Shown here in pieces: positions 1-64,000 of a stretch of 64,000 bases of DNA. The stretch is from the NCBI RefSeq assembly GCF_003258365.1, contig NZ_QHKM01000004.1, positions 248,001 to 312,000 of the forward strand. The letters are read 5' to 3'. Origin of the DNA: Hymenobacter edaphi (GTDB taxonomy: Bacteria; Bacteroidota; Bacteroidia; Cytophagales; Hymenobacteraceae). Below the pieces are notes generated by a model, which had not been told where the DNA came from, did no database searches, and saw only the letters and a list, made by a program, of their open reading frames with translations. The translations under genes and the position numbers were made by a program. The first letter of the stretch is position 1, and every line of letters starts with the position of its first letter.

Positions 1-269
1 ATGATGAGGTCGGGCTTCAGCGCGGCAATCCGGTCGAAGTGAAAGTTCTTGGTGCCGCCCACGACGGCCGCCTGCTGGCGCGCTTCGGCCGGATGCAGGC
101 AGAACTTGGTCACGCCCACCACCCGCGCCGCCAGGCCCAGGTCGAAGAGCAGCTCCGTCTGCGAGGGCACCAACGACACGATGCGCCGCGGCGGAAACGG
201 CACGGCCACGCGCCGGTTCATTTGGTCCGTGACGGTGAGGGGCGGAAAGACGGGCGGCAGCTTGAGCAC
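1..269 (-). CDS. Partial ABC-transporter substrate-binding protein, cobalamin/metal receptor type (BtuF-like)
   Basis: The gene runs off the left edge of the window, so only about the first 89 codons are seen. The frame reads VTDQMNRRV, then PPRRIVSLVPSQTELLFDLGL, then GVTKFCLHPAE. That is the usual opening of the helical-backbone periplasmic receptors for vitamin B12 or iron chelates: the VTD strand, then the RIVSLVPSQTE strand-helix. I place the start at the GTG at 269, because the conserved VTD strand lies upstream of the first ATG (221). No signal peptide is visible, which is common in short Bacteroidota members of this family. A TATCTTGC sequence resembling the -7 box lies just upstream on the minus strand. 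The ligand cannot be decided from this fragment. Confidence 0.75.
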   Translation of the reverse strand, partial: MLKLPPVFPPLTVTDQMNRRVAVPFPPRRIVSLVPSQTELLFDLGLAARVVGVTKFCLHPAEARQQAAVVGGTKNFHFDRIAALKPDLI

Positions 270-294
270 GGGTTCGGGGTAGGGCGGCAAGATA

Positions 295-352
295 CGGCTT
301 CGGCCCGGCAGCGGGGCACCGACCCGCAGGCCCCGCTGCCGGGCCGAAGCCG
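295..352. terminator. Perfect 22-bp inverted repeat
   Basis: Arms 295-316 and 331-352 are exactly complementary, with a 14-nt loop. It lies between the 3' end of the membrane protein gene and the start of the receptor gene, both on the minus strand. No T-run follows, so it is a strong hairpin rather than a textbook intrinsic terminator. Confidence 0.6.
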
Positions 353-378
353 GTGCGTTGGCCGGGCGCCAACAACGA

Positions 379-424
379 CCCGGCCGGCGCGGCAGAAGCA
401 GGAGCTTCTGCCGCGCCGGCCGGG
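379..424. terminator. Perfect 21-bp inverted repeat with 4-nt loop
   Basis: Arms 379-399 and 404-424 are exactly complementary around the loop AGGA. It sits 27 nt past the stop of the membrane protein gene and is the probable transcription end of that gene. With the hairpin at 295-352 it forms a tandem pair of very stable stems. Confidence 0.65.
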
Positions 425-451
425 GGCATCAAGCAGGTAGCCGCTCGGCTG

Positions 452-1003
452 CTACGCGAGGCGCTGGTTCAGGGAGCCGTTGGAAGTGTCGGCGCGCTGA
501 AACAGCCAGGCCGAGCCCAGCCAGAAGGCGGCAAACACCACGCTGATGCCCCATTCCTGGGGTTTTACCTCGATGTGCGAAACGAGGAGCGCCACGACCG
601 GAACCAGCAGCTGCAGCAGGGCTGCGGCTCCCGTGGCGTAAGCCATGCTGCGGGCCTGAAAGCGCCCCATCAAAGCCCCGCCCAGCGCCAGCAGGGGCAC
701 GGCCCCGCAGAGCAGGTTGGCCGCGTTCGGGCCGCTGCCGATAAAGCCCACGGCCAGGTTGGACCACACCAGCAGCAGCGTCGTCAGCACGGCCCCGGCG
801 GCCGCCAGCCGGTACACCACCGGGCCCCGCCGGCTGGCCACCAGCTCCAGCGCCAGCCCGACGCTGAACAGCAAAGCGCCCATCACAATGAAATCGAGCG
901 GGCTCCAGTTGACTTCGGCCGTGAACTGCATGGCCACCAGCGGGACCAGCAGCAGGGTAGCGGTGATGAGCGAGACGCGGGTGAGGCTTTTGGAGAGGTT
1001 CAT
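452..1003 (-). CDS. Hypothetical integral membrane protein
   Basis: A 183-residue protein with about six hydrophobic segments (roughly residues 10-27, 36-54, 64-85, 95-112, 118-140 and 152-168) and a short polar C-terminus. I use the ATG at 1003 (MNLSKSLTR); the frame stays open upstream, but that part is polar and precedes the natural start of the first membrane helix. The layout suggests a small multi-pass inner-membrane protein. I do not recognise the family and see no catalytic motif. It is a single gene with its own intergenic region on both sides. Confidence 0.75.
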   Translation of the reverse strand: MNLSKSLTRVSLITATLLLVPLVAMQFTAEVNWSPLDFIVMGALLFSVGLALELVASRRGPVVYRLAAAGAVLTTLLLVWSNLAVGFIGSGPNAANLLCGAVPLLALGGALMGRFQARSMAYATGAAALLQLLVPVVALLVSHIEVKPQEWGISVVFAAFWLGSAWLFQRADTSNGSLNQRLA

Positions 1004-1223
1004 GACGTTGGAGGTTTGTGCTAACGCGGTGCAGTGACAATGCAAAGGAAGTAAAGAACTTTGAGTTTCAAAGTAATTTACGAATGATTTTCTTTGCGGT
1101 TGCAGCAAAGTGCATGATTAACAAGGAGATGTCGCCGGCGGAGGGCCGGTTCTCAGGCCGTCAGGCCGCCCGCCGCGCTGTTTGCCTGAACCGTGGCTTG
1201 ATCTGCCGCCGGTACCGGATGGG

Positions 1224-2096
1224 CTATACCAAGCGGTAGTTGCGGTACTCAAACAGGCGCTTACCCGTCAGCTGCTCAATCCAGTGCAGCACGCGGTTTT
1301 TCAGCTTGAAGTGCTTGCGCGTCACGTCGATGTCGACCTGCCAGTTCTGCCGCTCTACCCGCGCTTGCATCACCGCCGGGTGGGTGCCCTCGAAGCGCCG
1401 CAGGGAGTCGTAGTCGTCGAAGTTGAAGGCTTCGGCCGCGGCCAGCGGGTGCTGCTCGGGCGCGCGGCCCTCGTCCCAGAGCGAGTCGAGGTTTTTGATT
1501 TTGGTGAGCATCTGCTGGGGGCTTTTCACCCAGCCGTAGTGGTACACGCTGGCGTGAGCGGGCTTCACGCGCAGCTTCTCGCCCTCGCGCCGGAAGCCCT
1601 GCGCGTCGCGGTAGGAGCGGATGGCCTTGTCAGGGCGCACGATGCGCACCTCCCGCCGGTACCAGCGCCGACTGTCGCCCACGTAGTCGTAGGTGCCATA
1701 GAAGTGGGTGTAGTCGAACAGCAGCCCGTCCACTTCCGGGTTGTGCAGGTGCTCTTTGCAGGCCTTGCGAATGGCGTGATGGTACTGCTCGTGCACCACT
1801 TCGTCGGCCTGGATGTAGAAGGCCCAGTCGGCGTCGGGCCGGATCTGCTGGAAGGCCTTGTCCGTCTCGGCCGCCAGCACCGCGCCGCCCTTGCGCAGGG
1901 CCGGGTCCCAGGTGGAGTGCACGATGCGAATCTTGGGCGAATCGATGCTGCGGATCAGCCCCTCGGTGTCGTCGTCGCTGTCGCCCACGCTCACCACCAT
2001 CTCATCGACCACCGGCAGGATGGAGCGGATGGCCTCCACGATGGGGTAGTCGTTGATGACCGCGTTGCGGATGATGGTGAAGCCTGAAATGACCAC
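1224..2096 (-). CDS. Glycosyltransferase, family 2-like
   Basis: A 290-residue soluble protein with a GT-A style N-terminus: SGFTIIRNAV, then a helix, then DEMVVSVGDSDDDTE, the usual nucleotide-binding strand with an acidic end. WAFYIQADEVVHE follows at about residues 91-103, where QADE stands in place of the metal-binding DxD. The C-terminal third is rich in aromatic and basic residues (KRLFEYRNYRLV). Proteins of this shape transfer sugars onto surface glycans or lipids in the Bacteroidota; donor and acceptor cannot be read from the sequence. No other glycan genes are adjacent, so it looks like a stand-alone enzyme. Confidence 0.8.
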   Translation of the reverse strand: MVISGFTIIRNAVINDYPIVEAIRSILPVVDEMVVSVGDSDDDTEGLIRSIDSPKIRIVHSTWDPALRKGGAVLAAETDKAFQQIRPDADWAFYIQADEVVHEQYHHAIRKACKEHLHNPEVDGLLFDYTHFYGTYDYVGDSRRWYRREVRIVRPDKAIRSYRDAQGFRREGEKLRVKPAHASVYHYGWVKSPQQMLTKIKNLDSLWDEGRAPEQHPLAAAEAFNFDDYDSLRRFEGTHPAVMQARVERQNWQVDIDVTRKHFKLKNRVLHWIEQLTGKRLFEYRNYRLV

Positions 2097-2101
2097 GGTT
2101 T

Positions 2102-2352
2102 CGACGGATTTTTCGGATTACACGGATTTTGTGGACGATTCAATCACGGATTCGTGCGGATTTGACGGGTTGCACGGATTTCGTGGACGATTACCAACAG
2201 CGGCCGGATATCAGTAGGTGAAAGAAACTCCAAGCTGTCGGTCGACGGGCCCAGGAGGGCAAAAATACCAACGCCACGGCGAGGAGCCGTGGCGTTGAGA
2301 AAAGAAGGACGCCAATCGTTCACGAAATCCGCGTAATCCGCAAAATCCGTCG
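2102..2352. repeat. Intergenic inverted repeat built of CGGATT words
   Basis: The gap between the glycosyltransferase and the M42 peptidase holds many copies of the word CGGATT(T/A). Stretch 2102-2137 is the reverse complement of 2317-2352 at 32 of 36 positions, and further CGGATTT words lie at 2145-2190. Within each arm the word repeats at 8-10 nt intervals. No gene is visible here. It is one of several word-based quasi-palindromes in this window. Confidence 0.7.
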
Positions 2353-2362
2353 AATCCGTGGT

Positions 2363-3433
2363 CTACTTGAAATACCGGAAGTCGTGCCCGTCCTCAATGC
2401 GCAGCAAGGACTCGTAGATCAGGTTGATGACGTTCTGCACGTCGTCGTGGCTGACGGTTTCGACGGTGGTGTGCATGTACTTCAGCGGCAAGGAAATCAG
2501 GGCCGAGGCCACGCCGGCGCCGGCGTAAGCAAAGGCGTCGGTATCGGTGCCGGTGGCGCGGGTGGCGGCGGCGCGCTGGAAGGGAATTTCCTTTTCCTGG
2601 GCCGCCTCGATGATCAGGTCGCGCAGGTTGTTCTGCACCGCCGGGCCGTAGGTGATGACCGGACCTTTGCCGCAGTGCAGGTCGCCGGAGGTCTTCTTCT
2701 CGTACATCGGCGACTGGGTGTCGTGGGTCACGTCCGTCACGATGGCCACGTCGGGCATGATGCGGTGGGCAATCATTTCGGCCCCGCGCAGCCCGATTTC
2801 CTCCTGCACCGCATTCACGATGTAGAGGCCGAAGGGCAGCGTGTTGCCCTCTTCCTTGAGGCGGCGGGCCACTTCGGCAATCATGAAGCCGCCGATGCGG
2901 TTGTCCAAGGCCCGGCCCACCAGGTACTTGCCGTTCAGCTCCATCAGCTCGTCCTCGAAGGTGACGACCGAGCCCACGTGGATGCCCATTTCCTCCACTT
3001 CCTTCTGCGAGGAGGCGCCGCAGTCCAGGAAAATAGTTTCGATGGTCGGGGCCTTGTCCTGCTCCACCTTGCGCACGTGGATGGCCGGCCAGCCAAACAC
3101 GGCCCGCACCGGCCCGTTCTTGGTGTGGATCAGCACCCGCTTCGACGGGGCAATCAGCGCATCGGAGCCGCCGTTGCGGCGCAGGTAGAGGTAGCCCTCC
3201 TTCGTGATGTAGTTCACGAACCAGCTGATTTCGTCGGCGTGGGCCTCGATGACCACTTTGTACTTCGCCCCGGGGTTCACGACGCCGACCACGGTACCGT
3301 AAGTATCCACGAAGTACTCGTCGATGTAGGGCTTGATGTATTCCAGCCACACCTTCTGGCCTTCCTTTTCGAAGCCGGTGGGGGAATGGGTATTCAGGTA
3401 TTTTTCGAGAAACGCGAAGCTTTCCTGGCGCAT
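2363..3433 (-). CDS. M42 family metallopeptidase (glutamyl aminopeptidase/FrvX type)
   Basis: At 356 residues it matches the usual length of the cobalt/zinc-dependent M42 aminopeptidases, which assemble into large tetrahedral particles in the cytosol and trim peptides. The metal and catalytic residues are in order: H65 and D67 in EAHADE, D177 in RALDNR, the E211-E212 pair in QEEIGLRG, D234 in VTDVTHD and H321 in KYMHTTVE. All expected ligands are present, so the enzyme should be active. It begins with MRQESFAFLEKY and has no signal peptide, as expected for a cytosolic enzyme. The two small membrane protein genes lie upstream on the same strand. Confidence 0.93.
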   Translation of the reverse strand: MRQESFAFLEKYLNTHSPTGFEKEGQKVWLEYIKPYIDEYFVDTYGTVVGVVNPGAKYKVVIEAHADEISWFVNYITKEGYLYLRRNGGSDALIAPSKRVLIHTKNGPVRAVFGWPAIHVRKVEQDKAPTIETIFLDCGASSQKEVEEMGIHVGSVVTFEDELMELNGKYLVGRALDNRIGGFMIAEVARRLKEEGNTLPFGLYIVNAVQEEIGLRGAEMIAHRIMPDVAIVTDVTHDTQSPMYEKKTSGDLHCGKGPVITYGPAVQNNLRDLIIEAAQEKEIPFQRAAATRATGTDTDAFAYAGAGVASALISLPLKYMHTTVETVSHDDVQNVINLIYESLLRIEDGHDFRYFK

Positions 3434-3456
3434 GGGTTGGGAAAAGGGCGGTTAGG

Positions 3457-3729
3457 TTAGTTCACCCGCGGGTGAAGAGACGGGATAAGTAAGGCAATCA
3501 ATATACCGCTGCCACCAATAAGCAACAGCCAACGGCTGGCTTTGATAGGGTCGGAGTCGAGGCCGGAGCCGGGGTCCGACCAGTCGCCGCTAAACAGGGA
3601 CGCCAGCGTAATAACGACCAGCAGCGCCCCCAGAAACCAGCGCCCGACCTTAAACCGCAGCAGCACCCCGATAACAATCAGCAGGACGCCTAATCCGCCT
3701 ACGATACTTTGGGCCAACTGCCAGTTCAT
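3457..3729 (-). CDS. Small membrane protein (90 aa)
   Basis: A 90-residue protein with three hydrophobic stretches (about 8-25, 31-48 and 66-86) and an acidic loop GDWSDPGSGLDSD between the second and third. The start MNWQLAQS lies 14 nt after the stop of the duplicated carboxylase tail (3744-3801). That spacing is nearly the same as between the intact carboxylase gene and the next small membrane gene. The family is not recognised. It probably belonged to the carboxylase transcript before the 101-aa gene was placed between them. Confidence 0.65.
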   Translation of the reverse strand: MNWQLAQSIVGGLGVLLIVIGVLLRFKVGRWFLGALLVVITLASLFSGDWSDPGSGLDSDPIKASRWLLLIGGSGILIALLIPSLHPRVN

Positions 3730-3743
3730 GCGGCGCGGGGAAG

Positions 3744-3801
3744 TTACAGGGGAATATTCCCGTGCTTTTTACGCGGCTGCGGGTCTACTTTGTTTTCGGG
3801 C
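3744..3801 (-). pseudogene. Relic copy of the acyl-CoA carboxylase beta-subunit 3' end
   Basis: Read on the minus strand this segment encodes [18 protein letters not shown] and a stop, against [18 protein letters not shown] and a stop at the end of the intact gene (4135-4192). At DNA level 3745-3801 matches 4136-4192 at 49 of 57 positions without gaps. About five of the eight changes are silent, so the copy diverged as coding sequence. The 101-aa membrane protein gene lies exactly between the two copies. Confidence 0.85.
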
Positions 3802-3816
3802 CTTGTGGTAAATACC

Positions 3817-4122
3817 TCAGGAAGTAAAGTCTTTTACCAGGCGAACGACAAAGACAATTGCCAGAATATTTACCGCAATGACCACCAGCCAAAGCGCCAT
3901 TTGCCAATCCCACAGGCTGACAACGGCTCCCAGTCCATTGAGAATGGTCGCTGCCAAAGCAAAGCCGTAGGCCGCCGCCATGATGGACCTGGAACGTTTA
4001 TCCGCAAGGCCGACCGCACGGGCAAAGGCCGGAACGAGCGGCGTATACCGGAAGGCCAAGCCGAGGGCAAAGGCTAGCAAGCCGGCAAACAGGAAAAACA
4101 GCGTGGGAGCCACCGGCGCCAT
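3817..4122 (-). CDS. Small membrane protein (101 aa) between duplicated carboxylase tails
   Basis: A 101-residue protein with three or four hydrophobic segments (about 6-25, 46-68 and 72-95) and a basic loop LADKRSRS. It starts 12 nt after the stop of the carboxylase beta subunit, so it is likely co-transcribed and perhaps translationally coupled. Its stop is followed 15 nt later by the relic of the carboxylase 3' end, so the gene is bracketed by direct repeats of that end. The family is not recognised. It is the presumed cargo of the insertion. Confidence 0.65.
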   Translation of the reverse strand: MAPVAPTLFFLFAGLLAFALGLAFRYTPLVPAFARAVGLADKRSRSIMAAAYGFALAATILNGLGAVVSLWDWQMALWLVVIAVNILAIVFVVRLVKDFTS

Positions 4123-4134
4123 CGGGCGGTTGGG

Positions 4135-5703
4135 CTACAGGGGAATATTGCCGTGCTTTTTGCGCGGCAGCTGGTCCACCTTGTTTTCGAGCATCTTGAA
4201 AGCGCGGATCAGCTTCTGCCGCGTCTGCGAAGGCAGAATCACCTCATCCACGAAGCCGCGGTGGGCCGCCCGGTAGGGCGTGGCAAACTTGCGCTGGTAC
4301 TCGTCGACCTTCTCCTGCAGTTTGGCTTCGGGGTCGTCGGCGGCGGCTATTTCGCGCTTGAAGATGATTTCGGCCGCGCCCTTGGCGCCCATCACCGCAA
4401 TTTCGGCCGTGGGCCAGGCGTAGTTCATGTCCGCCCCGATGTGCTTCGAGTTCATCACGTCGTAAGCCCCGCCGTAGGCTTTGCGGGTAATGACGGTGAT
4501 GCGCGGCACGGTGGCTTCGCAAAAGGCGTAAAGCAGCTTGGCGCCGTTGGTGATAATGCCGCGCCACTCCTGGTCGGTGCCGGGCAAAAAGCCGGGCACG
4601 TCCTCGAGCACCAGCAGCGGAATGTTGAACGAGTCGCAGAAGCGCACGAAGCGGGCCGCCTTGGTCGAGGCGTTGATGTCCAAGACGCCGGCCAGCACCG
4701 CCGGCTGGTTGCCCACGATGCCGATGCTGCGCCCGCCCAGCCGCGCGAAGCCCACCACGATGTTCTCGGCGAAGTTCTGGTGCACCTCCATGAAGGAGTC
4801 CGCATCGATAATGCCGCTGATAACCTCGCGGATGTCGTAGGGCTGGTTGGGGTTGTCGGGGATGATCTGGTCCAGCTCCGTCCGCAGCTCGTCGCCCTGA
4901 GCGTCGTAGGGGTACACCGGGGCGGTGTCCTCGCAGTTCTGCGGCATGTAGCTCAGCAGCTGCTTGAGCTGCTGAATGATGGCCACCTCGTTGGGCGCGG
5001 TGAAGTGCGTCACGCCGCTCTTGGTGCTGTGGGTGCTGGCGCCGCCCAACTCCTCGCTGGTCACGGTTTCGTGGGTCACCGTCTTCACCACGTTCGGGCC
5101 GGTCACAAACATGTAGCTCGTGTCCTCCACCATCAGGATGAAGTCGGTAATGGCCGGCGAGTACACCGCCCCGCCCGCGCACGGCCCCATGATGGCCGAC
5201 AGCTGCGGCACCACGCCCGAGGCCAGGGTATTCTTGTAGAAGATGTCGGCGTAGCCGCCCAGGCTCACCACGCCCTCCTGAATGCGGGCCCCGCCCGAGT
5301 CGTTCAGGCCGATAACCGGGGCGCCATTTTTCATGGCCAGGTCCATGATCTTCACGATTTTCTCGGCGTGGGTTTCGCTCAACGAGCCGCCCAGCACCGT
5401 GAAATCCTGCGAGAAAACGTAGGTCAGCCGGCCGTTAATCGTGCCGTAGCCCGTCACCACGCCGTCGCCGAGGTAGTATTCCTTGTCGAGGCCGAAGTCC
5501 TTGGAGCGGTGCATCACAAACTTGCCGATTTCCTCGAAGGAGCCGGGGTCCATCAAGAGGTCCAGCCGTTCGCGGGCCGTCAGCTTGCCCTTCTTGTGTT
5601 GGGCGTCGATGCGGGCCTGGCCACCGCCCAGCAGGGCCTCGGCGTTTTTCTGTTCCAGTACTTCGAGTTTGCTCAGCTTCGGGTCGGCGTGCGGATCGGA
5701 CAT
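4135..5703 (-). CDS. Acyl-CoA carboxylase, beta (carboxyltransferase) subunit
   Basis: A 522-residue protein of the propionyl-CoA carboxylase / methylmalonyl-CoA decarboxylase carboxyltransferase family. It moves CO2 from carboxybiotin to an acyl-CoA and works with a biotinylated alpha subunit not seen in this window. Two crotonase-like halves are visible. The N-half carries [26 protein letters not shown] and [11 protein letters not shown], with the oxyanion glycines at [12 protein letters not shown]. The C-half carries [20 protein letters not shown] and [13 protein letters not shown] start at the ATG at 5703 (MSDPHADPK), not further upstream, because a perfect -7 box TACCTTTG lies at 5747-5754. 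Propionyl-CoA is the usual substrate of this branch, by family similarity only. Confidence 0.93.
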
Positions 5704-5746
5704 AGGGTGGGAGAGGGGATGCGGAAGGTCAGTTGGGAAGGGAGGC

Positions 5747-5754
5747 CAAAGGTA
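5747..5754 (-). promoter_or_regulatory. Bacteroidota -7 promoter box of the carboxylase gene
   Basis: On the minus strand the sequence reads TACCTTTG, an exact match to the TAnnTTTG -7 element used by the Bacteroidota main sigma factor. It lies 44 nt before the chosen ATG at 5703 and supports that start over longer open frames. No clear -33 TTG was found at 19-21 nt. Confidence 0.7.
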
Positions 5755-5855
5755 ACCCACAGGCTCAAAAAAGCCGAACGGGTTTTGGCGGGGCAGCAAG
5801 AAGCTGGGTTTTGAGTCGTTATTTTGGATTGGTGATTCTACAGAAAGGATAAGCA

Positions 5856-6356
5856 ATGACTAAATATTTGACCACATACTTCGGTGAAGTTGATTTCGGA
5901 AAGCTTGATGAATGGTATGAAACAGCGTTTGAAGTGAATGGAAAGCAAGTCGAAGTGTCTATGACAATTTCGAAAGCATTCAAAACCATCGATGAAAGTG
6001 ATATTCGAAGGGTCGATGACTATGTTGCTGCTTTGCAAAATCATGAAAAAGATATTCGGACATTACTGCAACATGATTTCGCGCAGAAAGGCGCGACAAG
6101 AGAGTATATCGACCTCCAGATAGGAAATCAAGACAAGGACGATATTGCTGAATTAATCGAGAATGTTGGCAAGAGAATAACTAAAAGAGAAAAACTACTG
6201 TCAATTATGAGCTTGCTAAGAGTGGTATTTTATCCGGAGAAAGAAGATGATATGTTCGCAGTATTTGATTATACAATCGATGAAGATTTAACTGACGATG
6301 TGCTAGCGGTTAAGCTACGCAAAGACAGTAGTGTTTCACTTGCTATAGAAAGTTGA
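5856..6356 (+). CDS. DUF2004-like protein, AT-rich and probably acquired
   Basis: A 166-residue acidic protein that opens [22 protein letters not shown] and later has [29 protein letters not shown]. This matches the general pattern of DUF2004 proteins (YFGEID near the N-terminus, a FDYTI..DLTD strand near the end). The DUF assignment is from memory and moderately certain. The gene is strikingly AT-rich and uses AAA, ATT and GAT codons, unlike everything around it. It also has an AAAGGA Shine-Dalgarno-like site 8 nt before the ATG, which most genes here lack. Both signs point to recent transfer. It has no partner gene; a relic clpC tail with terminator follows its stop. Confidence 0.7.
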
Positions 6357-6380
6357 CTGTGTAAACACTTTGCCGCAACA

Positions 6381-6465
6381 CAAAAAAACGGCCGGCTCCC
6401 TCGCAGGAACCGGCCGTTCTTCATGCATTCCAGGCTACTTACTTGTCCTTCTTGTCTTCTAGCGC
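6381..6465. pseudogene. Relic copy of the clpC 3' end with its terminator hairpin
   Basis: On the minus strand this segment reads ALEDKKDK and a stop, followed by the same trailer and hairpin as clpC (SPEGKTGE and a stop, at 7118-7195). The hairpin part, ACGGCCGG...CCGGCCGT with a T-run, matches the clpC terminator except for two base changes and two extra A/T pairs. The coding part and trailer are about three-quarters identical. The Uma2 gene lies exactly between the two copies. The hairpin can still serve as a two-way terminator for the DUF2004-like and Uma2 genes. Confidence 0.85.
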
Positions 6466-6471
6466 AGCTAA

Positions 6472-7086
6472 TCACAACTCCACATCCTCGTACAGCTCCG
6501 CCACCGTCAGCGTCACCCCAGTGCTCGGCAGCGTCACCACGCCCTGCGCATCCAGAATTTCCGTCAGCGTCCACTGCCCGGTTTCAGTGCGAGAGTACAG
6601 TTCCACCCGCAGGCTGCGCGAATCAACCAGCAGATAGTCCCGCACTGATTTGATGCTGCGGTAGCGCATGAACTTGCCGCTGCGGTCATAATCAGCCGTG
6701 GAATCCGAAAGCACCTCAATAATGACAACCGGATTGGTCAACAAGTCCAACTTGCCATTCTGTTGGATTTCCGGCTTGCCGCACACCACCAACGCGTCAG
6801 GATATAAGTACGTGCCGGTAAGCGGAACATATACCCGCATGTCGCTGCCGAAGGTCCGGCAGCCTTTGCCGCGCAGGGCGTTCTGGAACAACCCGAAGAC
6901 GTTACCTGCAATCATATTGTGCGCCAACGACGCCCCCGACATGGCCTGCACGTCGTACATGCCCAGCATGTCCGGGCGCCCCCACGGGTAAATCTGCCCG
7001 TCCACGAATTCGTGCTTGAACTCGGAGGCGTACTCCATAGCCGCGTATTCCTCCTCGGTGTAACGGCGCTTGCGAGGTGATTCCAT
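6472..7086 (-). CDS. Uma2 family PD-(D/E)XK endonuclease
   Basis: A 204-residue protein of the Uma2 (DUF820) family, a putative restriction-endonuclease fold. The active-site pattern is clear: D in YLYPDALVV, E in NPVVIIEVLSDST and K in DRSGKFMRYRSI, ending with the usual VRDYLLVDSRSLRVELY. The N-terminus has the family's EEEYAAMEY and HEFVDGQIY. A perfect -7 box TACCTTTG lies at 7106-7113, so the gene carries its own promoter. It is bracketed by the intact clpC 3' end plus terminator on one side and a diverged copy of both on the other. Its stop lies within about 8 nt of the relic, as if the gene was inserted at the clpC end. Biological role of the family is unknown. Confidence 0.88.
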   Translation of the reverse strand: MESPRKRRYTEEEYAAMEYASEFKHEFVDGQIYPWGRPDMLGMYDVQAMSGASLAHNMIAGNVFGLFQNALRGKGCRTFGSDMRVYVPLTGTYLYPDALVVCGKPEIQQNGKLDLLTNPVVIIEVLSDSTADYDRSGKFMRYRSIKSVRDYLLVDSRSLRVELYSRTETGQWTLTEILDAQGVVTLPSTGVTLTVAELYEDVEL

Positions 7087-7105
7087 AACGTTTTTGGCTC
7101 TTAAT

Positions 7106-7113
7106 CAAAGGTA
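7106..7113 (-). promoter_or_regulatory. -7 promoter box of the Uma2 gene
   Basis: TACCTTTG on the minus strand, 20 nt before the Uma2 ATG and just past the clpC terminator hairpin. The inserted unit therefore contains terminator, promoter and gene in that order. Confidence 0.7.
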
Positions 7114-7117
7114 AATA

Positions 7118-7157
7118 CAAAAACGGCCGGCTCCCTCACAGGAACCGGCCGCTCTTC
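7118..7157 (-). terminator. Intrinsic terminator of clpC
   Basis: On the minus strand: GCGGCCGGTTCC, an 8-nt loop, GGAGCCGGCCGT, then a T-run, starting 20 nt past the clpC stop. An almost identical copy is at 6381-6420. Confidence 0.85.
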
Positions 7158-7173
7158 ATTTACTCCGGGCTAC

Positions 7174-9774
7174 TTATTCGCCCGTCTTGCCTTCCGGCGA
7201 CTCCGGCGTTTCGGCCGGCCGCTCGTCGCTGGCGAGGGTAGAGGCCTCGTCGCTCTTGCGCGAGCTGAAGGTCAGTTCCTCCTTGCCTTCCTCGAAGTCG
7301 GCTTCGATAACGTCGCCCTGAGTCAGCTGAGCCTTCAGGATTTCCTCCGCAATCGGGTCTTCGATGTACTTCTGGATGGCCCGGTTCAGCGGACGCGCGC
7401 CGTACTTCGGATCGTAGCCTTTCTCGGCCACGAAGGTCTTCGCGGCTTCGGTCAGCTCGATGCGGTAGCCCAGGGCCTGTACGCGCTGGCGCAGCTTGGC
7501 GAGGGAGATGTCGATGATCTTGAAGATATCCTCCTTCTGCAGGCCGTTGAACACGATTACGTCGTCCAGGCGGTTCAGGAACTCCGGCGCGAAGGTCTTG
7601 CGCAACGCGCTGGCAATGGTACCCTTCATCAGGTCGTCCACGCCTTCCGTGCGGGCCTTCGTGCCGAAGCCGATGCCCACGCCGAAGTCGGCCAGATCAC
7701 GCGCCCCGATGTTCGAGGTCATGATGATGATGGTGTTGCGGAAGTCCACCTTGCGGCCCAGGCCGTCGGTCAGAATGCCGTCGTCGAGCACCTGCAGCAG
7801 CAGGTTGTACACGTCCGGGTGAGCCTTTTCGATTTCGTCGAGCAGGATAACCGAGTACGGCTTGCGGCGGATTTTCTCCGTCAGCTGGCCGCCCTCTTCG
7901 TAGCCCACGTAGCCGGGAGGCGCGCCCACCAGGCGCGATACGCTGAATTTCTCCATGTACTCCGACATGTCGATGCGCACCAGCGAATCTTCCTTGTCGA
8001 AGAGGTAGGTAGCCAGCACCTTGGCCAGCTCCGTCTTACCCACGCCCGTCGGGCCGAGGAACACGAACGAGCCGATGGGCTTCTTCGGGTCTTTCAAACC
8101 CACGCGGGTGCGCTGGATGGCCTTCACGAGCTGGGCAATGGCCTTGTCCTGACCGATTACCTTGCCCTTCAGCTCCTCACCCATGTTGAGCAGCTTGGCG
8201 CTTTCGTTCTGGGCCACGCGGCTTACCGGGATGCCAGTCATCATGGCAATAACCTCGGCCACGTTTTCCTCCTTCACGGTGTAGCGCTTCTTCTTGGTCT
8301 CCTCTTCCCAGTTCTTTTTGGCCTGGTCGAGTTGCTCAATCAGCTTCTTCTCCGTGTCGCGCAGGCGGGCAGCTTCCTCGTACTTCTGCGACTTCACCAC
8401 CGCGTTTTTCTCGCCCTTGATGTTCTCGATCTGCTCTTCGAGCTTCACGATGTCCTCGGGCACCACGATGTTGTTGATGTGGACGCGGGCGCCGGCCTCA
8501 TCGAGGATATCGATGGCCTTGTCCGGCAGGAAGCGGTCCGACATGTAGCGGTCCGACAGCTTCACGCACGCCTCAATGGCCTTATCGGTGTACACCACAT
8601 GGTGGTGGTCCTGATACTTGTCCTTGATGTTGTGCAGGATTTCGATGGTTTCCTCCGGCGTGGTGGGGTCCACCATCACCATCTGGAAACGACGGGCCAG
8701 GGCGCCATCCTTCTCGATGTACTGGCGGTACTCGTCCAGCGTGGTAGCACCGATGCATTGAATTTCACCGCGGGCCAGGGCCGGCTTGAACATGTTCGAG
8801 GCGTCGAGCGAACCGGAAGCGCCACCGGCGCCCACGATGGTGTGCAGCTCGTCGATGAACAGAATCACGTCGGGCGACTTCTCCAGCTCGTTCATCACGG
8901 CCTTCATGCGCTCCTCGAACTGGCCGCGGTACTTGGTGCCGGCTACCAGCGAGGCGAGGTCCAGGGTCACGACGCGCTTGTTGAAGAGCACGCGCGACAC
9001 CTTCTTCTGCACGATACGCAGGGCGAGGCCTTCGGCAATGGCCGTTTTACCCACGCCGGGCTCCCCAATGAGAATCGGGTTGTTCTTTTTGCGGCGCGAG
9101 AGGATCTGAGCGACGCGCTCAATTTCCTTTTCGCGGCCCACGATGGGGTCAAGCTTGTCGTCCTCGGCCAGCTTGGTCAGGTCGCGGCCGAAGTTATCGA
9201 GCACCGGGGTGCGCGACTTTTCGCCGGGCTTCTTGGAAGCGGCGGAGCCGGCGCCTTTCGACGAGCCAAACAACTTGTCGTTGTCGTCGTCGTCGGTGTC
9301 TGAGGGGCCCGAGGTGGGGTTTTGGTTGGTATTACCAGTGCCGTGGTAATCCAGCGAGTCGCGTACGGATTCGTAGTTCACGTTGAACTTGCTCAGGATT
9401 TGGGAAGAAATGTTGTCTTCATCGCGCAGAATCGAGAGCAGCAGGTGTTCGGTGCCGATGATTTCGCTCTTGAAGATTTTGGCTTCGAGGTACGTAATCT
9501 TCAGGACTTTTTCCGTCTGCTTCGTCAGCGGGATGCTGCCCGTTATACTGATACCCTGGGTGGCAGTGTTACGAGTGGCTTGCTCGAGGGCGTATTTCAG
9601 CTCCTCGACGGAGACGCCGAGCTTCTTCAACAGAGCAATGGCCGTGCCTTCGCCCTCCCGAATCATGCCTAGCAACAGGTGCTCGGTGCCTATATAGTCA
9701 TGGCCAAGTCGGATGGCTTCCTCCCGACTCAGGGAGATGACCTCCTTGACTCTATTTGAGAATTTCGCTTCCAT
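7174..9774 (-). CDS. clpC: ATP-dependent Clp protease ATP-binding subunit ClpC
   Basis: An 866-residue AAA+ unfoldase that feeds substrates to ClpP in the cytosol. Domains in order: two Clp-N repeats (about 1-150), an acidic linker, ATPase 1 with Walker A GEPGVGKT at 237-244 and Walker B LFIDELH, a middle domain with a UVR-like segment ([19 protein letters not shown]) that marks ClpC rather than ClpA or ClpB, then ATPase 2 with [12 protein letters not shown] and [14 protein letters not shown]. The tail after LTFSSRKSD is variable and acidic. That variable tail is the part duplicated at 6381-6465. In this family adaptor proteins bind the N-domain and middle domain; none is encoded nearby. A terminator hairpin follows the stop. 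Confidence 0.97.
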
Positions 9775-9826
9775 GCAGATAAGGTGAGAAAGAATCCGGA
9801 TACGCGCAAATAAGTGGCACCGGACA

Positions 9827-10504
9827 TCAAATACTTAAACCGGCACTAGGGGCATAAGGTTCGCCGCCGGTCAGGGGGGCCGGCAGCAGCAGTTGGCCGG
9901 CCGCCGGACCCACTGCGAATAGCAGGTCCAGCACGCTCAGGCCGGGTACAAACCCCGCGCCAAAGCACTGGCGGTAGGGCTGGCGCAGCCCCGCACCTGA
10001 CGCTGTGTCAGGCAGGGATTTGGGGCTTAGCCAGTCTCGCCGATCCAGCACGATTCCGGGCGGGTAGCTGGGGCGCCACTCGCCCGTAAACTCCACCGCC
10101 AACGGCAACCGCAGGCAGCGCAGAAGCAGCTGCAGCAGGGCCAGGTTTAGCTCAAAGAGCCGGTCGGGCTTGCTTACGAAGATGTCGTGGAAATAGTCGG
10201 CGTAGTATTCGAAAAAAGAGCTGTTGCCGTAGGCCGTCTGCAGGGTGCGCCAGTGCCGATGCACCCAGTTCTGCCGGTAATCAATTTCCAGCGCGTCGAT
10301 GCTCACCTTCTCGGAGCGGTTGCCATCGACGACGGGCACGGTGAGCGGCTGCACGCCCTGGGCCGTCAGCACCAGGCAGCGGTTGCGGTAGGTTTGCTTG
10401 TGGTAGTGCTCGTGGCGCTCCAGCAGCAGGCGGTCGGCCGTCAGCAGCTGGGCGAAGAAAGCCGCCGGCGGGCAGTAGGGCAGCTCGAAGAGGACGGTGG
10501 ACAT
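9827..10504 (-). CDS. WbqC family protein
   Basis: A 225-residue protein of the WbqC-like family (PF08889). The family core is present: YCPPAAFFAQLL, then HEHYHKQTYRNRCLVLTAQGVQ, LTVPVVDGNRSEKVS, NWVHRHWRTLQTAYGNSSFFEYY. Members occur in O-antigen and glycopeptide gene sets and some act as acyl or glycine transferases, but the role in free-standing Bacteroidota genes is unknown. It lies upstream of clpC on the same strand, 52 nt away, and may share its transcript. Confidence 0.85.
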   Translation of the reverse strand: MSTVLFELPYCPPAAFFAQLLTADRLLLERHEHYHKQTYRNRCLVLTAQGVQPLTVPVVDGNRSEKVSIDALEIDYRQNWVHRHWRTLQTAYGNSSFFEYYADYFHDIFVSKPDRLFELNLALLQLLLRCLRLPLAVEFTGEWRPSYPPGIVLDRRDWLSPKSLPDTASGAGLRQPYRQCFGAGFVPGLSVLDLLFAVGPAAGQLLLPAPLTGGEPYAPSAGLSI

Positions 10505-10550
10505 TGTGGCAGGCTTTGGGCAAAGGCAGGAAGTGGTCGTACGACTCTAC

Positions 10551-10715
10551 AGTCGTAGGACCACTATCGTTGAACGAGCGGCAAAGGTGGGGAAATGGCG
10601 GAGCATGACTCAGCCGATTGAAGTGAGAAAGGGCCGCAGGCTTGGGCAACGTCAGCAACGATAGTGGTCCTACGACTTTAGCTACGCGGATCTTCGGTTG
10701 GAGTCGTAGGACCAC
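10551..10715. repeat. 22-bp inverted repeat plus a third copy, intergenic
   Basis: 10551-10572 and 10656-10677 are perfect reverse complements (22 bp, 83-nt spacer). The first 14-15 bases of the first arm recur in direct orientation at 10701-10715, and a shuffled GTGGTCGTACGACT lies at 10533-10546. The repeats fill the gap between divergent genes (wbqC-like and the secreted protein gene). They may form a hairpin or mark an intergenic repeat family. Confidence 0.7.
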
Positions 10716-10778
10716 GCGGGCACTTCGGCGGCGTTTTTGCGTTGTAGGCGCAGTACCTTTCCGCTCCACTGCTTTCCT

Positions 10779-11675
10779 ATGCCCATACGTCCGCGCTTCC
10801 TCTTGCCCCTAGTGCTTTTACTACTGACAGTTCTGTCAGTTTCCGCCGCCACGCCCACGCTGCTGCTCGACGTGGCCCGGTTCCGCCCGCTGACGGCCGG
10901 CAACAGCTACGAAGTGGAACTGTACGTGACCGTACCGGGCAACGGGCTGACGTACATCAAGCGTACCCGCGACACCTACCAGGCCGGCGCCACCGTGGCC
11001 CTGCAGGTGCTGGGGGCCGATGGGCGGGCAGTGCATTCGGAGACGATAACGCTCAAGCCGCCGGTCATCAGCGACACCACCATTGGCATCAAGAACCCGC
11101 AGAGCTTTTTGCGGCGCCTGACGTTGCGCGGCGGGCAGTACACCATCAAGGCCGAGCTGAAGGACATGTACCGCAAAACGGCTGGCACTTTCAAAGCGGA
11201 GGAGCCCCTGGCGCTGGATTTGCCGGCTGCCGCGCCGGTGCTCAGCGACATCGTGTTTCTGGCCAAAGCCGCCGGCAAAACCACCGAGCAGAACAACTTC
11301 ACGCGCGGCGGCTATTCGCTGGTGCGCACGCCGGCCGGCAACTACGGCCGCGGCGCCGACCAGCTCTACTTCTACCTGGAGCTGTACAACGCGCCGGCCG
11401 GGCAGCCGCTGACGCTGCACTACCACGTGGAGTCGGGCGAAGGCTTCGCGGCCGATGCCGACGCGCCGCTGGGCCAGGCCAAAGCCGGGCGGCCGACGAC
11501 GGTGGCGGGCGAGCTGCCGCTGGGCGGGCTCAGCCAGCTGGGCGTGGAAACCGACGGCACTTACGCGTTGACGGTGGAGGTGCGCAGCGGCAAGAAGGTG
11601 CTGGCCTCGCGCACCGGGCAGTTTGTGCGCACCCGGCAGGAGTACGCGCCGGCGGGTGCATCTTTGCCCCGATGA
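10779..11675 (+). CDS. Secreted protein of unknown function (GWxTD N-terminal-like)
   Basis: A 298-residue protein with a clear signal peptide (MPIRPRFLLPLVLLLLTVLSVSA). The body is beta-rich, with lines such as EVELYVTVPGNGLTYI, GTFKAEEPLALDLPAAAP and QLYFYLELYNAPAGQPLTL, resembling the N-terminal part of Bacteroidota GWxTD-domain proteins. It ends before any GWxTD domain, so it is either a truncated relative or a separate family; this link is weak. The start at 10779 is chosen for the signal peptide, and a near -7 box TACCTTTC lies at 10754-10761. Its stop overlaps the start of the acyltransferase (ATGA, 11672-11675), so the two are translationally coupled. Confidence 0.75.
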   Translation: MPIRPRFLLPLVLLLLTVLSVSAATPTLLLDVARFRPLTAGNSYEVELYVTVPGNGLTYIKRTRDTYQAGATVALQVLGADGRAVHSETITLKPPVISDTTIGIKNPQSFLRRLTLRGGQYTIKAELKDMYRKTAGTFKAEEPLALDLPAAAPVLSDIVFLAKAAGKTTEQNNFTRGGYSLVRTPAGNYGRGADQLYFYLELYNAPAGQPLTLHYHVESGEGFAADADAPLGQAKAGRPTTVAGELPLGGLSQLGVETDGTYALTVEVRSGKKVLASRTGQFVRTRQEYAPAGASLPR

Positions 11676-12577
11676 ATACTGCTGCGAAACCGTCCGCACG
11701 GCCTTTTTCCTGGTATTACCTGCCCTTGCAGTGGCTGCTGCTGGGGCTGGCCCGACTGCCGCTACCCGTGCTGCACCGCCTGGCCGACGGGCTGTACCTG
11801 CTGATGCGCTTTGTGCTGAACTACCGGCAGCGGGTGGTGCTGGAAAACCTGCGCAACTCGTTTCCGGAGAAACCAGAGGCCGAAATCCGGCGGCTGCAGC
11901 GCGGCTTCTACCGCCACTTCGCCGACGTCATCGTGGAGATTCTGAAGCTGGCGGCCATCAGTCCGGCCGAGATGCGGCGGCGCGTGCAGATTCGCAACCT
12001 GGAGCTGTTTGAGCGGCATTTCGCGGCCGGGCGCACGGTGCTGGCGCTGGGCTCGCACATCGGCAACTGGGAGTGGATTCTGCCGGCCGGGGCGGTGTAC
12101 TTCCCCGGCAAGGCCGACGGGGTGTACAAGCCCCTGCACAACCCGTTTTTCGAGGACTTCATGCTGCGGCTGCGCACCCACACCGGCGCCCGGCTCATCC
12201 CCATGCGCGACACGCTGCGCGACATGCTGCGCCTACGCGGGCAGCCCCGCAGCCTCTCCATGCTCTCCGATCAAAGCCCCGGCGGCCTGGAACAAACCTA
12301 CTGGACCGATTTCCTGCACCAGGACACGCCCTTCTACACCGGCGCCGATAAGCTGGCGGCCCAGTTTGGCTGCCCGGTGCTCTACGTGAACATCGTGCGC
12401 CAGCGTCGCGGCTACTACGAAATCGTGGTGGAGGAGCTGCACGACGGCCAGACCCCGCTCGACAAGCAGGCCCACGTCGTCACCGAAGAGTTTGCCCGCC
12501 GCGTGGAGCGCGACATCCGTGCCCAGCCCGCCGACTACCTCTGGTCGCACCGGCGGTGGAAGCACAAGAGAGGGTAA
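11672..12577 (+). CDS. Lysophospholipid/lipid A acyltransferase (LpxL/HtrB family)
   Basis: A 301-residue inner-membrane enzyme that adds a secondary acyl chain to lipid A (or a related lipid) from acyl-ACP. The family motif H-x4-E is in LALGSHIGNWEW (about residues 125-136). The later block GQPRSLSMLSDQSPGG and GCPVLYVNIVRQRRGYYEIVVEEL also fits. A hydrophobic segment near residues 10-25 anchors it. It overlaps the upstream secreted protein gene by four bases. The stop lies inside the first arm of a 35-bp hairpin. Confidence 0.9.
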   Translation: MNTAAKPSARPFSWYYLPLQWLLLGLARLPLPVLHRLADGLYLLMRFVLNYRQRVVLENLRNSFPEKPEAEIRRLQRGFYRHFADVIVEILKLAAISPAEMRRRVQIRNLELFERHFAAGRTVLALGSHIGNWEWILPAGAVYFPGKADGVYKPLHNPFFEDFMLRLRTHTGARLIPMRDTLRDMLRLRGQPRSLSMLSDQSPGGLEQTYWTDFLHQDTPFYTGADKLAAQFGCPVLYVNIVRQRRGYYEIVVEELHDGQTPLDKQAHVVTEEFARRVERDIRAQPADYLWSHRRWKHKRG

Positions 12578-12652
12578 GAGGGTGTGCGGGTAGGAGTTTA
12601 AGAGTTGTCGTTCTGATAACTCTTAAACTCCTACCCGCACACCCTCTTACCC
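12572..12652. terminator. Perfect 35-bp inverted repeat between convergent genes
   Basis: Arms 12572-12606 and 12618-12652 are exactly complementary with an 11-nt loop. It separates the convergent acyltransferase and threonylcarbamoyl-AMP synthase genes and includes the acyltransferase stop codon. A stem this long and perfect, without a T-run, is far beyond what a terminator needs. Confidence 0.8.
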
Positions 12653-12655
12653 TTG

Positions 12656-13285
12656 CTACAAGTACTGCTCGATGTCGCCGGCGCCCTGGCGGATGACTTC
12701 GAAGTCCTCGGTGGTGCAGTCGATGACGGTGCTGGCCACGTTGTTGCCGTAGCCGCCGTCGATGACCAGGTCTACCAGCGGGCGGTATTTCTCGAAAATC
12801 AGCTCCGGGTCGGTGCTGTACTCAATGAGCGTGTCGTCGTCGTGAATGGAGGTGCTGACGATGGGGTTGCCCAACTCGCGTACCAGGGCCAGGCTGATAG
12901 CGTTGTCGGGCACGCGGATGCCGACGGTTTTGCGCTTCACCCCGCCGTACTTGGGGGCCTTGGCGCTGGCCTCGAAGATAAAGGTGAAGGGCCCGGGCAG
13001 GGCCTTCTTCAGCAGCTTGTACACCGGCGTGCTGATGCCGTGGGCGTAGTCGCTGATGTGGGAGAGGTCGGAGCAGATAAAGGACAGATTGGCCTTTTCG
13101 GGCTTCAGGCCGCGGATGCGGCAGAGCTTCTCGACGGCCCGCTGGTTGGTGATGTCGCAGCCCAGGCCGTAAATCGTGTCGGTGGGGTAGATGATGATGC
13201 CACCTTGCCGCAGCACGTCCACGGCTTGCTGAATCTTGTTCTGGGGCGGATTGTCGGGGTGAATGCGCAGCAGGGTAGCGGCCAT
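12656..13285 (-). CDS. L-threonylcarbamoyladenylate synthase family protein (TsaC/YrdC/YciO)
   Basis: A 209-residue Sua5/YciO/YrdC domain protein. This family makes threonylcarbamoyl-AMP for the t6A modification of tRNAs that read ANN codons. Visible motifs are GGIIIYPTDTIYGLGCDI, CRIRGLKPEKANLSFI (the basic KxR-type nucleotide site), KALPGPFTFIF and VGIRVPDN. It has no C-terminal Sua5 domain. YciO-like paralogs look similar, so the exact role is not certain. Confidence 0.88.
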   Translation of the reverse strand: MAATLLRIHPDNPPQNKIQQAVDVLRQGGIIIYPTDTIYGLGCDITNQRAVEKLCRIRGLKPEKANLSFICSDLSHISDYAHGISTPVYKLLKKALPGPFTFIFEASAKAPKYGGVKRKTVGIRVPDNAISLALVRELGNPIVSTSIHDDDTLIEYSTDPELIFEKYRPLVDLVIDGGYGNNVASTVIDCTTEDFEVIRQGAGDIEQYL

Positions 13286-13368
13286 AGGAGGTCAGCGGAC
13301 TAGGTGAGACGAAAGGGCGGCTTAGTTACACAATCCTGCTATGACGCGCAAGCGGGTCACGGAGTTGT

Positions 13369-13447
13369 CAATGATTGAGGAGGGAATGACTGAAGAGTGA
13401 TTATCGGTTTGAAATCAATCATTCAGTCATTCCCTCATTCAATCATT
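13369..13447. repeat. Quasi-palindrome of ATTGA/TCATTC words
   Basis: 13369-13400 (CAATGATTGAGGAGGGAATG...) pairs with 13414-13447 (..CATTCCCTCATTCAATCATTG) with only small bulges. The arms are made of the repeated words ATTGA and GAATGA. It lies between the divergent threonylcarbamoyl-AMP synthase and mltG genes, so it is not a terminator for either. Confidence 0.7.
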
Positions 13448-13528
13448 GCCGCGGTCGTATTTTTGACCGGACGAGCCGTCCTGGTAAAGCCCGCAATCCG
13501 CTCGTTTGTTTGTCATTCGCCCCATTTT

Positions 13529-14602
13529 ATGCCAACTCCTGACGAGTACCGCGCCCGCGCCACCCGCCGCCGCAACCGCTTTGCCTACCCGCTGGGCATT
13601 TTCGGCATCCTGCTGGTCACTTTTTCCTACTACGCCTACCAGATCATCTTCACGCCGAACGTGGACACCCACGGCCGCCCGACCTACGTGGTGGTGCGCC
13701 CCGGGCAGTCGGCCAAGGCCGTGCTCGACAGCATCGACCGTTCGGGTGCCATCATCGACAAGCTCAGCCTGCATTTCGTGGCCCGCCTGATGAAGTACGA
13801 CCGGCTGGTGAAGCCCGGCCGCTACGAGCTGAAGGACGGCTACACCAACCGCCAGCTCATCAATGACCTGCGCCGCGGCATTCAGGCGCCGGTGAAGCTC
13901 ACCTTCCAGAACATCCGCCTGCGCCAGGATCTGGCCCGCAAGCTCAGCCAGAGCTTTGCCGCCCGCCCCCAGGAGTTTGACTCGTTGCTCCGCAGCAACG
14001 ACTACGCGCAGACGCTGGGCTTCAAGGACACCACCCAGCTGCTGACGATGTTCATCCCCAACACCTACGAGCTGTACTACACCACCGCCCCCCGGAAGGT
14101 GCTCAGCCGCATGAAGGAGGAGTACGAGAAGTTCTGGACGCCCGCCCGCGACGCCAAGGCCAAGGCCCAGGGCCTGAGCCGCGCCGAAGTGAGTACCCTG
14201 GCCAGCATCGTGGAGGCCGAGCAGCAGCAGCACCCCGACGAGCGTCCCCGCGTGGCCGGCGTGTACCTGAACCGCCTCAAGCGCAACCAGAAGCTGCAGG
14301 CCGACCCCACCGTGGTGTACGCCAACGGCGACTTCGGCATCCGCCGGGTGCTCAACGTACACCTCGCCAAAGACTCGCCCTACAACACCTACAAGTACGC
14401 CGGCCTGCCGCCCGGTCCCATCAACCTGCCCAGCATTGCCAGCATCGACGCGGTGCTCAACCCCGAGCAGCACAACTACTACTACTTCTGCGCCCGCGAA
14501 GACTTCAGCGGCTACCATGCCTTTGCCAGCACCGAGCGGGAGCATATCCTGAACGCCCGCCGCTACCAGGCCGCCCTGAACCGCAGCGGAATCATGAAAT
14601 AG
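13529..14602 (+). CDS. mltG: Endolytic murein transglycosylase MltG
   Basis: A 357-residue YceG/MltG enzyme, which cuts new glycan strands in the periplasm and sets their length. There is a basic N-terminus, a membrane anchor at about residues 20-40, a LysM-like region (YVVVRPGQSAKAVLDSI) and the catalytic core. The core shows LASIVEAEQQQHPDERPRVAGVYLNRL with the catalytic Glu, then KLQADPTVVYA, YNTYKYAGLPPGPINLPS and YYYFCAR. I use the ATG at 13529, because upstream codons fall in the quasi-palindrome. It is followed by a word-repeat hairpin and then the thioesterase. Confidence 0.94.
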   Translation: MPTPDEYRARATRRRNRFAYPLGIFGILLVTFSYYAYQIIFTPNVDTHGRPTYVVVRPGQSAKAVLDSIDRSGAIIDKLSLHFVARLMKYDRLVKPGRYELKDGYTNRQLINDLRRGIQAPVKLTFQNIRLRQDLARKLSQSFAARPQEFDSLLRSNDYAQTLGFKDTTQLLTMFIPNTYELYYTTAPRKVLSRMKEEYEKFWTPARDAKAKAQGLSRAEVSTLASIVEAEQQQHPDERPRVAGVYLNRLKRNQKLQADPTVVYANGDFGIRRVLNVHLAKDSPYNTYKYAGLPPGPINLPSIASIDAVLNPEQHNYYYFCAREDFSGYHAFASTEREHILNARRYQAALNRSGIMK

Positions 14603-14606
14603 CTTT

Positions 14607-14696
14607 TCGTTTTTCGTTGCTCGTTTTTTGTTGTTCGGCGCACAGGTCGAAGGGCGGAACCACAGCGAAAAACGAATAACAAACAACGAAAAACGA
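14607..14696. repeat. Quasi-palindrome of CGTTTTT/CGAAAAA words
   Basis: 14607-14637 and 14666-14696 are near reverse complements. The outer 13 bp are perfect and the inner part is made of the words TCGTTTTT and GTTGTT. It spans the gap between mltG and the thioesterase and reaches to the thioesterase ATG, so it may terminate mltG and act as that gene's leader. Confidence 0.65.
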
Positions 14697-15107
14697 ATGT
14701 ACCAATCCGACGTCCACATCCGCGTCCGCTACGCCGAAACCGACCAGATGGGCTACGTGTACCACGGCAACTTCGCCGCGTACTTTGAAGTGGCCCGCAC
14801 CGAAGCCTTCCGCCAGCTCGGCATCAGCTACAAGGAAATGGAGGCCGAGGGCGTGGGCATGCCGGTAGGGGAGCTGCGCATCAAGTTTAAGCGCCCCGCG
14901 CGCTACGACGACCTGCTGCGCGTGCGCATGATGCTGCGCGAAATGCCGCAGGGCTCCCGGGTACTCTTCGAGTACGAAATCTACAACGAGGCCAACGACC
15001 TGCTCACCGAGGGCTCGACGCTGATGGTGTTCGTGAACGGGGCCACCGGCCGGCCCACCGCCATTCCCGGCCACGTGCTCGACAGCATCCGGCCGTATTT
15101 TAGTTGA
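14697..15107 (+). CDS. Acyl-CoA thioesterase, 4-hydroxybenzoyl-CoA thioesterase fold
   Basis: A 136-residue hot-dog-fold protein of the YbgC/FcbJ group that hydrolyses acyl-CoA thioesters. The family motif is clear: RVRYAETDQMGYVYHGNFAAYFEVART (about residues 9-35) with the catalytic Asp in TDQMG. KFKRPARYDDLLRVR follows. The start at 14697 is chosen for this motif spacing; upstream codons lie in the repeat. The in vivo acyl chain is not known. yihY follows after another word-repeat hairpin. Confidence 0.9.
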   Translation: MYQSDVHIRVRYAETDQMGYVYHGNFAAYFEVARTEAFRQLGISYKEMEAEGVGMPVGELRIKFKRPARYDDLLRVRMMLREMPQGSRVLFEYEIYNEANDLLTEGSTLMVFVNGATGRPTAIPGHVLDSIRPYFS

Positions 15108-15200
15108 CAGTATTTGAGTTGTCAGCTGCCGGTAGCGAGTTGTTAGTTCGTGCTGACGTTGCTACCTGACAACTGACAACCCGCAACTGATAACTCGTTC
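15104..15200. repeat. Quasi-palindrome of TTGTCAG/CTGACAA words
   Basis: The 95-nt gap between the thioesterase and yihY is filled with GTTGTCAG and GTTAGT words on the left and CTGACAACTGACAAC, AACTGATAACTC on the right. Together they can fold back on each other imperfectly. No other feature is seen in the gap. Confidence 0.55.
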
Positions 15201-15202
15201 CC

Positions 15203-16168
15203 ATGGACCTGCCCGACCGTTACCGCAAGGCGCTGATTCTGCGCCGCCGCCGCACCTACCGCCGCTTTATCCAGTGGCTGGCTGGCTTTCGGCTGCGCGG
15301 CGGGGCCTCGGCTTACGACGTGGTCGACCGGGTGCTCTACGAACTGCGCTTCGACTCCCTGACCAAGCGCAGCGCCTACATGGCCTTCAACTTCACGGTG
15401 GCCGTGTTTCCCACCATCATCTTCCTGTTCACGCTCATTCCGTACATCCCGGTGCCGGGCCTGAACATCGATATCCTGCAGTTCCTGGGCGACATCATGC
15501 CCCGGGAAATGTACGCCGCCACCCGCGACACCATCGAGGACATCGTCAACATTCCGCACGGCGGGCTGCTCTCGTTTGGTTTTGCCACGGCCCTGGTGCT
15601 CAGCTCCAACGGCATCATGGCCCTGCTCGACGCCTTCGACAAAAAGCACGGCATCTTCAAGCGGCGCAGCTACCTGCACAAGCGCCTCATTGCCACCGTA
15701 CTGACGGTGGTGCTGTCCCTGGCCCTGCTGGTGGCCGTGGCCAGCCTGTTCTTCGGCACCTACATCATCGACGCGCTGGTGTACTACGAAATCGTGCCCG
15801 AGCGCCTGACCGAGCTGATGATAACGGTGCTGCGCTACGGCTCCGTCATCGGGCTGTTTCTGTTCGTCACCTGCCTGATTTACTACTACGTGCCGGCCGT
15901 GCAGGACCGGTGGCCGTTTCTCTCGGCCGGGGCCGTGGTGGCCACCATTCTCATTCTGCTGGTGTCCTTGCTGTTCGTGCTCTACATCAAGATCTTCGAC
16001 AGCTACAACCACTTCTACGGCTCCATCGGCACGCTCGTGGGCTTCATGGTGTGGCTGGACTTCGTGTGCATGACGCTGATTCTGGGCTTCGAAGTGAACG
16101 TGAGCGTGGACGCCGTAACCGGGCGCGGCAAAATGCGGCCGGAAGAAGCCGGGGCTGCCAAATCCTGA
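15203..16168 (+). CDS. YihY/BrkB family inner membrane protein
   Basis: A 321-residue multi-pass membrane protein of the YihY (BrkB) family. After a basic N-terminus it has LTKRSAYMAFNFTVAVFPTIIFLFTLIPYIPVPG and later DAFDKKHGIFKRRSYLHKRLIA, both family landmarks. Some six membrane segments follow, with the last FMVWLDFVCMTLILGFEVNV. The family was once called ribonuclease BN in error; its true role (perhaps transport or lipid handling) is unsettled. Transcribed with the thioesterase and mltG in the same direction. Confidence 0.9.
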   Translation: MDLPDRYRKALILRRRRTYRRFIQWLAGFRLRGGASAYDVVDRVLYELRFDSLTKRSAYMAFNFTVAVFPTIIFLFTLIPYIPVPGLNIDILQFLGDIMPREMYAATRDTIEDIVNIPHGGLLSFGFATALVLSSNGIMALLDAFDKKHGIFKRRSYLHKRLIATVLTVVLSLALLVAVASLFFGTYIIDALVYYEIVPERLTELMITVLRYGSVIGLFLFVTCLIYYYVPAVQDRWPFLSAGAVVATILILLVSLLFVLYIKIFDSYNHFYGSIGTLVGFMVWLDFVCMTLILGFEVNVSVDAVTGRGKMRPEEAGAAKS

Positions 16169-16243
16169 AAAAAATAGTGGCCTGAAAGCCAAAGGGCTGC
16201 GCGGTGCCGGCGCCACGATGCGAAAAAAAGTTGGGCGGGGCGC

Positions 16244-16274
16244 TTGCATCAGCTGAGCCAGCCTTCTACTTTTG
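16244..16274 (+). promoter_or_regulatory. Complete Bacteroidota promoter for the tRNA-Ser genes
   Basis: TTG at 16244-16246, a 20-nt spacer and TACTTTTG at 16267-16274. This is a full -33/-7 match to the TTG-N19-21-TAnnTTTG consensus, and it ends 29 nt before the first tRNA. Confidence 0.8.
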
Positions 16275-16302
16275 CCATCCCAAACCACTCGATTTGGGCT
16301 AC

Positions 16303-16389
16303 AGAGAGGTGGCAGAGTGGTCGAATGCGACGGATTCGAAATCCGTTATACCTGCAAGGGTATCGGGGGTTCGAATCCCCCCCTCTCTG
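16303..16389 (+). tRNA. tRNA-Ser (anticodon CGA)
   Basis: Acceptor AGAGAGG pairs with CCTCTCT. The anticodon arm ACGGA-TTCGAAA-TCCGT gives CGA (reads UCG). A long variable arm typical of serine tRNAs follows, then the T arm GGGGGTTCGAATCCCCC. No CCA is encoded. Confidence 0.95.
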
Positions 16390-16390
16390 C

Positions 16391-16429
16391 AAAAAAGGCT
16401 TTTCCGGGTCACCGAAAAAGCCTTTTTTT
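16391..16429 (+). terminator. Hairpin after the first tRNA
   Basis: AAAAAAGGCTTTTCCGG, short loop, CCGAAAAAGCCTTTTTTT. One mismatch in the stem and a clear T-run. The second tRNA follows 16 nt later, so read-through or processing may supply both. Confidence 0.8.
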
Positions 16430-16444
16430 GTGAATACCCGCCAC

Positions 16445-16529
16445 AGAGGAGTGGCAGAGTGGTCGATTGCGGCGGTCTTGAAAACCGTTGAGGGTAACAC
16501 CTCCGGGGGTTCGAATCCCTCCTCCTCTG
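16445..16529 (+). tRNA. tRNA-Ser (anticodon TGA)
   Basis: Acceptor AGAGGAG pairs with CTCCTCT. The anticodon loop CTTGAAA gives TGA (reads UCA). A long variable arm and the T arm GGGGTTCGAATCCCT follow. It differs in acceptor and variable arm from the neighbouring tRNA-Ser(CGA). Confidence 0.95.
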
Positions 16530-16535
16530 CACCAA

Positions 16536-16568
16536 AAAGCCCGTTTCTTTTTCACAGAAACGGGCTTT
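16536..16568 (+). terminator. Hairpin after the second tRNA
   Basis: AAAGCCCGTTTCT at 16536-16548 pairs with AGAAACGGGCTTT at 16556-16568 (13 bp, 7-nt loop). Confidence 0.8.
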
Positions 16569-16845
16569 CTGTTTGTAAGCCGTCGGGGCTTGGGCGGCCG
16601 CGCAACGAACAATTCGCAATCGGGGAGGCTGCCTGGTGCCGGGCGGCCTGCTCGGCGGCCCTCGCCGGCCAGGTCTGACTGACCCGGGGAGGTGGCCCGA
16701 ACAGCCCAGCAGGCTCCTATCGGTACCCGGGCTGGTTCCGGTGTGCTACATGCATCGGTGGGCCGCCCGCCCGCAGGCGGGGCCGCTAAACCCCGACGGG
16801 GATGCAAGGGTAAACAATGCGGCGCCCCGCCGTCTTGTCTACCCG
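16569..16845 (+). other. GC-rich, foldable gap, no gene recognised
   Basis: About 280 nt between the tRNA terminator and the lipoprotein gene. It is very GC-rich and full of short self-complementary pieces, such as GCCGGGCGGCC...GGCCGGC near 16635-16670, CCGCCCGCCCGCAGGCGGGG at 16768-16787 and CCCCGACGGGG at 16791-16801. I compared it with the signatures I know for SRP, RNase P, tmRNA, cobalamin and TPP RNAs and found none. A structured RNA is possible but unproven. Confidence 0.4.
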
Positions 16846-17181
16846 ATGAAAAACCTTCTGATGCTCCCCCTGGCCGCCGGCCTGCTCGTCGGCTGCCAGC
16901 AGACGCCCGCCACCGAACAGCCGCCGGTGGTGCAGAACGCGCCTGCCCCGCCGGCCACCAGCGCCGCTACCGAAGCTGAGGCCCGCGCCGTGCTGGCCCG
17001 CTACCTGCAGCAGCAGCCCAACGCCAGCCTGTACGTGGTCGATTCGGCTCGTTTCGTGGAGGTCGATGCGCTGTGGCAGGCCCTGGTGCCGCGCACCGAC
17101 TGGGCCCGGCGCATGCCTAACCGCGCCGCCTTCGAAATCGACAAGCTCACGGGCGAAGTGCGCCCGCTGCCGGTGCGCTAG
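16846..17181 (+). CDS. Small lipoprotein of unknown function
   Basis: A 111-residue lipoprotein: MKNLLMLPLAAGLLVGC gives a signal peptide with lipobox LVGC. A Pro/Ala-rich linker comes next, then a compact domain (EAEARAVLARYLQQQPNASLYVVDSARFVEVDALW). The family is not recognised. Its stop codon overlaps the stop of the convergent nuclease gene in the palindrome CTAG (17178-17181). Confidence 0.75.
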   Translation: MKNLLMLPLAAGLLVGCQQTPATEQPPVVQNAPAPPATSAATEAEARAVLARYLQQQPNASLYVVDSARFVEVDALWQALVPRTDWARRMPNRAAFEIDKLTGEVRPLPVR

Positions 17182-18026
17182 CTCGTGGGGCCGGTATCGG
17201 TGCGGGCCTCCAGGCTGGCCTGCACGCTGGGTTTCACGGCCGAGAGCAGGTCGAGGCCGGTAGCGGCTTCGATGGCGTCGACGGAGGTGCGGTACGAGCC
17301 CCAGCTGGGGCTCAGGCCGTTGTCATTGGGCGCGTCGATGGCAATGACGCGGGTGCCGGCCTCCACGCGGGCGGCGTCGTTACTGCCATTGGGGAGCACC
17401 ACCACCACTTTCCAGAAGCGGGCGGGCACGGTCACGCGGCCCTGGTCGGTGGCGGTGGCGTAGCCGGCCGAGCCGGTGCCGCCCGCGCCGTAGGAGCCGC
17501 ACACGACGTACAGCTCATGGCCCTGCCCGACGAGCGTGCGGCAGTATTCCTCCAGCGCGGCCCAGGTACGCTGGTTGTTGTTGGGCGCCTGCGGGGCCAT
17601 GTTGGTCATCAGGAAGGTGGCCGAGTTGTCGGCCACCGATTTGGTGCGGTCGGCCGAGGGGCAATGGTGGCCGCGGTCGAAGCCCGAGCCCTGGTAGCTG
17701 CTGGCCGAGGGCTGGTGCCAGCCGGCAGGCAGCGCGGCGTCGGCCCGGAAGTCGTCCTGCCGGGCGGCGGTGCCCAGCCAGTCGGCGCTCAGGTGCCAAC
17801 TCACCCAGTTCGGAATGCCCCGGTCGCGGTGGTAGCTGAGGGCGTACTGGGGTTTGTCGAGCAGGTAGTTGCGCGGGTTGGCGGCGTCGGCGGTGGCCCC
17901 GCTGGGGTTGCCCAGGGTCAGCTGCTCGCCAAACGCCGGGGCGGGCGCGGGCTGGTCGTCGGCGCAGGCGCCGAGCAGCAGCAGCGGCAGGCCCGCGGCT
18001 ACGAAACGAGGAAAGGCAATAGGCAT
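17178..18026 (-). CDS. DNA/RNA non-specific endonuclease, secreted lipoprotein
   Basis: A 282-residue beta-beta-alpha metal nuclease of the NUC1 family. The N-terminus MPIAFPRFVAAGLPLLLLGAC is a lipoprotein signal, so the enzyme should sit at the cell surface or in the periplasm and degrade DNA or RNA there. The active site DRGH is in GFDRGHHCPSADRT (about residue 117), followed by FLMTNMAPQAPNNNQRTWAALEEYCR with the metal-binding Asn. All key residues are present. The start at 18026 is chosen for the signal peptide; the frame stays open further upstream without supporting features. Confidence 0.92.
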   Translation of the reverse strand: MPIAFPRFVAAGLPLLLLGACADDQPAPAPAFGEQLTLGNPSGATADAANPRNYLLDKPQYALSYHRDRGIPNWVSWHLSADWLGTAARQDDFRADAALPAGWHQPSASSYQGSGFDRGHHCPSADRTKSVADNSATFLMTNMAPQAPNNNQRTWAALEEYCRTLVGQGHELYVVCGSYGAGGTGSAGYATATDQGRVTVPARFWKVVVVLPNGSNDAARVEAGTRVIAIDAPNDNGLSPSWGSYRTSVDAIEAATGLDLLSAVKPSVQASLEARTDTGPTS

Positions 18027-18185
18027 GGGGGAGGGGAGCGGTGTGGGGCAAAGGTCGGCAAACGCACCCGAAGGCAACCGGGCTGTGGGCGGCCGGGAGT
18101 GCCCGCTACGGGTTTTTTCGGCTGCATTCCGTAGATGTACGGAGAAGAAACGTCCCATTCTGAAACTTTCTGAGCCGCCCGCCGG

Positions 18186-18193
18186 TATCTTTG
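18186..18193 (+). promoter_or_regulatory. -7 promoter box TATCTTTG
   Basis: Exact TAnnTTTG match 35 nt before the ATG of the 120-aa hypothetical gene. It probably drives that gene and the PAS gene together. Confidence 0.7.
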
Positions 18194-18227
18194 CCAGCCT
18201 ATTCACTCCGCTGTCCACCGTTTGCGC

Positions 18228-18590
18228 ATGTCCGATCAGCTTTTCGACGTCAACCTGCAACAGCTGCCGGATGATTTCCTGACCGGCGCCTGGCACGTCG
18301 CCGATCGGGTGCTCAACCGCACGGACCCCGGCAGCGCGCTGGCCCAGGCCACCCGGCTGCGGCTGGAGCCCGGCCACCTGCAGGTGCAGGCCCCCGATGC
18401 GCCGGCCCAGGACGGGCAGTGGTCGGTGCAGCGCGACGCGCTGCTGCAGCGACCTTACCTGGAGATTCAGCTGGCCGAGGAACGCACCCGCGCCCTGATT
18501 ACCCGCCTGCGCCGCTCGACCGACGGCCTCACCAGCCAACTCAACCTCTATTTCCTCTCGGGTATGGAAGTGCTCCTGACCCAGCCCTGA
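18228..18590 (+). CDS. Hypothetical protein upstream of the PAS sensor
   Basis: A 120-residue soluble protein beginning MSDQLFDVNLQQLPDDFL. It alternates hydrophobic and charged residues and has a helical middle (LEIQLAEERTRALITRLRRSTDGLTSQLNLYFL). No family is recognised. It ends 26 nt before the four-PAS gene in the same direction and shares the TATCTTTG promoter, so a link with that sensor is likely. Confidence 0.7.
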   Translation: MSDQLFDVNLQQLPDDFLTGAWHVADRVLNRTDPGSALAQATRLRLEPGHLQVQAPDAPAQDGQWSVQRDALLQRPYLEIQLAEERTRALITRLRRSTDGLTSQLNLYFLSGMEVLLTQP

Positions 18591-18616
18591 GTGTGCCCGT
18601 TTCTACCTTACCGCCC

Positions 18617-20257
18617 ATGTTGACGCCCGACAACCCAACCCTACCGACCAGCTATGAGCGCCTGCAGGCCGCCGTTGAGGCCGCCGGCGTAGGCACCTGG
18701 GACTTCAACCCCCTCACCGGTGAGCTGCAATGGTCGGCTCGCTGCAAGGAGCTGTTTGGGCTGCCGGTGACGGACGACGTGGATTACGCGCGCTTCCTGG
18801 CCGGCCTGCACCCCGACGACCGCGCCCGCACCGACGCCGTGGTGCAGCAGGCTCTGGACCCGCGCGGCTCGGGCGAGTACGACATCGAGTACCGCACCGT
18901 GGCCCCCGACGGACTGGTGCGCTGGCTGCGCGCCACCGGCCGCGCCTATTTCGACGCGAGCCGCACCCAGGCCGTGCGCTTTATCGGTACCATCAGCGAC
19001 ATCAGCCAGGCCAAGCGTCGCGACGACGAGTACCGCTTCGTGGTGGAGTTTATCCCGCAGATGGTGTGGCTGACCGACCCGACCGGCTACCACACGTTCT
19101 TTAACCAGCGCTGGATCGACTACACGGGCTACACCGTGGAGCAGAGCCAGGGCACCAAGATGTGGAACGACCTGCTGCACCCCGACGACCAGGCCCGGGC
19201 CCGGCAGGTGTGGGGCCACTCGCTGGCCACCGGCGAGGACTACGAAATTGAATACCGCTTCAAGGCACAGGACGGGCAGTACCGCTGGTTTCTGGGCCTC
19301 GCCAAGCCCATTCGCGACGAGCAGGGCCAGATTGTGCAGTGGTTTGGCACCTGCACCGACATCCACGAGCAGAAAGCCACCGAAGAGGCGCTGCGCTACA
19401 GCGAGGAACGCTACGAGCTGGCCTCGGTGGCTACCAACGACGCCATCTGGGACTGGAACCTGGAAACCAACGCGGTGACGTGGAACGACTCGGTGCACCG
19501 CGTGCTGGGCTACACCGCGGCGCAGGTGGAAAACACCGCCAAGTGGTGGTACGACCACATTCACCCCGACGACGCGCAGCGCGTGGTCGACAGCATCCAC
19601 GCCGTCATCGACGGCGGCGGCACGGCCTGGCACGACGAGTACTGCTACCGCCGCGCCGACGGCTCGTACGCCCACGTGCACGACCGCGGCCACGTGGCCC
19701 ACAACGCGGAGGGTAAGCCCGTGCGCATGATCGGGGCCATGCAGGACGTGAGCGTGCAGCGCAAGGCCCAGGAGGCGCTGCGCGAGCGGGAAGCGCAGTT
19801 TACCAGCATGGCCGACAACATTCCGCAGCTGGCGTGGATGGCCGACGAAACCGGCCACCTGTACTGGTACAACAAGCGCTGGTACGACTACACCGGCACC
19901 ACCCCCGAGCAGATGCAGCGCCAGGGCTGGGCGCAGGTGCACCACCCGGCGCACCTGGAGGCCGCTTCGGCCAAGTTCTGGGCGAGCGTGCAGGCCGGCG
20001 AAACCTGGGAGGATACGTTCCCGATCCGCAGCAGAACGGGCGAGTTTCGCTGGTTTCTCTCCCGAGCCCAGCCCATCCGCGACGAGACGGGCAAGGTGGT
20101 CCACTGGTTTGGCACCAACACCGACATTACCGAGCAGAAGGAGCTGCAGGAGCGCATCGAGCGCGCCTACTCCGACCTGGAAGCGAAAGTGACCTTCCGC
20201 ACGCTGGACTTGGAGCACCAGGTGCAGGAACTGAAGCAGCAGCTGGATCGGTCGTAA
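18617..20257 (+). CDS. Four-PAS sensor protein without an output domain
   Basis: A 546-residue cytosolic protein of four consecutive PAS/PAC units (about 15-130, 140-262, 268-390 and 395-515). Each starts with a line like AAVEAAGVGTWDFN, FIPQMVWLTDPTG, LASVATNDAIWDWN or MADNIPQLAWMADE, and three close with GT(N/C/I)xDI(T/H/S)xQK. A coiled coil (ERIERAYSDLEAKVTFR...) then runs to the stop. In most relatives this coil leads into HisKA and HATPase domains; here the protein ends, and a terminator follows 26 nt later. It can sense and dimerise but has no visible kinase or cyclase. Confidence 0.88.
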   Translation: MLTPDNPTLPTSYERLQAAVEAAGVGTWDFNPLTGELQWSARCKELFGLPVTDDVDYARFLAGLHPDDRARTDAVVQQALDPRGSGEYDIEYRTVAPDGLVRWLRATGRAYFDASRTQAVRFIGTISDISQAKRRDDEYRFVVEFIPQMVWLTDPTGYHTFFNQRWIDYTGYTVEQSQGTKMWNDLLHPDDQARARQVWGHSLATGEDYEIEYRFKAQDGQYRWFLGLAKPIRDEQGQIVQWFGTCTDIHEQKATEEALRYSEERYELASVATNDAIWDWNLETNAVTWNDSVHRVLGYTAAQVENTAKWWYDHIHPDDAQRVVDSIHAVIDGGGTAWHDEYCYRRADGSYAHVHDRGHVAHNAEGKPVRMIGAMQDVSVQRKAQEALREREAQFTSMADNIPQLAWMADETGHLYWYNKRWYDYTGTTPEQMQRQGWAQVHHPAHLEAASAKFWASVQAGETWEDTFPIRSRTGEFRWFLSRAQPIRDETGKVVHWFGTNTDITEQKELQERIERAYSDLEAKVTFRTLDLEHQVQELKQQLDRS

Positions 20258-20282
20258 GCACCGACCATCAGTGCGGGTAACG

Positions 20283-20316
20283 GGCCGGCGCCTTCTGGGG
20301 CGCCGGCCTCGTTTTG
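20283..20316 (+). terminator. Intrinsic terminator after the PAS gene
   Basis: GGCCGGCGCC (20283-20292) pairs with GGCGCCGGCC (20299-20308), followed by TCGTTTT. Confidence 0.85.
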
Positions 20317-20347
20317 TAGTTTGCTGCTCTCCGCCGTCCGCTCCGCC

Positions 20348-20725
20348 ATGACTGACCCCGCCGGACACGGCCGCGGCGCGCCGGCAGGAGCGCCAGTTTC
20401 CGGCAGGCCCCGCGTGCTTGCCTAACGAGTTGACGTTTCCGCTGGTGGTGCTGCGGGAGGTTTTTCGCGGCATCGGCACCCGGCACTTCGTCAGGCCGTG
20501 CGGGTCTTCGGCTCGGGTGTGGCGGCGGGCTCGTCCTTCTACGAGCAGGCCCGGCGCTGGGCGCGGCCCTGAGCCGGCTGGGCATGGCCCGGCACCACAC
20601 CATCCCGGCCCGCGACCTGAATCTGCACCAACTCGGAGGAGTAAGCGCTGGCCCACATCGAGCGGCACGCCGTGGAAAAGTACCGGCTGCGCACCCGCGC
20701 CAAGCTTCGGTGGCGCGGCGAATGA
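20348..20725 (+). pseudogene. Frameshifted remnant of an unknown gene
   Basis: No single frame is open here, yet three frames in turn give coherent protein. The series reads PDTAAARRQERQFPAGPACLPNEL and TFPLVVLREVFRGIGTRHF, then RQAVRVFGSGVAAGSSFYEQARRWARP and a stop, then LSRLGMARHHTIPARDLNLHQLGG, then ALAHIERHAVEKYRLRTRAKLRWRGE and a stop. Joined, they make a protein of about 125 residues broken by at least three shifts. The last part is basic and helical. I do not know the family. The gap between the PAS and TlpA-like genes holds nothing else. Confidence 0.7.
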
Positions 20726-20802
20726 GGCGGCTTGCAGCCCCGGCGCGGCTGGTGGTGTCAGTAGTGCAATGAACCCTGCCGGCCCGGGCCGGTTTGCTCC
20801 GT

Positions 20803-21297
20803 ATGAATAAGTTTCTTCGGCTCCCTGCGCTGCTTCTGCTGCTGGCTGCGGCCCCCGCCGCGCGGGCCCAGCAGGTGCGCGTGGTGAAGCTGCCCGCCCT
20901 GCAACAGCTGCTGCAGCGCCCCACCGATACCACCTACGTGGTGAACTTCTGGGCCACCTGGTGCAAGCCCTGCATCGAGGAGCTGCCGCACTTCGAGCAG
21001 CTGCGCGCCAAGTATGCCCGCCAGAAGGTGCAGGTGCTGCTGGTGAGCCTGGATTTTCCCTCCAAGCTCGACGCCAAAGTGCGGCCCTTCGTGCAGAAAC
21101 AGGGGCTGAAGTCGCGGGTGTGGCTGCTGAATGAGACGGACCAAAACGCGTACATTGATGCCATCGACCGGCAGTGGTCGGGGGCGCTGCCCTTCACGCT
21201 GGTGCTGAATAATGCGCGGCAGCGGCGGCAGCGCTTCGAGCAGCCGCTCACCCTGGCCGCGCTGGAAAAGGCCGTGCTGGCCGTGCAGGCGCCGTAA
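20803..21297 (+). CDS. TlpA-like thioredoxin-fold protein
   Basis: A 164-residue exported thioredoxin-like protein. It has a signal peptide (MNKFLRLPALLLLLAAAPAARA), then the strand TYVVNFWATWCKPCIEELPHFEQL with the CxxC active site WCKPC (about residues 52-56). cis-Pro is in SGALPFTLVL. It should act as a disulfide reductant in the periplasm. The start at 20803 is the ATG before the signal peptide. The redoxin gene follows 31 nt later, and the two form an operon closed by a strong terminator. Confidence 0.9.
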   Translation: MNKFLRLPALLLLLAAAPAARAQQVRVVKLPALQQLLQRPTDTTYVVNFWATWCKPCIEELPHFEQLRAKYARQKVQVLLVSLDFPSKLDAKVRPFVQKQGLKSRVWLLNETDQNAYIDAIDRQWSGALPFTLVLNNARQRRQRFEQPLTLAALEKAVLAVQAP

Positions 21298-21328
21298 TTT
21301 TTCTGTCACTTCTTTTTCCTCGCAACGC

Positions 21329-21961
21329 ATGAAAAAGTCTCTTTCCGTTCTGTTTGCGCTGCTGGCCGTGGCCCTCACCGTCGGCACCGCGTTCCGTTTC
21401 GCCCCGGCTGAGGACGGCTACCAGGTCGGCGACAAAGCCGCGGACTTCAAGCTCAAGAACGTCGACGGCAAAATGGTGTCGCTGGCCGGCAACGCGGCCG
21501 CCAAGGGCTACATCGTGGTGTTTACCTGCAACACCTGCCCCTACGCCAAGGCCTACGAGGACCGCATCATGGCCCTGAACCAGAAGTACGCCGCCCAGGG
21601 CTACCCGGTGCTGGCCATCAACCCCAACGACCCGCAGGTGGCCCCCGGCGACTCCTACGCCGACATGCAGAAGCGCGCCAAGGACAAGCAGTACGCCTTC
21701 CCGTACCTGCTGGACGAGACGCAGAACGTGGCTCGCGCCTTCGGCGCTACCCGCACCCCGCACGTGTACGTGCTGCAGCGCACCGGCCAGGACTTCAAGG
21801 TGGCCTACATCGGGGCCATCGACAACAACACCGAGGACGCCAACGCCGCCACCCAGCGCTACGTGGAAGACGCCATGAGCCAGCTGCTGGCCGGCCAGGC
21901 CGTGCAGACCAGCTCGACCAAGGCCATCGGCTGCACCATCAAGTGGAAGAAGAAGGCGTAA
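21329..21961 (+). CDS. Exported redoxin (AhpC/TSA-thioredoxin family)
   Basis: A 210-residue redoxin with an N-terminal signal or anchor (MKKSLSVLFALLAVALTVGTAF). The core reads GDKAADFKLKNVDGKMVSLA, VVFTCNTCPYAKAYEDR with a CxxC, NPNDPQVAPGDSYADMQKRAKD and ATRTPHVYVL with cis-Pro. This is the pattern of the Bacteroidota thioredoxin-family proteins that carry CNTCPY. The exact substrate is not known. It lies behind the TlpA-like gene, consistent with a shared envelope redox role. Confidence 0.88.
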   Translation: MKKSLSVLFALLAVALTVGTAFRFAPAEDGYQVGDKAADFKLKNVDGKMVSLAGNAAAKGYIVVFTCNTCPYAKAYEDRIMALNQKYAAQGYPVLAINPNDPQVAPGDSYADMQKRAKDKQYAFPYLLDETQNVARAFGATRTPHVYVLQRTGQDFKVAYIGAIDNNTEDANAATQRYVEDAMSQLLAGQAVQTSSTKAIGCTIKWKKKA

Positions 21962-21983
21962 CGGCCTTCATCCTGAAACGCAA

Positions 21984-22026
21984 AGCGGGGCCGACGAAGC
22001 AGTAGTTCGTCGGCCCCGCTTTTTTG
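21984..22026 (+). terminator. Intrinsic terminator of the redoxin operon
   Basis: AGCGGGGCCGACGAA (21984-21998) pairs with TTCGTCGGCCCCGCT (22006-22020), 15 bp, followed by a T-run. Strong, and may also stop the convergent cupredoxin gene. Confidence 0.9.
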
Positions 22027-22038
22027 CGCCCCGGCGGC

Positions 22039-22419
22039 TTATTTCACCACCAGGCTGCCGCGCAGCATGCCCATGCCGCAGGTAAACTCGAAGCGGCCGG
22101 GCTGCCGGGGCAGTAGCTCGATGCGGGTGGTCTGGAAAGCCGGCAGCGCGCGGCGCAGGTTGAAATCGGGGAAAACGACTTCCTCGGAGCAGTCGGCGTC
22201 TTCGTCGCGGTAAAAATTCAGCTGCACCGGCCGGCCGAGCTGCACCTCGATGACGGCCGGCGAGTAGCCGCCTTTCACCGTCACCGCCACCTGCTGCGCG
22301 CCGCCCGCCGTGGAAACGGCCCTGACGGCGGCGGCGGGAGCGGAAAAGAAGAAGTACCAGACGACCAGCGCGGCCAGAATCAGCCCGCCGGCGGTGACGA
22401 TGATTTCGAGGAAGTCCAT
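22039..22419 (-). CDS. Membrane-anchored cupredoxin-domain protein
   Basis: A 126-residue protein with one N-terminal membrane anchor (IIVTAGGLILAALVVWYFFF), then a cupredoxin domain. The copper ligands can be traced: Cys in DADCSEEVVFPDF and Cys/Met in FTCGMGMLRGSLVV, with the strand GGYSPAVIEVQLGRPVQLNFYRDE. It is the blue-copper type often found directly after Cu+-ATPase genes. It lies 57 nt downstream of copA on the same strand and should bind copper in the periplasm or hand it to the pump. Confidence 0.87.
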   Translation of the reverse strand: MDFLEIIVTAGGLILAALVVWYFFFSAPAAAVRAVSTAGGAQQVAVTVKGGYSPAVIEVQLGRPVQLNFYRDEDADCSEEVVFPDFNLRRALPAFQTTRIELLPRQPGRFEFTCGMGMLRGSLVVK

Positions 22420-22476
22420 AGGATAGGGCGAGCGTTTCGGGCGGTTTTTAAACGAGCAGCGACGAGCAACTCCGGC

Positions 22477-24771
22477 TTAGCGCGGCCGGAAGCCGCGCAG
22501 CCGCAGCGAGTTGGTGAGCACCGAAACCGAGCTGAGGGCCATGGCGGCGGCGGCCAGCATGGGCGAAAGCGTGAGCCCGAAGACGGGGTAGAGCAGCCCG
22601 GCCGCTACCGGAATGCCTAGGGTGTTGTAGACGAAGGCGAAAAACAAGTTCTGCCGGATGATGCCAATGGTGCGCCGCGACAACTCGATGGCCGTGACCA
22701 CGCCCTGCAGATCGGAGCGCATCAGGGTGATGCCGGCGGCTTCCATGGCCACGTCGGTACCCGAGCCGATGGCCAGGCCCAGGTCGGCGCGGGCCAGCGC
22801 GGGCGCGTCGTTGATGCCGTCGCCGACCATGGCCACCACCCGGCCCTCGGCCTGCAGCTCCTGCACCTTGGCGGCCTTATCCGCAGGCAGTACCTCGGCA
22901 AAAAAGCGCCGGATGCCCACCTGCGCGGCCACGCGGGCGGCCGTGGGCTGGTTGTCGCCGGTCATCATCACCACCTCCAGCCCCAGCTGCTGCAGCCGCC
23001 GCACCGCCGCCGCCGACGACTCGCGCAGCGTATCGGCCACGGCCAGCAGCGCCACCGCCCGCCCATCGACGGCGGCGTAGAGCACCGTGTTGGCTTCGGC
23101 CAGCAACTGCTCGGCCTGCCGGCTCAGCTCGGGGCTCAGCTCGATGCCGTGCTCCTGCAGCAGCCGCCGATTGCCGATGAGCACCTGCGCACCGGCCACC
23201 GTGGCGCCGGCCCCGCGGCCCTCGTAAGCCCGAAAATCGGCCACGGCCGGCAGCGGCGCCTCGACGGCTGACGTAGCGGCGTAGCGCACCACGGCCTCGG
23301 CCAGCGGGTGCTCCGACTGGCGCTCCACGGCCGCCAGCTGCCGGAGCAGCGCGGCCGGGTCGGCTACGTCGGCGGTGGGCACGTAGGCCGTCACGCCGGG
23401 CTCCCCGCGGGTGAGGGTGCCGGTTTTGTCGAGCAGCACGGTGGTGACCTGGTGGGCTTTTTCCAGGGCTTCGGCATTGCGCACCAGCACGCCGTACTCG
23501 GCGCCCTTGCCGGTGCCCACCATGATGGCCGTGGGAGTGGCCAGGCCCAGCGCGCAGGGGCAGGCAATGATGAGCACGGCCACGAAATGCGTCAGGGCCA
23601 GCGGCAGGCGGCTTGCCACCGGCGCCAGGTCAAACCAGAGCACGAAGGTGACGAGGGCAATGACTACCACCGTGGGCACGAAGATGGCGCTGACCTTGTC
23701 GGCCAAGCGCTGAATGGGGGCGCGGGAGCCCTGTGCGTCCTCTACCAGCCGGATGATGTGGGCCAGCATGGTATCGGCGCCCACCTGCGTGACGCGGAAG
23801 CGGAAGGCTCCGGTTTTGTTGAGCGTGGCGCCGTACACCGCGGCCCCGGCCCGCTTTTCCACCGGCAGACTCTCGCCCGTCAGCATGCTCTCGTCGACGG
23901 CGGAGTGGCCCTCGAGCACCACGCCGTCGGTGGCGACTTTCTCGCCGGGGCGCACCAGCACCACGTCGCCGGGCTGCACCTGCTCGATGGGCACGTCGGC
24001 GGCGGAGCCGTCGGGGCGGAGCAGGCGGGCGGTGCGGGCCTGCAGGCCGATAAGCTGGCGGATAGCGGCCGAGGTGCGCGCTTTGGCCCGTTGCTCCAGC
24101 ACCTTGCCCAGCAGAATGAGCGTGATGATGGTGGCGGTGGTGTCGTAGTAAACCTCGGCGGCGAGGCCCCGGGCCGCGAACAGGCCCGGCGCCACGGTGG
24201 CGGCCAGGCTGTAGAGAAAGGCCGCGCCGGTGCCCACGGCCACCAGCGTATCCATGTTGGCGGTGCGGTGGCGGAAGGCGTTCCAAGCCGAGGTGTAGAA
24301 CTCCCGCCCGCTGTAGAGCAGCACCGGCACGGTGAGCAGCAGCAGGGCATAGTTGGCCGCCGTCATGGGCACGTGCCGCATCACGGCCGGCAGCATCAGC
24401 AGCATGGAGGCGGGCATGATGACGAGCGTGAGGCCCAGCGCTACCCGGAAGCGGCGCTTCAGGCGGGCGTAGGCGGCGGCTTTCTGCTCATCCAGCTCGG
24501 CCGTGCGCTCCGCCGCCGACGCGGTGGGGGCGGGCGGGGCGGCCACCGCGTAGCCCGCGTCCACCACGGCCGCCGCGAGGCCGGCGCGGTCAATCTGCGC
24601 GGGCGCGTAGTCGACGGTGGCCTTTTCGGTGGCCAGGTTCACCACGGCGCGCTGCACCCCGGGCGTGCGGGTGAGGGCCTTTTCCACGAACCGGGCGCAG
24701 GAGGCGCAGGTCATGCCCTCGATGTCGAGGGTGGCGGTTTGGGTGGGCAGAGCGGAGGTGTGCGGTTCCAT
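22477..24771 (-). CDS. copA: Copper-translocating P-type ATPase
   Basis: A 764-residue P1B-type ATPase that exports Cu+ from the cytosol. In order: one HMA domain with GMTCASC (about residues 18-24), a membrane bundle, the phosphatase loop TGESLPVEK, the metal-binding CPC helix in [13 protein letters not shown], the phosphorylation site DKTGTLT, HP in SEHPLAEA, and [21 protein letters not shown] with the HMA Cx2C indicates Cu+/Ag+. I start at the ATG at 24771 (MEPHTSALP), because the upstream codons lie in the GTAC repeat region. It forms an operon with the cupredoxin gene. Confidence 0.95.
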
Positions 24772-24826
24772 AAAGCAGAAGGGAAACCGGCCCGGGAGGG
24801 CGGGCAAGGAAAGCGTCGATGCGGCG

Positions 24827-24970
24827 GTACGGCAGAGGGTACAAAGTACGGCCCGGGGCCGGCCGGCGGCGGTACGAAATCAGGCCCGGCCGCGTACGGG
24901 ATTTGGCCCGGCGGGGCGCGCGGGTGCAGAATTCGGGGTGCGGCCGTACGCAATTCGGCGGGGCTGGGCC
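24827..24970. repeat. Array of GTAC-centred repeats between copA and the metal-binding lipoprotein gene
   Basis: GTAC occurs at 24827, 24839, 24846, 24872, 24894 and 24946, with a GTGC variant at 24924. Most are followed after 5-6 A/T-rich bases by GGCCCGG or TCGGCGGGG, giving a loose unit GTACGNAATTYGGCCCGG spaced 22-30 nt. One copy is a small palindrome, GTACAAAGTAC (24839-24849). The array fills the divergent promoter region of the copper genes. It resembles an operator array or iterons, but the binding protein is unknown. Confidence 0.6.
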
Positions 24971-24987
24971 GCCGGGCTGCCGGGCCC

Positions 24988-24995
24988 TACCTTTG
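24988..24995 (+). promoter_or_regulatory. -7 promoter box TACCTTTG
   Basis: Exact match to TAnnTTTG, 44 nt before the ATG of the metal-binding lipoprotein. Confidence 0.7.
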
Positions 24996-25038
24996 CCCAC
25001 GCGGGAATCAACCGGCCCGCCGCATTGTATCTGCCCAT

Positions 25039-25329
25039 ATGAACAAGCTCTTCACCCTGCTGGTTGCGGCCAGCCTGCTTACCGCCTGCAACAGCAAGCC
25101 CACCAACGAAGCCGAAACGCCCGCGGCCCCCACCGCCGCCACCGCCGATTCGGCCAAAATCCAGCAGCCCACCGACGAGGTGGCCCGCCCCGAAACCGAA
25201 GGCGGCACCGGCGACCAGACCAACACCGGCACCACCACCTACGTGTGTCCCATGAACTGCGAGGGCAGCACCAGCACCAAGCCCGGCAAGTGCCCGGTGT
25301 GCGAAATGGACCTGGAAAAGAAGGGCTAG
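25039..25329 (+). CDS. Heavy-metal-binding-domain lipoprotein
   Basis: A 96-residue lipoprotein (MNKLFTLLVAASLLTAC, lipobox LTAC) with a Pro/Thr/Ala-rich linker. It ends in TTTYVCPMNCEGSTSTKPGKCPVCEMDLEKKG. YVCPM..C plus GKCPVCEMDL is the signature of the small heavy-metal-binding domain found on copper and mercury efflux proteins. It is divergent from copA across the GTAC repeat array, so joint control is likely. Probable role: binding copper at the envelope. Confidence 0.85.
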   Translation: MNKLFTLLVAASLLTACNSKPTNEAETPAAPTAATADSAKIQQPTDEVARPETEGGTGDQTNTGTTTYVCPMNCEGSTSTKPGKCPVCEMDLEKKG

Positions 25330-25464
25330 GCCAGCATCCTGCACCGGTCGGGGCGGGGCAAACGGGGCCGGTGGCTTGCTGCCGCTCACCTGAGCCCGCC
25401 CGACCATGCCCCAGGCCAACCAAACCCTTCTGCAGGCCCGCCCGCGTGGCCACCTGATAGAAGC

Positions 25465-25528
25465 CCGGCCCGAACGCACAGCGGCCCGGTACCTGCGCAG
25501 GTACCGGGCCGCTGTGCGTTCGGGCCGG
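25465..25528. terminator. Perfect 64-bp palindrome without spacer
   Basis: Positions 25465-25496 are the exact reverse complement of 25497-25528 with no loop bases between them; I checked all 32 pairs. It lies between the convergent lipoprotein and porin genes and may stop both. The same segment includes CGCACAGCGG and its complement. The length and lack of a spacer are unusual. Confidence 0.85.
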
Positions 25529-25567
25529 TTTGCTGAGTTACCCGGGGCGAGCAGGGGCGCGGCGCGG

Positions 25568-26986
25568 TTAGTTGAACGACACCTGGTACTGGGCCACCAC
25601 GGCGCCCCGGTCGCTGGTGCGGTTGTACTTGCCGCTGCCGTCGGGGGTGAAGATGGGGCGGTTCTGGTAGGCCACGGTGAGCTTGGAGGTGTGCCCCAGC
25701 AGCAGCCAGTTTACGCCCACGTCGTAGTAGTTCATCGGGTCATTGAGGCGCTGGTAGCGGGCGTGCTCCAGGCTCACGTAGGGCATGAAGGTGGTCGAGC
25801 CCAGCAGGTTGTCGGGCAGCTTGTAGCCCAGCTGCCCGTACAGCACGTTGCCGGTGCCGTAGGCGGGCCAGCCGTTGCCGCCGTTGTTGATGGTGCTGGT
25901 GCCGGGCGCCACGCCGTTGGTGGGGCTCAGCGGGGCCGTGTTGCGGATGTAGTTCGGGCCGTAGTCGAGGTGGTAGAAGGCGGCGTAGGCGTTCAGGGCC
26001 TGCCCCTTATCGGCCGCCCCGATGGGCGCGTCGTAGTACGCATCGACGGCCCACTGCTTCATGGCCACCTGCACCGTGTCGGGGCCAGTGGCGGCGCCGC
26101 CGAGCGGGCCCGGGCGGTACCACATGGCCCGGGGCTGCACGATAAAGCCGGCGCCGAGGTTCAGCACCCGCTTTTTGCCCAGGTAGGTGCCCGCGGCGTA
26201 GGGCGTCAGGTTGCTTTCCGAGTCCAGAAACTGCCACTGCAGGTAGCCCTGGTACTGGGCCCGGGGCGCCAGGCTGGAAAATGCGGCTACGCCTACGGCC
26301 GGGGCGTTGGGAGGCACGATGAGCGGCTTGCTGATGGCTACGCGGTAGTCCAGCTTGCCGAGCTTGCCCTTGGCGTACACGCTCAGCTTGCGGCCGAACT
26401 GGTCGCTCACGTCGTTGGTGGTTTCGGCCACCAGCGGCAGGTCGAGGCCCATGATGGAGCCGGTGGCCGAAGCCGTGAAGCGCGACAGGCCGTTCCAGGC
26501 GCCCAGGCCGGTGCCCAGCGAGAGTTTGCTTTTCGCCACGGCGTACTCGCCCACCGCGTCGTGCAGGAAGAAGAACTGCTTCCGCTCGGAGAGGTAGCCG
26601 AAGTTGTTGATACCAATCTGCGAGTAGATGAACACGCGGTCGGTGAGCTGCCCGTAGAACTGGATGCGGAAGCGGCGAATGGCCGCGTCGAGGGTGCGCG
26701 GCTCGTTGCGGCCGTTGATGCGCGAGCCGGGATTGTTCTGGTTGTAGCGCAGCCAGGCCTGGTTGAGCAGCGTGAGCTTCACGTAGCGGCTCGCGTCCTC
26801 GTTGAGCGGCAGCTTGCCCTCCTTCAGCGGTACGATGGCGGGCGTGGCGGGGGCCTGCGGGGTGGGCGAGGCCTGGGCGGTCTGGGTATCGGACGAGGGC
26901 GGGGGAGTGGTCTGGGCGCGGGCACCGACCGGGCCGGCCAGGGCAAGCGAGGCCAGGGCGGCAGCGCGCCACCAATTTTGCAACAT
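25568..26986 (-). CDS. Outer-membrane porin family protein
   Basis: A 472-residue exported protein: signal peptide MLQNWWRAAALASLALAGPVGARA, a Pro/Thr/Ser/Gln-rich linker, then a long beta-barrel region. The barrel has alternating aromatic strands (YVKLTLLNQAWLRYNQNNPG, FRIQFYGQLTDRVFIYSQIGINNFGY, YDVGVNWLLLGHTSKLTVAYQNRP) and ends in a phenylalanine-asparagine strand, AQYQVSFN. The pattern is that of phosphate-selective-porin-like proteins of the Bacteroidota. Substrate unknown. Lying inside the copper island, it may affect metal uptake or be a bystander. Confidence 0.8.
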   Translation of the reverse strand: MLQNWWRAAALASLALAGPVGARAQTTPPPSSDTQTAQASPTPQAPATPAIVPLKEGKLPLNEDASRYVKLTLLNQAWLRYNQNNPGSRINGRNEPRTLDAAIRRFRIQFYGQLTDRVFIYSQIGINNFGYLSERKQFFFLHDAVGEYAVAKSKLSLGTGLGAWNGLSRFTASATGSIMGLDLPLVAETTNDVSDQFGRKLSVYAKGKLGKLDYRVAISKPLIVPPNAPAVGVAAFSSLAPRAQYQGYLQWQFLDSESNLTPYAAGTYLGKKRVLNLGAGFIVQPRAMWYRPGPLGGAATGPDTVQVAMKQWAVDAYYDAPIGAADKGQALNAYAAFYHLDYGPNYIRNTAPLSPTNGVAPGTSTINNGGNGWPAYGTGNVLYGQLGYKLPDNLLGSTTFMPYVSLEHARYQRLNDPMNYYDVGVNWLLLGHTSKLTVAYQNRPIFTPDGSGKYNRTSDRGAVVAQYQVSFN

Positions 26987-27156
26987 CAACACGGGATTGG
27001 GGGAGAAAACAGCGGCCGGCCGGGAAACCCGGCGCCGAAAGTATCCGCAAGGTACCCACGCCCACCCGAACGCGCGGCGCGGCCCCGCCCGAACGGCCGC
27101 AAAAAGTTGTAAGCCGCGCCCACGAATCCTGTACCGGCCGCGAGGCGCCGCGCCGC

Positions 27157-27164
27157 TAGCTTTG
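27157..27164 (+). promoter_or_regulatory. -7 promoter box TAGCTTTG
   Basis: Exact TAnnTTTG match 56 nt before the ATG of the copper chaperone gene. Confidence 0.65.
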
Positions 27165-27219
27165 CCAATACCCCGGAGGCCCACCGTTTGGGCCGGTTTC
27201 AAGCTGATCCGTTGTTTTT

Positions 27220-27429
27220 ATGAAAACCCTGCGTTTTACCACCACCATCAACTGCCAGAACTGCGTGCGCGCCGTCACGCCCGTGCTCAACGAGCTGGCC
27301 GGCCCCGGCCACTGGCAGGTCGACACGGCCACGCCCGCCAAAGTCCTGACCGTGCAATCCGACACGCTCACGCCCGGGCAGGTGGTGGCCGCCGTCGCGG
27401 AAGAAGGCTTCGAGATTCAGGAAGCGTAA
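27220..27429 (+). CDS. Heavy-metal-associated (HMA) domain protein, CopZ-like
   Basis: A 69-residue single HMA domain, beta-alpha-beta-beta-alpha-beta in outline. It opens MKTLRFTTTINCQNCVRAVTPVLNELAGPGHWQVD, with the metal-binding pair in NCQNC where the usual motif is MxCxxC, and Met is replaced by Ile-Asn. The second half (KVLTVQSDTLTPGQVVAAVAEEGFEIQEA) is typical. Likely a cytosolic Cu+ chaperone for CopA. Spacing Cx2C is intact, so binding should be possible. Confidence 0.88.
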   Translation: MKTLRFTTTINCQNCVRAVTPVLNELAGPGHWQVDTATPAKVLTVQSDTLTPGQVVAAVAEEGFEIQEA

Positions 27430-27685
27430 GCCGGTTTAAGCAAGGAAGGTGGCTTACAAGAACGTCATCCGGCGTACGGCGCCGCCGAACCGGAGGCCGA
27501 CGAAGTCAAGGACCTGCCTCGCACCACGCCCCAACTGACAGGCGCAGCCACCAAGGCCCATTCGTCCGGGCCGCGGTGGCTGCGCTTCGTAGTTGCTGAA
27601 GTTAGTGAAAAAGCGCCTGCACTTCATGGGCAGCGGCGGCGCCGTACGCCAGCCGAAGGATAACGGGCAACTTATCCCCCGTCAC
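27430..27685. other. Gap with one hairpin and no gene
   Basis: About 255 nt. GCGCAGCCACC (27542-27552) pairs with GGTGGCTGCGC (27575-27585), with GGCCC/GGGCC extending inside. It fits a terminator between the convergent chaperone and TVP38 genes. Short coding-like stretches such as VKKRLHFMGSGGAVRQP (27605-27655) are seen but no start, stop or family supports them. Confidence 0.5.
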
Positions 27686-28408
27686 CTAATTACCGGTCAC
27701 CTCTTTCCGGTGGGCCGCTTCCTGCGGGCGGTGCTTTTTGTCCCACCAGATGTAGCCGCCAAACAGCAGCAGCCCGCCGCCCGACACCCACAGCAGCCCG
27801 GTTTTCAGCCGGTCGCTGTCCTGCCCGAGGTAGGCCAGCAGCCCGATCAGGGGAATAATGGCCACGGCCGTCACGCTGATAAATTTCAGGTAGCCCATGC
27901 GGGCCACCCCCGCCACGAAGCTGATGGCGTCGTTTGAGACGATGGGCGTGAGCCGGGCCAGGGCCACCGCGCCCGCGCCGTAGCGCGTCACGAAGTCGGC
28001 CACCTTGTGCTCGGCCTTCTCGCCCAGCAGCCGGATGATGAAAGCCTCGCCCAGGCTGCGCCCGATCCAGTAGCCGAGGCTGCTGGCCGTGAGCACGCCC
28101 ACCCAGGCCAGCAAAGAGCCCCACCACGGCCCGTAGGCCAGCACGGCCACCAGGATGAGCAGGGCGTTGTTGATGACAAACAAAAACATCTGCGCCACCA
28201 TGGCCAGCACCAGCACCACCGGCCCCCAGAAGCCGAACTGGCGCACCCAGGCGGCCACCTGCGCCTGCTCGCCGCTGCGCAGCGCCGCCCAGCCGGCCTG
28301 CAGCTGCTGCTGAAAGGCGGGCCAGAAAAAGTAAGCGGCCAGCAGCGCCCCCAGAATGCCCAGGGTAATGTAGAGCGGCAGGTGCGTGGACTTGGGGCGG
28401 GTACTCAT
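27686..28408 (-). CDS. TVP38/TMEM64 family membrane protein
   Basis: A 240-residue multi-pass protein of the DedA/SNARE-associated superfamily. Landmarks are GPVVLVLAMVAQMFLFVINNALLILVAVLAYGPWWGSLLAWVGVLTASSLGYWIGRSLG and the conserved FVTRYGAGAVALARLTPIVSNDAISFVAGVARM, which carries the G-(x)n-R-(F/L)xPxxxxxxxxxxAG type motif. Such proteins are thought to move or scramble lipids, but substrates in bacteria are mostly unproven. I start at the ATG at 28408 (MSTRPKSTH). Confidence 0.87.
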   Translation of the reverse strand: MSTRPKSTHLPLYITLGILGALLAAYFFWPAFQQQLQAGWAALRSGEQAQVAAWVRQFGFWGPVVLVLAMVAQMFLFVINNALLILVAVLAYGPWWGSLLAWVGVLTASSLGYWIGRSLGEAFIIRLLGEKAEHKVADFVTRYGAGAVALARLTPIVSNDAISFVAGVARMGYLKFISVTAVAIIPLIGLLAYLGQDSDRLKTGLLWVSGGGLLLFGGYIWWDKKHRPQEAAHRKEVTGN

Positions 28409-28506
28409 GCGGGGAGGCGTAGGTTCTGCCCGGCAGTACGGCAACGCCCCGGGGCGGTTTGCCGTTTGGGCCCCTGAGGGCGCCGCTGCCGCCGCCCGCT
28501 CCGCCT

Positions 28507-29772
28507 ATGTTGCTCCGCCTTTTGCTGGTATGGCTGCTCGCCGCACCGCTGCCCGCCACCGCCTATTCCGTGCTCACGCACCAGGCCAACGTCGATACCT
28601 GCTGGCGCCGCTGCCTGCGCCCGCTGCTGGAGCAGCGCTACCCCGGCGCCACCCCCGAGCAGTGGAAGGAGGCCAAAAGCTACGCCTACGGCGGGGCCAT
28701 CGTGCAGGACATGGGCTACTACCCGCTCGGCTCCAAGCTTTTCACTGACCTCACCCACTACGTGCGCTCCGGCGACTTCGTGCGCAACCTGCTGCTCGAA
28801 GCCACGGACCGCAACGAGTACGCCTTTGCCCTCGGGGCCATGGCCCACTACGCGGCCGACATCAAGGGCCACTCCGAGGGCACCAACCGCGCCATGCCCT
28901 CGGTGTACCCCGAACTGGGCGCCAAGTTCGGGCCCGTCGTGACGTACTTCGAGGCGCCCATTCAGCACACCCAGCTGGAGTTTGCCTTCGACGTGGTGCA
29001 GCTGGCCGCCGGCCGCTACCGCTCCGATACCTACCACGACTTCATCGGCTTTCGGGTAAGCAAGCAGGTGCTGGAGCGCGCTTTTCTGAAAACCTACGGC
29101 CTGGAGCTCAAGCAGATTGTGCTCGACCTGGACGTGAGCGTGGCCACCTTCCGCTTCGCCGTCAGCCAGCTGATTCCCACCGCCGCCCGCGCCGCCTGGC
29201 ACGCCGAGCGCGACAACATCCGCAAGCTCGACCCGCAGGCCCGCCGCCGCGACTACCTCTACCAGCACAACGAGCGGAAATTCCGCCAGGAGTACGGCAC
29301 CGGCTACGACAAGCCCGGCTTCGGGGCCCGCGTCATGGCCAAGTTTATCAAGGTGCTGCCCAAAATCGGGCCGCTGCGGCCCTTCGCCTTCAAGCTGCCC
29401 ACGCCCGAGGCCCAGCAGTTGTTCAAGCAAAGCTTCGCCGACGTGATAACCGACTACTGCCGCCTGCTGACGGAAACGCGCCAGGCCCAGGCCGCGCACC
29501 CGGCTGCCCTGCCCAACTTCGACTTCGACACCGGCAAGCCCACCAAAGTGGGCGAGTACGGCCTGGCCGACGAAACCTACGGCGAGTGGGTGCGCAAGCT
29601 GGAAAAAGACAAGTTCTCGAACGTGACGGCCCCGGTGCAGGCCAACATCCTGGCCTTCTTCGACGGGGCCACCAAGCCCCCGCAGGCCGAGGAGGAAAAG
29701 GAGAAGAAAACCCTGAAGGAAACCCAGGCCGCGCTGCAGCTGCTGCGGGCGCTGGCGCCGCCGAAGCCGTAG
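28507..29772 (+). CDS. Secreted zinc-dependent phospholipase C-like protein
   Basis: A 421-residue exported protein: signal peptide MLLRLLLVWLLAAPLPATA. It carries the pattern of the zinc-dependent phospholipase C / S1-nuclease fold: YSVLTHQANVD (N-terminal His/Asp), then ALGAMAHYAADIKGHSEGTN, whose H-x3-D-x3-H ligands suit a Zn site. The C-terminal third is basic and helical and ends in a Lys/Glu coil (AEEEKEKKTLKETQAALQLL). Substrate unknown. A second, unrelated-looking member of the fold is at 54014-55222. Confidence 0.8.
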   Translation: MLLRLLLVWLLAAPLPATAYSVLTHQANVDTCWRRCLRPLLEQRYPGATPEQWKEAKSYAYGGAIVQDMGYYPLGSKLFTDLTHYVRSGDFVRNLLLEATDRNEYAFALGAMAHYAADIKGHSEGTNRAMPSVYPELGAKFGPVVTYFEAPIQHTQLEFAFDVVQLAAGRYRSDTYHDFIGFRVSKQVLERAFLKTYGLELKQIVLDLDVSVATFRFAVSQLIPTAARAAWHAERDNIRKLDPQARRRDYLYQHNERKFRQEYGTGYDKPGFGARVMAKFIKVLPKIGPLRPFAFKLPTPEAQQLFKQSFADVITDYCRLLTETRQAQAAHPAALPNFDFDTGKPTKVGEYGLADETYGEWVRKLEKDKFSNVTAPVQANILAFFDGATKPPQAEEEKEKKTLKETQAALQLLRALAPPKP

Positions 29773-29812
29773 TCGCCCAGGCAGAGGACGGCTGCACATC
29801 CGTTGCCTGGGC
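29773..29812. terminator. 10-bp inverted repeat after the phospholipase-like gene
   Basis: CGCCCAGGCA (29774-29783 region) pairs with TGCCTGGGCG ending at 29812, directly after the stop codon. The stem starts within a few bases of the TAG at 29770-29772; loop about 20 nt. Confidence 0.5.
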
Positions 29813-29868
29813 GAAAACGAGTTGGTCGTGCTGGGTAAGCCGCACGCGGGCGTGGTCACCCGGGAGCT

Positions 29869-29926
29869 TCAGCCCTGGCTGAGCAGCCACTGCAGCCGGG
29901 GCCCGGTTGATGAAGGTATTGAGGCA
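29869..29926 (-). pseudogene. Relic of the 3' end of the 144-aa gene (32110-32544)
   Basis: On the minus strand the segment reads LNTFIN, a frame break, then LQWLLSQG and a stop. The end of the intact gene is LDTFIDEGPAVQWLLRQG and a stop. DNA identity is high over about 57 nt (for instance the run GAGCAGCCACTGCA is identical in both), with a 2-nt gap. The 567-aa T9SS gene lies between the gene and the relic. It could be the tail of a third, deleted paralog or a duplicated end. Confidence 0.7.
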
Positions 29927-29929
29927 TTA

Positions 29930-29958
29930 GGGCGGGGGCCTGGGCAAGGCCCCCGCCC
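29930..29958 (-). terminator. Hairpin after the T9SS gene
   Basis: GGGCGGGGGCC (29930-29940) pairs with GGCCCCCGCCC (29948-29958) over a 7-nt loop, 29 nt past the stop of the secreted protein gene. No T-run. Confidence 0.65.
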
Positions 29959-29986
29959 CCGCACGACCGAAGGTGTCTGTGGCAGG

Positions 29987-31690
29987 CTACCTATAGTGTA
30001 GCCGTAGACTACGACTGCCGTGGGTAGTGGTGAGTTGCAGCACATACAAACCGGGCTTGAGGCCAGCAGCAGCGCCGTCGAATACGATGGAGCCTGCGCT
30101 GGCTGGCGTCAAGGTGCTAACAAGCTGCCCGGTGGTGTTGTACACGCGCAGGCTGCGCACCTGTTCGTTTGCGCCAAGGGCCAGATCGAGGGTGGCCGTG
30201 CCGTTAAAGGGGTTGGGATAGGCTGCGAAGCGCGTGGCTACCTGCCCAGCGCCTGGCTTAGCCGGCGCACCGCCTGCCCCGGGCCGCAGTGATACATTAT
30301 TATAAGGACTAGACTTGTAGGCGATGAGGCTCTGGGCTTCATCCAAAAAAGCGTACAGGGCGTCGTTGGTCCCAAATAAGCCGCCGGGCGTGGTGGCGGT
30401 CAGGCGGCCGGCTATAGCAGGCAAGTACTGGCTGCCGATTTCATTCTGGTTCACAATGGCGTAGCCGTCACCGTTGAACTGGTTGTAGTTCTGCACCGCG
30501 CCGGTGTTGTAGTCGAGTCGCAACTGCAGCACATCCTTGTCGCCATAGCGGGTGGCGGGGGCGGGCCCGCCATTCGTCCAGGCTACCAGGATGGCGTCGC
30601 CCGCGTAGGTCACCACCGGGCTTACAGCAGCGGCCAGGGCATATAATGGGGTTATGCCGTCGCCTGTTTCGTTGAGCACCGTTACCCTAGGCATATCAGC
30701 GAAGGTATCGTGTACCGGCAAGCTGCTGCGGGAGTTGTTGAGCCCAATAACTTTGCTGTCACTGCTGTTAGAATCGGTCAGCACCACCTCGTAACCGTAA
30801 GACCCGAAGCCGCCATAGTTGTGCGTAGCCGATATGCGCGGCGTGTTCAGGCGCCCGAAACCGGTGTATATGTCGATGTCCCGGGTTAAGAGGGTAGCAC
30901 CGGAACGCAGGTCAGCAACAGGTGGCTGAACCATGCGGATGGTTTGCGCAGCGGTAGCCGTATTGGTGGCTACGAACACGAACGAGGCCACGTCCAAGTC
31001 GTTCGATTCGTTGTTGGTGTTGCGGTTAAACGCTACGTCCGGCTGCGAGAAAACGAAGCCTGGCTGGTTGCCGACTACCTGATACACGCCGCCGAGGTTG
31101 GTGGTACTGGTGCTGGCCGTCAGGGCGAAAGTGCGGGCGTAGATGAGGCCGTTCTGCTCCCACACAATGACGGCCTCGCCGTTGTTGTTGACGTCCACGT
31201 TGGGGTTGGCGCACTGGCCTAGGCCGGTAGTATTTACCTGCGTGGAGCCTTTAATGGTGGTCAGGCTGGTGCCAGTGGCGTTCAGCTGACGCACTTCGTA
31301 AAAGATGTTGCCGTTGACGGTGTAGGTCACCAACATTTTGCCGGTGCCTACGCCAGTAGTGGAGGGACCAGGGTCTACTACCACATCCGGGTCCTGGGCG
31401 CCCGTGGCCAGCAATGGCAATGAACCAGTGGTGCCGTCCAGGTCCCAACCAAGGTAGCTGCCGTTGCTACTATCCCACACAATAGCTTTTAACAGCGCCC
31501 CACCAGTACCATAATAAGCTACCTCGCAGCCCGTGTTGAGCACCCCGGATACTCCTTGCGGAGAAGAAATTGGGTAGTCCTGAGTGGTGGCGGGGTAATA
31601 CGCCACCTGTGCCAAAGCAACGCCTGCGCTTAGGAAGATGATGACGGCTAGCGCGGCAGTGTAACGCGCAAGAGTTAAAACGTTTAGCAT
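29987..31690 (-). CDS. T9SS-secreted protein (567 aa)
   Basis: A 567-residue secreted protein. It has a signal peptide (YTAALAVIIFLSAGVALAQ), a long beta-rich body with repeated lines of the kind DVVVDPG..., NPNVDVNNNGEAVIVWEQNG and SQPDVAFNRNTNNESND (six-bladed or FlgD-like beta structure is possible), and a C-terminal type A sorting domain. That domain reads AAYPNPFNGTATLDLALG...RVYNTTGQLV...GLKPGLYVLQLTTTHGSRSLRLHYR. T9SS exports it and anchors it at the cell surface. GC and codon use look lower than in the neighbours. Two palindromes sit in its leader. Confidence 0.88.
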   Translation of the reverse strand: MLNVLTLARYTAALAVIIFLSAGVALAQVAYYPATTQDYPISSPQGVSGVLNTGCEVAYYGTGGALLKAIVWDSSNGSYLGWDLDGTTGSLPLLATGAQDPDVVVDPGPSTTGVGTGKMLVTYTVNGNIFYEVRQLNATGTSLTTIKGSTQVNTTGLGQCANPNVDVNNNGEAVIVWEQNGLIYARTFALTASTSTTNLGGVYQVVGNQPGFVFSQPDVAFNRNTNNESNDLDVASFVFVATNTATAAQTIRMVQPPVADLRSGATLLTRDIDIYTGFGRLNTPRISATHNYGGFGSYGYEVVLTDSNSSDSKVIGLNNSRSSLPVHDTFADMPRVTVLNETGDGITPLYALAAAVSPVVTYAGDAILVAWTNGGPAPATRYGDKDVLQLRLDYNTGAVQNYNQFNGDGYAIVNQNEIGSQYLPAIAGRLTATTPGGLFGTNDALYAFLDEAQSLIAYKSSPYNNVSLRPGAGGAPAKPGAGQVATRFAAYPNPFNGTATLDLALGANEQVRSLRVYNTTGQLVSTLTPASAGSIVFDGAAAGLKPGLYVLQLTTTHGSRSLRLHYR

Positions 31691-32109
31691 AAGAATTAAG
31701 GAAAAGGAAGAAACACCTGCGTCACCGTGACGCAGGGATGAAATAAATCCAGGATAGTAAGACGCACCGGTGCGCTAACCGGTGCGGGGCAAGTGTAAAT
31801 GACTTCAGTTGCTCCGCTACTGGAAAAAAGCAGCTTGGCGGTAGCGGCAGGGTTGCGTGCGAATGACACGCAGGAGCAAACGCTAATGGGCGCCCGATCA
31901 GGACCGCGCTATCAGCAGGCTAAATGTAAGCCGGATAAGCCATGTTTGGGAGGGCTCGATTGGATGGCATTTTTGCGGGTACCTTGTAAAATCCCTATCC
32001 GGTGGCCGGTTGCTGCGTTGCTGCAGATTTGTGGCCTGCTTGGCGAGATGCTGCCCGCTGGCTTATCCGTACGTAGCAACAGCCGACGCAGGGCTGCAGC
32101 TGAGCCGCA
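31691..32109 (-). promoter_or_regulatory. 419-nt upstream region of the T9SS gene with two palindromes
   Basis: CCTGCGTCAC-C-GTGACGCAGG (31716-31736, 10-bp arms) lies 26 nt before the ATG. GCACCGGT-6-ACCGGTGC (31764-31785, 8-bp arms) lies 48 nt further out. Both look like operator sites or small hairpins in the leader. The remaining part, 31790-32109, is of mixed composition and holds no convincing gene, although short frames exist. No sigma consensus was found with confidence. Confidence 0.5.
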
Positions 32110-32544
32110 TCAGCCCTGCCGGAGCAGCCACTGCACGGCCGGGCCCTCGTCGATAAAGGTGTCGAGGCGGTAGAGCTGCGCGGGGGCCTGGGCTACGGCG
32201 GTGGCGTCGCGTAGGCCCGCGTCGCGGCGCAGCTCGTGGGCCCGCATGGGTGAGAGCAGGTAGGCCACGTACAGCGTAGCCGGCGCCAGGGCGGCGGCGG
32301 ACTCGGGCAGCAGGTGCTCGGCCACCCAGCGGGAGGGCACCGCGTCCAGCTCGGTGCGGCGGCGCACATCTACCAGCCAGCGGGTGGCCTGCCGGGCCAG
32401 GCCCATAGCCAGCGCCGCCCGAAAGCCCTGCTGCAACTCGGCAAAGGTGACGGCCCGCAGCCAGCGCACGGCCAGCGTCTGCAGGTCGGGGCGGTAGGAG
32501 AGGTCGAGGAAGTCGAAAGAAGGCAAATCAGAGGAACTACTCAT
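32110..32544 (-). CDS. Conserved hypothetical protein, STAS-like paralog A
   Basis: A 144-residue protein: SYRPDLQTLAVRWLRAVTFAELQQGFRAALAMGLARQATRWLVDVRRRTELDAVPSRWVAEHLLP, ending LDTFIDEGPAVQWLLRQG. The order strand-helix-strand (WLVDVRRR)-helix looks like a SpoIIAA/STAS-type fold, which is an inference from pattern only. It has a paralog 63 nt upstream (32608-33015) sharing the frame RPDLQ.L..RW...FA.LQ...A........WL.DVRRR.EL. Its 3' end has a relic copy at 29869-29926. No catalytic residues are seen. Confidence 0.75.
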   Translation of the reverse strand: MSSSSDLPSFDFLDLSYRPDLQTLAVRWLRAVTFAELQQGFRAALAMGLARQATRWLVDVRRRTELDAVPSRWVAEHLLPESAAALAPATLYVAYLLSPMRAHELRRDAGLRDATAVAQAPAQLYRLDTFIDEGPAVQWLLRQG

Positions 32545-32607
32545 GGGGCAAACTTACCGGGCCAGCCGGCCTGGGGTAATGGCGGTGAGGAGAGCAGGAA
32601 GCAGCCG

Positions 32608-33015
32608 TCAGCCTCGCAGCCACTCCATGGCCGCACCCTCGTCGCCGAACAGCTGCAAATGATAGGGGCGGGTGACCTGCTGCCCGTAAGCCAGGGTGCG
32701 GCGCTGAAACTCGTCGCGCTCGTACACGGCCATGCGCGCGGGCGAAGCCAGGGCGGCAATGCGCAGCGGCGGCCGACCGAGCTGCGCGGCGGCGCGCGGA
32801 AAAAAGTCGTGGATGGTCCACTCGGCCAGCTCCGGGGCCAGCTCCTCGCGGCGGCGCACGTCGAGCAGCCAGCTGTGGGCCTGGTGCGCGGCCGCTTCCT
32901 GCAGCACGGCCTCAAAATCAGCCTGCAGCTGGGCAAAGGGGGCATCGGCGGGCCAGCGGGCCACGAGTACCTGCAGATCGGGGCGGTACTGAACGGAGCA
33001 GGAGGGCGGGAGCAT
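32608..33015 (-). CDS. Conserved hypothetical protein, STAS-like paralog B
   Basis: A 135-residue paralog of the neighbouring 144-aa protein: VQYRPDLQVLVARWPADAPFAQLQADFEAVLQEAAAHQAHSWLLDVRRREELAPELAEW, ending LQLFGDEGAAMEWLRG. The pair keeps RPDLQ, WLLDVRRR and the final EGxAxxWL. I use the ATG at 33015. Together they look like a tandem duplication. Function unknown; a regulatory, protein-binding role is possible. Confidence 0.75.
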   Translation of the reverse strand: MLPPSCSVQYRPDLQVLVARWPADAPFAQLQADFEAVLQEAAAHQAHSWLLDVRRREELAPELAEWTIHDFFPRAAAQLGRPPLRIAALASPARMAVYERDEFQRRTLAYGQQVTRPYHLQLFGDEGAAMEWLRG

Positions 33016-33185
33016 ACGCAGCAAGTTAGTACCCCGGCGCGAAAGGCGGGCCCGCCTTTCGAGCCCCGTTTGGGGCAGCGCGGCCAGCGGGCGTAGCTTT
33101 GCGCCATTTGTCCCGGGCCGTATTGCGCGGGCCCGTCCCGGTGGAGTGCTCCGTCGGTCTGCCCGCCCGCCTTGTTACTTCTGCT

Positions 33186-34820
33186 ATGATTCAACGCTTT
33201 ACCCTCCATATCGGCGCCCTGCTGGCCGCCCTGCTGCTTACTGCGCCGCCCCTCGCAGCCCAAACGAGCGCGCCCGCCTGGCAGTGGGCCGCGCCCCTCG
33301 CCGACGGCCCCGATACCTACCTCTCCGACGTGGCCCTGGACGCGGCCGGCAACACCTACGCCGTGGGCGACTTTCAGGGCACCATCTCCCTGGGTCCGGG
33401 CACCACGCTCAGCAGCCACGGGGCCACCGACGTGCTGCTGGTGAAGTACAGCCCCGGCGGCGCGCTGCTCTGGGCCCAGGCCCTGGGCGGCCCCAGCTCC
33501 GAAATCGGCTCGACCATCAAAGTCGATGCCCTGGGCAATGCCTACATCACCGGGCGCATTTCCGGGCCCGTCGTGCTGGGCACCGCCAGCCTGACGCCGC
33601 TGCCGGGCACCGACGCCTTCCGGGCCAAGGTGGATGCGCAGGGCACCGTGCTCTGGGCCCGCGGCGGGGGCGGCAGCCTGGCCCTCGATGCCGCGGGCCG
33701 GCTCTACGAAGCGGCTGGCTTCACGGGCACCATCACGCTGGGCGGCACCACGCTGGCCCTGCCCCCCGACCGCCGCGGCAACCCCGGCCGCGGCCTGTAC
33801 CTGGCCTGCTACGACGCGCAGGGCCAGGCGCAGTGGGCCCGCATTGCCGCCGTGCTCGACTCGGCCAGCAGCCTGTTGCCCGGTGCCGTGTGCGTGTCGG
33901 CGGCGGGCGTGTACGTCGCGGGCACGTTTACGGGTCGGCTGACCACTGACACCCAGCGCCTGACGGCCCAGCGCCAGGACGTGTACGCCGTGCGCTACGA
34001 CCTGCAGGGCAACTGGCTGAGCGCCCTGCGCGCCGGCGACGCGGGCCACGAGGAGCTCTACACCGCCGCCACCGACGCCGCCGGGCACCTGTACCTCGGC
34101 GGCACGTTCCGGGCCAATACCACCTTCGGCAGCATCGGCATTACCGGCGTGCCCGATACCACCACCAGCTTCGTGGCCCAGTACAACGCCCAGGGCCAGG
34201 CCCAGTGGGCCGAAACCCTGCCCGTGCCGGCCACGCTGATGCGCCTGGCCACCGACGCCAGCGGCCGGCTCTACGGGGCGGCGTACTTCTACGGCACCAT
34301 CAACTGGGGCGGGCGGCAGGTGACCAGCCTGGGCGAAGACGACGCGCTGGTGTGCTGCTACTCGCCGCAGGGCGCGCTGCAGTGGCTGCAGCGCGGCGGC
34401 GGGATTTACCACGACTACGCCAGCGCCCTGGCCGTGGACGCCGCCGGCAGCGTGCGCGTGGTGGGCTACTTCGGCGACGAGTACACGTTCGGGCCCGGCA
34501 CCTTCAGCGGCGTGCCCGACGGCAACCCCGACGCCTTCGTGGCCCGCCTCGACGTGCACACTGCCCTGGCCGCCGCGGCCCCCCGGCCCGTGGCCCCGCT
34601 GACGCTGGCGCCCAACCCCGCCCACGCCGTCGTGCAGCTCGGCGGCGTGCCCGCCGGCAGCCGGGTGCTGCTCCTCGACGCGCTGGGCCGCGTGGCCCGC
34701 GAAGCCACCGGGGGAGGCGGGGCGCTGCTGTCGGTGCGCGGGCTGCCGCCCGGGCTCTACGCCGTGCGCGCCACCGACGCGCAGGGCCGCCGCTACGCCG
34801 GGCGGCTGCTGGTGCAGTAG
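33186..34820 (+). CDS. T9SS-secreted beta-propeller protein
   Basis: A 544-residue exported protein: signal peptide MIQRFTLHIGALLAALLLTAPPLAAQ. About seven SBBP-type repeats follow, each with a pattern DAxGNxY(A/I)xGxxxGT (for example VALDAAGNTYAVGDFQGT, VDALGNAYITGRISG, TDAAGHLYLGGTFRA, VDAAGSVRVVGYFGD), making a beta-propeller. The end is a type A sorting domain (LTLAPNPAHAVVQLGGVPAG...LLDALGRVAREA...GLPPGLYAVRATDAQGRRYAGRLLVQ). Surface-anchored via T9SS; ligand unknown. The very high GC of the gene matches its surroundings, so it is unlike the T9SS gene at 29987. Confidence 0.9.
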   Translation: MIQRFTLHIGALLAALLLTAPPLAAQTSAPAWQWAAPLADGPDTYLSDVALDAAGNTYAVGDFQGTISLGPGTTLSSHGATDVLLVKYSPGGALLWAQALGGPSSEIGSTIKVDALGNAYITGRISGPVVLGTASLTPLPGTDAFRAKVDAQGTVLWARGGGGSLALDAAGRLYEAAGFTGTITLGGTTLALPPDRRGNPGRGLYLACYDAQGQAQWARIAAVLDSASSLLPGAVCVSAAGVYVAGTFTGRLTTDTQRLTAQRQDVYAVRYDLQGNWLSALRAGDAGHEELYTAATDAAGHLYLGGTFRANTTFGSIGITGVPDTTTSFVAQYNAQGQAQWAETLPVPATLMRLATDASGRLYGAAYFYGTINWGGRQVTSLGEDDALVCCYSPQGALQWLQRGGGIYHDYASALAVDAAGSVRVVGYFGDEYTFGPGTFSGVPDGNPDAFVARLDVHTALAAAAPRPVAPLTLAPNPAHAVVQLGGVPAGSRVLLLDALGRVAREATGGGGALLSVRGLPPGLYAVRATDAQGRRYAGRLLVQ

Positions 34821-35038
34821 GGGCGGGGCAAACGCCCCGATTTCAGGGCAAACCGCCGGCGCGCTGCTGGCCGGCGGCGGGGCACGGGCATTTATTTTGC
34901 GGCGGCCGGGCAGAAACCGGCCGCCGCGGCGGCAACTACGTACAGGTAATGGTCAAGAACACGGACCGGCGGTAGTGCGCCGGAGCTGCGGACTGAAGTG
35001 GGGAGCAACGCCGCCCGGCGGCATAGTACGGAAGAGGT

Positions 35039-35410
35039 ATGGGCAGTCATTGGTCATATAAATACGCCTGCAGCCATCTGCAGCAGATGCTAGCCCGGGA
35101 AGCCTGGCCGGCGGAAGACGCCGAGCTGCTGCTGGAGCGGGCCCAGCTGGTTTTTCGCAGCCTGGGCACCTACCATCCCACTTACCTGCGCCAATACCTG
35201 ACGGCCTCCCGCTCCCTGCACTTCAACGCCTTCCTGCGCACCCCATTGCTGGCCGAAGTGGAGGTCTACAGCACTCCGCCGGCCGCCGGCCCCGCCACCG
35301 TGTACCTGCGCCTGCTCGAAGGCGGGCAGTACGTGCTGCAGCAGGCGATGGTGCCCGGCGAAATAGCCGGCCGCCTGGCCCAGTACTACGCCGCCGTCCT
35401 GCCGCACTAG
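35039..35410 (+). CDS. Hypothetical protein (123 aa)
   Basis: MGSHWSYKYACSHLQQMLAREAWPAEDAELLLERAQLVFRS, then a helical region and a beta-rich second half (AEVEVYSTPPAAGPATVYLRLLEGGQYVLQQAM). No family is recognised. It is first in a run of small plus-strand genes (35039-36359) with similar spacing. GC-rich hairpins such as GGCGGCCGG...CCGGCCGCC (34901-34930) lie upstream. Confidence 0.65.
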   Translation: MGSHWSYKYACSHLQQMLAREAWPAEDAELLLERAQLVFRSLGTYHPTYLRQYLTASRSLHFNAFLRTPLLAEVEVYSTPPAAGPATVYLRLLEGGQYVLQQAMVPGEIAGRLAQYYAAVLPH

Positions 35411-35468
35411 GCCGCTTCCTCCCGGCGAAAGTCGCCGCGGGCTTTTTCCCACGCTCAGCCCGATTCCC

Positions 35469-35747
35469 ATGTCGCCCTTTCTCCCCGATACCAACCTGTC
35501 CCTGGCGGCGGCCCTGCTGGTTAGCCCCGTGCTTGATTACGCCCGCTGCCTCGACGCCAGCGGCCGACCCGCCGACCACCAGGGCGACTGGCCCGAAGAG
35601 GGCCAGGTGTACCCCGTGCGCGTGGTGCAAAACGCCCACCGCGGCATCACGCTGGTGTACCTACTGGGGCTGACGGCCCCCGCGCCGCACTATAATTCCT
35701 TTGCCCCGCACCGCTTCCGCATGGTGTGCTCGACCTGGCTCAACTGA
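35469..35747 (+). CDS. Hypothetical protein (92 aa)
   Basis: MSPFLPDTNLSLAAALLVSPVLDYARCLDASGRPADHQGDWPEEGQVYPVRVVQNAHRGITLVYLLGL..., ending HRFRMVCSTWLN. It looks like a small beta-barrel (SH3-like) protein, as in EGQVYPVRVV, but this is a guess. It follows the 123-aa gene by 58 nt. Confidence 0.6.
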   Translation: MSPFLPDTNLSLAAALLVSPVLDYARCLDASGRPADHQGDWPEEGQVYPVRVVQNAHRGITLVYLLGLTAPAPHYNSFAPHRFRMVCSTWLN

Positions 35748-35845
35748 GCCGCTGGGTCGGTACCAGCAGCACCGAGGCGGACCGTTCTGGCGGCGCCGGC
35801 GGCGTTCCACATGCATCCATCCGCCGGGCAAGCGGCCGGCTTCGC

Positions 35846-36153
35846 ATGACACGCGCCAATTTTCAGGCGGCCGGTTTCAACTACCAGCCGCCGCCGGTGA
35901 CCTGCTGAGCTGGTGCATAACCGACGGGCGCGCGTACCAGTACCGCGGCTGCCTGGCCGGCGAACCGCAGCTGTACACGCTCTGGCAGGTCGGCGAGGCC
36001 AGCTGCCTGCTCTCGACGGCGCCCATCATCCCCGACCCGGCTGCCGTGCTGCAGCGCCTGTCCCTGCGCGGCCCGGCTCCGCTGGCGGGGGCGTTTTCGC
36101 TTTTTCAATCCGGTTGCGCTCCTCTGAGCCCGCTTTTCTCTCTTCGTCTATGA
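35846..36153 (+). pseudogene. Frameshifted small gene
   Basis: From the ATG at 35846 the frame reads MTRANFQAAGFNYQPPP and then meets a stop (PVTC). In the next frame the text continues sensibly as GDLLSWCITDGRAYQYRGCLAGEPQLYTLWQVGEASCLLSTAPIIPDPAAVLQRLSL and runs on to the TGA at 36151-36153, which overlaps the next ATG (ATGA). One base is missing in the CCGCCGCCGG run at about 35890-35899. Either a real inactivation or an error in the GC-rich run; no programmed slip motif is obvious. Confidence 0.6.
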
Positions 36154-36359
36154 GCACTGCCCAGCAACTGACTGCCCGTTCCACCAAGTTGGAAGAGCAT
36201 TTCCGCGACTACCAGGTCATCGTGGCCAACAGCCCGGGGCTGCAGCGCGGGCTGAGCTTCGAGGCGTATCTGGTGTATGCCACCGCCGAAATTCGCGACA
36301 AGCTGATGCGCGAGCAACTGGAAAACGTGATTCACCTGCTCAACCGGCTGGATAAATAG
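36150..36359 (+). CDS. Hypothetical small helical protein (69 aa)
   Basis: MSTAQQLTARSTKLEEHFRDYQVIVANSPGLQRGLSFEAYLVYATAEIRDKLMREQLENVIHLLNRLDK. It is mostly alpha-helical and charged, of a kind seen as small regulatory or structural proteins. Its ATG overlaps the stop of the frameshifted frame (ATGA), which suggests translational coupling with that gene in its intact form. Family unknown. Confidence 0.6.
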   Translation: MSTAQQLTARSTKLEEHFRDYQVIVANSPGLQRGLSFEAYLVYATAEIRDKLMREQLENVIHLLNRLDK

Positions 36360-36374
36360 CTCTCCGGGTACTGC

Positions 36375-36446
36375 CCACACCCGCCGCCGCCGCCCGCGCC
36401 GGATGCCCAAAGGGGCGTCGGGCGCGGGCGGCGGCGGCGGGTGTGG
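36375..36446. terminator. Perfect 26-bp inverted repeat between convergent genes
   Basis: 36375-36400 pairs exactly with 36421-36446 across a 20-nt loop. It separates the 69-aa gene and tolC and is built of GCC/GGC triplets. A bidirectional terminator is the natural reading. Confidence 0.8.
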
Positions 36447-36451
36447 CAACC

Positions 36452-37915
36452 CTACTGTGCCCCGGTGGCCGGGCCCTGCTGCACCAGAGTGCCGCTGAGC
36501 TGGCGCAGCACCACTTCGGCCTGCTTGGCCAGGAAACGGGCGTCGAGCAGGCGGTTTTCGGCGTTGAGCAGGTTGCGCTGGGCCTCGCGCAACGACAGCT
36601 GGTTCAGCAGCCCCAGGCGGTAGCGCTCCAGCGTAATGGCCACGTTCTGGCGGGCCAGCTGAATGTTGCTTTCCTCCAGATCGAGCAGCTGCAGGCGGTT
36701 CTGGTATTGCAGGTAGGCCTGCTCGGCCTGGGTGTTCAGGTCGAGCTGGGTCTGGTCGAGCTGGAGCTTGCTGCGCTCGATGTTCACGCGGGCGTTCTGC
36801 TCCAGGCGGCGGCGGTTGAAGCCGTCGAAAATGGGCACCGAGGCCACCACGCCGTAGTTGGGTCCGTACACGCGGTTGACGTTGGTGGCCAGCGAGGAGC
36901 CCTGGGGCGTGTTGATGAAGGCGGCGTTGTTGATGTTGCGGTTCAGGTTGTAGCCGCCCACCACGTCCACCTGCGGCAGGCGCGTGGCCGTCACCTGCTT
37001 GCGCTCCAGCGTGGCCACGTCGACGCCCAGGCGGGCCTGCTGCAGCACCGGGTTGCGCTCCACGATGCCGGCCACCACCTGTTCCTTGTTCAGGCCGCGG
37101 TTCACCACGATGGAGTCGGCCGGGCTCAGGTCGGTGCCGGGGGCGCGGCCCAGCAGGTTGTTGAGGTTGGTTTTGGCCGTGGCCAGCGCCTCCTGCTGCT
37201 GAATGAGCAGGGCGCGGTCGGCGTTGTAGTCGACCTGGGCCGTGAGCAGCTCCACCTTGGCCGTCACGCCCACCTCCACCTGCGCCTGCGTCAGGTCGAT
37301 GCGGGCCTGGCCCACTTTCAGCGCCTCCTCAAACGCCCGGATCTTGCCCCGCTCGCGCACCACCGTGTAGTACGAGTCGGTGATGTCGGCCACGGCCTGC
37401 TCCACGGTGGCGCGCGTGACCTGCTGCTGCTGCTGGTCGAGGGTGCGCAGCCGGTCGTAGGCAATGAACATGCCCAGCCCGTCGAAGATGGTCCAGTTCA
37501 GGCCCACCCCAAAGGCCAGCCCGTTGGCCCGGCCGCCGTTCACCAGGCGCGGCTCGGTGTTGTTGAGCTGCTGGCGGGAGTAGTTGATGTTGAAGGTGCG
37601 CGAGAGGTTGCCGCTGACGGTGGGCAGCTGCCCGGCGTTGCCGCGCGTCACGTTGTTGCGCACGATTTCCTCGTCGCGCCGCGCAATGCGGATGCCGTAG
37701 TTGTTTTCCAGCCCGGTGCGGATGGCTTCTTCCAGCGACAACGGCGTGCCGGGCGCCACCGTCTGGGGCTGGGCCAGCTGGTTGCCGGGGTTGGGCGTCT
37801 TGGGCGTCTTGGGCGTGCCGGTGCCGGGCTGCTGGGCCGCCGCCGCCAGGGGCAGCAGCAGCGCCACGACGGGCAGAAGGGAACGGGAAGCGGCTATGGG
37901 CGAGGGGAAACGCAT
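36452..37915 (-). CDS. TolC family outer membrane efflux protein
   Basis: A 487-residue TolC-like protein: signal peptide at the N-terminus, then a TPKTPKTPNPG linker and two repeated helical hairpins with beta strands. Typical lines are SLEEAIRTGLENNYGIRIARRDEEIVRNNVTRGNAGQLPTVSGNLS, LTQAQVEVGVTAKVELLTAQVDYNADRAL and LGLLNQLSLREAQRNLLNAENRLLDARF. It forms the outer-membrane channel for the RND pump encoded upstream (38159-41272). It ends next to the 26-bp hairpin. Confidence 0.92.
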   Translation of the reverse strand: MRFPSPIAASRSLLPVVALLLPLAAAAQQPGTGTPKTPKTPNPGNQLAQPQTVAPGTPLSLEEAIRTGLENNYGIRIARRDEEIVRNNVTRGNAGQLPTVSGNLSRTFNINYSRQQLNNTEPRLVNGGRANGLAFGVGLNWTIFDGLGMFIAYDRLRTLDQQQQQVTRATVEQAVADITDSYYTVVRERGKIRAFEEALKVGQARIDLTQAQVEVGVTAKVELLTAQVDYNADRALLIQQQEALATAKTNLNNLLGRAPGTDLSPADSIVVNRGLNKEQVVAGIVERNPVLQQARLGVDVATLERKQVTATRLPQVDVVGGYNLNRNINNAAFINTPQGSSLATNVNRVYGPNYGVVASVPIFDGFNRRRLEQNARVNIERSKLQLDQTQLDLNTQAEQAYLQYQNRLQLLDLEESNIQLARQNVAITLERYRLGLLNQLSLREAQRNLLNAENRLLDARFLAKQAEVVLRQLSGTLVQQGPATGAQ

Positions 37916-38158
37916 TGTGGGGGAAGCCTGCAGAAGCGAAGCTAAAAGTTAGGGCTAAAGCTAGTTCCCGGCTTCAGCTGAGGCGGGGCTAGGGGTGGTT
38001 GGCCTGGTCGACAGAGCAAACGCGGTAACGTGGGAAGGCGGCTGGCTTTTGGCTTACTATCCGGCGCCCCTCAACCTCCCCCGGTACGGCTAAAGCCGCA
38101 ACATCCCCGCGCGCTGCTTGATGCGCAGCATCATCTGAGGAGGGGCGTTGTCGGTCTG

Positions 38159-41100
38159 TTACGCCACCGCGTGCTGGCTGGTGTCCTCGGCGGGTTCTGG
38201 TTTCGGGTTGGCGTGCTTTTTCTTGGCCGTGGCGAAGTACGAATACATCACCGGCACGATGTAGAGCGTCAGGCCGGTGGCAAATACCAGGCCGCCCACC
38301 ACGCCGATGCCCATGGCGCGGCGGCTCAGCGCGCCGGCGCCGGTGGCAATGGCAATGGGCATGATGCCCAGAATGGCGCACAGCGAAGTCATCAGGATGG
38401 GACGGAAGCGGGTGGCGGAGGCTTCCACCAGGGCTTCGAGGTAGTGCACGCCCTGCTCGGCCCGCTGATTGGCAAACTCCACGATGAGGATGCCGTTCTT
38501 CGTCACCAGGCCGATGAGCATGATGATGCCAATCTGCGAGAAGATGTTCAGGGTCTGGTTGAAGTACCACAAACTCAGCAGGGCCCCGGCCAGGGCCAGC
38601 GGCACCGTCACCATGATGATGGCCGGGTCCTTGAAGCTCTCGAACTGGGCCGCCAGCGTGAGGTAAATCAGCAGCAGCGCGAGGCCGAAGGCGAAGACCA
38701 GCGAGGAGGAGCTTTCCTGGAAGTCGCGCGAGGTGCCGGCCAGCTCGGTGGAGTAGGTGTCGTCGAGCAGCTTGTCGGCAATGGCCTGCATGGCGGCAAT
38801 ACCGTCGCCCACCGTCTTGCCCTTGGCCAGGGAAGCCGAGAAGGTAGCGGCGTTGTAGCGGTTGAAGCGGTAGAGCTGCGGGGGCGTGCTGCTTTCCACC
38901 AGGCGCACCACGTTATCGAGCTGCACCTGCTCACCGCGGTTGTTTTTCACCGAGAGCAGGCGCACGTCCAGCGGCTGGTTGCGGTCCTCGCGGGCCACCT
39001 GCCCGATGATCTGGTACTGCTTGCCCTCCCGCAGGAAGTAGCCGTAGCGCTGCCCCGAGAGGCCGGCCTGCAGCGTCTGCGAAATATCCTGCACCGATAC
39101 GCCCAGGCTCTGCGCCTTGTCGCGGTCGATGATGATGCGCAGCTCGGGCTTGTTGAACTTCAGGTTCACGTCGGCAAACTGGAAGGTCGGGTCGGCCTGC
39201 GCGGCGGCCAGAAACTGGGGCACGATGGTGCGCAGCTTCTCGAAGTCCTGGTTTTGCACCACGAACTGCACCGGCAGCCCGCCGCCGCCGCCGCCCCCAC
39301 CGCCCCCGCCGCCGATACTCTGGTCCTGCGACACCGAGGCGCGGGCAGCCGAGAACTTCTTGACCATGCCGCTGAGTTTGTCGGCCAGCTGCTGCTGGGT
39401 GACGTTGCGCTCATCCGGGTCGGTGAGCAGCACGCGGGCAATGCCGGAGTTGGCCCCCGAACCCGAGCCGGGCGACGTCACGGCAAACACGCTGCTCATG
39501 GCCGCGCCGGTCGAGTCCATGGCCGCCTGCTGCATCTGCTGCATGTACTTGTCCATGAACTCAAACGAGGAGCCTTCCGGGGCCGTGGCGCTGATGTTCA
39601 CGCGCGAGCGGTCCTCAATCGGGGCCAGCTCCGAGGGAATGGCCTTCACGAAAAAGAAGATGCCGCCGATGGTGGCCGCCACCATCAGCCAGGCCCAGAT
39701 GCGGCGGCGCAGAAACGCCTCCAGGCTGTGCTTGTAGCCGTTGGTCAGCGCCTCGAAGAAGGGCTCGGTCTTGCGGTAAAACCAGTTGTGCGTCTCGGTG
39801 CGCCGCAGCAGCCTGGACGACATCATCGGCGTCAGCGTCAGCGACACGAAGGCCGAAATCAGCACCGAGCCGGCCACCACGATGCCAAACTCGCGGAACA
39901 GGCGGCCCGTGATGCCCGACAGAAACACCACCGGCAGAAACACCGCCGCCAGCACCACCGTGGTGGAAATGATGGCGAAAAAGATTTCATTCGAGCCCTT
40001 GTGCGCGGCTTCCATGGGCTCTTCCCCGGCCTCGATGCGCGAGTAGATGTTTTCGAGCACCACGATGGCGTCGTCGACCACCAGACCGATGGCCAGCACG
40101 ATGGCCAAGGTGGTGAGCACGTTCACCGAGAAGTCGAGCAGGTACATCACGAAGAAAATACCCACCAAGGACACCGGAATGGCCACCATCGGGATGATGG
40201 TGCTGCGCCAGTCGCGCAGAAAGAGAAAGATGATGACCACCACCAGCACGAAGGCCTCGAAGATGGTGTGCTTCACTTCGTTCAAGGACTTGCGCACAAA
40301 CTGCGAGTTGTCGAAGCCCGGGGTGATTTTCAGGTCTTTGGGCAGGTCGGTGCTCAACTGCTTGACGCGCTTGTTGAAGGCGTCGGCAATGTCAATCTGG
40401 TTGGAGCCCGGCTGCGGAATCACGGCCACGCCCACCTGCGGAATGCCGTTGACGCGGAACAGCGTCTGGTCGTTTTCGGGGTAGAGCTCGGCGTAGCCTA
40501 TGTCGGAGAGGCGAATCAGCGAGGTGGAGTCGCGGCGCAGGATGAGGTTGTTGAAATCGGCCTCGGTGGTGAGGCGGCCCATGGTGCGCAGGGTGAGCTG
40601 GGTGCTGCTGCCCTGCACCGAGCCAGAGGGCAGCTCCACGTTTTCGCGCGTCAGGGCCTGCTGCACCTCCGTCGGCGACACGCGCAGGGCGGTGAGCTTC
40701 ACCGGGTCGAGCCACAGGCGCATGGAGTAGCGCCGCTCCCCGAAGATGCGCACCTCCGACACGCCCGGAATCGTCTGGATGCGCTCCTTGAGCACGTTCA
40801 CGGCGTAGTCGGTCAGCTCCAGCAGGCTGCGCCGGTCGGAGCTGAGGTACACCATCATGATGGGCTGCGAGTCGGCGTTGGCCTTGGTCACCGTGGGCGG
40901 ATCCATGTCGCGCGGCAGGCGGCCCTGGGCACTCGATACCTTGTCGCGCACGTCGTTGGCGGCCGTTTCCAGGTCGGCCTCCAGGTCAAACTCGACGGTG
41001 ATGCTGGCCCGACCGTCGCGCGAGGTCGAGGTCAGGTTCTTGATGCCGGCAATGCCGTTGATGCCTTCTTCCAGCGGCTCGGTCACCTGCGACTGAATCA

Positions 41101-41272
41101 CGTCGGCCGAGGCGCCGGTGTACGAGCCCTGCACGGTGATGATGGGCGGGTCGACGCTGGGGTACTCGCGCACCGAGAGGTAGCGGTAGCCAATCACGCC
41201 GAACAGCACGATGACCACGCTCATCACGATGGCCAGTACGGGCCGGTCGATACTGGTGGAGGATATACTCAT
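38159..41272 (-). CDS. RND efflux pump, inner-membrane permease (AcrB/MexF type)
   Basis: A 1037-residue hydrophobe/amphiphile efflux transporter with twelve membrane helices in two halves and large periplasmic loops. Family landmarks: SISSTSIDRPVLAIVMSVVIVLFGVIGY at the N-terminus, the proton-relay aspartates in GLVVDDAIVVLENI, and GLVTKNGILIVEFANQ in the second half. A run of twelve glycines (SIGGGG...LPVQF) interrupts the loop of the second half. It works with the adaptor (41853-43034) and TolC. No repressor gene is adjacent. Confidence 0.94.
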   Translation of the reverse strand: MSISSTSIDRPVLAIVMSVVIVLFGVIGYRYLSVREYPSVDPPIITVQGSYTGASADVIQSQVTEPLEEGINGIAGIKNLTSTSRDGRASITVEFDLEADLETAANDVRDKVSSAQGRLPRDMDPPTVTKANADSQPIMMVYLSSDRRSLLELTDYAVNVLKERIQTIPGVSEVRIFGERRYSMRLWLDPVKLTALRVSPTEVQQALTRENVELPSGSVQGSSTQLTLRTMGRLTTEADFNNLILRRDSTSLIRLSDIGYAELYPENDQTLFRVNGIPQVGVAVIPQPGSNQIDIADAFNKRVKQLSTDLPKDLKITPGFDNSQFVRKSLNEVKHTIFEAFVLVVVIIFLFLRDWRSTIIPMVAIPVSLVGIFFVMYLLDFSVNVLTTLAIVLAIGLVVDDAIVVLENIYSRIEAGEEPMEAAHKGSNEIFFAIISTTVVLAAVFLPVVFLSGITGRLFREFGIVVAGSVLISAFVSLTLTPMMSSRLLRRTETHNWFYRKTEPFFEALTNGYKHSLEAFLRRRIWAWLMVAATIGGIFFFVKAIPSELAPIEDRSRVNISATAPEGSSFEFMDKYMQQMQQAAMDSTGAAMSSVFAVTSPGSGSGANSGIARVLLTDPDERNVTQQQLADKLSGMVKKFSAARASVSQDQSIGGGGGGGGGGGGLPVQFVVQNQDFEKLRTIVPQFLAAAQADPTFQFADVNLKFNKPELRIIIDRDKAQSLGVSVQDISQTLQAGLSGQRYGYFLREGKQYQIIGQVAREDRNQPLDVRLLSVKNNRGEQVQLDNVVRLVESSTPPQLYRFNRYNAATFSASLAKGKTVGDGIAAMQAIADKLLDDTYSTELAGTSRDFQESSSSLVFAFGLALLLIYLTLAAQFESFKDPAIIMVTVPLALAGALLSLWYFNQTLNIFSQIGIIMLIGLVTKNGILIVEFANQRAEQGVHYLEALVEASATRFRPILMTSLCAILGIMPIAIATGAGALSRRAMGIGVVGGLVFATGLTLYIVPVMYSYFATAKKKHANPKPEPAEDTSQHAVA

Positions 41273-41352
41273 AGCAGCAATCTGCGGTAGGTTCTAGTGG
41301 GAAAAACGAGGCGGCTGGGGCCAGCTCGGCAAGCAAAGCGCGAGGCTGAACA

Positions 41353-41808
41353 TCAGCCGCCGAGCAGCTTCACAAAGCGCTTGGACTGCTCTTCGTAGCC
41401 CTCGCGCCGGTAAAAACGGTGCGCGGCCTCGCGCGCAAAGCCGCTGGTTATTTCGATGCGCCCGCAGCCCCACCCGCGCAGCACCTGCTCGGCGGCCTGC
41501 AGCAGCAGCCGGCCCAGGCCCTGGCTGCGCAGCTCCTCGGCCACGGCCAGCGTCACCACGCGGCCGTCGGGGGCGCGGTGCAGGAAGGGCATGCGGTGCA
41601 AATGCGCGTAGCCCACCACCCGTCCCTGCAGCGCCGCCACTAGCACCTGGTCGCCGGCTGCCGTGAGTTCGGCCAAGCGGCGGCTGAGCACCACGGCCTC
41701 TGTGGGGTAGCCCACCGAGGCTACCAGCGCGGCCAGCGCCGTGGCATCGTCTGGCGAGGCAGGCCGGAAGGTGACTGCGCTAACGACAGCGGGAGTGAGG
41801 GCGTTCAT
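41353..41808 (-). CDS. GNAT family N-acetyltransferase within the efflux operon
   Basis: A 151-residue GNAT: FRPASPDDATALAALVASVGY, VVALQGRVVGYAHL-type strands, and the acetyl-CoA site in VVTLAVAEELRSQGLGRLLLQAAEQVL. FYRREGYEEQSKRFVKLL closes the fold. It is placed between the adaptor (44 nt upstream) and permease (80 nt downstream) genes, all in one direction, so co-transcription is likely. It could modify and inactivate a drug that the pump also exports, but the substrate is unknown. Confidence 0.87.
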   Translation of the reverse strand: MNALTPAVVSAVTFRPASPDDATALAALVASVGYPTEAVVLSRRLAELTAAGDQVLVAALQGRVVGYAHLHRMPFLHRAPDGRVVTLAVAEELRSQGLGRLLLQAAEQVLRGWGCGRIEITSGFAREAAHRFYRREGYEEQSKRFVKLLGG

Positions 41809-41852
41809 CAGGGAGACGTTGCGGATAGGGGCCAGTAGGGGAAAAGCGGCAC

Positions 41853-43034
41853 TTACGGGTTGCTCTTCTGAATCTTCACCTTGTCGCCGGGCTTCACCTG
41901 CAGGATGCCGGTGCGCAGAATCGTGTCGCCCTGGGCCAGCCCGTCGGTAATCTGAATCACGCTTTCCGAACGGATACCAATCTTCACCGGCTGCCGCTCG
42001 GCCTTGCCGCCCTTCACCTTATACACGATGTAGCCCGAGGCTTCCGGCGACACCGACTCGGTCGGAATCTGAATGGCCTCCTCCACCTGCCCGATCTGCA
42101 GGTTCACCCGCACGAAGGCGCCGGGGCGCAGCTCCTGCTTGTCGTTGGGGTAGATGGCCCGTACGGACAACGTGCGCGAAGTCGGGTCGATCTGCGGATT
42201 GATGGCGTAGACCTTGGCGTTGTACTTCTTATTCGACGCTTCGTCGAGCACCTGCACCTGGTCGCCCACCTTCACGGCCGCGGCGTAGCGGCCCGGCACG
42301 GCAAAGTCCACCTTCACCGGCGACACCCGCGAGACGGTGGTAACGGGCGTATTCGGCGACACGTAGGCGCCCACCGAGAGGGTGCGCAACCCCACCACGC
42401 CGCTGAACGGCGCCCGCACGTAGGCCTTGGCCAGTTGGGCCTGCAAGAGGCGCAAATCGGCCTGGGCCGTGAGCAGGGCGTTGTTCGACTGCTCGTATTC
42501 CTGGGCGCTGATGTACTCCTTTTCGAGCAGGGTGCGCTGGCGCTTTTCCTGGTCGGAGTAGAGCTTGATGTTGTAGCGCAGCTTCTGCAGCTGGGCCTGA
42601 ATTTCGTCGGCGTTGATGGTCAGCAGCAGCTGCCCCTTGCTCACCGGCTGGCCCTCCTTGAAGTTCAGGCTGGTGATGCGCCCGTTGATTTCGCTGCGTA
42701 CGGTCACTTGCTCGTCGGCCAGTACCGAGCCGGTGGCGGCCACCGCGTCGGTGAGCTTGGTGGACTGCACCACGTACACCTGCACGGGTACCGGCCCACC
42801 GCCGCCCCGGCCGCCCTTGGCACCCGCGCCGCCGCCGGCAGCCCCTTTACCACCGCCGCCCTTGCCGCCTTCGGCCGATTGCGAGGGGAAGTACTTGATC
42901 TTCACGAAGGCCAGCGCCGCCACCACCACCGCGGCCAGCAGCCACCAGCGCCAGGCGCCGCCGGAGCGGGGCCGGTCGGGCTCGGTCTGGTGGTGAACGT
43001 TCGGGGAGTCGGTGAGCGGCTCGGTTTGGGGCAT
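41853..43034 (-). CDS. RND efflux pump, periplasmic adaptor (membrane fusion protein)
   Basis: A 393-residue HlyD/AcrA-type adaptor: one N-terminal anchor (WRWWLLAAVVVAALAFVKIKYF), a glycine-rich linker (GGKGGGGKGAAGGG...), then barrel-sandwich, hairpin and beta-barrel domains. Typical lines are VRSEINGRITSLNFKEGQPVSKGQLLLTINADE, AYVRAPFSGVVGLRTLSVGAYVSPNTPVTTV and ALRPGAFVRVNLQIG-like strands near the end. I use the ATG at 43034 (MPQTEPLTD), upstream of which the frame is open but unsupported. First gene of the efflux operon. Confidence 0.92.
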   Translation of the reverse strand: MPQTEPLTDSPNVHHQTEPDRPRSGGAWRWWLLAAVVVAALAFVKIKYFPSQSAEGGKGGGGKGAAGGGAGAKGGRGGGGPVPVQVYVVQSTKLTDAVAATGSVLADEQVTVRSEINGRITSLNFKEGQPVSKGQLLLTINADEIQAQLQKLRYNIKLYSDQEKRQRTLLEKEYISAQEYEQSNNALLTAQADLRLLQAQLAKAYVRAPFSGVVGLRTLSVGAYVSPNTPVTTVSRVSPVKVDFAVPGRYAAAVKVGDQVQVLDEASNKKYNAKVYAINPQIDPTSRTLSVRAIYPNDKQELRPGAFVRVNLQIGQVEEAIQIPTESVSPEASGYIVYKVKGGKAERQPVKIGIRSESVIQITDGLAQGDTILRTGILQVKPGDKVKIQKSNP

Positions 43035-43168
43035 GACGAAAGAATAAAAAACAAAACGGCCGGGCTTAGCACCGGCCAGACCAGCTACAACAGCGGCGCG
43101 GCCCTGGAAAGTTTGCCCGGCGGCGCGCAAACTTCCGGCCAGTTCACGGACAAGTCCAGTAGACCCAA

Positions 43169-43195
43169 AAAAAGCCTGCGCGTTGCAGGCTTTTT
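43169..43195 (-). terminator. Intrinsic terminator between the YciE/F-like gene and the efflux operon
   Basis: AAAAAGCCTGC (43169-43179) pairs with GCAGGCTTTTT (43185-43195) over 5 nt. On the minus strand it ends in a T-run and closes the transcript of the ferritin-like gene upstream. Confidence 0.85.
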
Positions 43196-43238
43196 CGGGG
43201 AAAGGGCGGCCCGGCCGTGCGCCGGGCAGTATACGGCG

Positions 43239-43742
43239 TTACATGGCGCGCTGGTTGATGTAGCCCTTGGCTAAATCATTCAGCTTGGTATCAGTGAGTT
43301 GTTCTTCCTGCAGCGTCTGCGACAGGAGCGCCGCGGCTTCGGCGTGGCCCAGCCGCTCGGCGTAGTGCCGGGCGGTGCCGTAGCCCGATATTTCGTAGTG
43401 CTCCACGCGCTGGGCGGCGGCAATCAGGGCCGCGTCCTTCACCTCGTCGGTGGCGTCTTCGCCGATGGTCTGCTTGCCTTCGGCCACCAGGCCCTGCATG
43501 GCCTTGCAGGTGTGCCCGCCCAAATCGATGCTCAGGCTGCGGCCGATTTGCTCCAGGCGCGACACCTGGTCCTGGGTTTCCTGCAGGTGCAGCTGGAACG
43601 CCTGCTTCAGGCGCGGGTCGCGGGCTTCGCTGGCCATGTCGGGCAGCGCCTTGACCAGTTGATTTTCGGCACTGTACAAATCTTTCAGTTGTTCGGCGAA
43701 CAGGTCGTCGAGGGTATTGAGTTTGCCTGCAAAGAGACTCAT
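43239..43742 (-). CDS. Ferritin-like YciE/YciF (DUF892) protein
   Basis: A 167-residue four-helix protein of the YciE/YciF family: LNTLDDLFAEQLKDLYSAENQLVKALPDMASEARDPRLKQAFQLHLQETQDQVSRLEQIG, later DAALIAAAQRVEHYEISGYGTARHYAERLG. The E, E..H and E..H pattern for a diiron or dimanganese site is present (E in DLYSAENQL, E..Q in HLQETQDQ, EHYE). Members are stress-induced. I use the ATG at 43742 (MSLFAGKLN); a short frame extension upstream is unsupported. Confidence 0.9.
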   Translation of the reverse strand: MSLFAGKLNTLDDLFAEQLKDLYSAENQLVKALPDMASEARDPRLKQAFQLHLQETQDQVSRLEQIGRSLSIDLGGHTCKAMQGLVAEGKQTIGEDATDEVKDAALIAAAQRVEHYEISGYGTARHYAERLGHAEAAALLSQTLQEEQLTDTKLNDLAKGYINQRAM

Positions 43743-43993
43743 GATAAGGGGTGTTTGGGGTGAGAAAGGAAGAGGCTTTGAGCGGCAACTCCCTCTGCTT
43801 ACGGCCCCCATTGCGCCGGGGTTGAAACGGTCGAGCTGGCTTGAAACCGGTACTGTAGAGCTTCAGCGCCCGGTTCTGGTCCTGGTCGTGTGCATCGAAG
43901 ATGCGGCCGCCGCTGCGCTTTGCGGGCGGCGAGGGCAGCCCGTTTCGGGTGCCTTGCGGCCTTGCCGCCGGGGTTGCGTACCTTGCAGGTTGC

Positions 43994-45490
43994 ATGCCAC
44001 CCCGTAGTCCCCGCCGTACCGCCGCTCCGTTGCTCCCGCTGGCGCCCGTGCCTTTGGCCGAGCTATTGCGCCGCGTGCGCGACGTGCTGCACCTGGCCTT
44101 CGACGACGCCTACTGGGTGACGGCCGAAATTGCCGAAATCACGCTGCCCCGCTTCGGCGCCGGCCACTGCTACCTCACCCTGACGGACCCCGCCCCGGGC
44201 CCCGGCGGCACCGAGCTGCGCACCCAGGTGCGGGCCACCATCTGGCGCAGCCGCTACGAGCTGCTCGGCCCGCACTTCGAGCAGCAGACCGGCCAGCCCC
44301 TGCGCGCCGGGCTGCGCGTGCTGGCCCGCTGCCAGGTGCGCTTTCACGAGCAGTACGGTCTCAGCGTCGACGTCATTGCCCTCGACGCCTCCTACACCGT
44401 GGGCGACCTGGCCCGGCAGCGCCTCGAAACCATTGCCAAGCTGCAGGAGCGCGACCTGCTGGCGCGCAACAAGCGCCTCGCGCTGCCGCTGGCCCCGCAG
44501 CGCTTGGCCGTCGTTTCATCGGCCACGGCGGCCGGCTGGCAGGACTTCGTGCAGCAGCTGGAAGAAGCGCCCTACGCCTTCGACGTGGCCCTGTTTCCGG
44601 CCCAGATGCAGGGCCAGGACGCGCCCGCCAGCATCCTGGCCGCGCTGGAGATGATCCGGCGCCAGCGCGCCGATTTCGACGCGGTCATCATCATCCGTGG
44701 CGGCGGCTCCCGCACCGATCTGCTGTGCTTCGACGACTTCGGCCTGGCCGCCGCCGTCGGGGCCTTTCCGCTGCCCGTCCTCACCGGCATCGGCCACGAC
44801 CGCGACGAGGCCGTGGTGGACCTCACCGCCCACACCGCCCTCAAAACGCCCACCGCCGTGGCCATCTTCCTGGTGGAGCGCCTGGCCCGGCTCGACGCGG
44901 CCTTTGATGGCTACGGCGTGCGCATTCACGAGCTGATGCTGCAGCAGCTGGCCCAGTACGGGGCCGGGCTGGAGCGCCTGGGCCGGCAGCTGGTGCAGGC
45001 CAGTCAGGGCCGCGTGGCGGCTGAGCAAGCCGCCCTGCGCCAGCGACTGCGCCGCGCCACCGAAGCCCCCCGCGAAGCCCTGCTGCGCGAAGCCCGCCAA
45101 CTGACGGCCCAGCGCCACCAGCTGCAGCGGGCCGCCCGCCGCGCCGTGGAGGGCCAGCGCCGCTACCTGCGCCACCTCGGCCGCGAGCTGCTGCGGCGCT
45201 GCCGCCGCCAGCACCAGCGCCGCCGCGAAGCCCTGCTGCGCCGGCGCTACGAGCTGGAACTAGCCGCCGTGCGCGCCACCGCCCGCCACGCCCTGGCCCT
45301 TTCGGCCGCTACCACCCGCCACGCTGCCCTCGACCCCGTGCCGCTGGCGCGGCGCGGCTACCTGCACGCCGACAGCCTGCAGCCGCTCACGCCCGCCACG
45401 CCCGCCGGCACGGTGCTGGTGCTGCAACTGCCCGCCGGCCCGCTGCCGGTGCAGGTCATCAACCCCGCCGCCCCGCGCCTGCCGTTCTAG
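43994..45490 (+). CDS. xseA: Exodeoxyribonuclease VII large subunit
   Basis: A 498-residue XseA: an OB-fold N-terminal domain (ELLRRVRDVLHLAFDDAYWVTAEIAEI, ATIWRSRYELL), then the catalytic core with SSATAAGWQDFVQQL, FPAQMQGQDAPASILAAL, VIIIRGGGSRTDLLCFDD and GIGHDRDEAVVDLTAHTALKTPTAVA. A long Arg-rich coiled coil (RQLTAQRHQLQRAARRAVEGQRR...) and the final domain (HAALDPVPLARRGYLHAD) follow. It degrades single-stranded DNA into small oligonucleotides with XseB, whose gene is next. The start at 43994 is preceded by TACCTTG (near the -7 box). Confidence 0.95.
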   Translation: MPPRSPRRTAAPLLPLAPVPLAELLRRVRDVLHLAFDDAYWVTAEIAEITLPRFGAGHCYLTLTDPAPGPGGTELRTQVRATIWRSRYELLGPHFEQQTGQPLRAGLRVLARCQVRFHEQYGLSVDVIALDASYTVGDLARQRLETIAKLQERDLLARNKRLALPLAPQRLAVVSSATAAGWQDFVQQLEEAPYAFDVALFPAQMQGQDAPASILAALEMIRRQRADFDAVIIIRGGGSRTDLLCFDDFGLAAAVGAFPLPVLTGIGHDRDEAVVDLTAHTALKTPTAVAIFLVERLARLDAAFDGYGVRIHELMLQQLAQYGAGLERLGRQLVQASQGRVAAEQAALRQRLRRATEAPREALLREARQLTAQRHQLQRAARRAVEGQRRYLRHLGRELLRRCRRQHQRRREALLRRRYELELAAVRATARHALALSAATTRHAALDPVPLARRGYLHADSLQPLTPATPAGTVLVLQLPAGPLPVQVINPAAPRLPF

Positions 45491-45558
45491 GAACATCACG
45501 CGGCCCTTTTGCCCGCTGCGGCAGCTCACCGACTACCCCATACCGATTACTACCTGAC

Positions 45559-45801
45559 ATGCCTGACCAACAACCCGCCGCCGACCGCACCTACCGCGAC
45601 GCCATTGCCGAGCTGGAAGTGCTGCTGCGCCGCCTCGAAACCGAATCCGTGGACGTGGACGACCTGACGGCCAGCGCCGAGCGTGCCGCCGAGCTGATCC
45701 GCTTCTGCAAGCAGCGCCTGCGCACCGCCGAAGCCACCCTGGACCGCGTGTTCGACGCGCTGGACGAGGAGGACGCCGACTCCGTGGGCAACGATGCCTG
45801 A
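45559..45801 (+). CDS. xseB: Exodeoxyribonuclease VII small subunit
   Basis: An 80-residue helical protein, YRDAIAELEVLLRRLETESVDVDDLTASAERAAELIRFCKQRLRTAEATLDRVF, the usual XseB pattern with an acidic C-terminus. It is 68 nt behind xseA in the same direction, forming the normal xseAB pair. Confidence 0.93.
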   Translation: MPDQQPAADRTYRDAIAELEVLLRRLETESVDVDDLTASAERAAELIRFCKQRLRTAEATLDRVFDALDEEDADSVGNDA

Positions 45802-46116
45802 CCGGCAACCGGTGCGCTGCTGATCCTTGGCCGTCGGTATACGTTCCGGCCGCCCTGCCGCGCCGGGCTTGCCCGTGGCCCCGGCCCCGCGCGGGCTGTT
45901 TCTGCCCGGCTCCACCAGCCGCTTCGCCGCCGAGGCCGGAGGGGCGGTGGGCGTGGGTCGGCTGGCGTGGGCGGAATAGGGAATAGGAGAATACCACCGC
46001 TTCAGGCCGGCTTACAGCACCAATAATATTATTCCTCTTATAAGTATGTATATATATTTGGGCGCCTGTGTCAGGCACCGACCCCTTTCTACTCTCACCT
46101 GTTTACCAACAACCCT
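45802..46116. other. Gap with a coding-like remnant and an AT-rich promoter
   Basis: The first half (45830-45979) is open in the plus frame and ends PVAPAPRGLFLPGSTSRFAAEAGGAVGVGRLAWAE and a stop at 45977-45979. It has no start and no known relative, and may be the end of a lost gene. The second half (46010-46060) is strikingly AT-rich (AATAATATTATTCC, TATGTATATATATTTG) and contains the promoter of the next gene. Confidence 0.4.
46053..46060 (+). promoter_or_regulatory. -7 promoter box TATATTTG
   Basis: Exact TAnnTTTG match in an AT-rich stretch, 57 nt before the ATG of the Cys-tail protein. It probably drives the following genes as a unit. Confidence 0.7.
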
Positions 46117-46434
46117 ATGGCGTTCAACGGCGACGAAGGCAGCCTGATTCCGATGGCGGAAGGCGTGGAAATGACCACGCAGTACCGCGAAGCGTCCTAC
46201 AGCAACAACCTGTGCGTATTCTTTGGCAAAACGCTGCTCAACGAACTGCTCGCCCAGCCCAATGCCCAGGGGCTGCGCTTCTACTTTGCCCTCAACGCGG
46301 ACAACAAGCTCACGCTCGTAACGGTGGCCGCCGACAGCGAGGGCAAGGACATTCAGGCCAAGGTGGGCAACAAAGGGGAGCCCTGCCCCAGCACTTGCTG
46401 CACCGCCAGCCCGCTGTGCGGGCATGTCGCATGA
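46117..46434 (+). CDS. Conserved Bacteroidota protein with a Cys cluster
   Basis: A 105-residue protein: MAFNGDEGSLIPMAEGVEMTTQYREASYSNNLCVFFGKTLLNELLAQPNAQGLRFYFALNADNKLTLVTVAAD, ending EPCPSTCCTASPLCGHVA. I recall a related Bacteroidota family in which FFGK, a QxxxxGLRxY(F/Y) block and a C-terminal CP.(T/S)C cluster are shared, with members often next to a membrane protein. Five cysteines in the last 15 residues suggest metal binding or disulfides. No signal peptide. Followed after 20 nt by the 7-TM gene. Confidence 0.7.
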   Translation: MAFNGDEGSLIPMAEGVEMTTQYREASYSNNLCVFFGKTLLNELLAQPNAQGLRFYFALNADNKLTLVTVAADSEGKDIQAKVGNKGEPCPSTCCTASPLCGHVA

Positions 46435-46454
46435 TAAAAGCCTAAATTTGGCCA

Positions 46455-47156
46455 ATGGATGCGCCAATACCCACGCCCGGATGGCTGTTTACGTTCCGAC
46501 ACGTGCTTAATTACATAAGCAGCTTCGGCGTAATCATTCCCTTAGCCATCGGCCTGTGGTATTGGCGCACCCTCTCGCTGCCGGCCAGGATTATCGTCGG
46601 GTATTTTGGGTTCTGGACGGTGGAAGCCGTGGCAGACCGCCTGAGCCGCACGTTTCTGCACACCAATATGTACCTCTACCACGTCTCGGTACTGGTGGAG
46701 ACGTGGCTGCTGGGCTGGGCCTATTACCACGTGTACGATGCCAAGCCAGTGCGCAAGGCCATGTTGCCGGTGGGCCTGCTGTTCACCCTGGTAGCCGTTG
46801 CCGATGCCACCGTTATTTCCGGGCTGCATAGCCTCAACGCGGTGGCGCGCGCGGTGCAGGTCGCGCTGATGCTGGCCATGATCCTGATCTATTTCGAGCA
46901 GTGGATGCGGGAAATACGGCCGGAAAGCCCCTGGCACAACTTTATGTTCATCGTCAGCGTGGGGCTGGCCGTTTACTACGCCGGCTCCGTGATGAGCTAC
47001 CTGCTGCACCCCGCCAACGGGACGCTGGCATCGGCCATTATGAGCGTTATTATCGATGGCTCCTACATCATCAACCTGGTGCTGATGACGCTCGGCCTCT
47101 GGCGCGAAACGCGCCAGCAATCCAGCACCAACTACGACTCGAATATTTTTGCCTAG
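46455..47156 (+). CDS. Seven-helix membrane protein next to a two-component pair
   Basis: A 233-residue protein with seven hydrophobic segments (about 19-38, 44-66, 72-95, 101-124, 131-155, 162-186 and 196-220). Conserved polar spots include the helix-3 line YLYHVSVLVETWLLGWAYYHVY and the helix-7 line SVIIDGSYIINLVLMTLGLWRE. The topology resembles 7-TM receptors, and the small Cys-tail protein precedes it. The kinase follows 282 nt downstream. Role unknown; a sensing module for the kinase is plausible. Confidence 0.72.
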   Translation: MDAPIPTPGWLFTFRHVLNYISSFGVIIPLAIGLWYWRTLSLPARIIVGYFGFWTVEAVADRLSRTFLHTNMYLYHVSVLVETWLLGWAYYHVYDAKPVRKAMLPVGLLFTLVAVADATVISGLHSLNAVARAVQVALMLAMILIYFEQWMREIRPESPWHNFMFIVSVGLAVYYAGSVMSYLLHPANGTLASAIMSVIIDGSYIINLVLMTLGLWRETRQQSSTNYDSNIFA

Positions 47157-47438
47157 CGTCCCGGTCGCCTGCGCGACGCCCGCGGCGAAACGGGCCTCAG
47201 CGCTACGGCCGCGGGACCGTTGCGGGCGGATGCCGGAATTATTGAATTGATAGCAGGATAATTTGGCTTATTATTGCTCGGCTAGGATATTGCGACTGGG
47301 AAAAGACGGCGGCTTCCGTTACATTTAAGTTCCCGAAGCGTCCGAACACCTTCCGCGTCGGCTTATCGGCCGCTTAAGGTCAGCAAGCAAGCGCGGCTGC
47401 CAGGCCCGTTATTCGTGGTTTTTCCGGGTCCTGCCATA

Positions 47439-48272
47439 ATGAACTCCCTGCTTATGTCCCTGATGCTCGTCACGCCGGTACTGCTGATACTGGCGCTGGG
47501 CATCGTGGGCTTTGTGCTGCGCTACCAGCGCCGGCTGCTGCAGCAGCAGGAAGAGCTGCGCCGCGAGCGGGAATACGCCCAGGCCCAGGCCCTGGAAGCC
47601 GCTCTGCTGGCCCAGGAAGAGGAGCGCCGCCGCATTGCCGGCGACCTGCACGACGCCGTGGGCACCATGCTCTCTATCGTGAAGCTGCACCTGAGCGGCC
47701 TGCCCGAGTCGGCCACCACGGTGGAAATGACGGCTATGCTCGACCAGGCCATTTCCGAGGTGCGCCGCATCTCGCGCAACCTGCTGCCGGCCGTGCTCCA
47801 GAAATTCGGGCTGGCCTTTGCCGTGGAGGCCTTGGGCCGGGCCGTGCCCGAGGGCGGCCCCCGCGTGCTGATTCAGCAGCTGGGCGAGCCGCGCCGCCTG
47901 CCCCCGCACCACGAGCTGGCCGTGTACCGCGTGGTGCAGGAGCTGCTCGGCAACGGCCTCAAGCACGCCCAGGCCCGCCAAATCACCGTACGCCTGGAAT
48001 ACGGCGACCACCGCCTCGCCATCGAATACGCCGACGACGGGGTGGGCTACAACCACGCCGCCATCGAGGCCATGGCCACGCCCGATACCCGCACCGGGCT
48101 GGGCCTGACCAACCTGCGCAGCCGGGTGGCCGTGCTCCGGGGCGTGCTCCGCCACGAGTCGGCGCCCGGGGCCGGTACCCGGGTTTGGATTTCCTTCCCG
48201 GCTGCCTATCTTCCTTCTCTCCACACCACCCCGGCGGCAGCTGCGCCGCTCTCCGTTTCGCTTACCTCATGA
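47439..48272 (+). CDS. Sensor histidine kinase, HisKA_3 type
   Basis: A 277-residue kinase: one membrane helix (LLMSLMLVTPVLLILALGIVGFVL), a coiled coil, then HisKA_3 with the phospho-histidine in EEERRRIAGDLHDAVGTMLS. The HATPase domain has the N box VVQELLGNGLKHAQA and G boxes DDGVGY, GLGLTNLRSRV. It lacks a periplasmic sensor domain, so it should rely on a partner or intramembrane cue. The stop overlaps the regulator's start (ATGA, 48269-48272). I use the ATG at 47439 (MNSLLM). Confidence 0.92.
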   Translation: MNSLLMSLMLVTPVLLILALGIVGFVLRYQRRLLQQQEELRREREYAQAQALEAALLAQEEERRRIAGDLHDAVGTMLSIVKLHLSGLPESATTVEMTAMLDQAISEVRRISRNLLPAVLQKFGLAFAVEALGRAVPEGGPRVLIQQLGEPRRLPPHHELAVYRVVQELLGNGLKHAQARQITVRLEYGDHRLAIEYADDGVGYNHAAIEAMATPDTRTGLGLTNLRSRVAVLRGVLRHESAPGAGTRVWISFPAAYLPSLHTTPAAAAPLSVSLTS

Positions 48273-48673
48273 GTCCAACTCCCACGATCCGGCTAGCCAT
48301 TGCCGACGACCACATCCTGTTCCGCAAGGGTTTGCGCGCCCTGCTGACGGGGTTTGACGAGATGGAAGTGCTCTTCGAAGCCGGCGACGGGCAGGACCTG
48401 CTCGAACGGCTCGACTCGGTGCCCGTGCGCCCCGACGTGATTCTGATGGACCTGCAGATGCCCATCCTCGACGGGCTGCAGACCACCCGTCTGCTGCGCG
48501 TGCAGTACCCGCAGGTGCGCGTCATCATCATCTCCATGCACGACGAGCCCGAGCTGATTGAAAGCCTAAAAAGCGAAGGCGCTTTCGGCTACCTGCTCAA
48601 AAACGCCAGCCCCGAGGAAATGCGCCGGCTGATTTATGCCGCCGTGGGCCGCAAGGTGACGGCCGCGGTGTAA
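48269..48673 (+). CDS. Receiver-only response regulator
   Basis: A 134-residue CheY-like receiver: IRLAIADDHILFRKGLRALLTGFDEM, phospho-acceptor Asp in PDVILMDLQMPILDGLQTTRLLRVQYP, then the Ser/Thr switch VIIISMHDEP and Lys in FGYLLKNASPEE. The pairing kinase type normally partners a NarL-like regulator that carries a LuxR DNA-binding domain. Here the coding sequence ends after VGRKVTAAV with no such domain downstream. It overlaps the kinase gene by four bases. A strong hairpin follows. Confidence 0.92.
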   Translation: MSPTPTIRLAIADDHILFRKGLRALLTGFDEMEVLFEAGDGQDLLERLDSVPVRPDVILMDLQMPILDGLQTTRLLRVQYPQVRVIIISMHDEPELIESLKSEGAFGYLLKNASPEEMRRLIYAAVGRKVTAAV

Positions 48674-48690
48674 CTTCCCGGACCCGCCTG

Positions 48691-48735
48691 AGCCCGCCCT
48701 GCCTGGTTGTACCAACCGGGTAGGGCGGGCTTTTC
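48691..48735 (+). terminator. Intrinsic terminator after the regulator
   Basis: AGCCCGCCCT (48691-48700) pairs with AGGGCGGGCT (48722-48731), with GGTTG/CAACC pairing inside, then TTTTC. Confidence 0.85.
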
Positions 48736-48772
48736 GTTGGGGGGAGCGGCCGTGCCCTCCGGGGCAGCCGGC

Positions 48773-49129
48773 TCAGGGCTGCAGCTCCGTGCTCGGGTCC
48801 CAGAACAGGCGCGGGAAATCCTGCACCTGGTCGTCGACGACGCGCACGCCTTCGGCTTCGAGTGCGTCCTGCATGGCCGTGGGCGCGCCGAAGAACTGCT
48901 TGCCGGTAAGCAGGCCGAGGCGGTTGATGACGCGGTGGCAGGGCACATACTCCGGGCCGCTGAGGGCGTGGGCGGCCTGCATGGCCCAGCCCACGGTGCG
49001 GGCGCCCTGCCGGCTGCCCAGGTAGCCGGCAATGGCGCCGTAGGTGCTGACGCGGCCGGGCGGAATCAGGCGCACCACCTCGTACACGTCGTGGAAGAAA
49101 TTGCGGTGCTGCTCGTTGGGCTGCTTCAT
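48773..49129 (-). CDS. MGMT family DNA repair protein (alkyltransferase or alkyltransferase-like)
   Basis: A 118-residue protein of the small Ada-C-terminal group: FHDVYEVVRLIPPGRVSTYGAIAGYLGSRQGARTVGWAMQAAH, then PEYVPCHRVINRLGLLTGKQFFG. The active Cys of the PCHRV motif is retained, unlike ATL proteins in which it is replaced, so direct removal of O6-alkyl groups from guanine is possible. It lacks the N-terminal domain of Ogt, which is normal in this short group. It faces the regulator across a hairpin. Confidence 0.88.
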   Translation of the reverse strand: MKQPNEQHRNFFHDVYEVVRLIPPGRVSTYGAIAGYLGSRQGARTVGWAMQAAHALSGPEYVPCHRVINRLGLLTGKQFFGAPTAMQDALEAEGVRVVDDQVQDFPRLFWDPSTELQP

Positions 49130-49283
49130 GGCAGGGCGAAGATAAGCGCGGGCGGCTTGGGGCGGCCCCGGGCCGGGCGCGGCTGAAGCAGGGAAACGGA
49201 GCGCCGGGCCGGTAAAAATCAGCGGCTGTGCCTACCTTACCAGCCCAATTCCCACCATCATCACCGCTTTTCTCTCCATTCCT

Positions 49284-51410
49284 ATGAAAAACCGCAACCG
49301 CGCGGCGCTGGTCGCTACGGCCTGGGGCGCCCTGGCGCTGGGAGGCTGCGCCTCCAGCTCCAAGACCACCACGGCCAGCACCGCCCCCGCTTCGCAGCCT
49401 ACTGCCAGCGCTACGCCGACCCAAGTTGCCGAGACCTTCCCGCAGGGCACCGGCCTGAACGTGAGCAACATCGACAAGGCGGCCTCGCCCTGCCAGGACT
49501 TCAACCAGTACGCCTCGGGCAACTGGTACAAGAACAACCCCATTCCGGCCGCCGAGGTGCGCTGGGGCTCGTTCAACGAGCTGGCCGACAAGAACAACGC
49601 CGTGATGCGGCAGATCTTGCAGGAGGCCGCGGCTAACCGCAGCGCCGCCAAGGGCACCAACGCTCAGAAAGTGGGCGACTACTACGCCACGGCCATGGAT
49701 ACCATGGCCATCGAGAAGGCCGGCATTGCGCCGCTGAAGCCGGAGCTGGACCGCATCAGCGCCATCAAGAACCTCGACGGGCTGCAGATTCAGATTGCGC
49801 GCAGCCAGCAGCTGCAGACCGGGGCGTTCTTCAACACCTACGTGGGGCAGGACGACAAAATCAGCTCGCAGTACGCCGTCAATATCTCCCAGGGCGGCCT
49901 CTCGCTGCCCGACCGCGACTACTACCTGAAGGACGACCCGCGCTCGAAGAACATCCGCTCGGCTTACCAGACCTACCTGGTGAACACCTTCAAGCTGGCC
50001 GGCGACGCCGACGCCACGGCCAAGAAGAATGCGGCCACCATCATGCGCCTGGAAACGCGCCTGGCCAAGGCCTCCAAGAGCCGGGTGGACCTGCGCGACC
50101 CGTACGCCAACTACAACAAGATGACGGTGGCGCAGCTGCAGCAGAAGTACCCCAACCTGAACCCCAAGCACATCCTGGAGCACCTCGAGCTGAAGGCGGT
50201 CAAGGACGTGATTGTGGGCCAGCCGGCCTTCTTCCAGGAGCTGAACACCATGCTCAAGCAGGAGCCCCTGGCCGACCTGAAGACCTACCTGCGCTGGCAC
50301 CTGGTCACCTCGATGACCTCGGCGCTGCCCCAGGCCTTCAACGACGAGTCGTTTAAGCTCACGCAGGTGCTGACCGGCGCCAAAAAGCAGCAGCCCCGCT
50401 GGAAGCGCATGAACCGCGCCACCGACGGCGCCCTGGGCGAAGCCTTCGGCCAGCTCTACGTCGACAAGGCCTTCACCCCGGCCACCAAGGCCAAGGCCAT
50501 GACGATGGTGCAGAACATCAAGGAGGCCATGGGCGAGCATATCCAGCAGAGCGACTGGATGAGCGACGCGACCAAGAAGGAAGCCATGAAGAAGCTCAAC
50601 GCCTTCACGGTGAAAATCGGCTACCCGGACCAGTGGAAGGATTACTCGGCCCTGACCATCTCGCGCGACTCCTACCTGCAGAACGTCATTGCCACGCGCC
50701 TGTGGAGCTACAAGGACAACACCAGCAAGTTCGGCAAGCCCATCGACCGCAAGGAGTGGGGCATGACGCCGCCCACGGTGAATGCCTACTACAACCCGGC
50801 CATGAACGAAATCGTCTTCCCGGCCGGCATCATGCAGCCCCCGTTCTTCGACCCGAACGCCGACGACGCGGTCAACTACGGCGGCATGGGCGCCGTCATC
50901 GGCCACGAAATCACCCACGGCTTCGACGACCAGGGCCGTCAGTACGACGCCGAGGGCAACCTCAAGGACTGGTGGACCAAGGAAGACGCGGAGAAGTTTG
51001 AGGCCCGCGCCGCCGTGGTAGGCAAGCAGTACGACGCCTTCACCCCGCTCGACTCGGTGCACGTGAACGGCAAGCTCACAATGGGCGAAAACCTGGCCGA
51101 CCTCGGCGGGCTGAACATTGCCTACACGGCCCTGCACAAGGAGCTGAAAAAGCAGTACCCCGACGGCAACTACCCCAAATACGACGGCCTGACGCCCGAC
51201 CAGCGCTTCTTCCTCTCGTGGGCGCAGGTGTGGCGCACCAACGCCCGCCCCGAGTACCTGCGCCAGCAGGTGATGACGGACCCGCACAGCCCGGCCCAGT
51301 TCCGCACCAACGGCCCGCTGATGAACATGCCGCAGTTTTACGAGGCCTTCGGCTGCAAGGACGACGCGAAAATGATGCGCGCCCAGGCCGACCGCGCCAA
51401 GGTGTGGTAG
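49284..51410 (+). CDS. M13 family metallopeptidase (neprilysin-like), lipoprotein
   Basis: A 708-residue M13 zinc peptidase. The N-terminus ALVATAWGALALGGCASS is a lipoprotein signal, so the enzyme sits in the envelope. The zinc site is HEITHGFDDQGRQYDAEGNL with ligands H, H and a downstream E in ENLADLGGLNIAY. The N-terminal domain starts ACQDFNQYASGNWYKNNPIPAAEVRWGSFNELADKNN, as in all M13 enzymes, and the domain ends at GCKDDAKM...W. It cleaves peptides. The start ATG at 49284 fits the signal peptide. Confidence 0.94.
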   Translation: MKNRNRAALVATAWGALALGGCASSSKTTTASTAPASQPTASATPTQVAETFPQGTGLNVSNIDKAASPCQDFNQYASGNWYKNNPIPAAEVRWGSFNELADKNNAVMRQILQEAAANRSAAKGTNAQKVGDYYATAMDTMAIEKAGIAPLKPELDRISAIKNLDGLQIQIARSQQLQTGAFFNTYVGQDDKISSQYAVNISQGGLSLPDRDYYLKDDPRSKNIRSAYQTYLVNTFKLAGDADATAKKNAATIMRLETRLAKASKSRVDLRDPYANYNKMTVAQLQQKYPNLNPKHILEHLELKAVKDVIVGQPAFFQELNTMLKQEPLADLKTYLRWHLVTSMTSALPQAFNDESFKLTQVLTGAKKQQPRWKRMNRATDGALGEAFGQLYVDKAFTPATKAKAMTMVQNIKEAMGEHIQQSDWMSDATKKEAMKKLNAFTVKIGYPDQWKDYSALTISRDSYLQNVIATRLWSYKDNTSKFGKPIDRKEWGMTPPTVNAYYNPAMNEIVFPAGIMQPPFFDPNADDAVNYGGMGAVIGHEITHGFDDQGRQYDAEGNLKDWWTKEDAEKFEARAAVVGKQYDAFTPLDSVHVNGKLTMGENLADLGGLNIAYTALHKELKKQYPDGNYPKYDGLTPDQRFFLSWAQVWRTNARPEYLRQQVMTDPHSPAQFRTNGPLMNMPQFYEAFGCKDDAKMMRAQADRAKVW

Positions 51411-51448
51411 GGTTTTTAATTGCTAAATGGCCGAATGATCAAATGGCT

Positions 51449-51486
51449 GAAAAAGGCGGCCCGCACCATGCGGGCCGCCTTTTTTG
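51449..51486 (+). terminator. Intrinsic terminator of the M13 gene
   Basis: AAAAAGGCGGCCCGCA pairs with TGCGGGCCGCCTTTTTT around a short loop (ACCA), with a T-run. Confidence 0.9.
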
Positions 51487-51554
51487 TTGGCTGCCGGGGG
51501 GCTGAACCCGTACAAACGGCGCCGGCCCGTCGGCCGGGCCTTTTCTTTGCGTGT

Positions 51555-52007
51555 ATGAGTAAATCCGTTGCCGCTGCGGCGGCCCTGCTGCTGGTGGGCC
51601 TGGGCGCCTGCCAGTCCGAAACCAAGTCCGGGCCGGCGGCCACCGCGCCGGCCCAACCCGAATCGGCCCCGCTGGCCGTGCCCGCCCCGCCCGCCGACCG
51701 CACCGCCGAGTACCTGACCGATCCGCGGGTGGGCGACGTGCTGGTGGTGCGCTTCGTGGCCGAGGGCAGCGCGGCCGAGCAGTTCTATTTCTACCAGGTG
51801 TTCCGGCTCGGCGGCGACACGGTGTACACGCACCCGGCCCGCCAGCCCGTGGCCTCGCCCGCGGCCGATGCCAGCCGCCCCGACGTCTTCGCCCCGGAAG
51901 CCATCCGCGCCTTCACCCGGCGCGAGCTGCAGGAGTTCCGGCAGGAGTCGCCCGCCGATCCGCAGCACTCCCGGCTGGTGCAGGTGCGCAGGGAAACGAG
52001 TGATTAG
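51555..52007 (+). CDS. Lipoprotein of unknown function
   Basis: A 150-residue lipoprotein: MSKSVAAAAALLLVGLGAC with lipobox GLGAC, a Pro/Ala linker, then a domain with DPRVGDVLVVRFVAEGSAAEQFYFYQVFRLGGDTVYTHPARQPV and a charged C-terminal helix (AIRAFTRRELQEFRQESP). It looks like a single-domain envelope protein. Family not recognised. The start ATG at 51555 fits the signal. Confidence 0.75.
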   Translation: MSKSVAAAAALLLVGLGACQSETKSGPAATAPAQPESAPLAVPAPPADRTAEYLTDPRVGDVLVVRFVAEGSAAEQFYFYQVFRLGGDTVYTHPARQPVASPAADASRPDVFAPEAIRAFTRRELQEFRQESPADPQHSRLVQVRRETSD

Positions 52008-52023
52008 GGGGCAGGTGGAGGGA

Positions 52024-52097
52024 GGTAACACGTAACACGTAACAGTTTCGTTTTTTTTAACCTGTTACCTGTCACGTGTTACCTCATCACCTGTTAC
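52024..52097. repeat. GTAACA-word quasi-palindrome between convergent genes
   Basis: GGTAACACGTAACACGTAACAG (52024-52045) pairs with 52062-52083 at 20 of 22 positions; a T-run (52049-52058) and AA lie in the loop. A third fragment CACCTGTTACC follows at 52087-52097. Related words recur at 55281-55306, 55425-55455 and 63190-63285. Confidence 0.7.
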
Positions 52098-52844
52098 CTA
52101 TTTCACCACCTCCACCTTCATGGTCACGTCTTTCTCGGGCCAGTTGTAGGGGTCGACGGGAACCTGGTTGATTTTCTCGACTACGTCCATGCCTTCGATG
52201 ACTTCGCCGAAGACGGTATACTGGCCGTCGAGGGCGGGGGCGCCGCCTTCGGTGGCGTAGGTTTTCAGCTCGGCGGGCGTGAGCTTGCGGCCGGCAATGC
52301 TCTGGGCCTGCTGCGGCGTGTATTTCTGGCCCACAGTGAAGTAGAAGTCGTGGGAGGAGGAGAGCTTGCCAGGGTTTTTCTCGTCGTCGTAGCGGGCCAT
52401 GCCCAGGGCGCCGCGGCGGTGGAAGTGGCCGGGCCGGAACTCGGGCGGAATGTGGTATTTGCCCAGCTTGATTTCGCGCTTGTCGGAGTTGCCGCCCTGC
52501 ACCACGAAGCCCTTCTCGACGCGGTAAAACACGGTCTGGTCGAAGTAGCCCTTGTTGGTGAGCAGCAGAAAGCTGGCCCGGTGCAGCGGGGTGTCTTCGT
52601 AGAGCTTCACCTTCACGTCGCCCAGGGAGGTGCGGAAGAGCACCTGCGTTTCGGGGTGTTCCCGGCCGTAGGCCGTCAGCAGGCGCACGGCGTTGGAGTC
52701 GCGCATGGCCGCCAGGTCGGGGCCGGGAATGACGGGGGCGGCGGGCGCCGGCTTTTCCTGCGCGGGCGGGGGCTGCTGGTTGCAGGCGGCCGTCATCAGC
52801 AGGCCCAGGGCGGCCGGCAGCAGGGGAGGGAAGGAGCGGGACAT
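52098..52844 (-). CDS. Cyclophilin-type peptidyl-prolyl isomerase lipoprotein
   Basis: A 248-residue lipoprotein (lipobox LMTAAC) with a Pro-rich linker and a helix, then the cyclophilin fold: SLGDVKVKLYEDTPLHRASFLLL, YFDQTVFYRVEKGFVVQGGNSDK, GALGMARYDDE and SSHDFYFTVGQ, plus GQYTVFGEVIEGMDVVEKINQ. The key Arg and Gln positions (FYRV, VQGG) are present. It helps fold proteins in the envelope. The start ATG at 52844 is chosen for the signal. A close in-frame extension upstream is not supported. Confidence 0.9.
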   Translation of the reverse strand: MSRSFPPLLPAALGLLMTAACNQQPPPAQEKPAPAAPVIPGPDLAAMRDSNAVRLLTAYGREHPETQVLFRTSLGDVKVKLYEDTPLHRASFLLLTNKGYFDQTVFYRVEKGFVVQGGNSDKREIKLGKYHIPPEFRPGHFHRRGALGMARYDDEKNPGKLSSSHDFYFTVGQKYTPQQAQSIAGRKLTPAELKTYATEGGAPALDGQYTVFGEVIEGMDVVEKINQVPVDPYNWPEKDVTMKVEVVK

Positions 52845-52952
52845 AGGCAAGAAAAATCCCCCGAACCCACTGGTGGGCCCGGGGGACAAACATACGAGGC
52901 AGCCGGCCGTCCGGCAGCGGATTGGCGGTGCAGGTGGCGGCCGCCGAGGCTA

Positions 52953-53855
52953 TCAGAGCTTGATGCCGAGCTTCTTGGCAATGTCCTTGAACATATCCGG
53001 GTCGTAGTCCTCGGCGCCGGGCGAGTTCAGCTGGGGTTCTTCTTCCAGGTCGGGGTAGGGCACGCCCTCCACCGAGCCCTGGATCAACTCCAGCGGCTGT
53101 CCGTCCTCGGGGTGCGGGCCGTTCCAGATCAGGCCGGCCTGCTTGTAGTCTTCCTGGCTGAACGTGTAGAGCTTCAGGTGGAGCCCCTTGGCCTCGTGCT
53201 TGCGGGCTTCCTTGAACATCTTGTTGCTCAGGTCGGGCACGGGTACCAGCTTGGTCACTTCCACGCCGGTGAGGTATTCGAGGGCGCGGGCGTAAGCCAC
53301 CACGTGCACCCCGCCGCGCACCAGCAGGTAGCCCACCATTTCGCGGGCCGTGGGGTCAGTTACCATCGAATACGCCCGGATTTTGTTGGCGCGGGCGCCG
53401 CATTCGAGAAAGAAGTTGTGCAGCAAATCCAGCTTCAGGTTGCCGGAATTGTGCACGTACTGCCCGGTCCAGGGGTTGCCCATCGAGTCGTAGGGCATGG
53501 CGGCCTGGTTGCTGCTCAGGAAGTGGTAGCTGTTGCGCGCGTCCACGGCGCTGTGCAGCGGGCCGTTTTCGGGGTCCGGGTCGCGCTTGGTGGTGCCGGT
53601 CAGCAGCAGGTTGATGGCGTACGAGACGGCCTCGATGTGGCTGTACTCTTCGGCGGCAATGCTGGCCACCAGTTCGTAGAACGGCCGCAGCCGCTTGCGC
53701 CCCCGGAAGTTAAATGACTGAAAAGTGTAGTTCATCAGCGTCGACATCTCGCCGTACTTGCCGCCGAGCAGCTCCTGAATGGCAGCGGCGTCGTTGGGCG
53801 AGGCATTCTTGGGAGTGGGCAGCTCCAGGGCCAGCCGATCAATGCGGTGAATCAT
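52953..53855 (-). CDS. Manganese catalase
   Basis: A 300-residue non-haem catalase that splits hydrogen peroxide at a dimanganese centre. Metal ligands can be placed: E in YGEMSTLMNYTFQSF (residue about 36), E and H in AAEEYSHIEAV (about 66-73), E in HNFFLECGARANKI and H in GGVHVVAYARA. The fold is complete from MIHRIDRLALELPTP to the acidic C-terminus. The family is common in Bacteroidota for oxidative stress. It lies behind the PPIase gene on the same strand. Confidence 0.93.
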   Translation of the reverse strand: MIHRIDRLALELPTPKNASPNDAAAIQELLGGKYGEMSTLMNYTFQSFNFRGRKRLRPFYELVASIAAEEYSHIEAVSYAINLLLTGTTKRDPDPENGPLHSAVDARNSYHFLSSNQAAMPYDSMGNPWTGQYVHNSGNLKLDLLHNFFLECGARANKIRAYSMVTDPTAREMVGYLLVRGGVHVVAYARALEYLTGVEVTKLVPVPDLSNKMFKEARKHEAKGLHLKLYTFSQEDYKQAGLIWNGPHPEDGQPLELIQGSVEGVPYPDLEEEPQLNSPGAEDYDPDMFKDIAKKLGIKL

Positions 53856-53955
53856 GGGTAGTGGGGTTACGGTTGTGGATGAGGCAACGGGAAATACAAG
53901 GCGGCCCTAAGGCTAACGCCTGGGGGCGGCATCGGTTATAGTCGAGTAAAGCAAA

Positions 53956-53980
53956 AACGCCCCCGGAAACCGGGGGCGTT
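53956..53980 (-). terminator. Intrinsic terminator of the gene at 54014
   Basis: AACGCCCCCGG pairs with CCGGGGGCGTT around AAA. On the minus strand it is followed by a T-run and ends the transcript of the phospholipase/nuclease-like gene. Confidence 0.85.
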
Positions 53981-54013
53981 GGGGGCTAAAACGGGCAAAT
54001 GCCGGCGTCAGGG

Positions 54014-55222
54014 CTAGTCGCCGAAGGGGTCGTCGGATTTTTTCTCTTCTTTTTTCCCTTCGTCCTTCTTCACCTTGGTTTTTTCCTTCTGCTTGGGCGC
54101 GTCCTCCTTTTTCTCCTTCACTTTCACCTTGGCCGGCTGGTCGGCGGCGGGTTTGGCGTCGGCTTTCGGGGCGGGGGCGGCGGGGGCTTTCGGGGCGGCC
54201 TCGTCGGCCACGTCGGCCGGGTTGGTGGGGCCGGCCTCGGGCTTCTGCATAGCCAGCAGCAGGCTCTGGTCCACCAGCTGGTTTTCCTTCCAGGCCTTGA
54301 GCTGGGTGTCGAGCTGCTCTTTTTCGTCCTTGCTGAGCTTGCCCGGGCGCATGAGCTTGTTGAGGTCGGGGCTGCCGGCGTCTTTCCAGGCCGTGTACCA
54401 GAACGAGGCCACCATCGTGGGGGCGCCCTTCAGGCGGTAGGCCACCATGCCGCCCACCTTCTTGTTGTACTCCTTGGCAAACTCGTCGGAGTAGGAGCGG
54501 CGGGTCTTGCCATACTTGTGCGAGTAGGTGTACTTCTTCTCGGTGCTGAACTTCTTGTTGATTTCGGCCTCGATGTCGAAAGTGGCGCCGAGGAAGCCGT
54601 AGGAGTTCTGCAGCACCGTCCAGATGGCCGCCTGCGGGTCCTTCAGGTAGTCGGCCTTCTCCGAGTCCAGCTTGTACTGGGCAATGAACAGCTCGGGCAG
54701 CTTGGATTCCCACAGCGAGTGAATGCCCTGCTGCTTGGTGAGCTGCCCGTCGTAGTTTTCGGTGGTGTGCAGCGGCACGAAGGCGTCGGCCACGTAGTGG
54801 TCGAGGTCGGCCGAAAGGGCAATGATGGCGGTGGTGTCGCCCTCTTTGAAGGCCTCGGTGAGCTTTTCCTTCACCTCCAGCACCGTCCAGGGCACGGTGC
54901 CGTACTTCTTCAGCGTATCGGCCGTGTACTTGGCCGTGGCCTTGTCGTAGGCTTTCGGCATCAGCCCGAAGGGGTTGTCGCCGTAGTGGTCCATGTCGAT
55001 GAAGTGCTTGGTTTCCTCCGTCGGGTCGTCGGCGCGGCGCTCGTCCGGGGCGGTGCTCAGCTTCACCAGCTGGGCCATGTGCCGGAAGTAGAAGTTCTGC
55101 ATGCCGCTCGGCAGCGCGTACACGGCCACCTGCGTGATGGTGCGGTGGCCGAAGAAGCCCCAACCGGGCGAAATTACCGGCACGAGCAGCGCCAGCGCGA
55201 GAGGAAGTAAAGCTTTTTTCAT
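54014..55222 (-). CDS. Secreted zinc phospholipase C/S1 nuclease-like protein
   Basis: A 402-residue exported protein (signal MKKALLPLALALLVPVISPG). The first residues WGFFGHRTITQVAVYALP, then HFIDMDHYGDNPFG, DLDHYVADAFVPLHTTENYDG and GIHSLWESKLPE give the W-..H..D..H..H..D..H zinc pattern of the phospholipase C / S1-P1 nuclease fold. The C-terminal 90 residues are a low-complexity Ala/Pro/Lys/Glu tail (KADAKPAADQPAKVKVKEKKE...). Substrate unknown. Promoter region upstream contains GTAACA words. Confidence 0.82.
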   Translation of the reverse strand: MKKALLPLALALLVPVISPGWGFFGHRTITQVAVYALPSGMQNFYFRHMAQLVKLSTAPDERRADDPTEETKHFIDMDHYGDNPFGLMPKAYDKATAKYTADTLKKYGTVPWTVLEVKEKLTEAFKEGDTTAIIALSADLDHYVADAFVPLHTTENYDGQLTKQQGIHSLWESKLPELFIAQYKLDSEKADYLKDPQAAIWTVLQNSYGFLGATFDIEAEINKKFSTEKKYTYSHKYGKTRRSYSDEFAKEYNKKVGGMVAYRLKGAPTMVASFWYTAWKDAGSPDLNKLMRPGKLSKDEKEQLDTQLKAWKENQLVDQSLLLAMQKPEAGPTNPADVADEAAPKAPAAPAPKADAKPAADQPAKVKVKEKKEDAPKQKEKTKVKKDEGKKEEKKSDDPFGD

Positions 55223-55280
55223 GGGCGGAAAGCCGAAGGTGCAGTCAGGCGGTTAAAGTTCGGGAATTTTGGGTGAGAGC

Positions 55281-55455
55281 TAACACGTGACACGTAACAG
55301 GTAACAAGTATTCGGTTTAGGGCGTTGCGCAACGGGCAGAAACGGGTAAGCCGGGCCTTACCTTCCCGCCAACAGCAACCCGTGCCCGCGGCCCATCACG
55401 TGTCTCTTGTGCCCTGTCACTTCAAACCTGTCGCGTGTTGCTTGTCACCTGTTAC
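55281..55455. repeat. GTAACA/TGTTAC word region upstream of the 345-aa gene
   Basis: TAACACGTGACACGTAACAGGTAACAAG (55281-55308) faces CACGTGTCTCTTGTGCCCTGTCAC, CCTGTCGCGTGTTGC and TTGTCACCTGTTACC (55397-55455), which are its complements as words. It may fold over the promoter TACCTTCC at 55359-55366. Confidence 0.6.
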
Positions 55456-55462
55456 CAGAAAG

Positions 55463-56500
55463 ATGAACGACAACATTTCCAAGAAAAAGCCCAGCTACCG
55501 CATCGGCCCCGGCCTGCGCCAGTACCTGCACCAGTACGACCGCGAAACCCGCCTGCCCGTCACGTACGCCGACCTGCTGCGCCACACCGGCTCCTTCCCC
55601 CTGCTCGACCGGCAGGGCCACGACACGCTCTGGGAAACCGTGCAGTACGAGCCCCACACCCTGCTGGAGCTCAGCCAAGGCCTGACCGAAGTGTACGCCC
55701 GCCTGAAAACCGACGGCGACCTGTCTTTCACCGAGCACCTCATTGCCGACCGCGTCGATTACTGCCGCTTCGGCAACTCCAACCCGTTCCGGGTGCGCAT
55801 CGTCAACCAGTTCAACGACAACTACGACTACTTCTACGTCAAGCGCGCCGATGCCTCCCGGGTGTACGGCCTGGAGCTGGAGCACCTGCTGAGCCCGAAC
55901 AGCATCAACTTCCTGGTGGCCGGCGACACGCTCATCGAGGAGCACATTGCCGGTATTCCCGGCGACGATTTCATCAAGACCCGCCTCGACCGGCCCCACC
56001 TCAACCAGGTGCGCATTGCCAAGGAATTCGTCAAGTTCAATGAGCGCTGCTTTGCCCGCCTGCTCGGCGACATGCGCTCCTACAACTACGTCATCGACGT
56101 GACGCCCGACTTCGAGGACGAGCAGTACCGCGTGCGCGCCATCGACTTCGATCAGCAGAGCTACGAGGGCCACAAGGCCATGTACCTGCCGCAGTACTTC
56201 AAGGACAACCGCCCGGTGGTGGACCTGGTGCGCCGCCTGCTCTCCCCCGAAACCATCCGGCAGTACCAGGTGGAGGAGCGCGCCCTGATGGCCCGCCGCG
56301 CCCGCGCCGAGCGGTACCGCCTCAAGGACCTGGTCGACTGCATGCGCCAGGAGGAACTCTCGCCGCCCGACAAGATTGCCCAGCTGAAAAAGGAGCTGAA
56401 CCTGCACCACCAAACCCAGGAATTCGACCGCTGCGACTCCATTGGCGACGTGGTGCGCCTGAACCTGCGCCTGGTGCTGGGCCGCCCGCGCAATCAGTGA
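55463..56500 (+). CDS. Conserved Bacteroidota protein of unknown function (345 aa)
   Basis: MNDNISKKKPSYRIGPGLRQYLHQYDRETRLPVTYADLLRHTGSFPLLD; then FGNSNPFRVRIVNQFNDNYDYFYVKRADASRVYGLELEHLLSPNSINFLVAGDTLIEEHIAGIPGDDFI; later YVIDVTPDFEDEQYRVRAIDFDQQSYEGHKAMYLPQYFKDN. The IDFDQQ line is reminiscent of a kinase-like loop (HipA/APH class), but no other kinase motif is clear. I have seen close relatives called hypothetical in this phylum. I use the ATG at 55463 (MNDNISKKKP). Preceded by near -7 box TACCTTCC. Confidence 0.7.
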   Translation: MNDNISKKKPSYRIGPGLRQYLHQYDRETRLPVTYADLLRHTGSFPLLDRQGHDTLWETVQYEPHTLLELSQGLTEVYARLKTDGDLSFTEHLIADRVDYCRFGNSNPFRVRIVNQFNDNYDYFYVKRADASRVYGLELEHLLSPNSINFLVAGDTLIEEHIAGIPGDDFIKTRLDRPHLNQVRIAKEFVKFNERCFARLLGDMRSYNYVIDVTPDFEDEQYRVRAIDFDQQSYEGHKAMYLPQYFKDNRPVVDLVRRLLSPETIRQYQVEERALMARRARAERYRLKDLVDCMRQEELSPPDKIAQLKKELNLHHQTQEFDRCDSIGDVVRLNLRLVLGRPRNQ

Positions 56501-56502
56501 AT

Positions 56503-56574
56503 GAGTGACTCGGCAGATAAGTGATGGTCGTTGTGAGACTCACTCGTTCGCCGAGTCACGGATTCGCTGCTCAG
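56503..56574. repeat. GAGTGACTC-word quasi-palindrome between convergent genes
   Basis: ATGAGTGACTCGGC (56501-56514) and GACTCACTCG...CGAGTCACGGATTC (56537-56565) share words GAGTGACTC and GAGTCAC in both orientations and can fold back. It lies between the 345-aa gene and the outer-membrane protein gene. Confidence 0.6.
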
Positions 56575-57257
56575 TAGCGGCCCAGGTTGAAGAACACGCC
56601 GACGGATACCTCCAGGCCGCCGGCGCTCAGGGCCCGGACGAAGTTGACCATTTCCTGCGACGGCGTGCCGTAACTGTACGTGTCGTTGAATACCACCGGG
56701 TCGCCGGTAATGCGCGCGCCGTAGCCGAGGGTGCCCAGCAGCCCCACGGTACCGGGCTGCCAGCGCAAGCCGCCGCGCAGGTGCAGCACCCCGCTGGGCC
56801 TGAAGCTGAAGTTGGCTTTTTCCTCGCGGGCACCCACCACCAGGCTCATATCCACGTTCTCGATGCGGCCGGTGCGGGCCAGGGCGGCCCCGAAATAGGG
56901 CGTCACGCGGCGGTCGGGGCGCAGGTAGTAGCGGGCGCCCACCCCGATTTTACCGCCGAGGCCCAGGCCCAGCCCGGCATTCACGTCGAGGTGCGGCGTG
57001 ACCAGGTAGGCGTACTGCACGCCCCAGCCGTAGGGCGCACCCCAGCCCAGCTCGATGCCGAGGGTATTGGTCGAGTACAGCCCGGGCAGGGTGGGGGCCT
57101 TGTAAGGAGCCATTACGGGAGCGGCCGCCGGGGCCGGCCGGGCGGGCGGAACCGTGGGGTCGGGGCGGCTGGGCAGCTCGGTTTGGGCTGCGGCCCCGAA
57201 AGCAGTCAATACGGCCAATCCAGCGGCCCCGATAGCAGCGACGTAATGGTTCTTCAT
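56571..57257 (-). CDS. Outer membrane beta-barrel protein
   Basis: A 228-residue exported protein: signal MKNHYVAAIGAAGLAVLTAFGAAAQ, a Pro-rich linker (PDPTVPPARPAPAAAP), then eight or so amphipathic strands (GIELGWGAPYGWGVQYAYLVTPHLDVNAGLGLGLGGKIGVGARYYLRPDR, TPYFGAALARTGRIENVDMSLVVGARE) and a final GLEVSVGVFFNLGRY. Likely an OmpW/OmpA-type small barrel. The start at 57257 fits the signal. Confidence 0.8.
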   Translation of the reverse strand: MKNHYVAAIGAAGLAVLTAFGAAAQTELPSRPDPTVPPARPAPAAAPVMAPYKAPTLPGLYSTNTLGIELGWGAPYGWGVQYAYLVTPHLDVNAGLGLGLGGKIGVGARYYLRPDRRVTPYFGAALARTGRIENVDMSLVVGAREEKANFSFRPSGVLHLRGGLRWQPGTVGLLGTLGYGARITGDPVVFNDTYSYGTPSQEMVNFVRALSAGGLEVSVGVFFNLGRY

Positions 57258-57303
57258 ACCACGAAGTTGGCAAAAAGGGGCACGCACTGCTACTGCCGCG
57301 GCG

Positions 57304-57351
57304 CAAAAAAAGCCGGCCCGGGGCCACCGCCCGAAGGCGCAGCCCCGGGCC
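57304..57351 (-). terminator. Intrinsic terminator of cinA
   Basis: GCCCCGGGCC (57342-57351) pairs with GGCCCGGGGC (57315-57324), followed on the minus strand by a T-run at 57311-57304. Confidence 0.8.
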
Positions 57352-57459
57352 ACTGCTCAAGCCAACGAAAATTTCCGGCGCATCCGCCGGCAGAGCCGGG
57401 GTGTGCAGCGCCCGAAGCACCGCCGTGGCGGCCCCGCCGTCCGTCGACGATGCGCGGGC

Positions 57460-57975
57460 TTAGCTGCCGTTGACGGTGCTGGTCGGGCTGGCTTGCCGGC
57501 GCTCCAGCAGCTCACCCAGCTTGACGTAGATAAAGTCGGCCGCCAGGTCGCGCAGCTTGTCGGTGGGGCCTTTCAGCACTTCGCGGTACTCGTGGGCGTG
57601 GCCTTCCAGCACGATGGTGACGAAGATGGTGCCCACGGGCTTGTCGGGCGTTTCGGAGGCGCCGGGGCCGAACAGGCCCGTAATGGCCACGCACACGTCG
57701 GCGGGCAGGTGCTTGTGCAGGCCTTCCGCCATTTCGTTGGCAATCTGCTGGCTTTCGGCGGTGTATTCGGTCAGGGTTTTCTTTTTCACGCCCAGCAGGC
57801 GCTGCTTGGCTTCGGCGTGGTACGTGACAACGGAGCCGAGCAGGACTTCGCTCACGCCGGTGGCCGGGGCCAGCTGGGCCGCTACCCAGCCGCAGGTGCA
57901 GCTTTCGGCCAGGGCTAGCGTGAGCTTATGCTGGAGAAATTTCTTGACAAGGGCATCGACGTCGGCTGATTTCAT
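57460..57975 (-). CDS. CinA C-terminal domain protein (nicotinamide-nucleotide amidase, PncC type)
   Basis: A 171-residue single-domain CinA/PncC: KLTLALAESCTCGWVAAQLAPATGVSEVLLGSVVTYHAEAKQRLLGV with the catalytic Ser in ESCT, then CVAITGLFGPGASETPDKPVGTIFVTIV. It deamidates nicotinamide mononucleotide in NAD recycling. The N-terminal CinA domain is absent, as in E. coli YgaD. I use the ATG at 57975 (MKSADVDAL). Confidence 0.9.
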   Translation of the reverse strand: MKSADVDALVKKFLQHKLTLALAESCTCGWVAAQLAPATGVSEVLLGSVVTYHAEAKQRLLGVKKKTLTEYTAESQQIANEMAEGLHKHLPADVCVAITGLFGPGASETPDKPVGTIFVTIVLEGHAHEYREVLKGPTDKLRDLAADFIYVKLGELLERRQASPTSTVNGS

Positions 57976-58143
57976 GGTGGGGTAGGGGAAAGGGACGGCG
58001 CGGCGTTTGCGCTTACTGCCCCGCCGCCCGATTGGTTGCCGCCCACAGCGGCCGCGACGCCATATGGCCGGCGCCATTTCGGTGATTAGTAGGATAATGG
58101 CCCCCCGTAATTGCGTAGCCGATATATAATATCCAACTCGGGC

Positions 58144-58173
58144 TTGATAATACTATAAGTCGCTGTATCTTTT
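58144..58173 (+). promoter_or_regulatory. Promoter of the giant T9SS protein gene
   Basis: TTG (58144-58146), 19-nt spacer, TATCTTTT (58166-58173): matches the Bacteroidota promoter in spacing with one change in the -7 box. It lies in an AT-rich patch. Confidence 0.65.
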
Positions 58174-58252
58174 CCGCCAGCTTTGCCAAGGTCTTTTACC
58201 CAATGCGCAGCTGCTGTTTCAGATTGTTCCTTTTTCTTCTCATTTATTACGC

Positions 58253-61200
58253 ATGGAATACTTTTCCTCGCCCGGAGCCGGCCGCTTAGGCCAGCTAAAA
58301 CGCACTGCCTGGCTGCTGACGGGCCTGGGCCTGCTGGCCCTGCCCGCCCTGGCCCAGCCGACGGTCAGCAGCGTGGCGCCCGCGCGCAACCAGCGCAGCG
58401 CGCCCCGCTCCAGCAACGTGTCGTTTACCCTCTCGCAGGCCCTGAACGCGGGCTCGGCCAACGCCCTGAAGGTGTTCGGCAGCCGCCGCGGCGGCCTGCT
58501 CAGCGGCACGGCCACCATCAGCGGCAACACCGTCACGTTTGACCCGGGCACCGACTTTCAGCCCGGCGAAACCGTGTACGCCACCCTGACCACGGCCGCC
58601 CAGAACACCAGCAACCAGCCGCTGGCCCAGGGGCAGGTGATGTCGTTCGTGGCCGCCGCCAGCGGCTCGGGCACGTTTGCCGCCGCCCCCAGCCTCACCG
58701 TACCCACTGCGGGCCAGGGCGCGGCCGTGGGCGACATCAACGGCGACGGGCTGATGGACATCGTCATGGGCACCTCCAGCAACGCCCTGGTGACCTTCCT
58801 GAACCAGGGCGGCGGCGTATTTCCGGCCACGCCCTCGACCAGCGTAATCACCAACGCCGGCCCCAGCCAGATTGTGCTGGGCGACGTGGACAACGACGGC
58901 GACCTGGACGTGGTGATACCCAGCTTCAATGCCTCCGGGGTGTCGGTTCACCGCAACGTGGGGGGCACGCTGGGCGCGGCCACCCTGCTGGGCGCCGGCG
59001 TCAACCCGCGCATGTCGGCCCTGGTGGACGTCAACGGCGACGCTTACCTGGACATCCTGACGGCCAACGTGAGCAGCAACACCGTCACGCTGAACCTGAA
59101 CAACGCCGGCACCTTCGGCGCCTCCACGGTGGTGGCCAACGTGGGCGCCGGCCCCTTCGCCCTGGGCGCCGCCGACCTGAACGGGGACGGCCGGATGGAC
59201 TTTATCGCCGCCAACGCCAACTCCAATAACCTGAGCGTGCGCCTGGGCAACGGCGACGGCTCCTTTTCCGGCACCGGCTTGGTGAACCTGGGCTTCACCC
59301 CCTTCGGTATGGCCCTGGGCGACCTGAACGGCGACAACATTGCCGACCTCGTCACGGCCAACCGCTTCGGCGCGGAAGTCGGGGTGGCGCTGGGCGTGGG
59401 CAACGGCACCTTCGGCACCCCGTTCACCGTGGCCTCGGGCGGCGCGGAAGCCATCGACGTGGCCCTGGCCGACCTGGACGCCGACGGCGACCTGGACATC
59501 GTGGTGTGCAATTACCTCGGCAACAACCTGGCAGTGTGCCGCAACAACGGCGCGGCCAGCTTCGGGGCGCCCACCGTCTATGCCGCCAGCACCAACCCCT
59601 TCGTGGTGACGACGGGCGACCTGGACGGCAACGGCAGCATTGATATTGTATGCTCTAACATCAGCAGCACCACCGTCAACGTGCTGCGCAACGGCGCGCT
59701 GACCGACCTGACGGTGAGCACCACCGCCAACATTCCGGCCGGCTCCTACAACAACGTCACCGTTACCGGCACCGGCGTGGGTACCCTCACCGGGGCCGTG
59801 TCGGTGGCAGGCGCCTTCACGGTGCAGAGCGGGGGCGTGCTGGCCACCAACTGCCAGCCCCTGACCGGCGCCGGGAGCTTCACGCTGCAGTCGGGCGCTG
59901 AGCTACGCATCTGCGACGCGGCCGGCATCAGCAGCACCGGCAGCACCGGCGCGGTGCAGGTGGCGGGCACCCGCTCCTTCAGCAACGACGCCACCTACCT
60001 CTACAACGGCACCGCTCCCCAGGTAACCGGGGCCGGCCTGCCGCCGCGCGTGCGCGACCTGGCCGTGAGCAACGGCACCGGCGTGACCCTGAGCACGGCC
60101 ACCAGCGTGGCGCAGGTGCTGCGCCTGACCACGGGCGTGCTGAGCACCGGCGGCCAGAACCTGACGCTGCTCTCCGACTCGACGGGCACGGCCCTGGCCG
60201 TCAACGGCACCGGCAGCGCGAGCGGCAACGTGACGGTGCAGCGCTTTATCAGCCGGGTGCTGAACGCGGGGGCGGGCTACCGGCACTACTCCGCTCCGGT
60301 GAGCGGCAGCAGCGTGGCGGACCTGGCCACCGCCGGCTTTACGCCCGTGGTAAACGCCAGCTACAACTCGGCCACCAACCCCGGCGGCGTGACGCCCTTC
60401 CCGACGGTCTTCGCCTACGATGAAAGCCGGGTGCTGACCTCGCCGGCCACCACCTACTCCACCTTCGACAAGGGCTGGGTTTCGCCCGTAGCCCTGACCA
60501 CGGCGCTGGACGTGGCCCGCGGCTACACCGTGAATATTCCCGGCAACCAGAAGGTGGACTTCGTGGGCACGCTCAACAACGGCACCGTGAGCCTGCCCCT
60601 CGCCCGCAACGGCGGCGCCAGCGGCGGCCTGTTCCTGGTGGGCAACCCCTACCCCGCGCCGCTGAACTGGAGCCAGGTCACCATCCCGACGGGTCTCGAC
60701 AACGCCATGTACGTGTTCCAGAGCACCTCGCGCTACGGCGGGGGCTACCGCAGCTACGTCAACGGCGTGGGTGACCCGCTCGTCAGCTCTGGCCAGGGCT
60801 TCTTCGTGCGCCTGACGCCGGGCAGCAACGCGGCCACGCTGAACTTCAGCAATGCCGCCCGCGTGACCAGCTACGCTACCCAGCCAAGCTTTAACCGCGG
60901 CGGCGAAACCCGCCCGCTGGTGCAGCTGAGCCTGCAGGGCGACCCGGGCACCCCCGCCGATGAGGTGCACGTGTACCAGGAAGCCGGCGCCACCGCCGTG
61001 GTCGATGCCGCTTACGACGCGGTGAAGCTGCCCAACGCCCACGGCCTGAACCTGGCCGCCGTGGCGGCCGGCACCGAGCTGGCCATCAACGGCCTGCCCC
61101 TGCTGACCACCAGCACCGTAGTGCCGCTGACCGTGAGCGTGCCCCAAACCGGCCTCTACACCCTGCGCGCCGCCGCCCTGCTGAACCTGACCACCAGCAC

Positions 61201-61606
61201 CGTGTACCTGCACGACGCCGCCACGGGCCAGGACGTGAACCTGAGCCTGCAGCCTGCCTACAGCTTCTCGGCCAACGCCCGGAGCCTGCCCGGCCGCTTC
61301 TCGCTGCGCTTCGAGCCCGCCCGCCCCACGGCGGCGCACGGCTCGCAGTCGGCCCTGGCCCTCGACGTGTACCCCAACCCCGCCACCGGCAGCTTCACGC
61401 TGCAGCTGCCCGCCGTGGCGGGGGCCACGCAGGCCGAGGCCACGCTCTTCAACGCCCTGGGCCAGCGCGTGCGCACCCAGACGGTAGCCCTGCCCGCCAC
61501 CGGCGCCCGCACCACCATCGACGCGCGCAAGCTGGCCGCCGGGGTATACCTGCTGCAGGTGCAGGTGGGTGAGCACACCGCCAGCCGCCGCGTAACGCTG
61601 TACTAG
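58253..61606 (+). CDS. Large T9SS-secreted VCBS/FG-GAP repeat protein (1117 aa)
   Basis: Signal region LLTGLGLLALPALAQPTVSSVAPARNQ; an Ig-like (SbsA-type) domain (NVSFTLSQALNAGSANALKVFGS); then about seven FG-GAP/VCBS units with calcium-binding lines such as VGDINGDGLMDIVMG, GDVDNDGDLDVVIPS, ADLNGDGRMDFIAAN, GDLNGDNIADLVTAN, ADLDADGDLDIVVCN and GDLDGNGSIDIVCSN. A beta-rich middle section, and a C-terminal type A sorting domain (LDVYPNPATGSFTLQLPAVAG...LFNALGQRVRTQTVALPATG...KLAAGVYLLQVQVGEHTASRRVTLY) follow. It is exported by T9SS and anchored at the cell surface; role in adhesion or substrate binding is likely. Confidence 0.92.
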   Translation: MEYFSSPGAGRLGQLKRTAWLLTGLGLLALPALAQPTVSSVAPARNQRSAPRSSNVSFTLSQALNAGSANALKVFGSRRGGLLSGTATISGNTVTFDPGTDFQPGETVYATLTTAAQNTSNQPLAQGQVMSFVAAASGSGTFAAAPSLTVPTAGQGAAVGDINGDGLMDIVMGTSSNALVTFLNQGGGVFPATPSTSVITNAGPSQIVLGDVDNDGDLDVVIPSFNASGVSVHRNVGGTLGAATLLGAGVNPRMSALVDVNGDAYLDILTANVSSNTVTLNLNNAGTFGASTVVANVGAGPFALGAADLNGDGRMDFIAANANSNNLSVRLGNGDGSFSGTGLVNLGFTPFGMALGDLNGDNIADLVTANRFGAEVGVALGVGNGTFGTPFTVASGGAEAIDVALADLDADGDLDIVVCNYLGNNLAVCRNNGAASFGAPTVYAASTNPFVVTTGDLDGNGSIDIVCSNISSTTVNVLRNGALTDLTVSTTANIPAGSYNNVTVTGTGVGTLTGAVSVAGAFTVQSGGVLATNCQPLTGAGSFTLQSGAELRICDAAGISSTGSTGAVQVAGTRSFSNDATYLYNGTAPQVTGAGLPPRVRDLAVSNGTGVTLSTATSVAQVLRLTTGVLSTGGQNLTLLSDSTGTALAVNGTGSASGNVTVQRFISRVLNAGAGYRHYSAPVSGSSVADLATAGFTPVVNASYNSATNPGGVTPFPTVFAYDESRVLTSPATTYSTFDKGWVSPVALTTALDVARGYTVNIPGNQKVDFVGTLNNGTVSLPLARNGGASGGLFLVGNPYPAPLNWSQVTIPTGLDNAMYVFQSTSRYGGGYRSYVNGVGDPLVSSGQGFFVRLTPGSNAATLNFSNAARVTSYATQPSFNRGGETRPLVQLSLQGDPGTPADEVHVYQEAGATAVVDAAYDAVKLPNAHGLNLAAVAAGTELAINGLPLLTTSTVVPLTVSVPQTGLYTLRAAALLNLTTSTVYLHDAATGQDVNLSLQPAYSFSANARSLPGRFSLRFEPARPTAAHGSQSALALDVYPNPATGSFTLQLPAVAGATQAEATLFNALGQRVRTQTVALPATGARTTIDARKLAAGVYLLQVQVGEHTASRRVTLY

Positions 61607-61620
61607 GCGCGTCTTCACTG

Positions 61621-61670
61621 CCGGACGCAAAAAGCCCCGCCGACACCTCGGCGGGGCTTTTTGCGTCCGG
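61621..61670. terminator. Perfect 22-bp terminator hairpin
   Basis: 61621-61642 pairs exactly with 61649-61670 around ACACCT. The stem itself contains AAAAAGCCCC and GGGGCTTTTT, so it works as a terminator from either strand. Confidence 0.9.
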
Positions 61671-61725
61671 CGGTTTGGGCCGGGTGGGTGGGGCGAAGCA
61701 CCGCCGCGGGCTTATCTTGGGCCCG

Positions 61726-62286
61726 ATGAGCTTCTCCTCCGAAAAAGAAAAAATGCTGGCCGGCGAGCTGTACCAGGCCAATGACCCGCAGCTGGTGGCC
61801 GAGCGCCGCCACGCCAAAGCTCTGTGCCACCGCTACAACCAGCAGCCCGTAGACCTCGATCGGGCCGTGCTGGCCGAGCTGCTCGGCTACGAAACCGACG
61901 CCCACCTCGAAGCCCCGCTGCGCTGCGACTACGGCTACAACCTGCGCTTGGGCCGCAACGTGTACGCCAACTACAACCTCACGGTGCTCGACTGTGCCCC
62001 CGTCACCATCGGCGACAACGTGTTCATCGCCCCGAACGTGGTGCTGAGCACCGCCGGGCACCCGGCGGAGGCCGGGCCGCGGGTGGCGGGCTGGGAGTTT
62101 GCCCGGCCCATCACCATCGGGGCGGGCGCGTGGCTGGGCGCGGGCGTCATCGTGCTGCCCGGCGTGACCATCGGGGCCGGCAGCACCATCGGGGCCGGCA
62201 GCGTCGTCACGCGCGACATTCCGGCGGGCGTGGTGGCCGTCGGCAACCCCTGCCGGGTGCTGCGCCAGCTGCCGGCCGCCGAGTAG
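61726..62286 (+). CDS. Sugar O-acetyltransferase (maltose/galactoside acetyltransferase family)
   Basis: A 186-residue left-handed parallel beta-helix enzyme: SSEKEKMLAGELYQANDPQLVAERRHAKALCHRYN opens the family, then hexapeptide repeats (VTIGDNVFIAPNVVLSTAGHP with the catalytic His, ITIGAGAWLGAGVIVLPGVTIGAGSTIGAGSVVTRDIPAGVVAVGNP). It transfers acetyl from acetyl-CoA to a sugar. I use the ATG at 61726. A near -7 box TATCTTGG lies at 61713-61720. Confidence 0.93.
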   Translation: MSFSSEKEKMLAGELYQANDPQLVAERRHAKALCHRYNQQPVDLDRAVLAELLGYETDAHLEAPLRCDYGYNLRLGRNVYANYNLTVLDCAPVTIGDNVFIAPNVVLSTAGHPAEAGPRVAGWEFARPITIGAGAWLGAGVIVLPGVTIGAGSTIGAGSVVTRDIPAGVVAVGNPCRVLRQLPAAE

Positions 62287-62418
62287 CCGGCGCCGGGCCG
62301 CTCAGGCCGACGATTTGTGGTAAAAGAACGCTGCATGCCTACCAAATTCGCCGCAATCCGTACCTTACTGCCCGGGGCCGCTGCGCGGGCCCGCTCACTT
62401 TTTCTCCATTCCATTCCC

Positions 62419-62679
62419 ATGGCTACTCAGCAAGAATTTCAGGATGCGGCCGACCGCGCCCAGCAACTCCCCAAAAAGCCCGACAACCTGACGCTGCTCA
62501 AGCTTTATGCCCTCTACAAGCAGGCCACCGAAGGCGACGTAAGCGGCGACCGGCCCGGCGGCTTCGACTTCAAGGCCATTGCCAAGTACGACGCCTGGGC
62601 CGGCCTCAGCGGCAAAGGCCCGGACGACGCCCGGCAGGAGTACGTGAACCTGGTCAACCAACTGTTCCAGCAGGGCTAA
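62419..62679 (+). CDS. Acyl-CoA-binding protein
   Basis: An 86-residue four-helix ACBP: ATQQEFQDAADRAQQLPKKPDNLTLLKLYALYKQATEGDVSGDRPGGFDFKAIAKYDAWAGLSGKGPDDARQEYVNLVNQL. The ligand residues YALYKQATxGD and KYDAW are present. It binds long-chain acyl-CoA in the cytosol. Start at the ATG at 62419. Confidence 0.94.
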   Translation: MATQQEFQDAADRAQQLPKKPDNLTLLKLYALYKQATEGDVSGDRPGGFDFKAIAKYDAWAGLSGKGPDDARQEYVNLVNQLFQQG

Positions 62680-62711
62680 GCTGCTTGGGCGGTAGCACCG
62701 CCGATGGCCCT

Positions 62712-62932
62712 GGCAGTCATTGCGAGGCGGCACGACATTCCGCGCATCAAGCGGCGTCAATCCGTCCTCCAGGAGCACCGCCGACCCAATACTTACTACT
62801 TGCAAACAGCACCGCCCGAAACTGCGCAACAACAGTTTCGGGCGGTGCTTCTTTGTTGGTCGGTACACTGATCAGGACCGATTGGCTGCGCCTTCCGGCG
62901 GTTGCGTCGTCCTCGCAATGACAGCGGGTGCG
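62712..62932. repeat. Inverted GTCATTGCGAGG repeat with an internal 16-bp hairpin
   Basis: The arm starting GCAGTCATTGCGAGG (62712) recurs as the reverse complement ending near 62932 (CCTCGCAATGACAGC). The sequence around them also shares words (CAATCCGTCCT / CAATCGGTCCT). Between them AGCACCGCCCGAAACT (62808-62823) pairs with AGTTTCGGGCGGTGCT (62834-62849). The GTCATTGCGAG word is a widely seen intergenic repeat. It may be a MITE-like insert. Confidence 0.7.
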
Positions 62933-62946
62933 GCCGGCGGCGTGCC

Positions 62947-63171
62947 TTACACCTTTTTGGGCGGCAAATCGAATGCTACGGCGTTGTGCTCGAAGTGCCC
63001 CTTGTGCGAACCGTCGCAGAAGGGTTTGTTTTGGGAGAGGCCGCAGCGGCAGATGCTGACCAGGGTGCGGCCCTGCAGGCCGTACTCGTTGCCCTGGGCA
63101 TCGACGATGATGAAGTCTTCGCCTTCGACGCGCAGGGAGCCGTTGTTGTTGACGGTGAGTTTCGTGGGCAT
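62947..63171 (-). CDS. CDGSH iron-sulfur domain protein
   Basis: A 74-residue protein with one CDGSH motif: ICRCGLSQNKPFCDGSHKGHF, the C-x-C-x(n)-C-x3-H cluster ligands (C, C, C, H), which hold a [2Fe-2S] cluster. N-terminal strands (TVNNNGSLRVEGEDFIIVDAQGNEYGL) are typical for the short single-motif group. Start at ATG 63171. Confidence 0.92.
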   Translation of the reverse strand: MPTKLTVNNNGSLRVEGEDFIIVDAQGNEYGLQGRTLVSICRCGLSQNKPFCDGSHKGHFEHNAVAFDLPPKKV

Positions 63172-63189
63172 GGGGAACAAAAAAGGTAA

Positions 63190-63285
63190 TGAGGTGACAA
63201 GTTAGGGGTGACAGGTAACAAGTGATACGGGACACGTTAAAAGAGCTGACCTGTTACCTGGCACCAGTTACGTGTCACCGGTCAA
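63190..63285. repeat. GTAACA/GTGACA-word region
   Basis: Words GTGACA, GGTAACA on the left (63193-63220) and CCTGTTACC, CAGTTACGTGTCACC on the right (63250-63280) are complements of one another. It joins the CDGSH gene and the upstream GNAT gene, both on the minus strand. Confidence 0.6.
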
Positions 63286-63803
63286 CCGTTCAGCTTCTTG
63301 CGCATCACGAAGTCGTTCATCCAGTAGGGGCCGATGGGAATGTCTTCCTCGCGGTACTGCTGGAAGCCCAGGCGCTGGTAGAAGGTGAGGGCCGGGTTGT
63401 GGCGGTTTACGTTCAGCTCCAGCCACTGGCCGCCGGCCATGCGGGCGCCGCCCTCCACGGCCGTCACCAGGCGCTGGCCCAGGCCCAGGCCCTGGTGCGA
63501 GGGCAGCACGTAGAGCTTGTGCAGCTTGAACACCTCGGGTTCCGTGGCGCGGGCGCTGTAGGAGGCGTAGCCGGCGGGGTGGCCGTCGTAGTACACCAGC
63601 AGAAAGCGGTGGCCTTCGTCCTGCATCTGCCGCGCCAGCGAGGCCGGCGTGTAGATGACGCGGTACATGTAGTCGATCTGCTCCTTGCTGATAATGAAGC
63701 GGTAGGTGGGCTCCCAGGTGGCTTCGGCCAGCTCGATGATGACGGGAATATCGGCCGCGGTGGCCGGCTGAATGAGGACGGGAGCGGCTACCGGATCGGG
63801 CAT
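63282..63803 (-). CDS. GNAT family N-acetyltransferase
   Basis: A 173-residue GNAT: IQPATAADIPVIIELAEATWEPTYRFIISKEQIDYMYRVIYTPASLARQM, later KLHKLYVLPSHQGLGLGQRLV with the acetyl-CoA loop (QGLGLG) and LELNVNRHNPALTFYQRLGFQQYREEDIPIGPYWMNDFVMRKKL. It acetylates an amine of unknown identity. I use the ATG at 63803, preceded by AT-rich sequence. Confidence 0.9.
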   Translation of the reverse strand: MPDPVAAPVLIQPATAADIPVIIELAEATWEPTYRFIISKEQIDYMYRVIYTPASLARQMQDEGHRFLLVYYDGHPAGYASYSARATEPEVFKLHKLYVLPSHQGLGLGQRLVTAVEGGARMAGGQWLELNVNRHNPALTFYQRLGFQQYREEDIPIGPYWMNDFVMRKKLNG

Positions 63804-63958
63804 AGGACGCGGGCGGAATATAATTTCGCAAAATAACGAACGTTCTTCCGGCCCGTAAGTGGGTTTGGCCCGAAATTTAAAGAGCCGGGTCGTAGCCCGG
63901 TTGCGGGCGGCACCTCCCAGCCCCGGGCCGTGTCTCTTTTTCCCCACAGTTGCTTGCT

Positions 63959-64000
63959 ATGAAACGAATCCTGCGTTCCGCCGCCTTTGCCGCCGCGCTG
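63959..64000 (+). CDS. Start of an exported protein (partial)
   Basis: Fourteen codons are seen (MKRILRSAAFAAAL), the opening of a signal peptide, running off the right edge. It is divergent from the GNAT gene. No more can be said. Confidence 0.45.
   Translation, partial: MKRILRSAAFAAAL

Follow-up and report, generated by a model that had tools for sequence, protein, structure and literature searches.

In homology-facilitated illegitimate recombination (HFIR) during transformation, one end of the incoming DNA is joined by homology and the other end illegitimately. The minimal mobile elements of Neisseria occupy a slot between two conserved genes; their content varies among strains and moves by homologous exchange, and no mobility gene is present. 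Insertion with long target duplication was reportedly described by Nobusato and co-workers in 2000 at restriction-modification genes of H. pylori. For rhs genes and the effector-immunity arrays of type VI secretion systems (T6SS), the consulted part of PMC5361080 describes C-terminal displacement and proposes HFIR; the literature consulted also included PMC3784515, PMC2884548, and PMC1643837. The titles and abstract starts searched, which cover the subscription literature thinly, showed no class of gene-end relics in housekeeping genes.

We analyzed a stretch of 64,000 nucleotides from Hymenobacter edaphi (contig NZ_QHKM01000004.1, positions 248,001 to 312,000; the window), in which the tails of two conserved genes, clpC and the carboxyltransferase gene acc, each occur twice. 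As in HFIR, foreign cargo was probably gained without an integrase or a transposase, and at acc one junction lies at a homologous position in a common gene. Distinct from HFIR, the end of the host gene is preserved, since that same 3' end comes with the donor DNA. The foreign tract and the relic start close to each other at acc, which classical HFIR does not predict, and the material is natural genomes instead of a transformation assay. The rhs and T6SS systems, as far as the consulted part of the source describes them, are similar in that a new 3' end and a new gene come in, old 3' parts stay downstream as orphans, and the events stack serially; there, selection acts on the exchanged ends, which are variable toxin tips, whereas the tails here are conserved parts of housekeeping genes, with the downstream gene as payload. 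Long target duplication shares with the window a gene enclosed in a long, directly repeated target, an uninterrupted allele in a relative (for acc and a third gene), and restriction-like cargo at clpC. However, only one of the acc copies is recipient sequence, since the live copy is foreign, and the remaining cargo is not restriction-modification. The likeness to minimal mobile elements lies in the conserved flanks, clpC and acc, with content differing between relatives; the alleles in the window are stacked with gene-end relics, not cleanly exchanged on both sides. The principle is already known; housekeeping-gene ends as hosts are new.

The clpC tail repeat and its slot in relatives

The first host gene, clpC (7174..9774, minus strand; Pfam Clp_N, AAA, and ClpB_D2-small), is intact. 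Self-comparison of the window gave an 81-nt direct repeat with 84% ungapped identity (6384-6464 versus 7119-7199). The copy at 7119..7199 (minus strand) comprises the live clpC tail, the stop codon, the trailer, and a terminator hairpin. The copy at 6384..6464 (minus strand) comprises a relic clpC tail and its terminator; it adjoins the stop codon of the Uma2 gene and lies in the Uma2 frame. The Uma2 gene (6472..7086, minus strand; PF05685, E 7.7e-31, residues 46-195) stands between the copies and has orthologues behind clpC elsewhere. A first-pass annotation, made from the letters of the window, had described a duplicated clpC 3' end and terminator, near-identical hairpins, and Uma2 as the lone gene in between. 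The analysis bore out this description, with coordinates right to within a few bases: the intact tail ends in SPEGKTGE and the relic in ALEDKKDK, each followed by a stop codon, and the two hairpins form an identical stem of -30.1 kcal/mol.

A search of the window's own genome (G000) with the 81-nt unit returned two strong places only (E 2.7e-36 and 9.7e-19); the remaining three matches were fragmentary, spanning 17 to 35 nt at E of 0.12 or more. A dispersed terminator or REP-like repeat was ruled out, as the unit has two copies genome-wide. The clpC origin of the relic is confirmed by the sister genome G002, whose less decayed relic reads APEGKKGE before the stop codon.

Sixty-eight clpC loci were examined of the 120 placed, among which the window's genome is counted. 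acc is within reach of clpC at 56 of the 68, and the content of the slot between these conserved flanks differs among relatives. Gene-end relics were present at 5 of the 68 loci; inserts larger than approximately 6 kb would escape this count, and 12 of the 68 loci had no acc in reach. In the sister species G003 and G007, a clpC tail pair of approximately 105 nt (91% and 87% identity) brackets a four-gene glycan cluster on the opposite strand (GT, methyltransferase, WbqC, and DegT; Pfam assignments made on the G003 proteins). G005 has three tail copies with a 168-aa ORF and Uma2 between the copies, and the 168-aa ORF terminates, as read by eye, at the clpC stop codon that the middle copy supplies. 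In H. gummosus, a second Uma2 gene (PF05685, E 4.6e-26) is fused in frame to a clpC tail that ends in ETSAPEGKKGE and a stop codon. The relics start about 75, about 27, and 0 nt upstream of the stop codon, as judged by eye. A 166-aa ORF of the window (5856..6356, plus strand; no Pfam family, 37.7% G+C) is unique to the window's genome among the 68 loci. Self-matches at six more loci (G021, G025, G032, G115, G047, and G107) scored 33 to 44 bits, spanned 33 to 49 nt, and were taken for hairpin or trailer similarity, not relics. The two clpC copies are too old and resemble each other too closely for an allele switch to be read.

Alleles at the acc tail

The second host gene, acc (4135..5703, minus strand; PF01039), ends in 57 nt that recur at 3745-3801, downstream of a single 101-aa gene (3817..4122, minus strand; no Pfam family). 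The live tail (4136..4192, minus strand) carries non-native alleles and the relic tail (3745..3801, minus strand) native ones. Beyond the relic lies a 90-aa gene (3457..3729, minus strand), the native next gene of acc, which directly follows an uninterrupted acc in three close relatives, G002, G006, and H. gummosus. In two more distant relatives, G135 and G176, acc is directly followed by a homolog of the 101-aa gene; among 204 genomes of the family, these were the only others matched by that gene (E <= 1e-4). Because the two arrangements each stand alone in relatives, the window holds two acc-slot alleles stacked in tandem. The recipient-type, donor-type, and recombinant states of acc are all in hand.

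The live tail differs from the three close relatives at 5 of 53 sites, which are few. Upstream of it, the same comparison gave 0/93 in the preceding 111 nt and 3/182 in the 200 nt before (Fisher p = 0.0035 for the excess in the tail). At all five sites where the live tail leaves the common allele of the three relatives, the relic agrees with them (5/5); at sites informative against G005, G007, G003, and G004, it agreed with them at 6/6, 6/6, 5/5, and 7/7, respectively. Depending on which relative is compared, the last native site of acc falls between 1484 and 1508; the first foreign site is at 1523, and the reading frame is unbroken across the switch. Foreign alleles start within about 15 to 30 nt of the relic start, depending on the donor stand-in. 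None of the sampled genomes matches the live tail throughout, which places the donor outside the sample and leaves room for a mosaic tract. Position 1556 has the allele of the window's own clade, and 1562 has that of two of three clade members. G007 is nearest (93% of 58 nt), yet it has no match to the 101-aa gene.

The first-pass annotation had proposed that an element enters a gene's 3' end, brings a replacement end, and leaves the old end as a relic. This was demonstrated at acc and is likely at clpC. It had also expected relatives without the insert to carry an uninterrupted gene whose tail resembles the relic. At clpC this failed, the relic-free G006 carrying an intact-type tail; at acc the uninterrupted genes of the relatives carry the relic's alleles. 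The clpC/Uma2 bracket is probably one of several scars that arose when different alleles of a variable slot downstream of a conserved gene recombined. This reading rests on the observed repeats, on uninterrupted alleles and both parental arrangements in relatives, on the switch of alleles within acc, on the recurrence with different cargo, on locus contigs in which no tyrosine integrase was found, and on junctions that have no word in common.

Insertion with long target duplication would yield an identical layout with the break point at the relic start, and such a layout has reportedly been described around restriction-modification genes. It would, however, make both copies native, whereas at acc the live copy is foreign and the relic native, and a donor-type acc arrangement exists in G135 and G176. 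On this evidence from acc we consider it improbable, less firmly so at clpC and the third gene.

Further scars, integrases, and the Uma2 gene

The third host gene (32110..32544, minus strand; 144 aa, no Pfam family) also has a repeated 3' end. Behind it a 567-aa gene (29987..31690, minus strand) encoding a Por secretion tail domain is inserted, followed by the relic 3' end (29866..29945, minus strand). G002 lacks this 2.2-kb insert, and its third host gene runs straight into the sequence beyond the relic. The relic is decayed, and its allele sites are three for and two against, as read by eye.

Gene-end relics downstream of their own gene were searched for in 852 kb of G000 (658 genes, with ORFs called longest-first and no gene finder). 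Five were found, a rate of about one visible scar in 130 scanned genes; clpC and acc are two of the five and were known prior to the scan. Seven matches of the predicted kind had been obtained. One was dropped for its 10 copies in the scanned contig and another because its host ORF is antisense to a longer ORF holding both copies; one of those kept overlies a 123-aa same-strand ORF, which was read as the relic itself. Three opposite control geometries gave five matches, four with 4 to 21 copies and one a tandem paralogue, and none was left after the same filters. The predicted kind was absent from 318 genes of G097 (three unfiltered control matches, two with 2 copies and one with 11) and from 310 genes of G009 (one unfiltered control match, 2 copies). 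The difference between 5/658 and 0/628 has p = 0.06.

A history of local events only, in which tandem duplication or non-allelic gene conversion put the clpC tail behind an old Uma2 with no insertion there, is about as improbable as long target duplication. Uma2 is ancestral behind clpC, the relic lies in the Uma2 frame, and the hairpins are alike, all of which would suit such a history; acc, the third gene, and the three-copy array of G005 would be left unexplained.

Slightly less probable still is site-specific integration, in which a small element would be served in trans by an integrase and would use the clpC and acc 3' ends as attachment sites, like islands at tRNA genes. The geometry is att-like (a replacement end, a relic, and a foreign tract starting near the relic start at acc), and G005 shows serial accretion. 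Against this, the host genes differ, and so do the clpC relic starts. Seven junctions shared no common word longer than 6 nt, shuffles averaging 7.3, and together with the differing starts this indicates no fixed crossover site. No tyrosine recombinase (PF00589) was found on the locus contigs of G000, G002, G005, and G006, and Pfam identified no integrase among nine cargo proteins and further inserts, where serine recombinases were also looked for. The cargo ranges from one small gene to the four-gene cluster in opposite orientation. The view of the first-pass annotation that no integrase is involved holds for tyrosine recombinases on the locus contigs and for the cargo, and its integrase-free recombination between strains is the best reading.

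The same annotation had suggested that Uma2 itself promotes insertion, and this was not borne out. Uma2 proteins are assigned a PD-(D/E)XK-type fold. A Uma2 gene like that of the window lies behind clpC with no detectable relic in five relatives (G016, G028, G097, G040, where it is broken, and G091); Uma2 is therefore an old syntenic neighbor of clpC, not the insertion agent. A tail pair without Uma2, which the annotation had held would refute its proposal, occurs in G003 and G007 with the glycan cluster instead. The glycan cluster and the 101-aa, 168-aa, and 567-aa genes serve as inserts, so a nuclease is not the insert at every scar. The survey of Uma2 genes for flanking duplicated ends, suggested in the same place, started from 55 loci, of which 54 had a match and 51 had 600 nt on both sides, giving 43 distinct genes. 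Four were bracketed, all at the clpC locus, against 0 of the other 39, of which nine also adjoin clpC. Locus L153 gave a 22-nt match of 36.5 bits, under the threshold; mismatched pairs, the control, yielded 0 or 1 matches per round. A homing role for Uma2, in which the nuclease would cleave gene ends and repair would copy its gene in, is therefore very improbable: the position of Uma2 between the copies, its fold, the suitability of break repair for the acc junction, and a weak Mrr_cat match, below the family cut-off, in a 249-aa ORF behind clpC of G006 would favor it, and the tail pairs without Uma2 (also at acc), the five relic-free Uma2 neighbors, and the survey oppose it.

Probable recombination between slot alleles

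The genes that occupy the slot differ from one related species to another. Under recombination between slot alleles, DNA of another lineage, presumably taken up from outside, would pair with the last codons of the conserved gene as its homologous end, and the opposite end would join without homology, just before or within the resident old tail. Cargo would be added, and the conserved gene would exchange its 3' end for the incoming one. The former end would persist behind the cargo as a relic that may then lend its stop codon and terminator to the cargo gene. At acc, a break may have occurred in the gene's tail, with one broken end copying the donor locus and then being joined to the other end; the start of the foreign alleles near the relic start would fit such break repair. 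A ComEC-type gene was present in 8/8 genomes of the genus and also in 10/14 control genomes, so its presence says little on transformation. No literature on natural transformation in Hymenobacter was found, as judged by titles and abstract starts.

The entry of single genes without mobility functions into chromosomes is hard to see afterwards. Gene-end relics mark the junction, reveal the foreign end, and are countable in any genome; hence, the frequency and polarity of such insertions become measurable. Tentatively, where the final codons of conserved genes are broken in this Hymenobacter lineage, repair may copy the homologous locus of another species from one broken end and then close the break, which could add genes behind conserved genes, in tandem with the resident cargo, without a mobile element. 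Each relic would then be the fossil of one event, and the old terminator would become the terminator of the new gene.

The clpC tail repeat and the slot behind clpC

The first-pass annotation had placed the 3' end and terminator of clpC (7174-9774, minus strand) in the window twice, with a Uma2 gene between the copies. This was confirmed as an 81-nt repeat of 84% identity at 6384-6464 and 7119-7199, containing the final clpC codons, stop codon, trailer, and terminator hairpin. No third copy was found in the whole 6.04-Mb genome. The two hairpins, described as nearly identical, fold alike. By eye, compared with the window's terminator copies (6384-6425), the hairpin loop is inverse in two of the copies of a relative's genome, G005, as if the palindrome had flipped. 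In H. edaphi (G000) and two relatives (G002 and G005), the clpC relic, i.e. the presumed old 3' end left downstream, lies immediately 3' of the Uma2 stop codon, in the same frame as Uma2. Read by eye, the distance from relic start to stop codon differs between the clpC relics: about 27, 0, or about 75 nt.

The carboxyltransferase gene acc (4135-5703, minus strand) was within reach downstream of clpC in 56 of the 68 clpC loci examined, at a very variable distance. The contents of this slot vary between genomes and include Uma2, a four-gene glycan cluster (GT/methyltransferase/WbqC/DegT), and small ORFs; Uma2 and the glycan cluster occur together in G097. Strong clpC tail duplicates (at least 70 bits) were detected at 5/68 loci (G000, G002, G005, G003, and G007), and H. 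gummosus has an additional one. The pairs of G003 and G007 enclose the glycan cluster without Uma2, with the relic in front of acc, against the suggestion that Uma2 may promote the insertion. G005 has three tail copies with two genes between; in its Uma2 leader (locus L025), a palindromic insert of ~100 nt, MITE-like by eye, separates terminator copy 2 from Uma2. In H. gummosus (locus L114, 6663-7319), a second Uma2 gene, 218 codons long, continues in frame across the clpC tail and ends in ...ETSAPEGKKGE and stop; the clpC stop codon and terminator are therefore borrowed.

Among eight genomes sampled in the genus, a close Uma2 follows clpC in G000, G002, and G005 and is absent there in the other five; one also follows clpC in H. 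gummosus (L114). The nearest ClpC (99%) is that of G006, which has a single clpC tail copy and then a different gene. An uninterrupted clpC with a relic-like tail had been anticipated, but the tail of this relic-free genome is of the intact type. In genomes from outside the genus, clpC is likewise followed by Uma2: at 61-82% identity in G016, G028, G097, G040 (broken), and G091, and by a more distant one (46-47%) in G093 and G109. None of these seven clpC loci is among those with self-hits of at least 33 bits. Uma2 is therefore a long-standing neighbour of clpC, and the relic is the product of a separate event within one lineage.

Recipient-type, donor-type, and recombinant forms of acc

The end of acc (4136-4192) is repeated at 3745-3801 (57 nt, 88%), with one 101-aa gene (3817-4122, minus strand) between. 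A 90-aa gene, which in the window (3457-3729, minus strand) stands after the relic, directly follows acc in G002, G006, and H. gummosus. Of 204 genomes, only two others have a match to the 101-aa gene (49-50% identity), in each case immediately behind acc. Relatives thus show the recipient type (acc-90-aa) and the donor type (acc-101-aa), and the window shows the recombinant, stacked order.

The live acc tail differs at five sites from the allele shared by G002, G006, and H. gummosus; at all five the relic has that shared allele, and all five live states are known from other genomes. In the 111 nt upstream of the tail, G000 agrees with these relatives at 93/93 unanimous sites; 5/53 sites differ in the tail and 3/275 upstream (Fisher p = 0.0035). 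The tail is not the sole divergent part of acc, because 15/378 sites differ at 800-1200. Depending on whether native alleles are compared with G007 or with G003/G004, the last separating site is 1484 to 1508. The foreign tract starts after this site and before 1523, and the relic at about 1512. The nearness of the switch point to the relic start is better explained if the event began with a break in the gene's tail, a step inferred from this one case.

Other gene-end relics in the genome

The search for two-copy 3'-end relics downstream of their host genes covered 852 kb of G000 with 658 genes (100 aa or longer). It found five such hosts, all on the minus strand: clpC, acc, a 144-aa gene (32110-32544), and two on contig C11 (relics at window 3745, 6384, and 29866; C11 loci L197 and L200). 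After the same filters, no opposite geometries remained among the 658 genes. The predicted geometry occurred in 0/318 genes in G097 and 0/310 in G009, another relative. In G002 the 144-aa locus is contiguous, without the 2.2-kb insert. At L197 (4899-9222), a 221-nt relic about 2.6 kb downstream of its gene is common to G000 and G002, the G000 insert having additional repetitive sequence; the tail is single-copy in the other six genomes. The other C11 relic occurs in G000 alone among five genomes compared. Elsewhere in the window (16303-16530), two adjacent tRNA-Ser genes (anticodons cga and tga) are 82% alike over 50 nt.

Mechanism and relation to known insertions

Homology-facilitated illegitimate recombination (HFIR), with one homologous and one illegitimate end, can explain all cases. 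Extracts of earlier reports propose HFIR for T6SS immunity arrays and rhs tips (PMC5361080) and for E. coli dimorphic loci (PMC2884548). Simple target duplication at acc is argued against by the foreign alleles of the live copy. Site-specific integration at gene ends is disfavoured, as no integrase was found among the examined cargo proteins, no tyrosine recombinase on this locus's contigs in G000, G002, G005, and G006, and no word common to the junctions.

Insertion with long target duplication, described for H. pylori and often involving restriction-modification genes (PMC1643837), has the same layout. What sets the present cases apart is the allelic evidence at acc that the live end is the foreign one, together with ordinary conserved genes as hosts.
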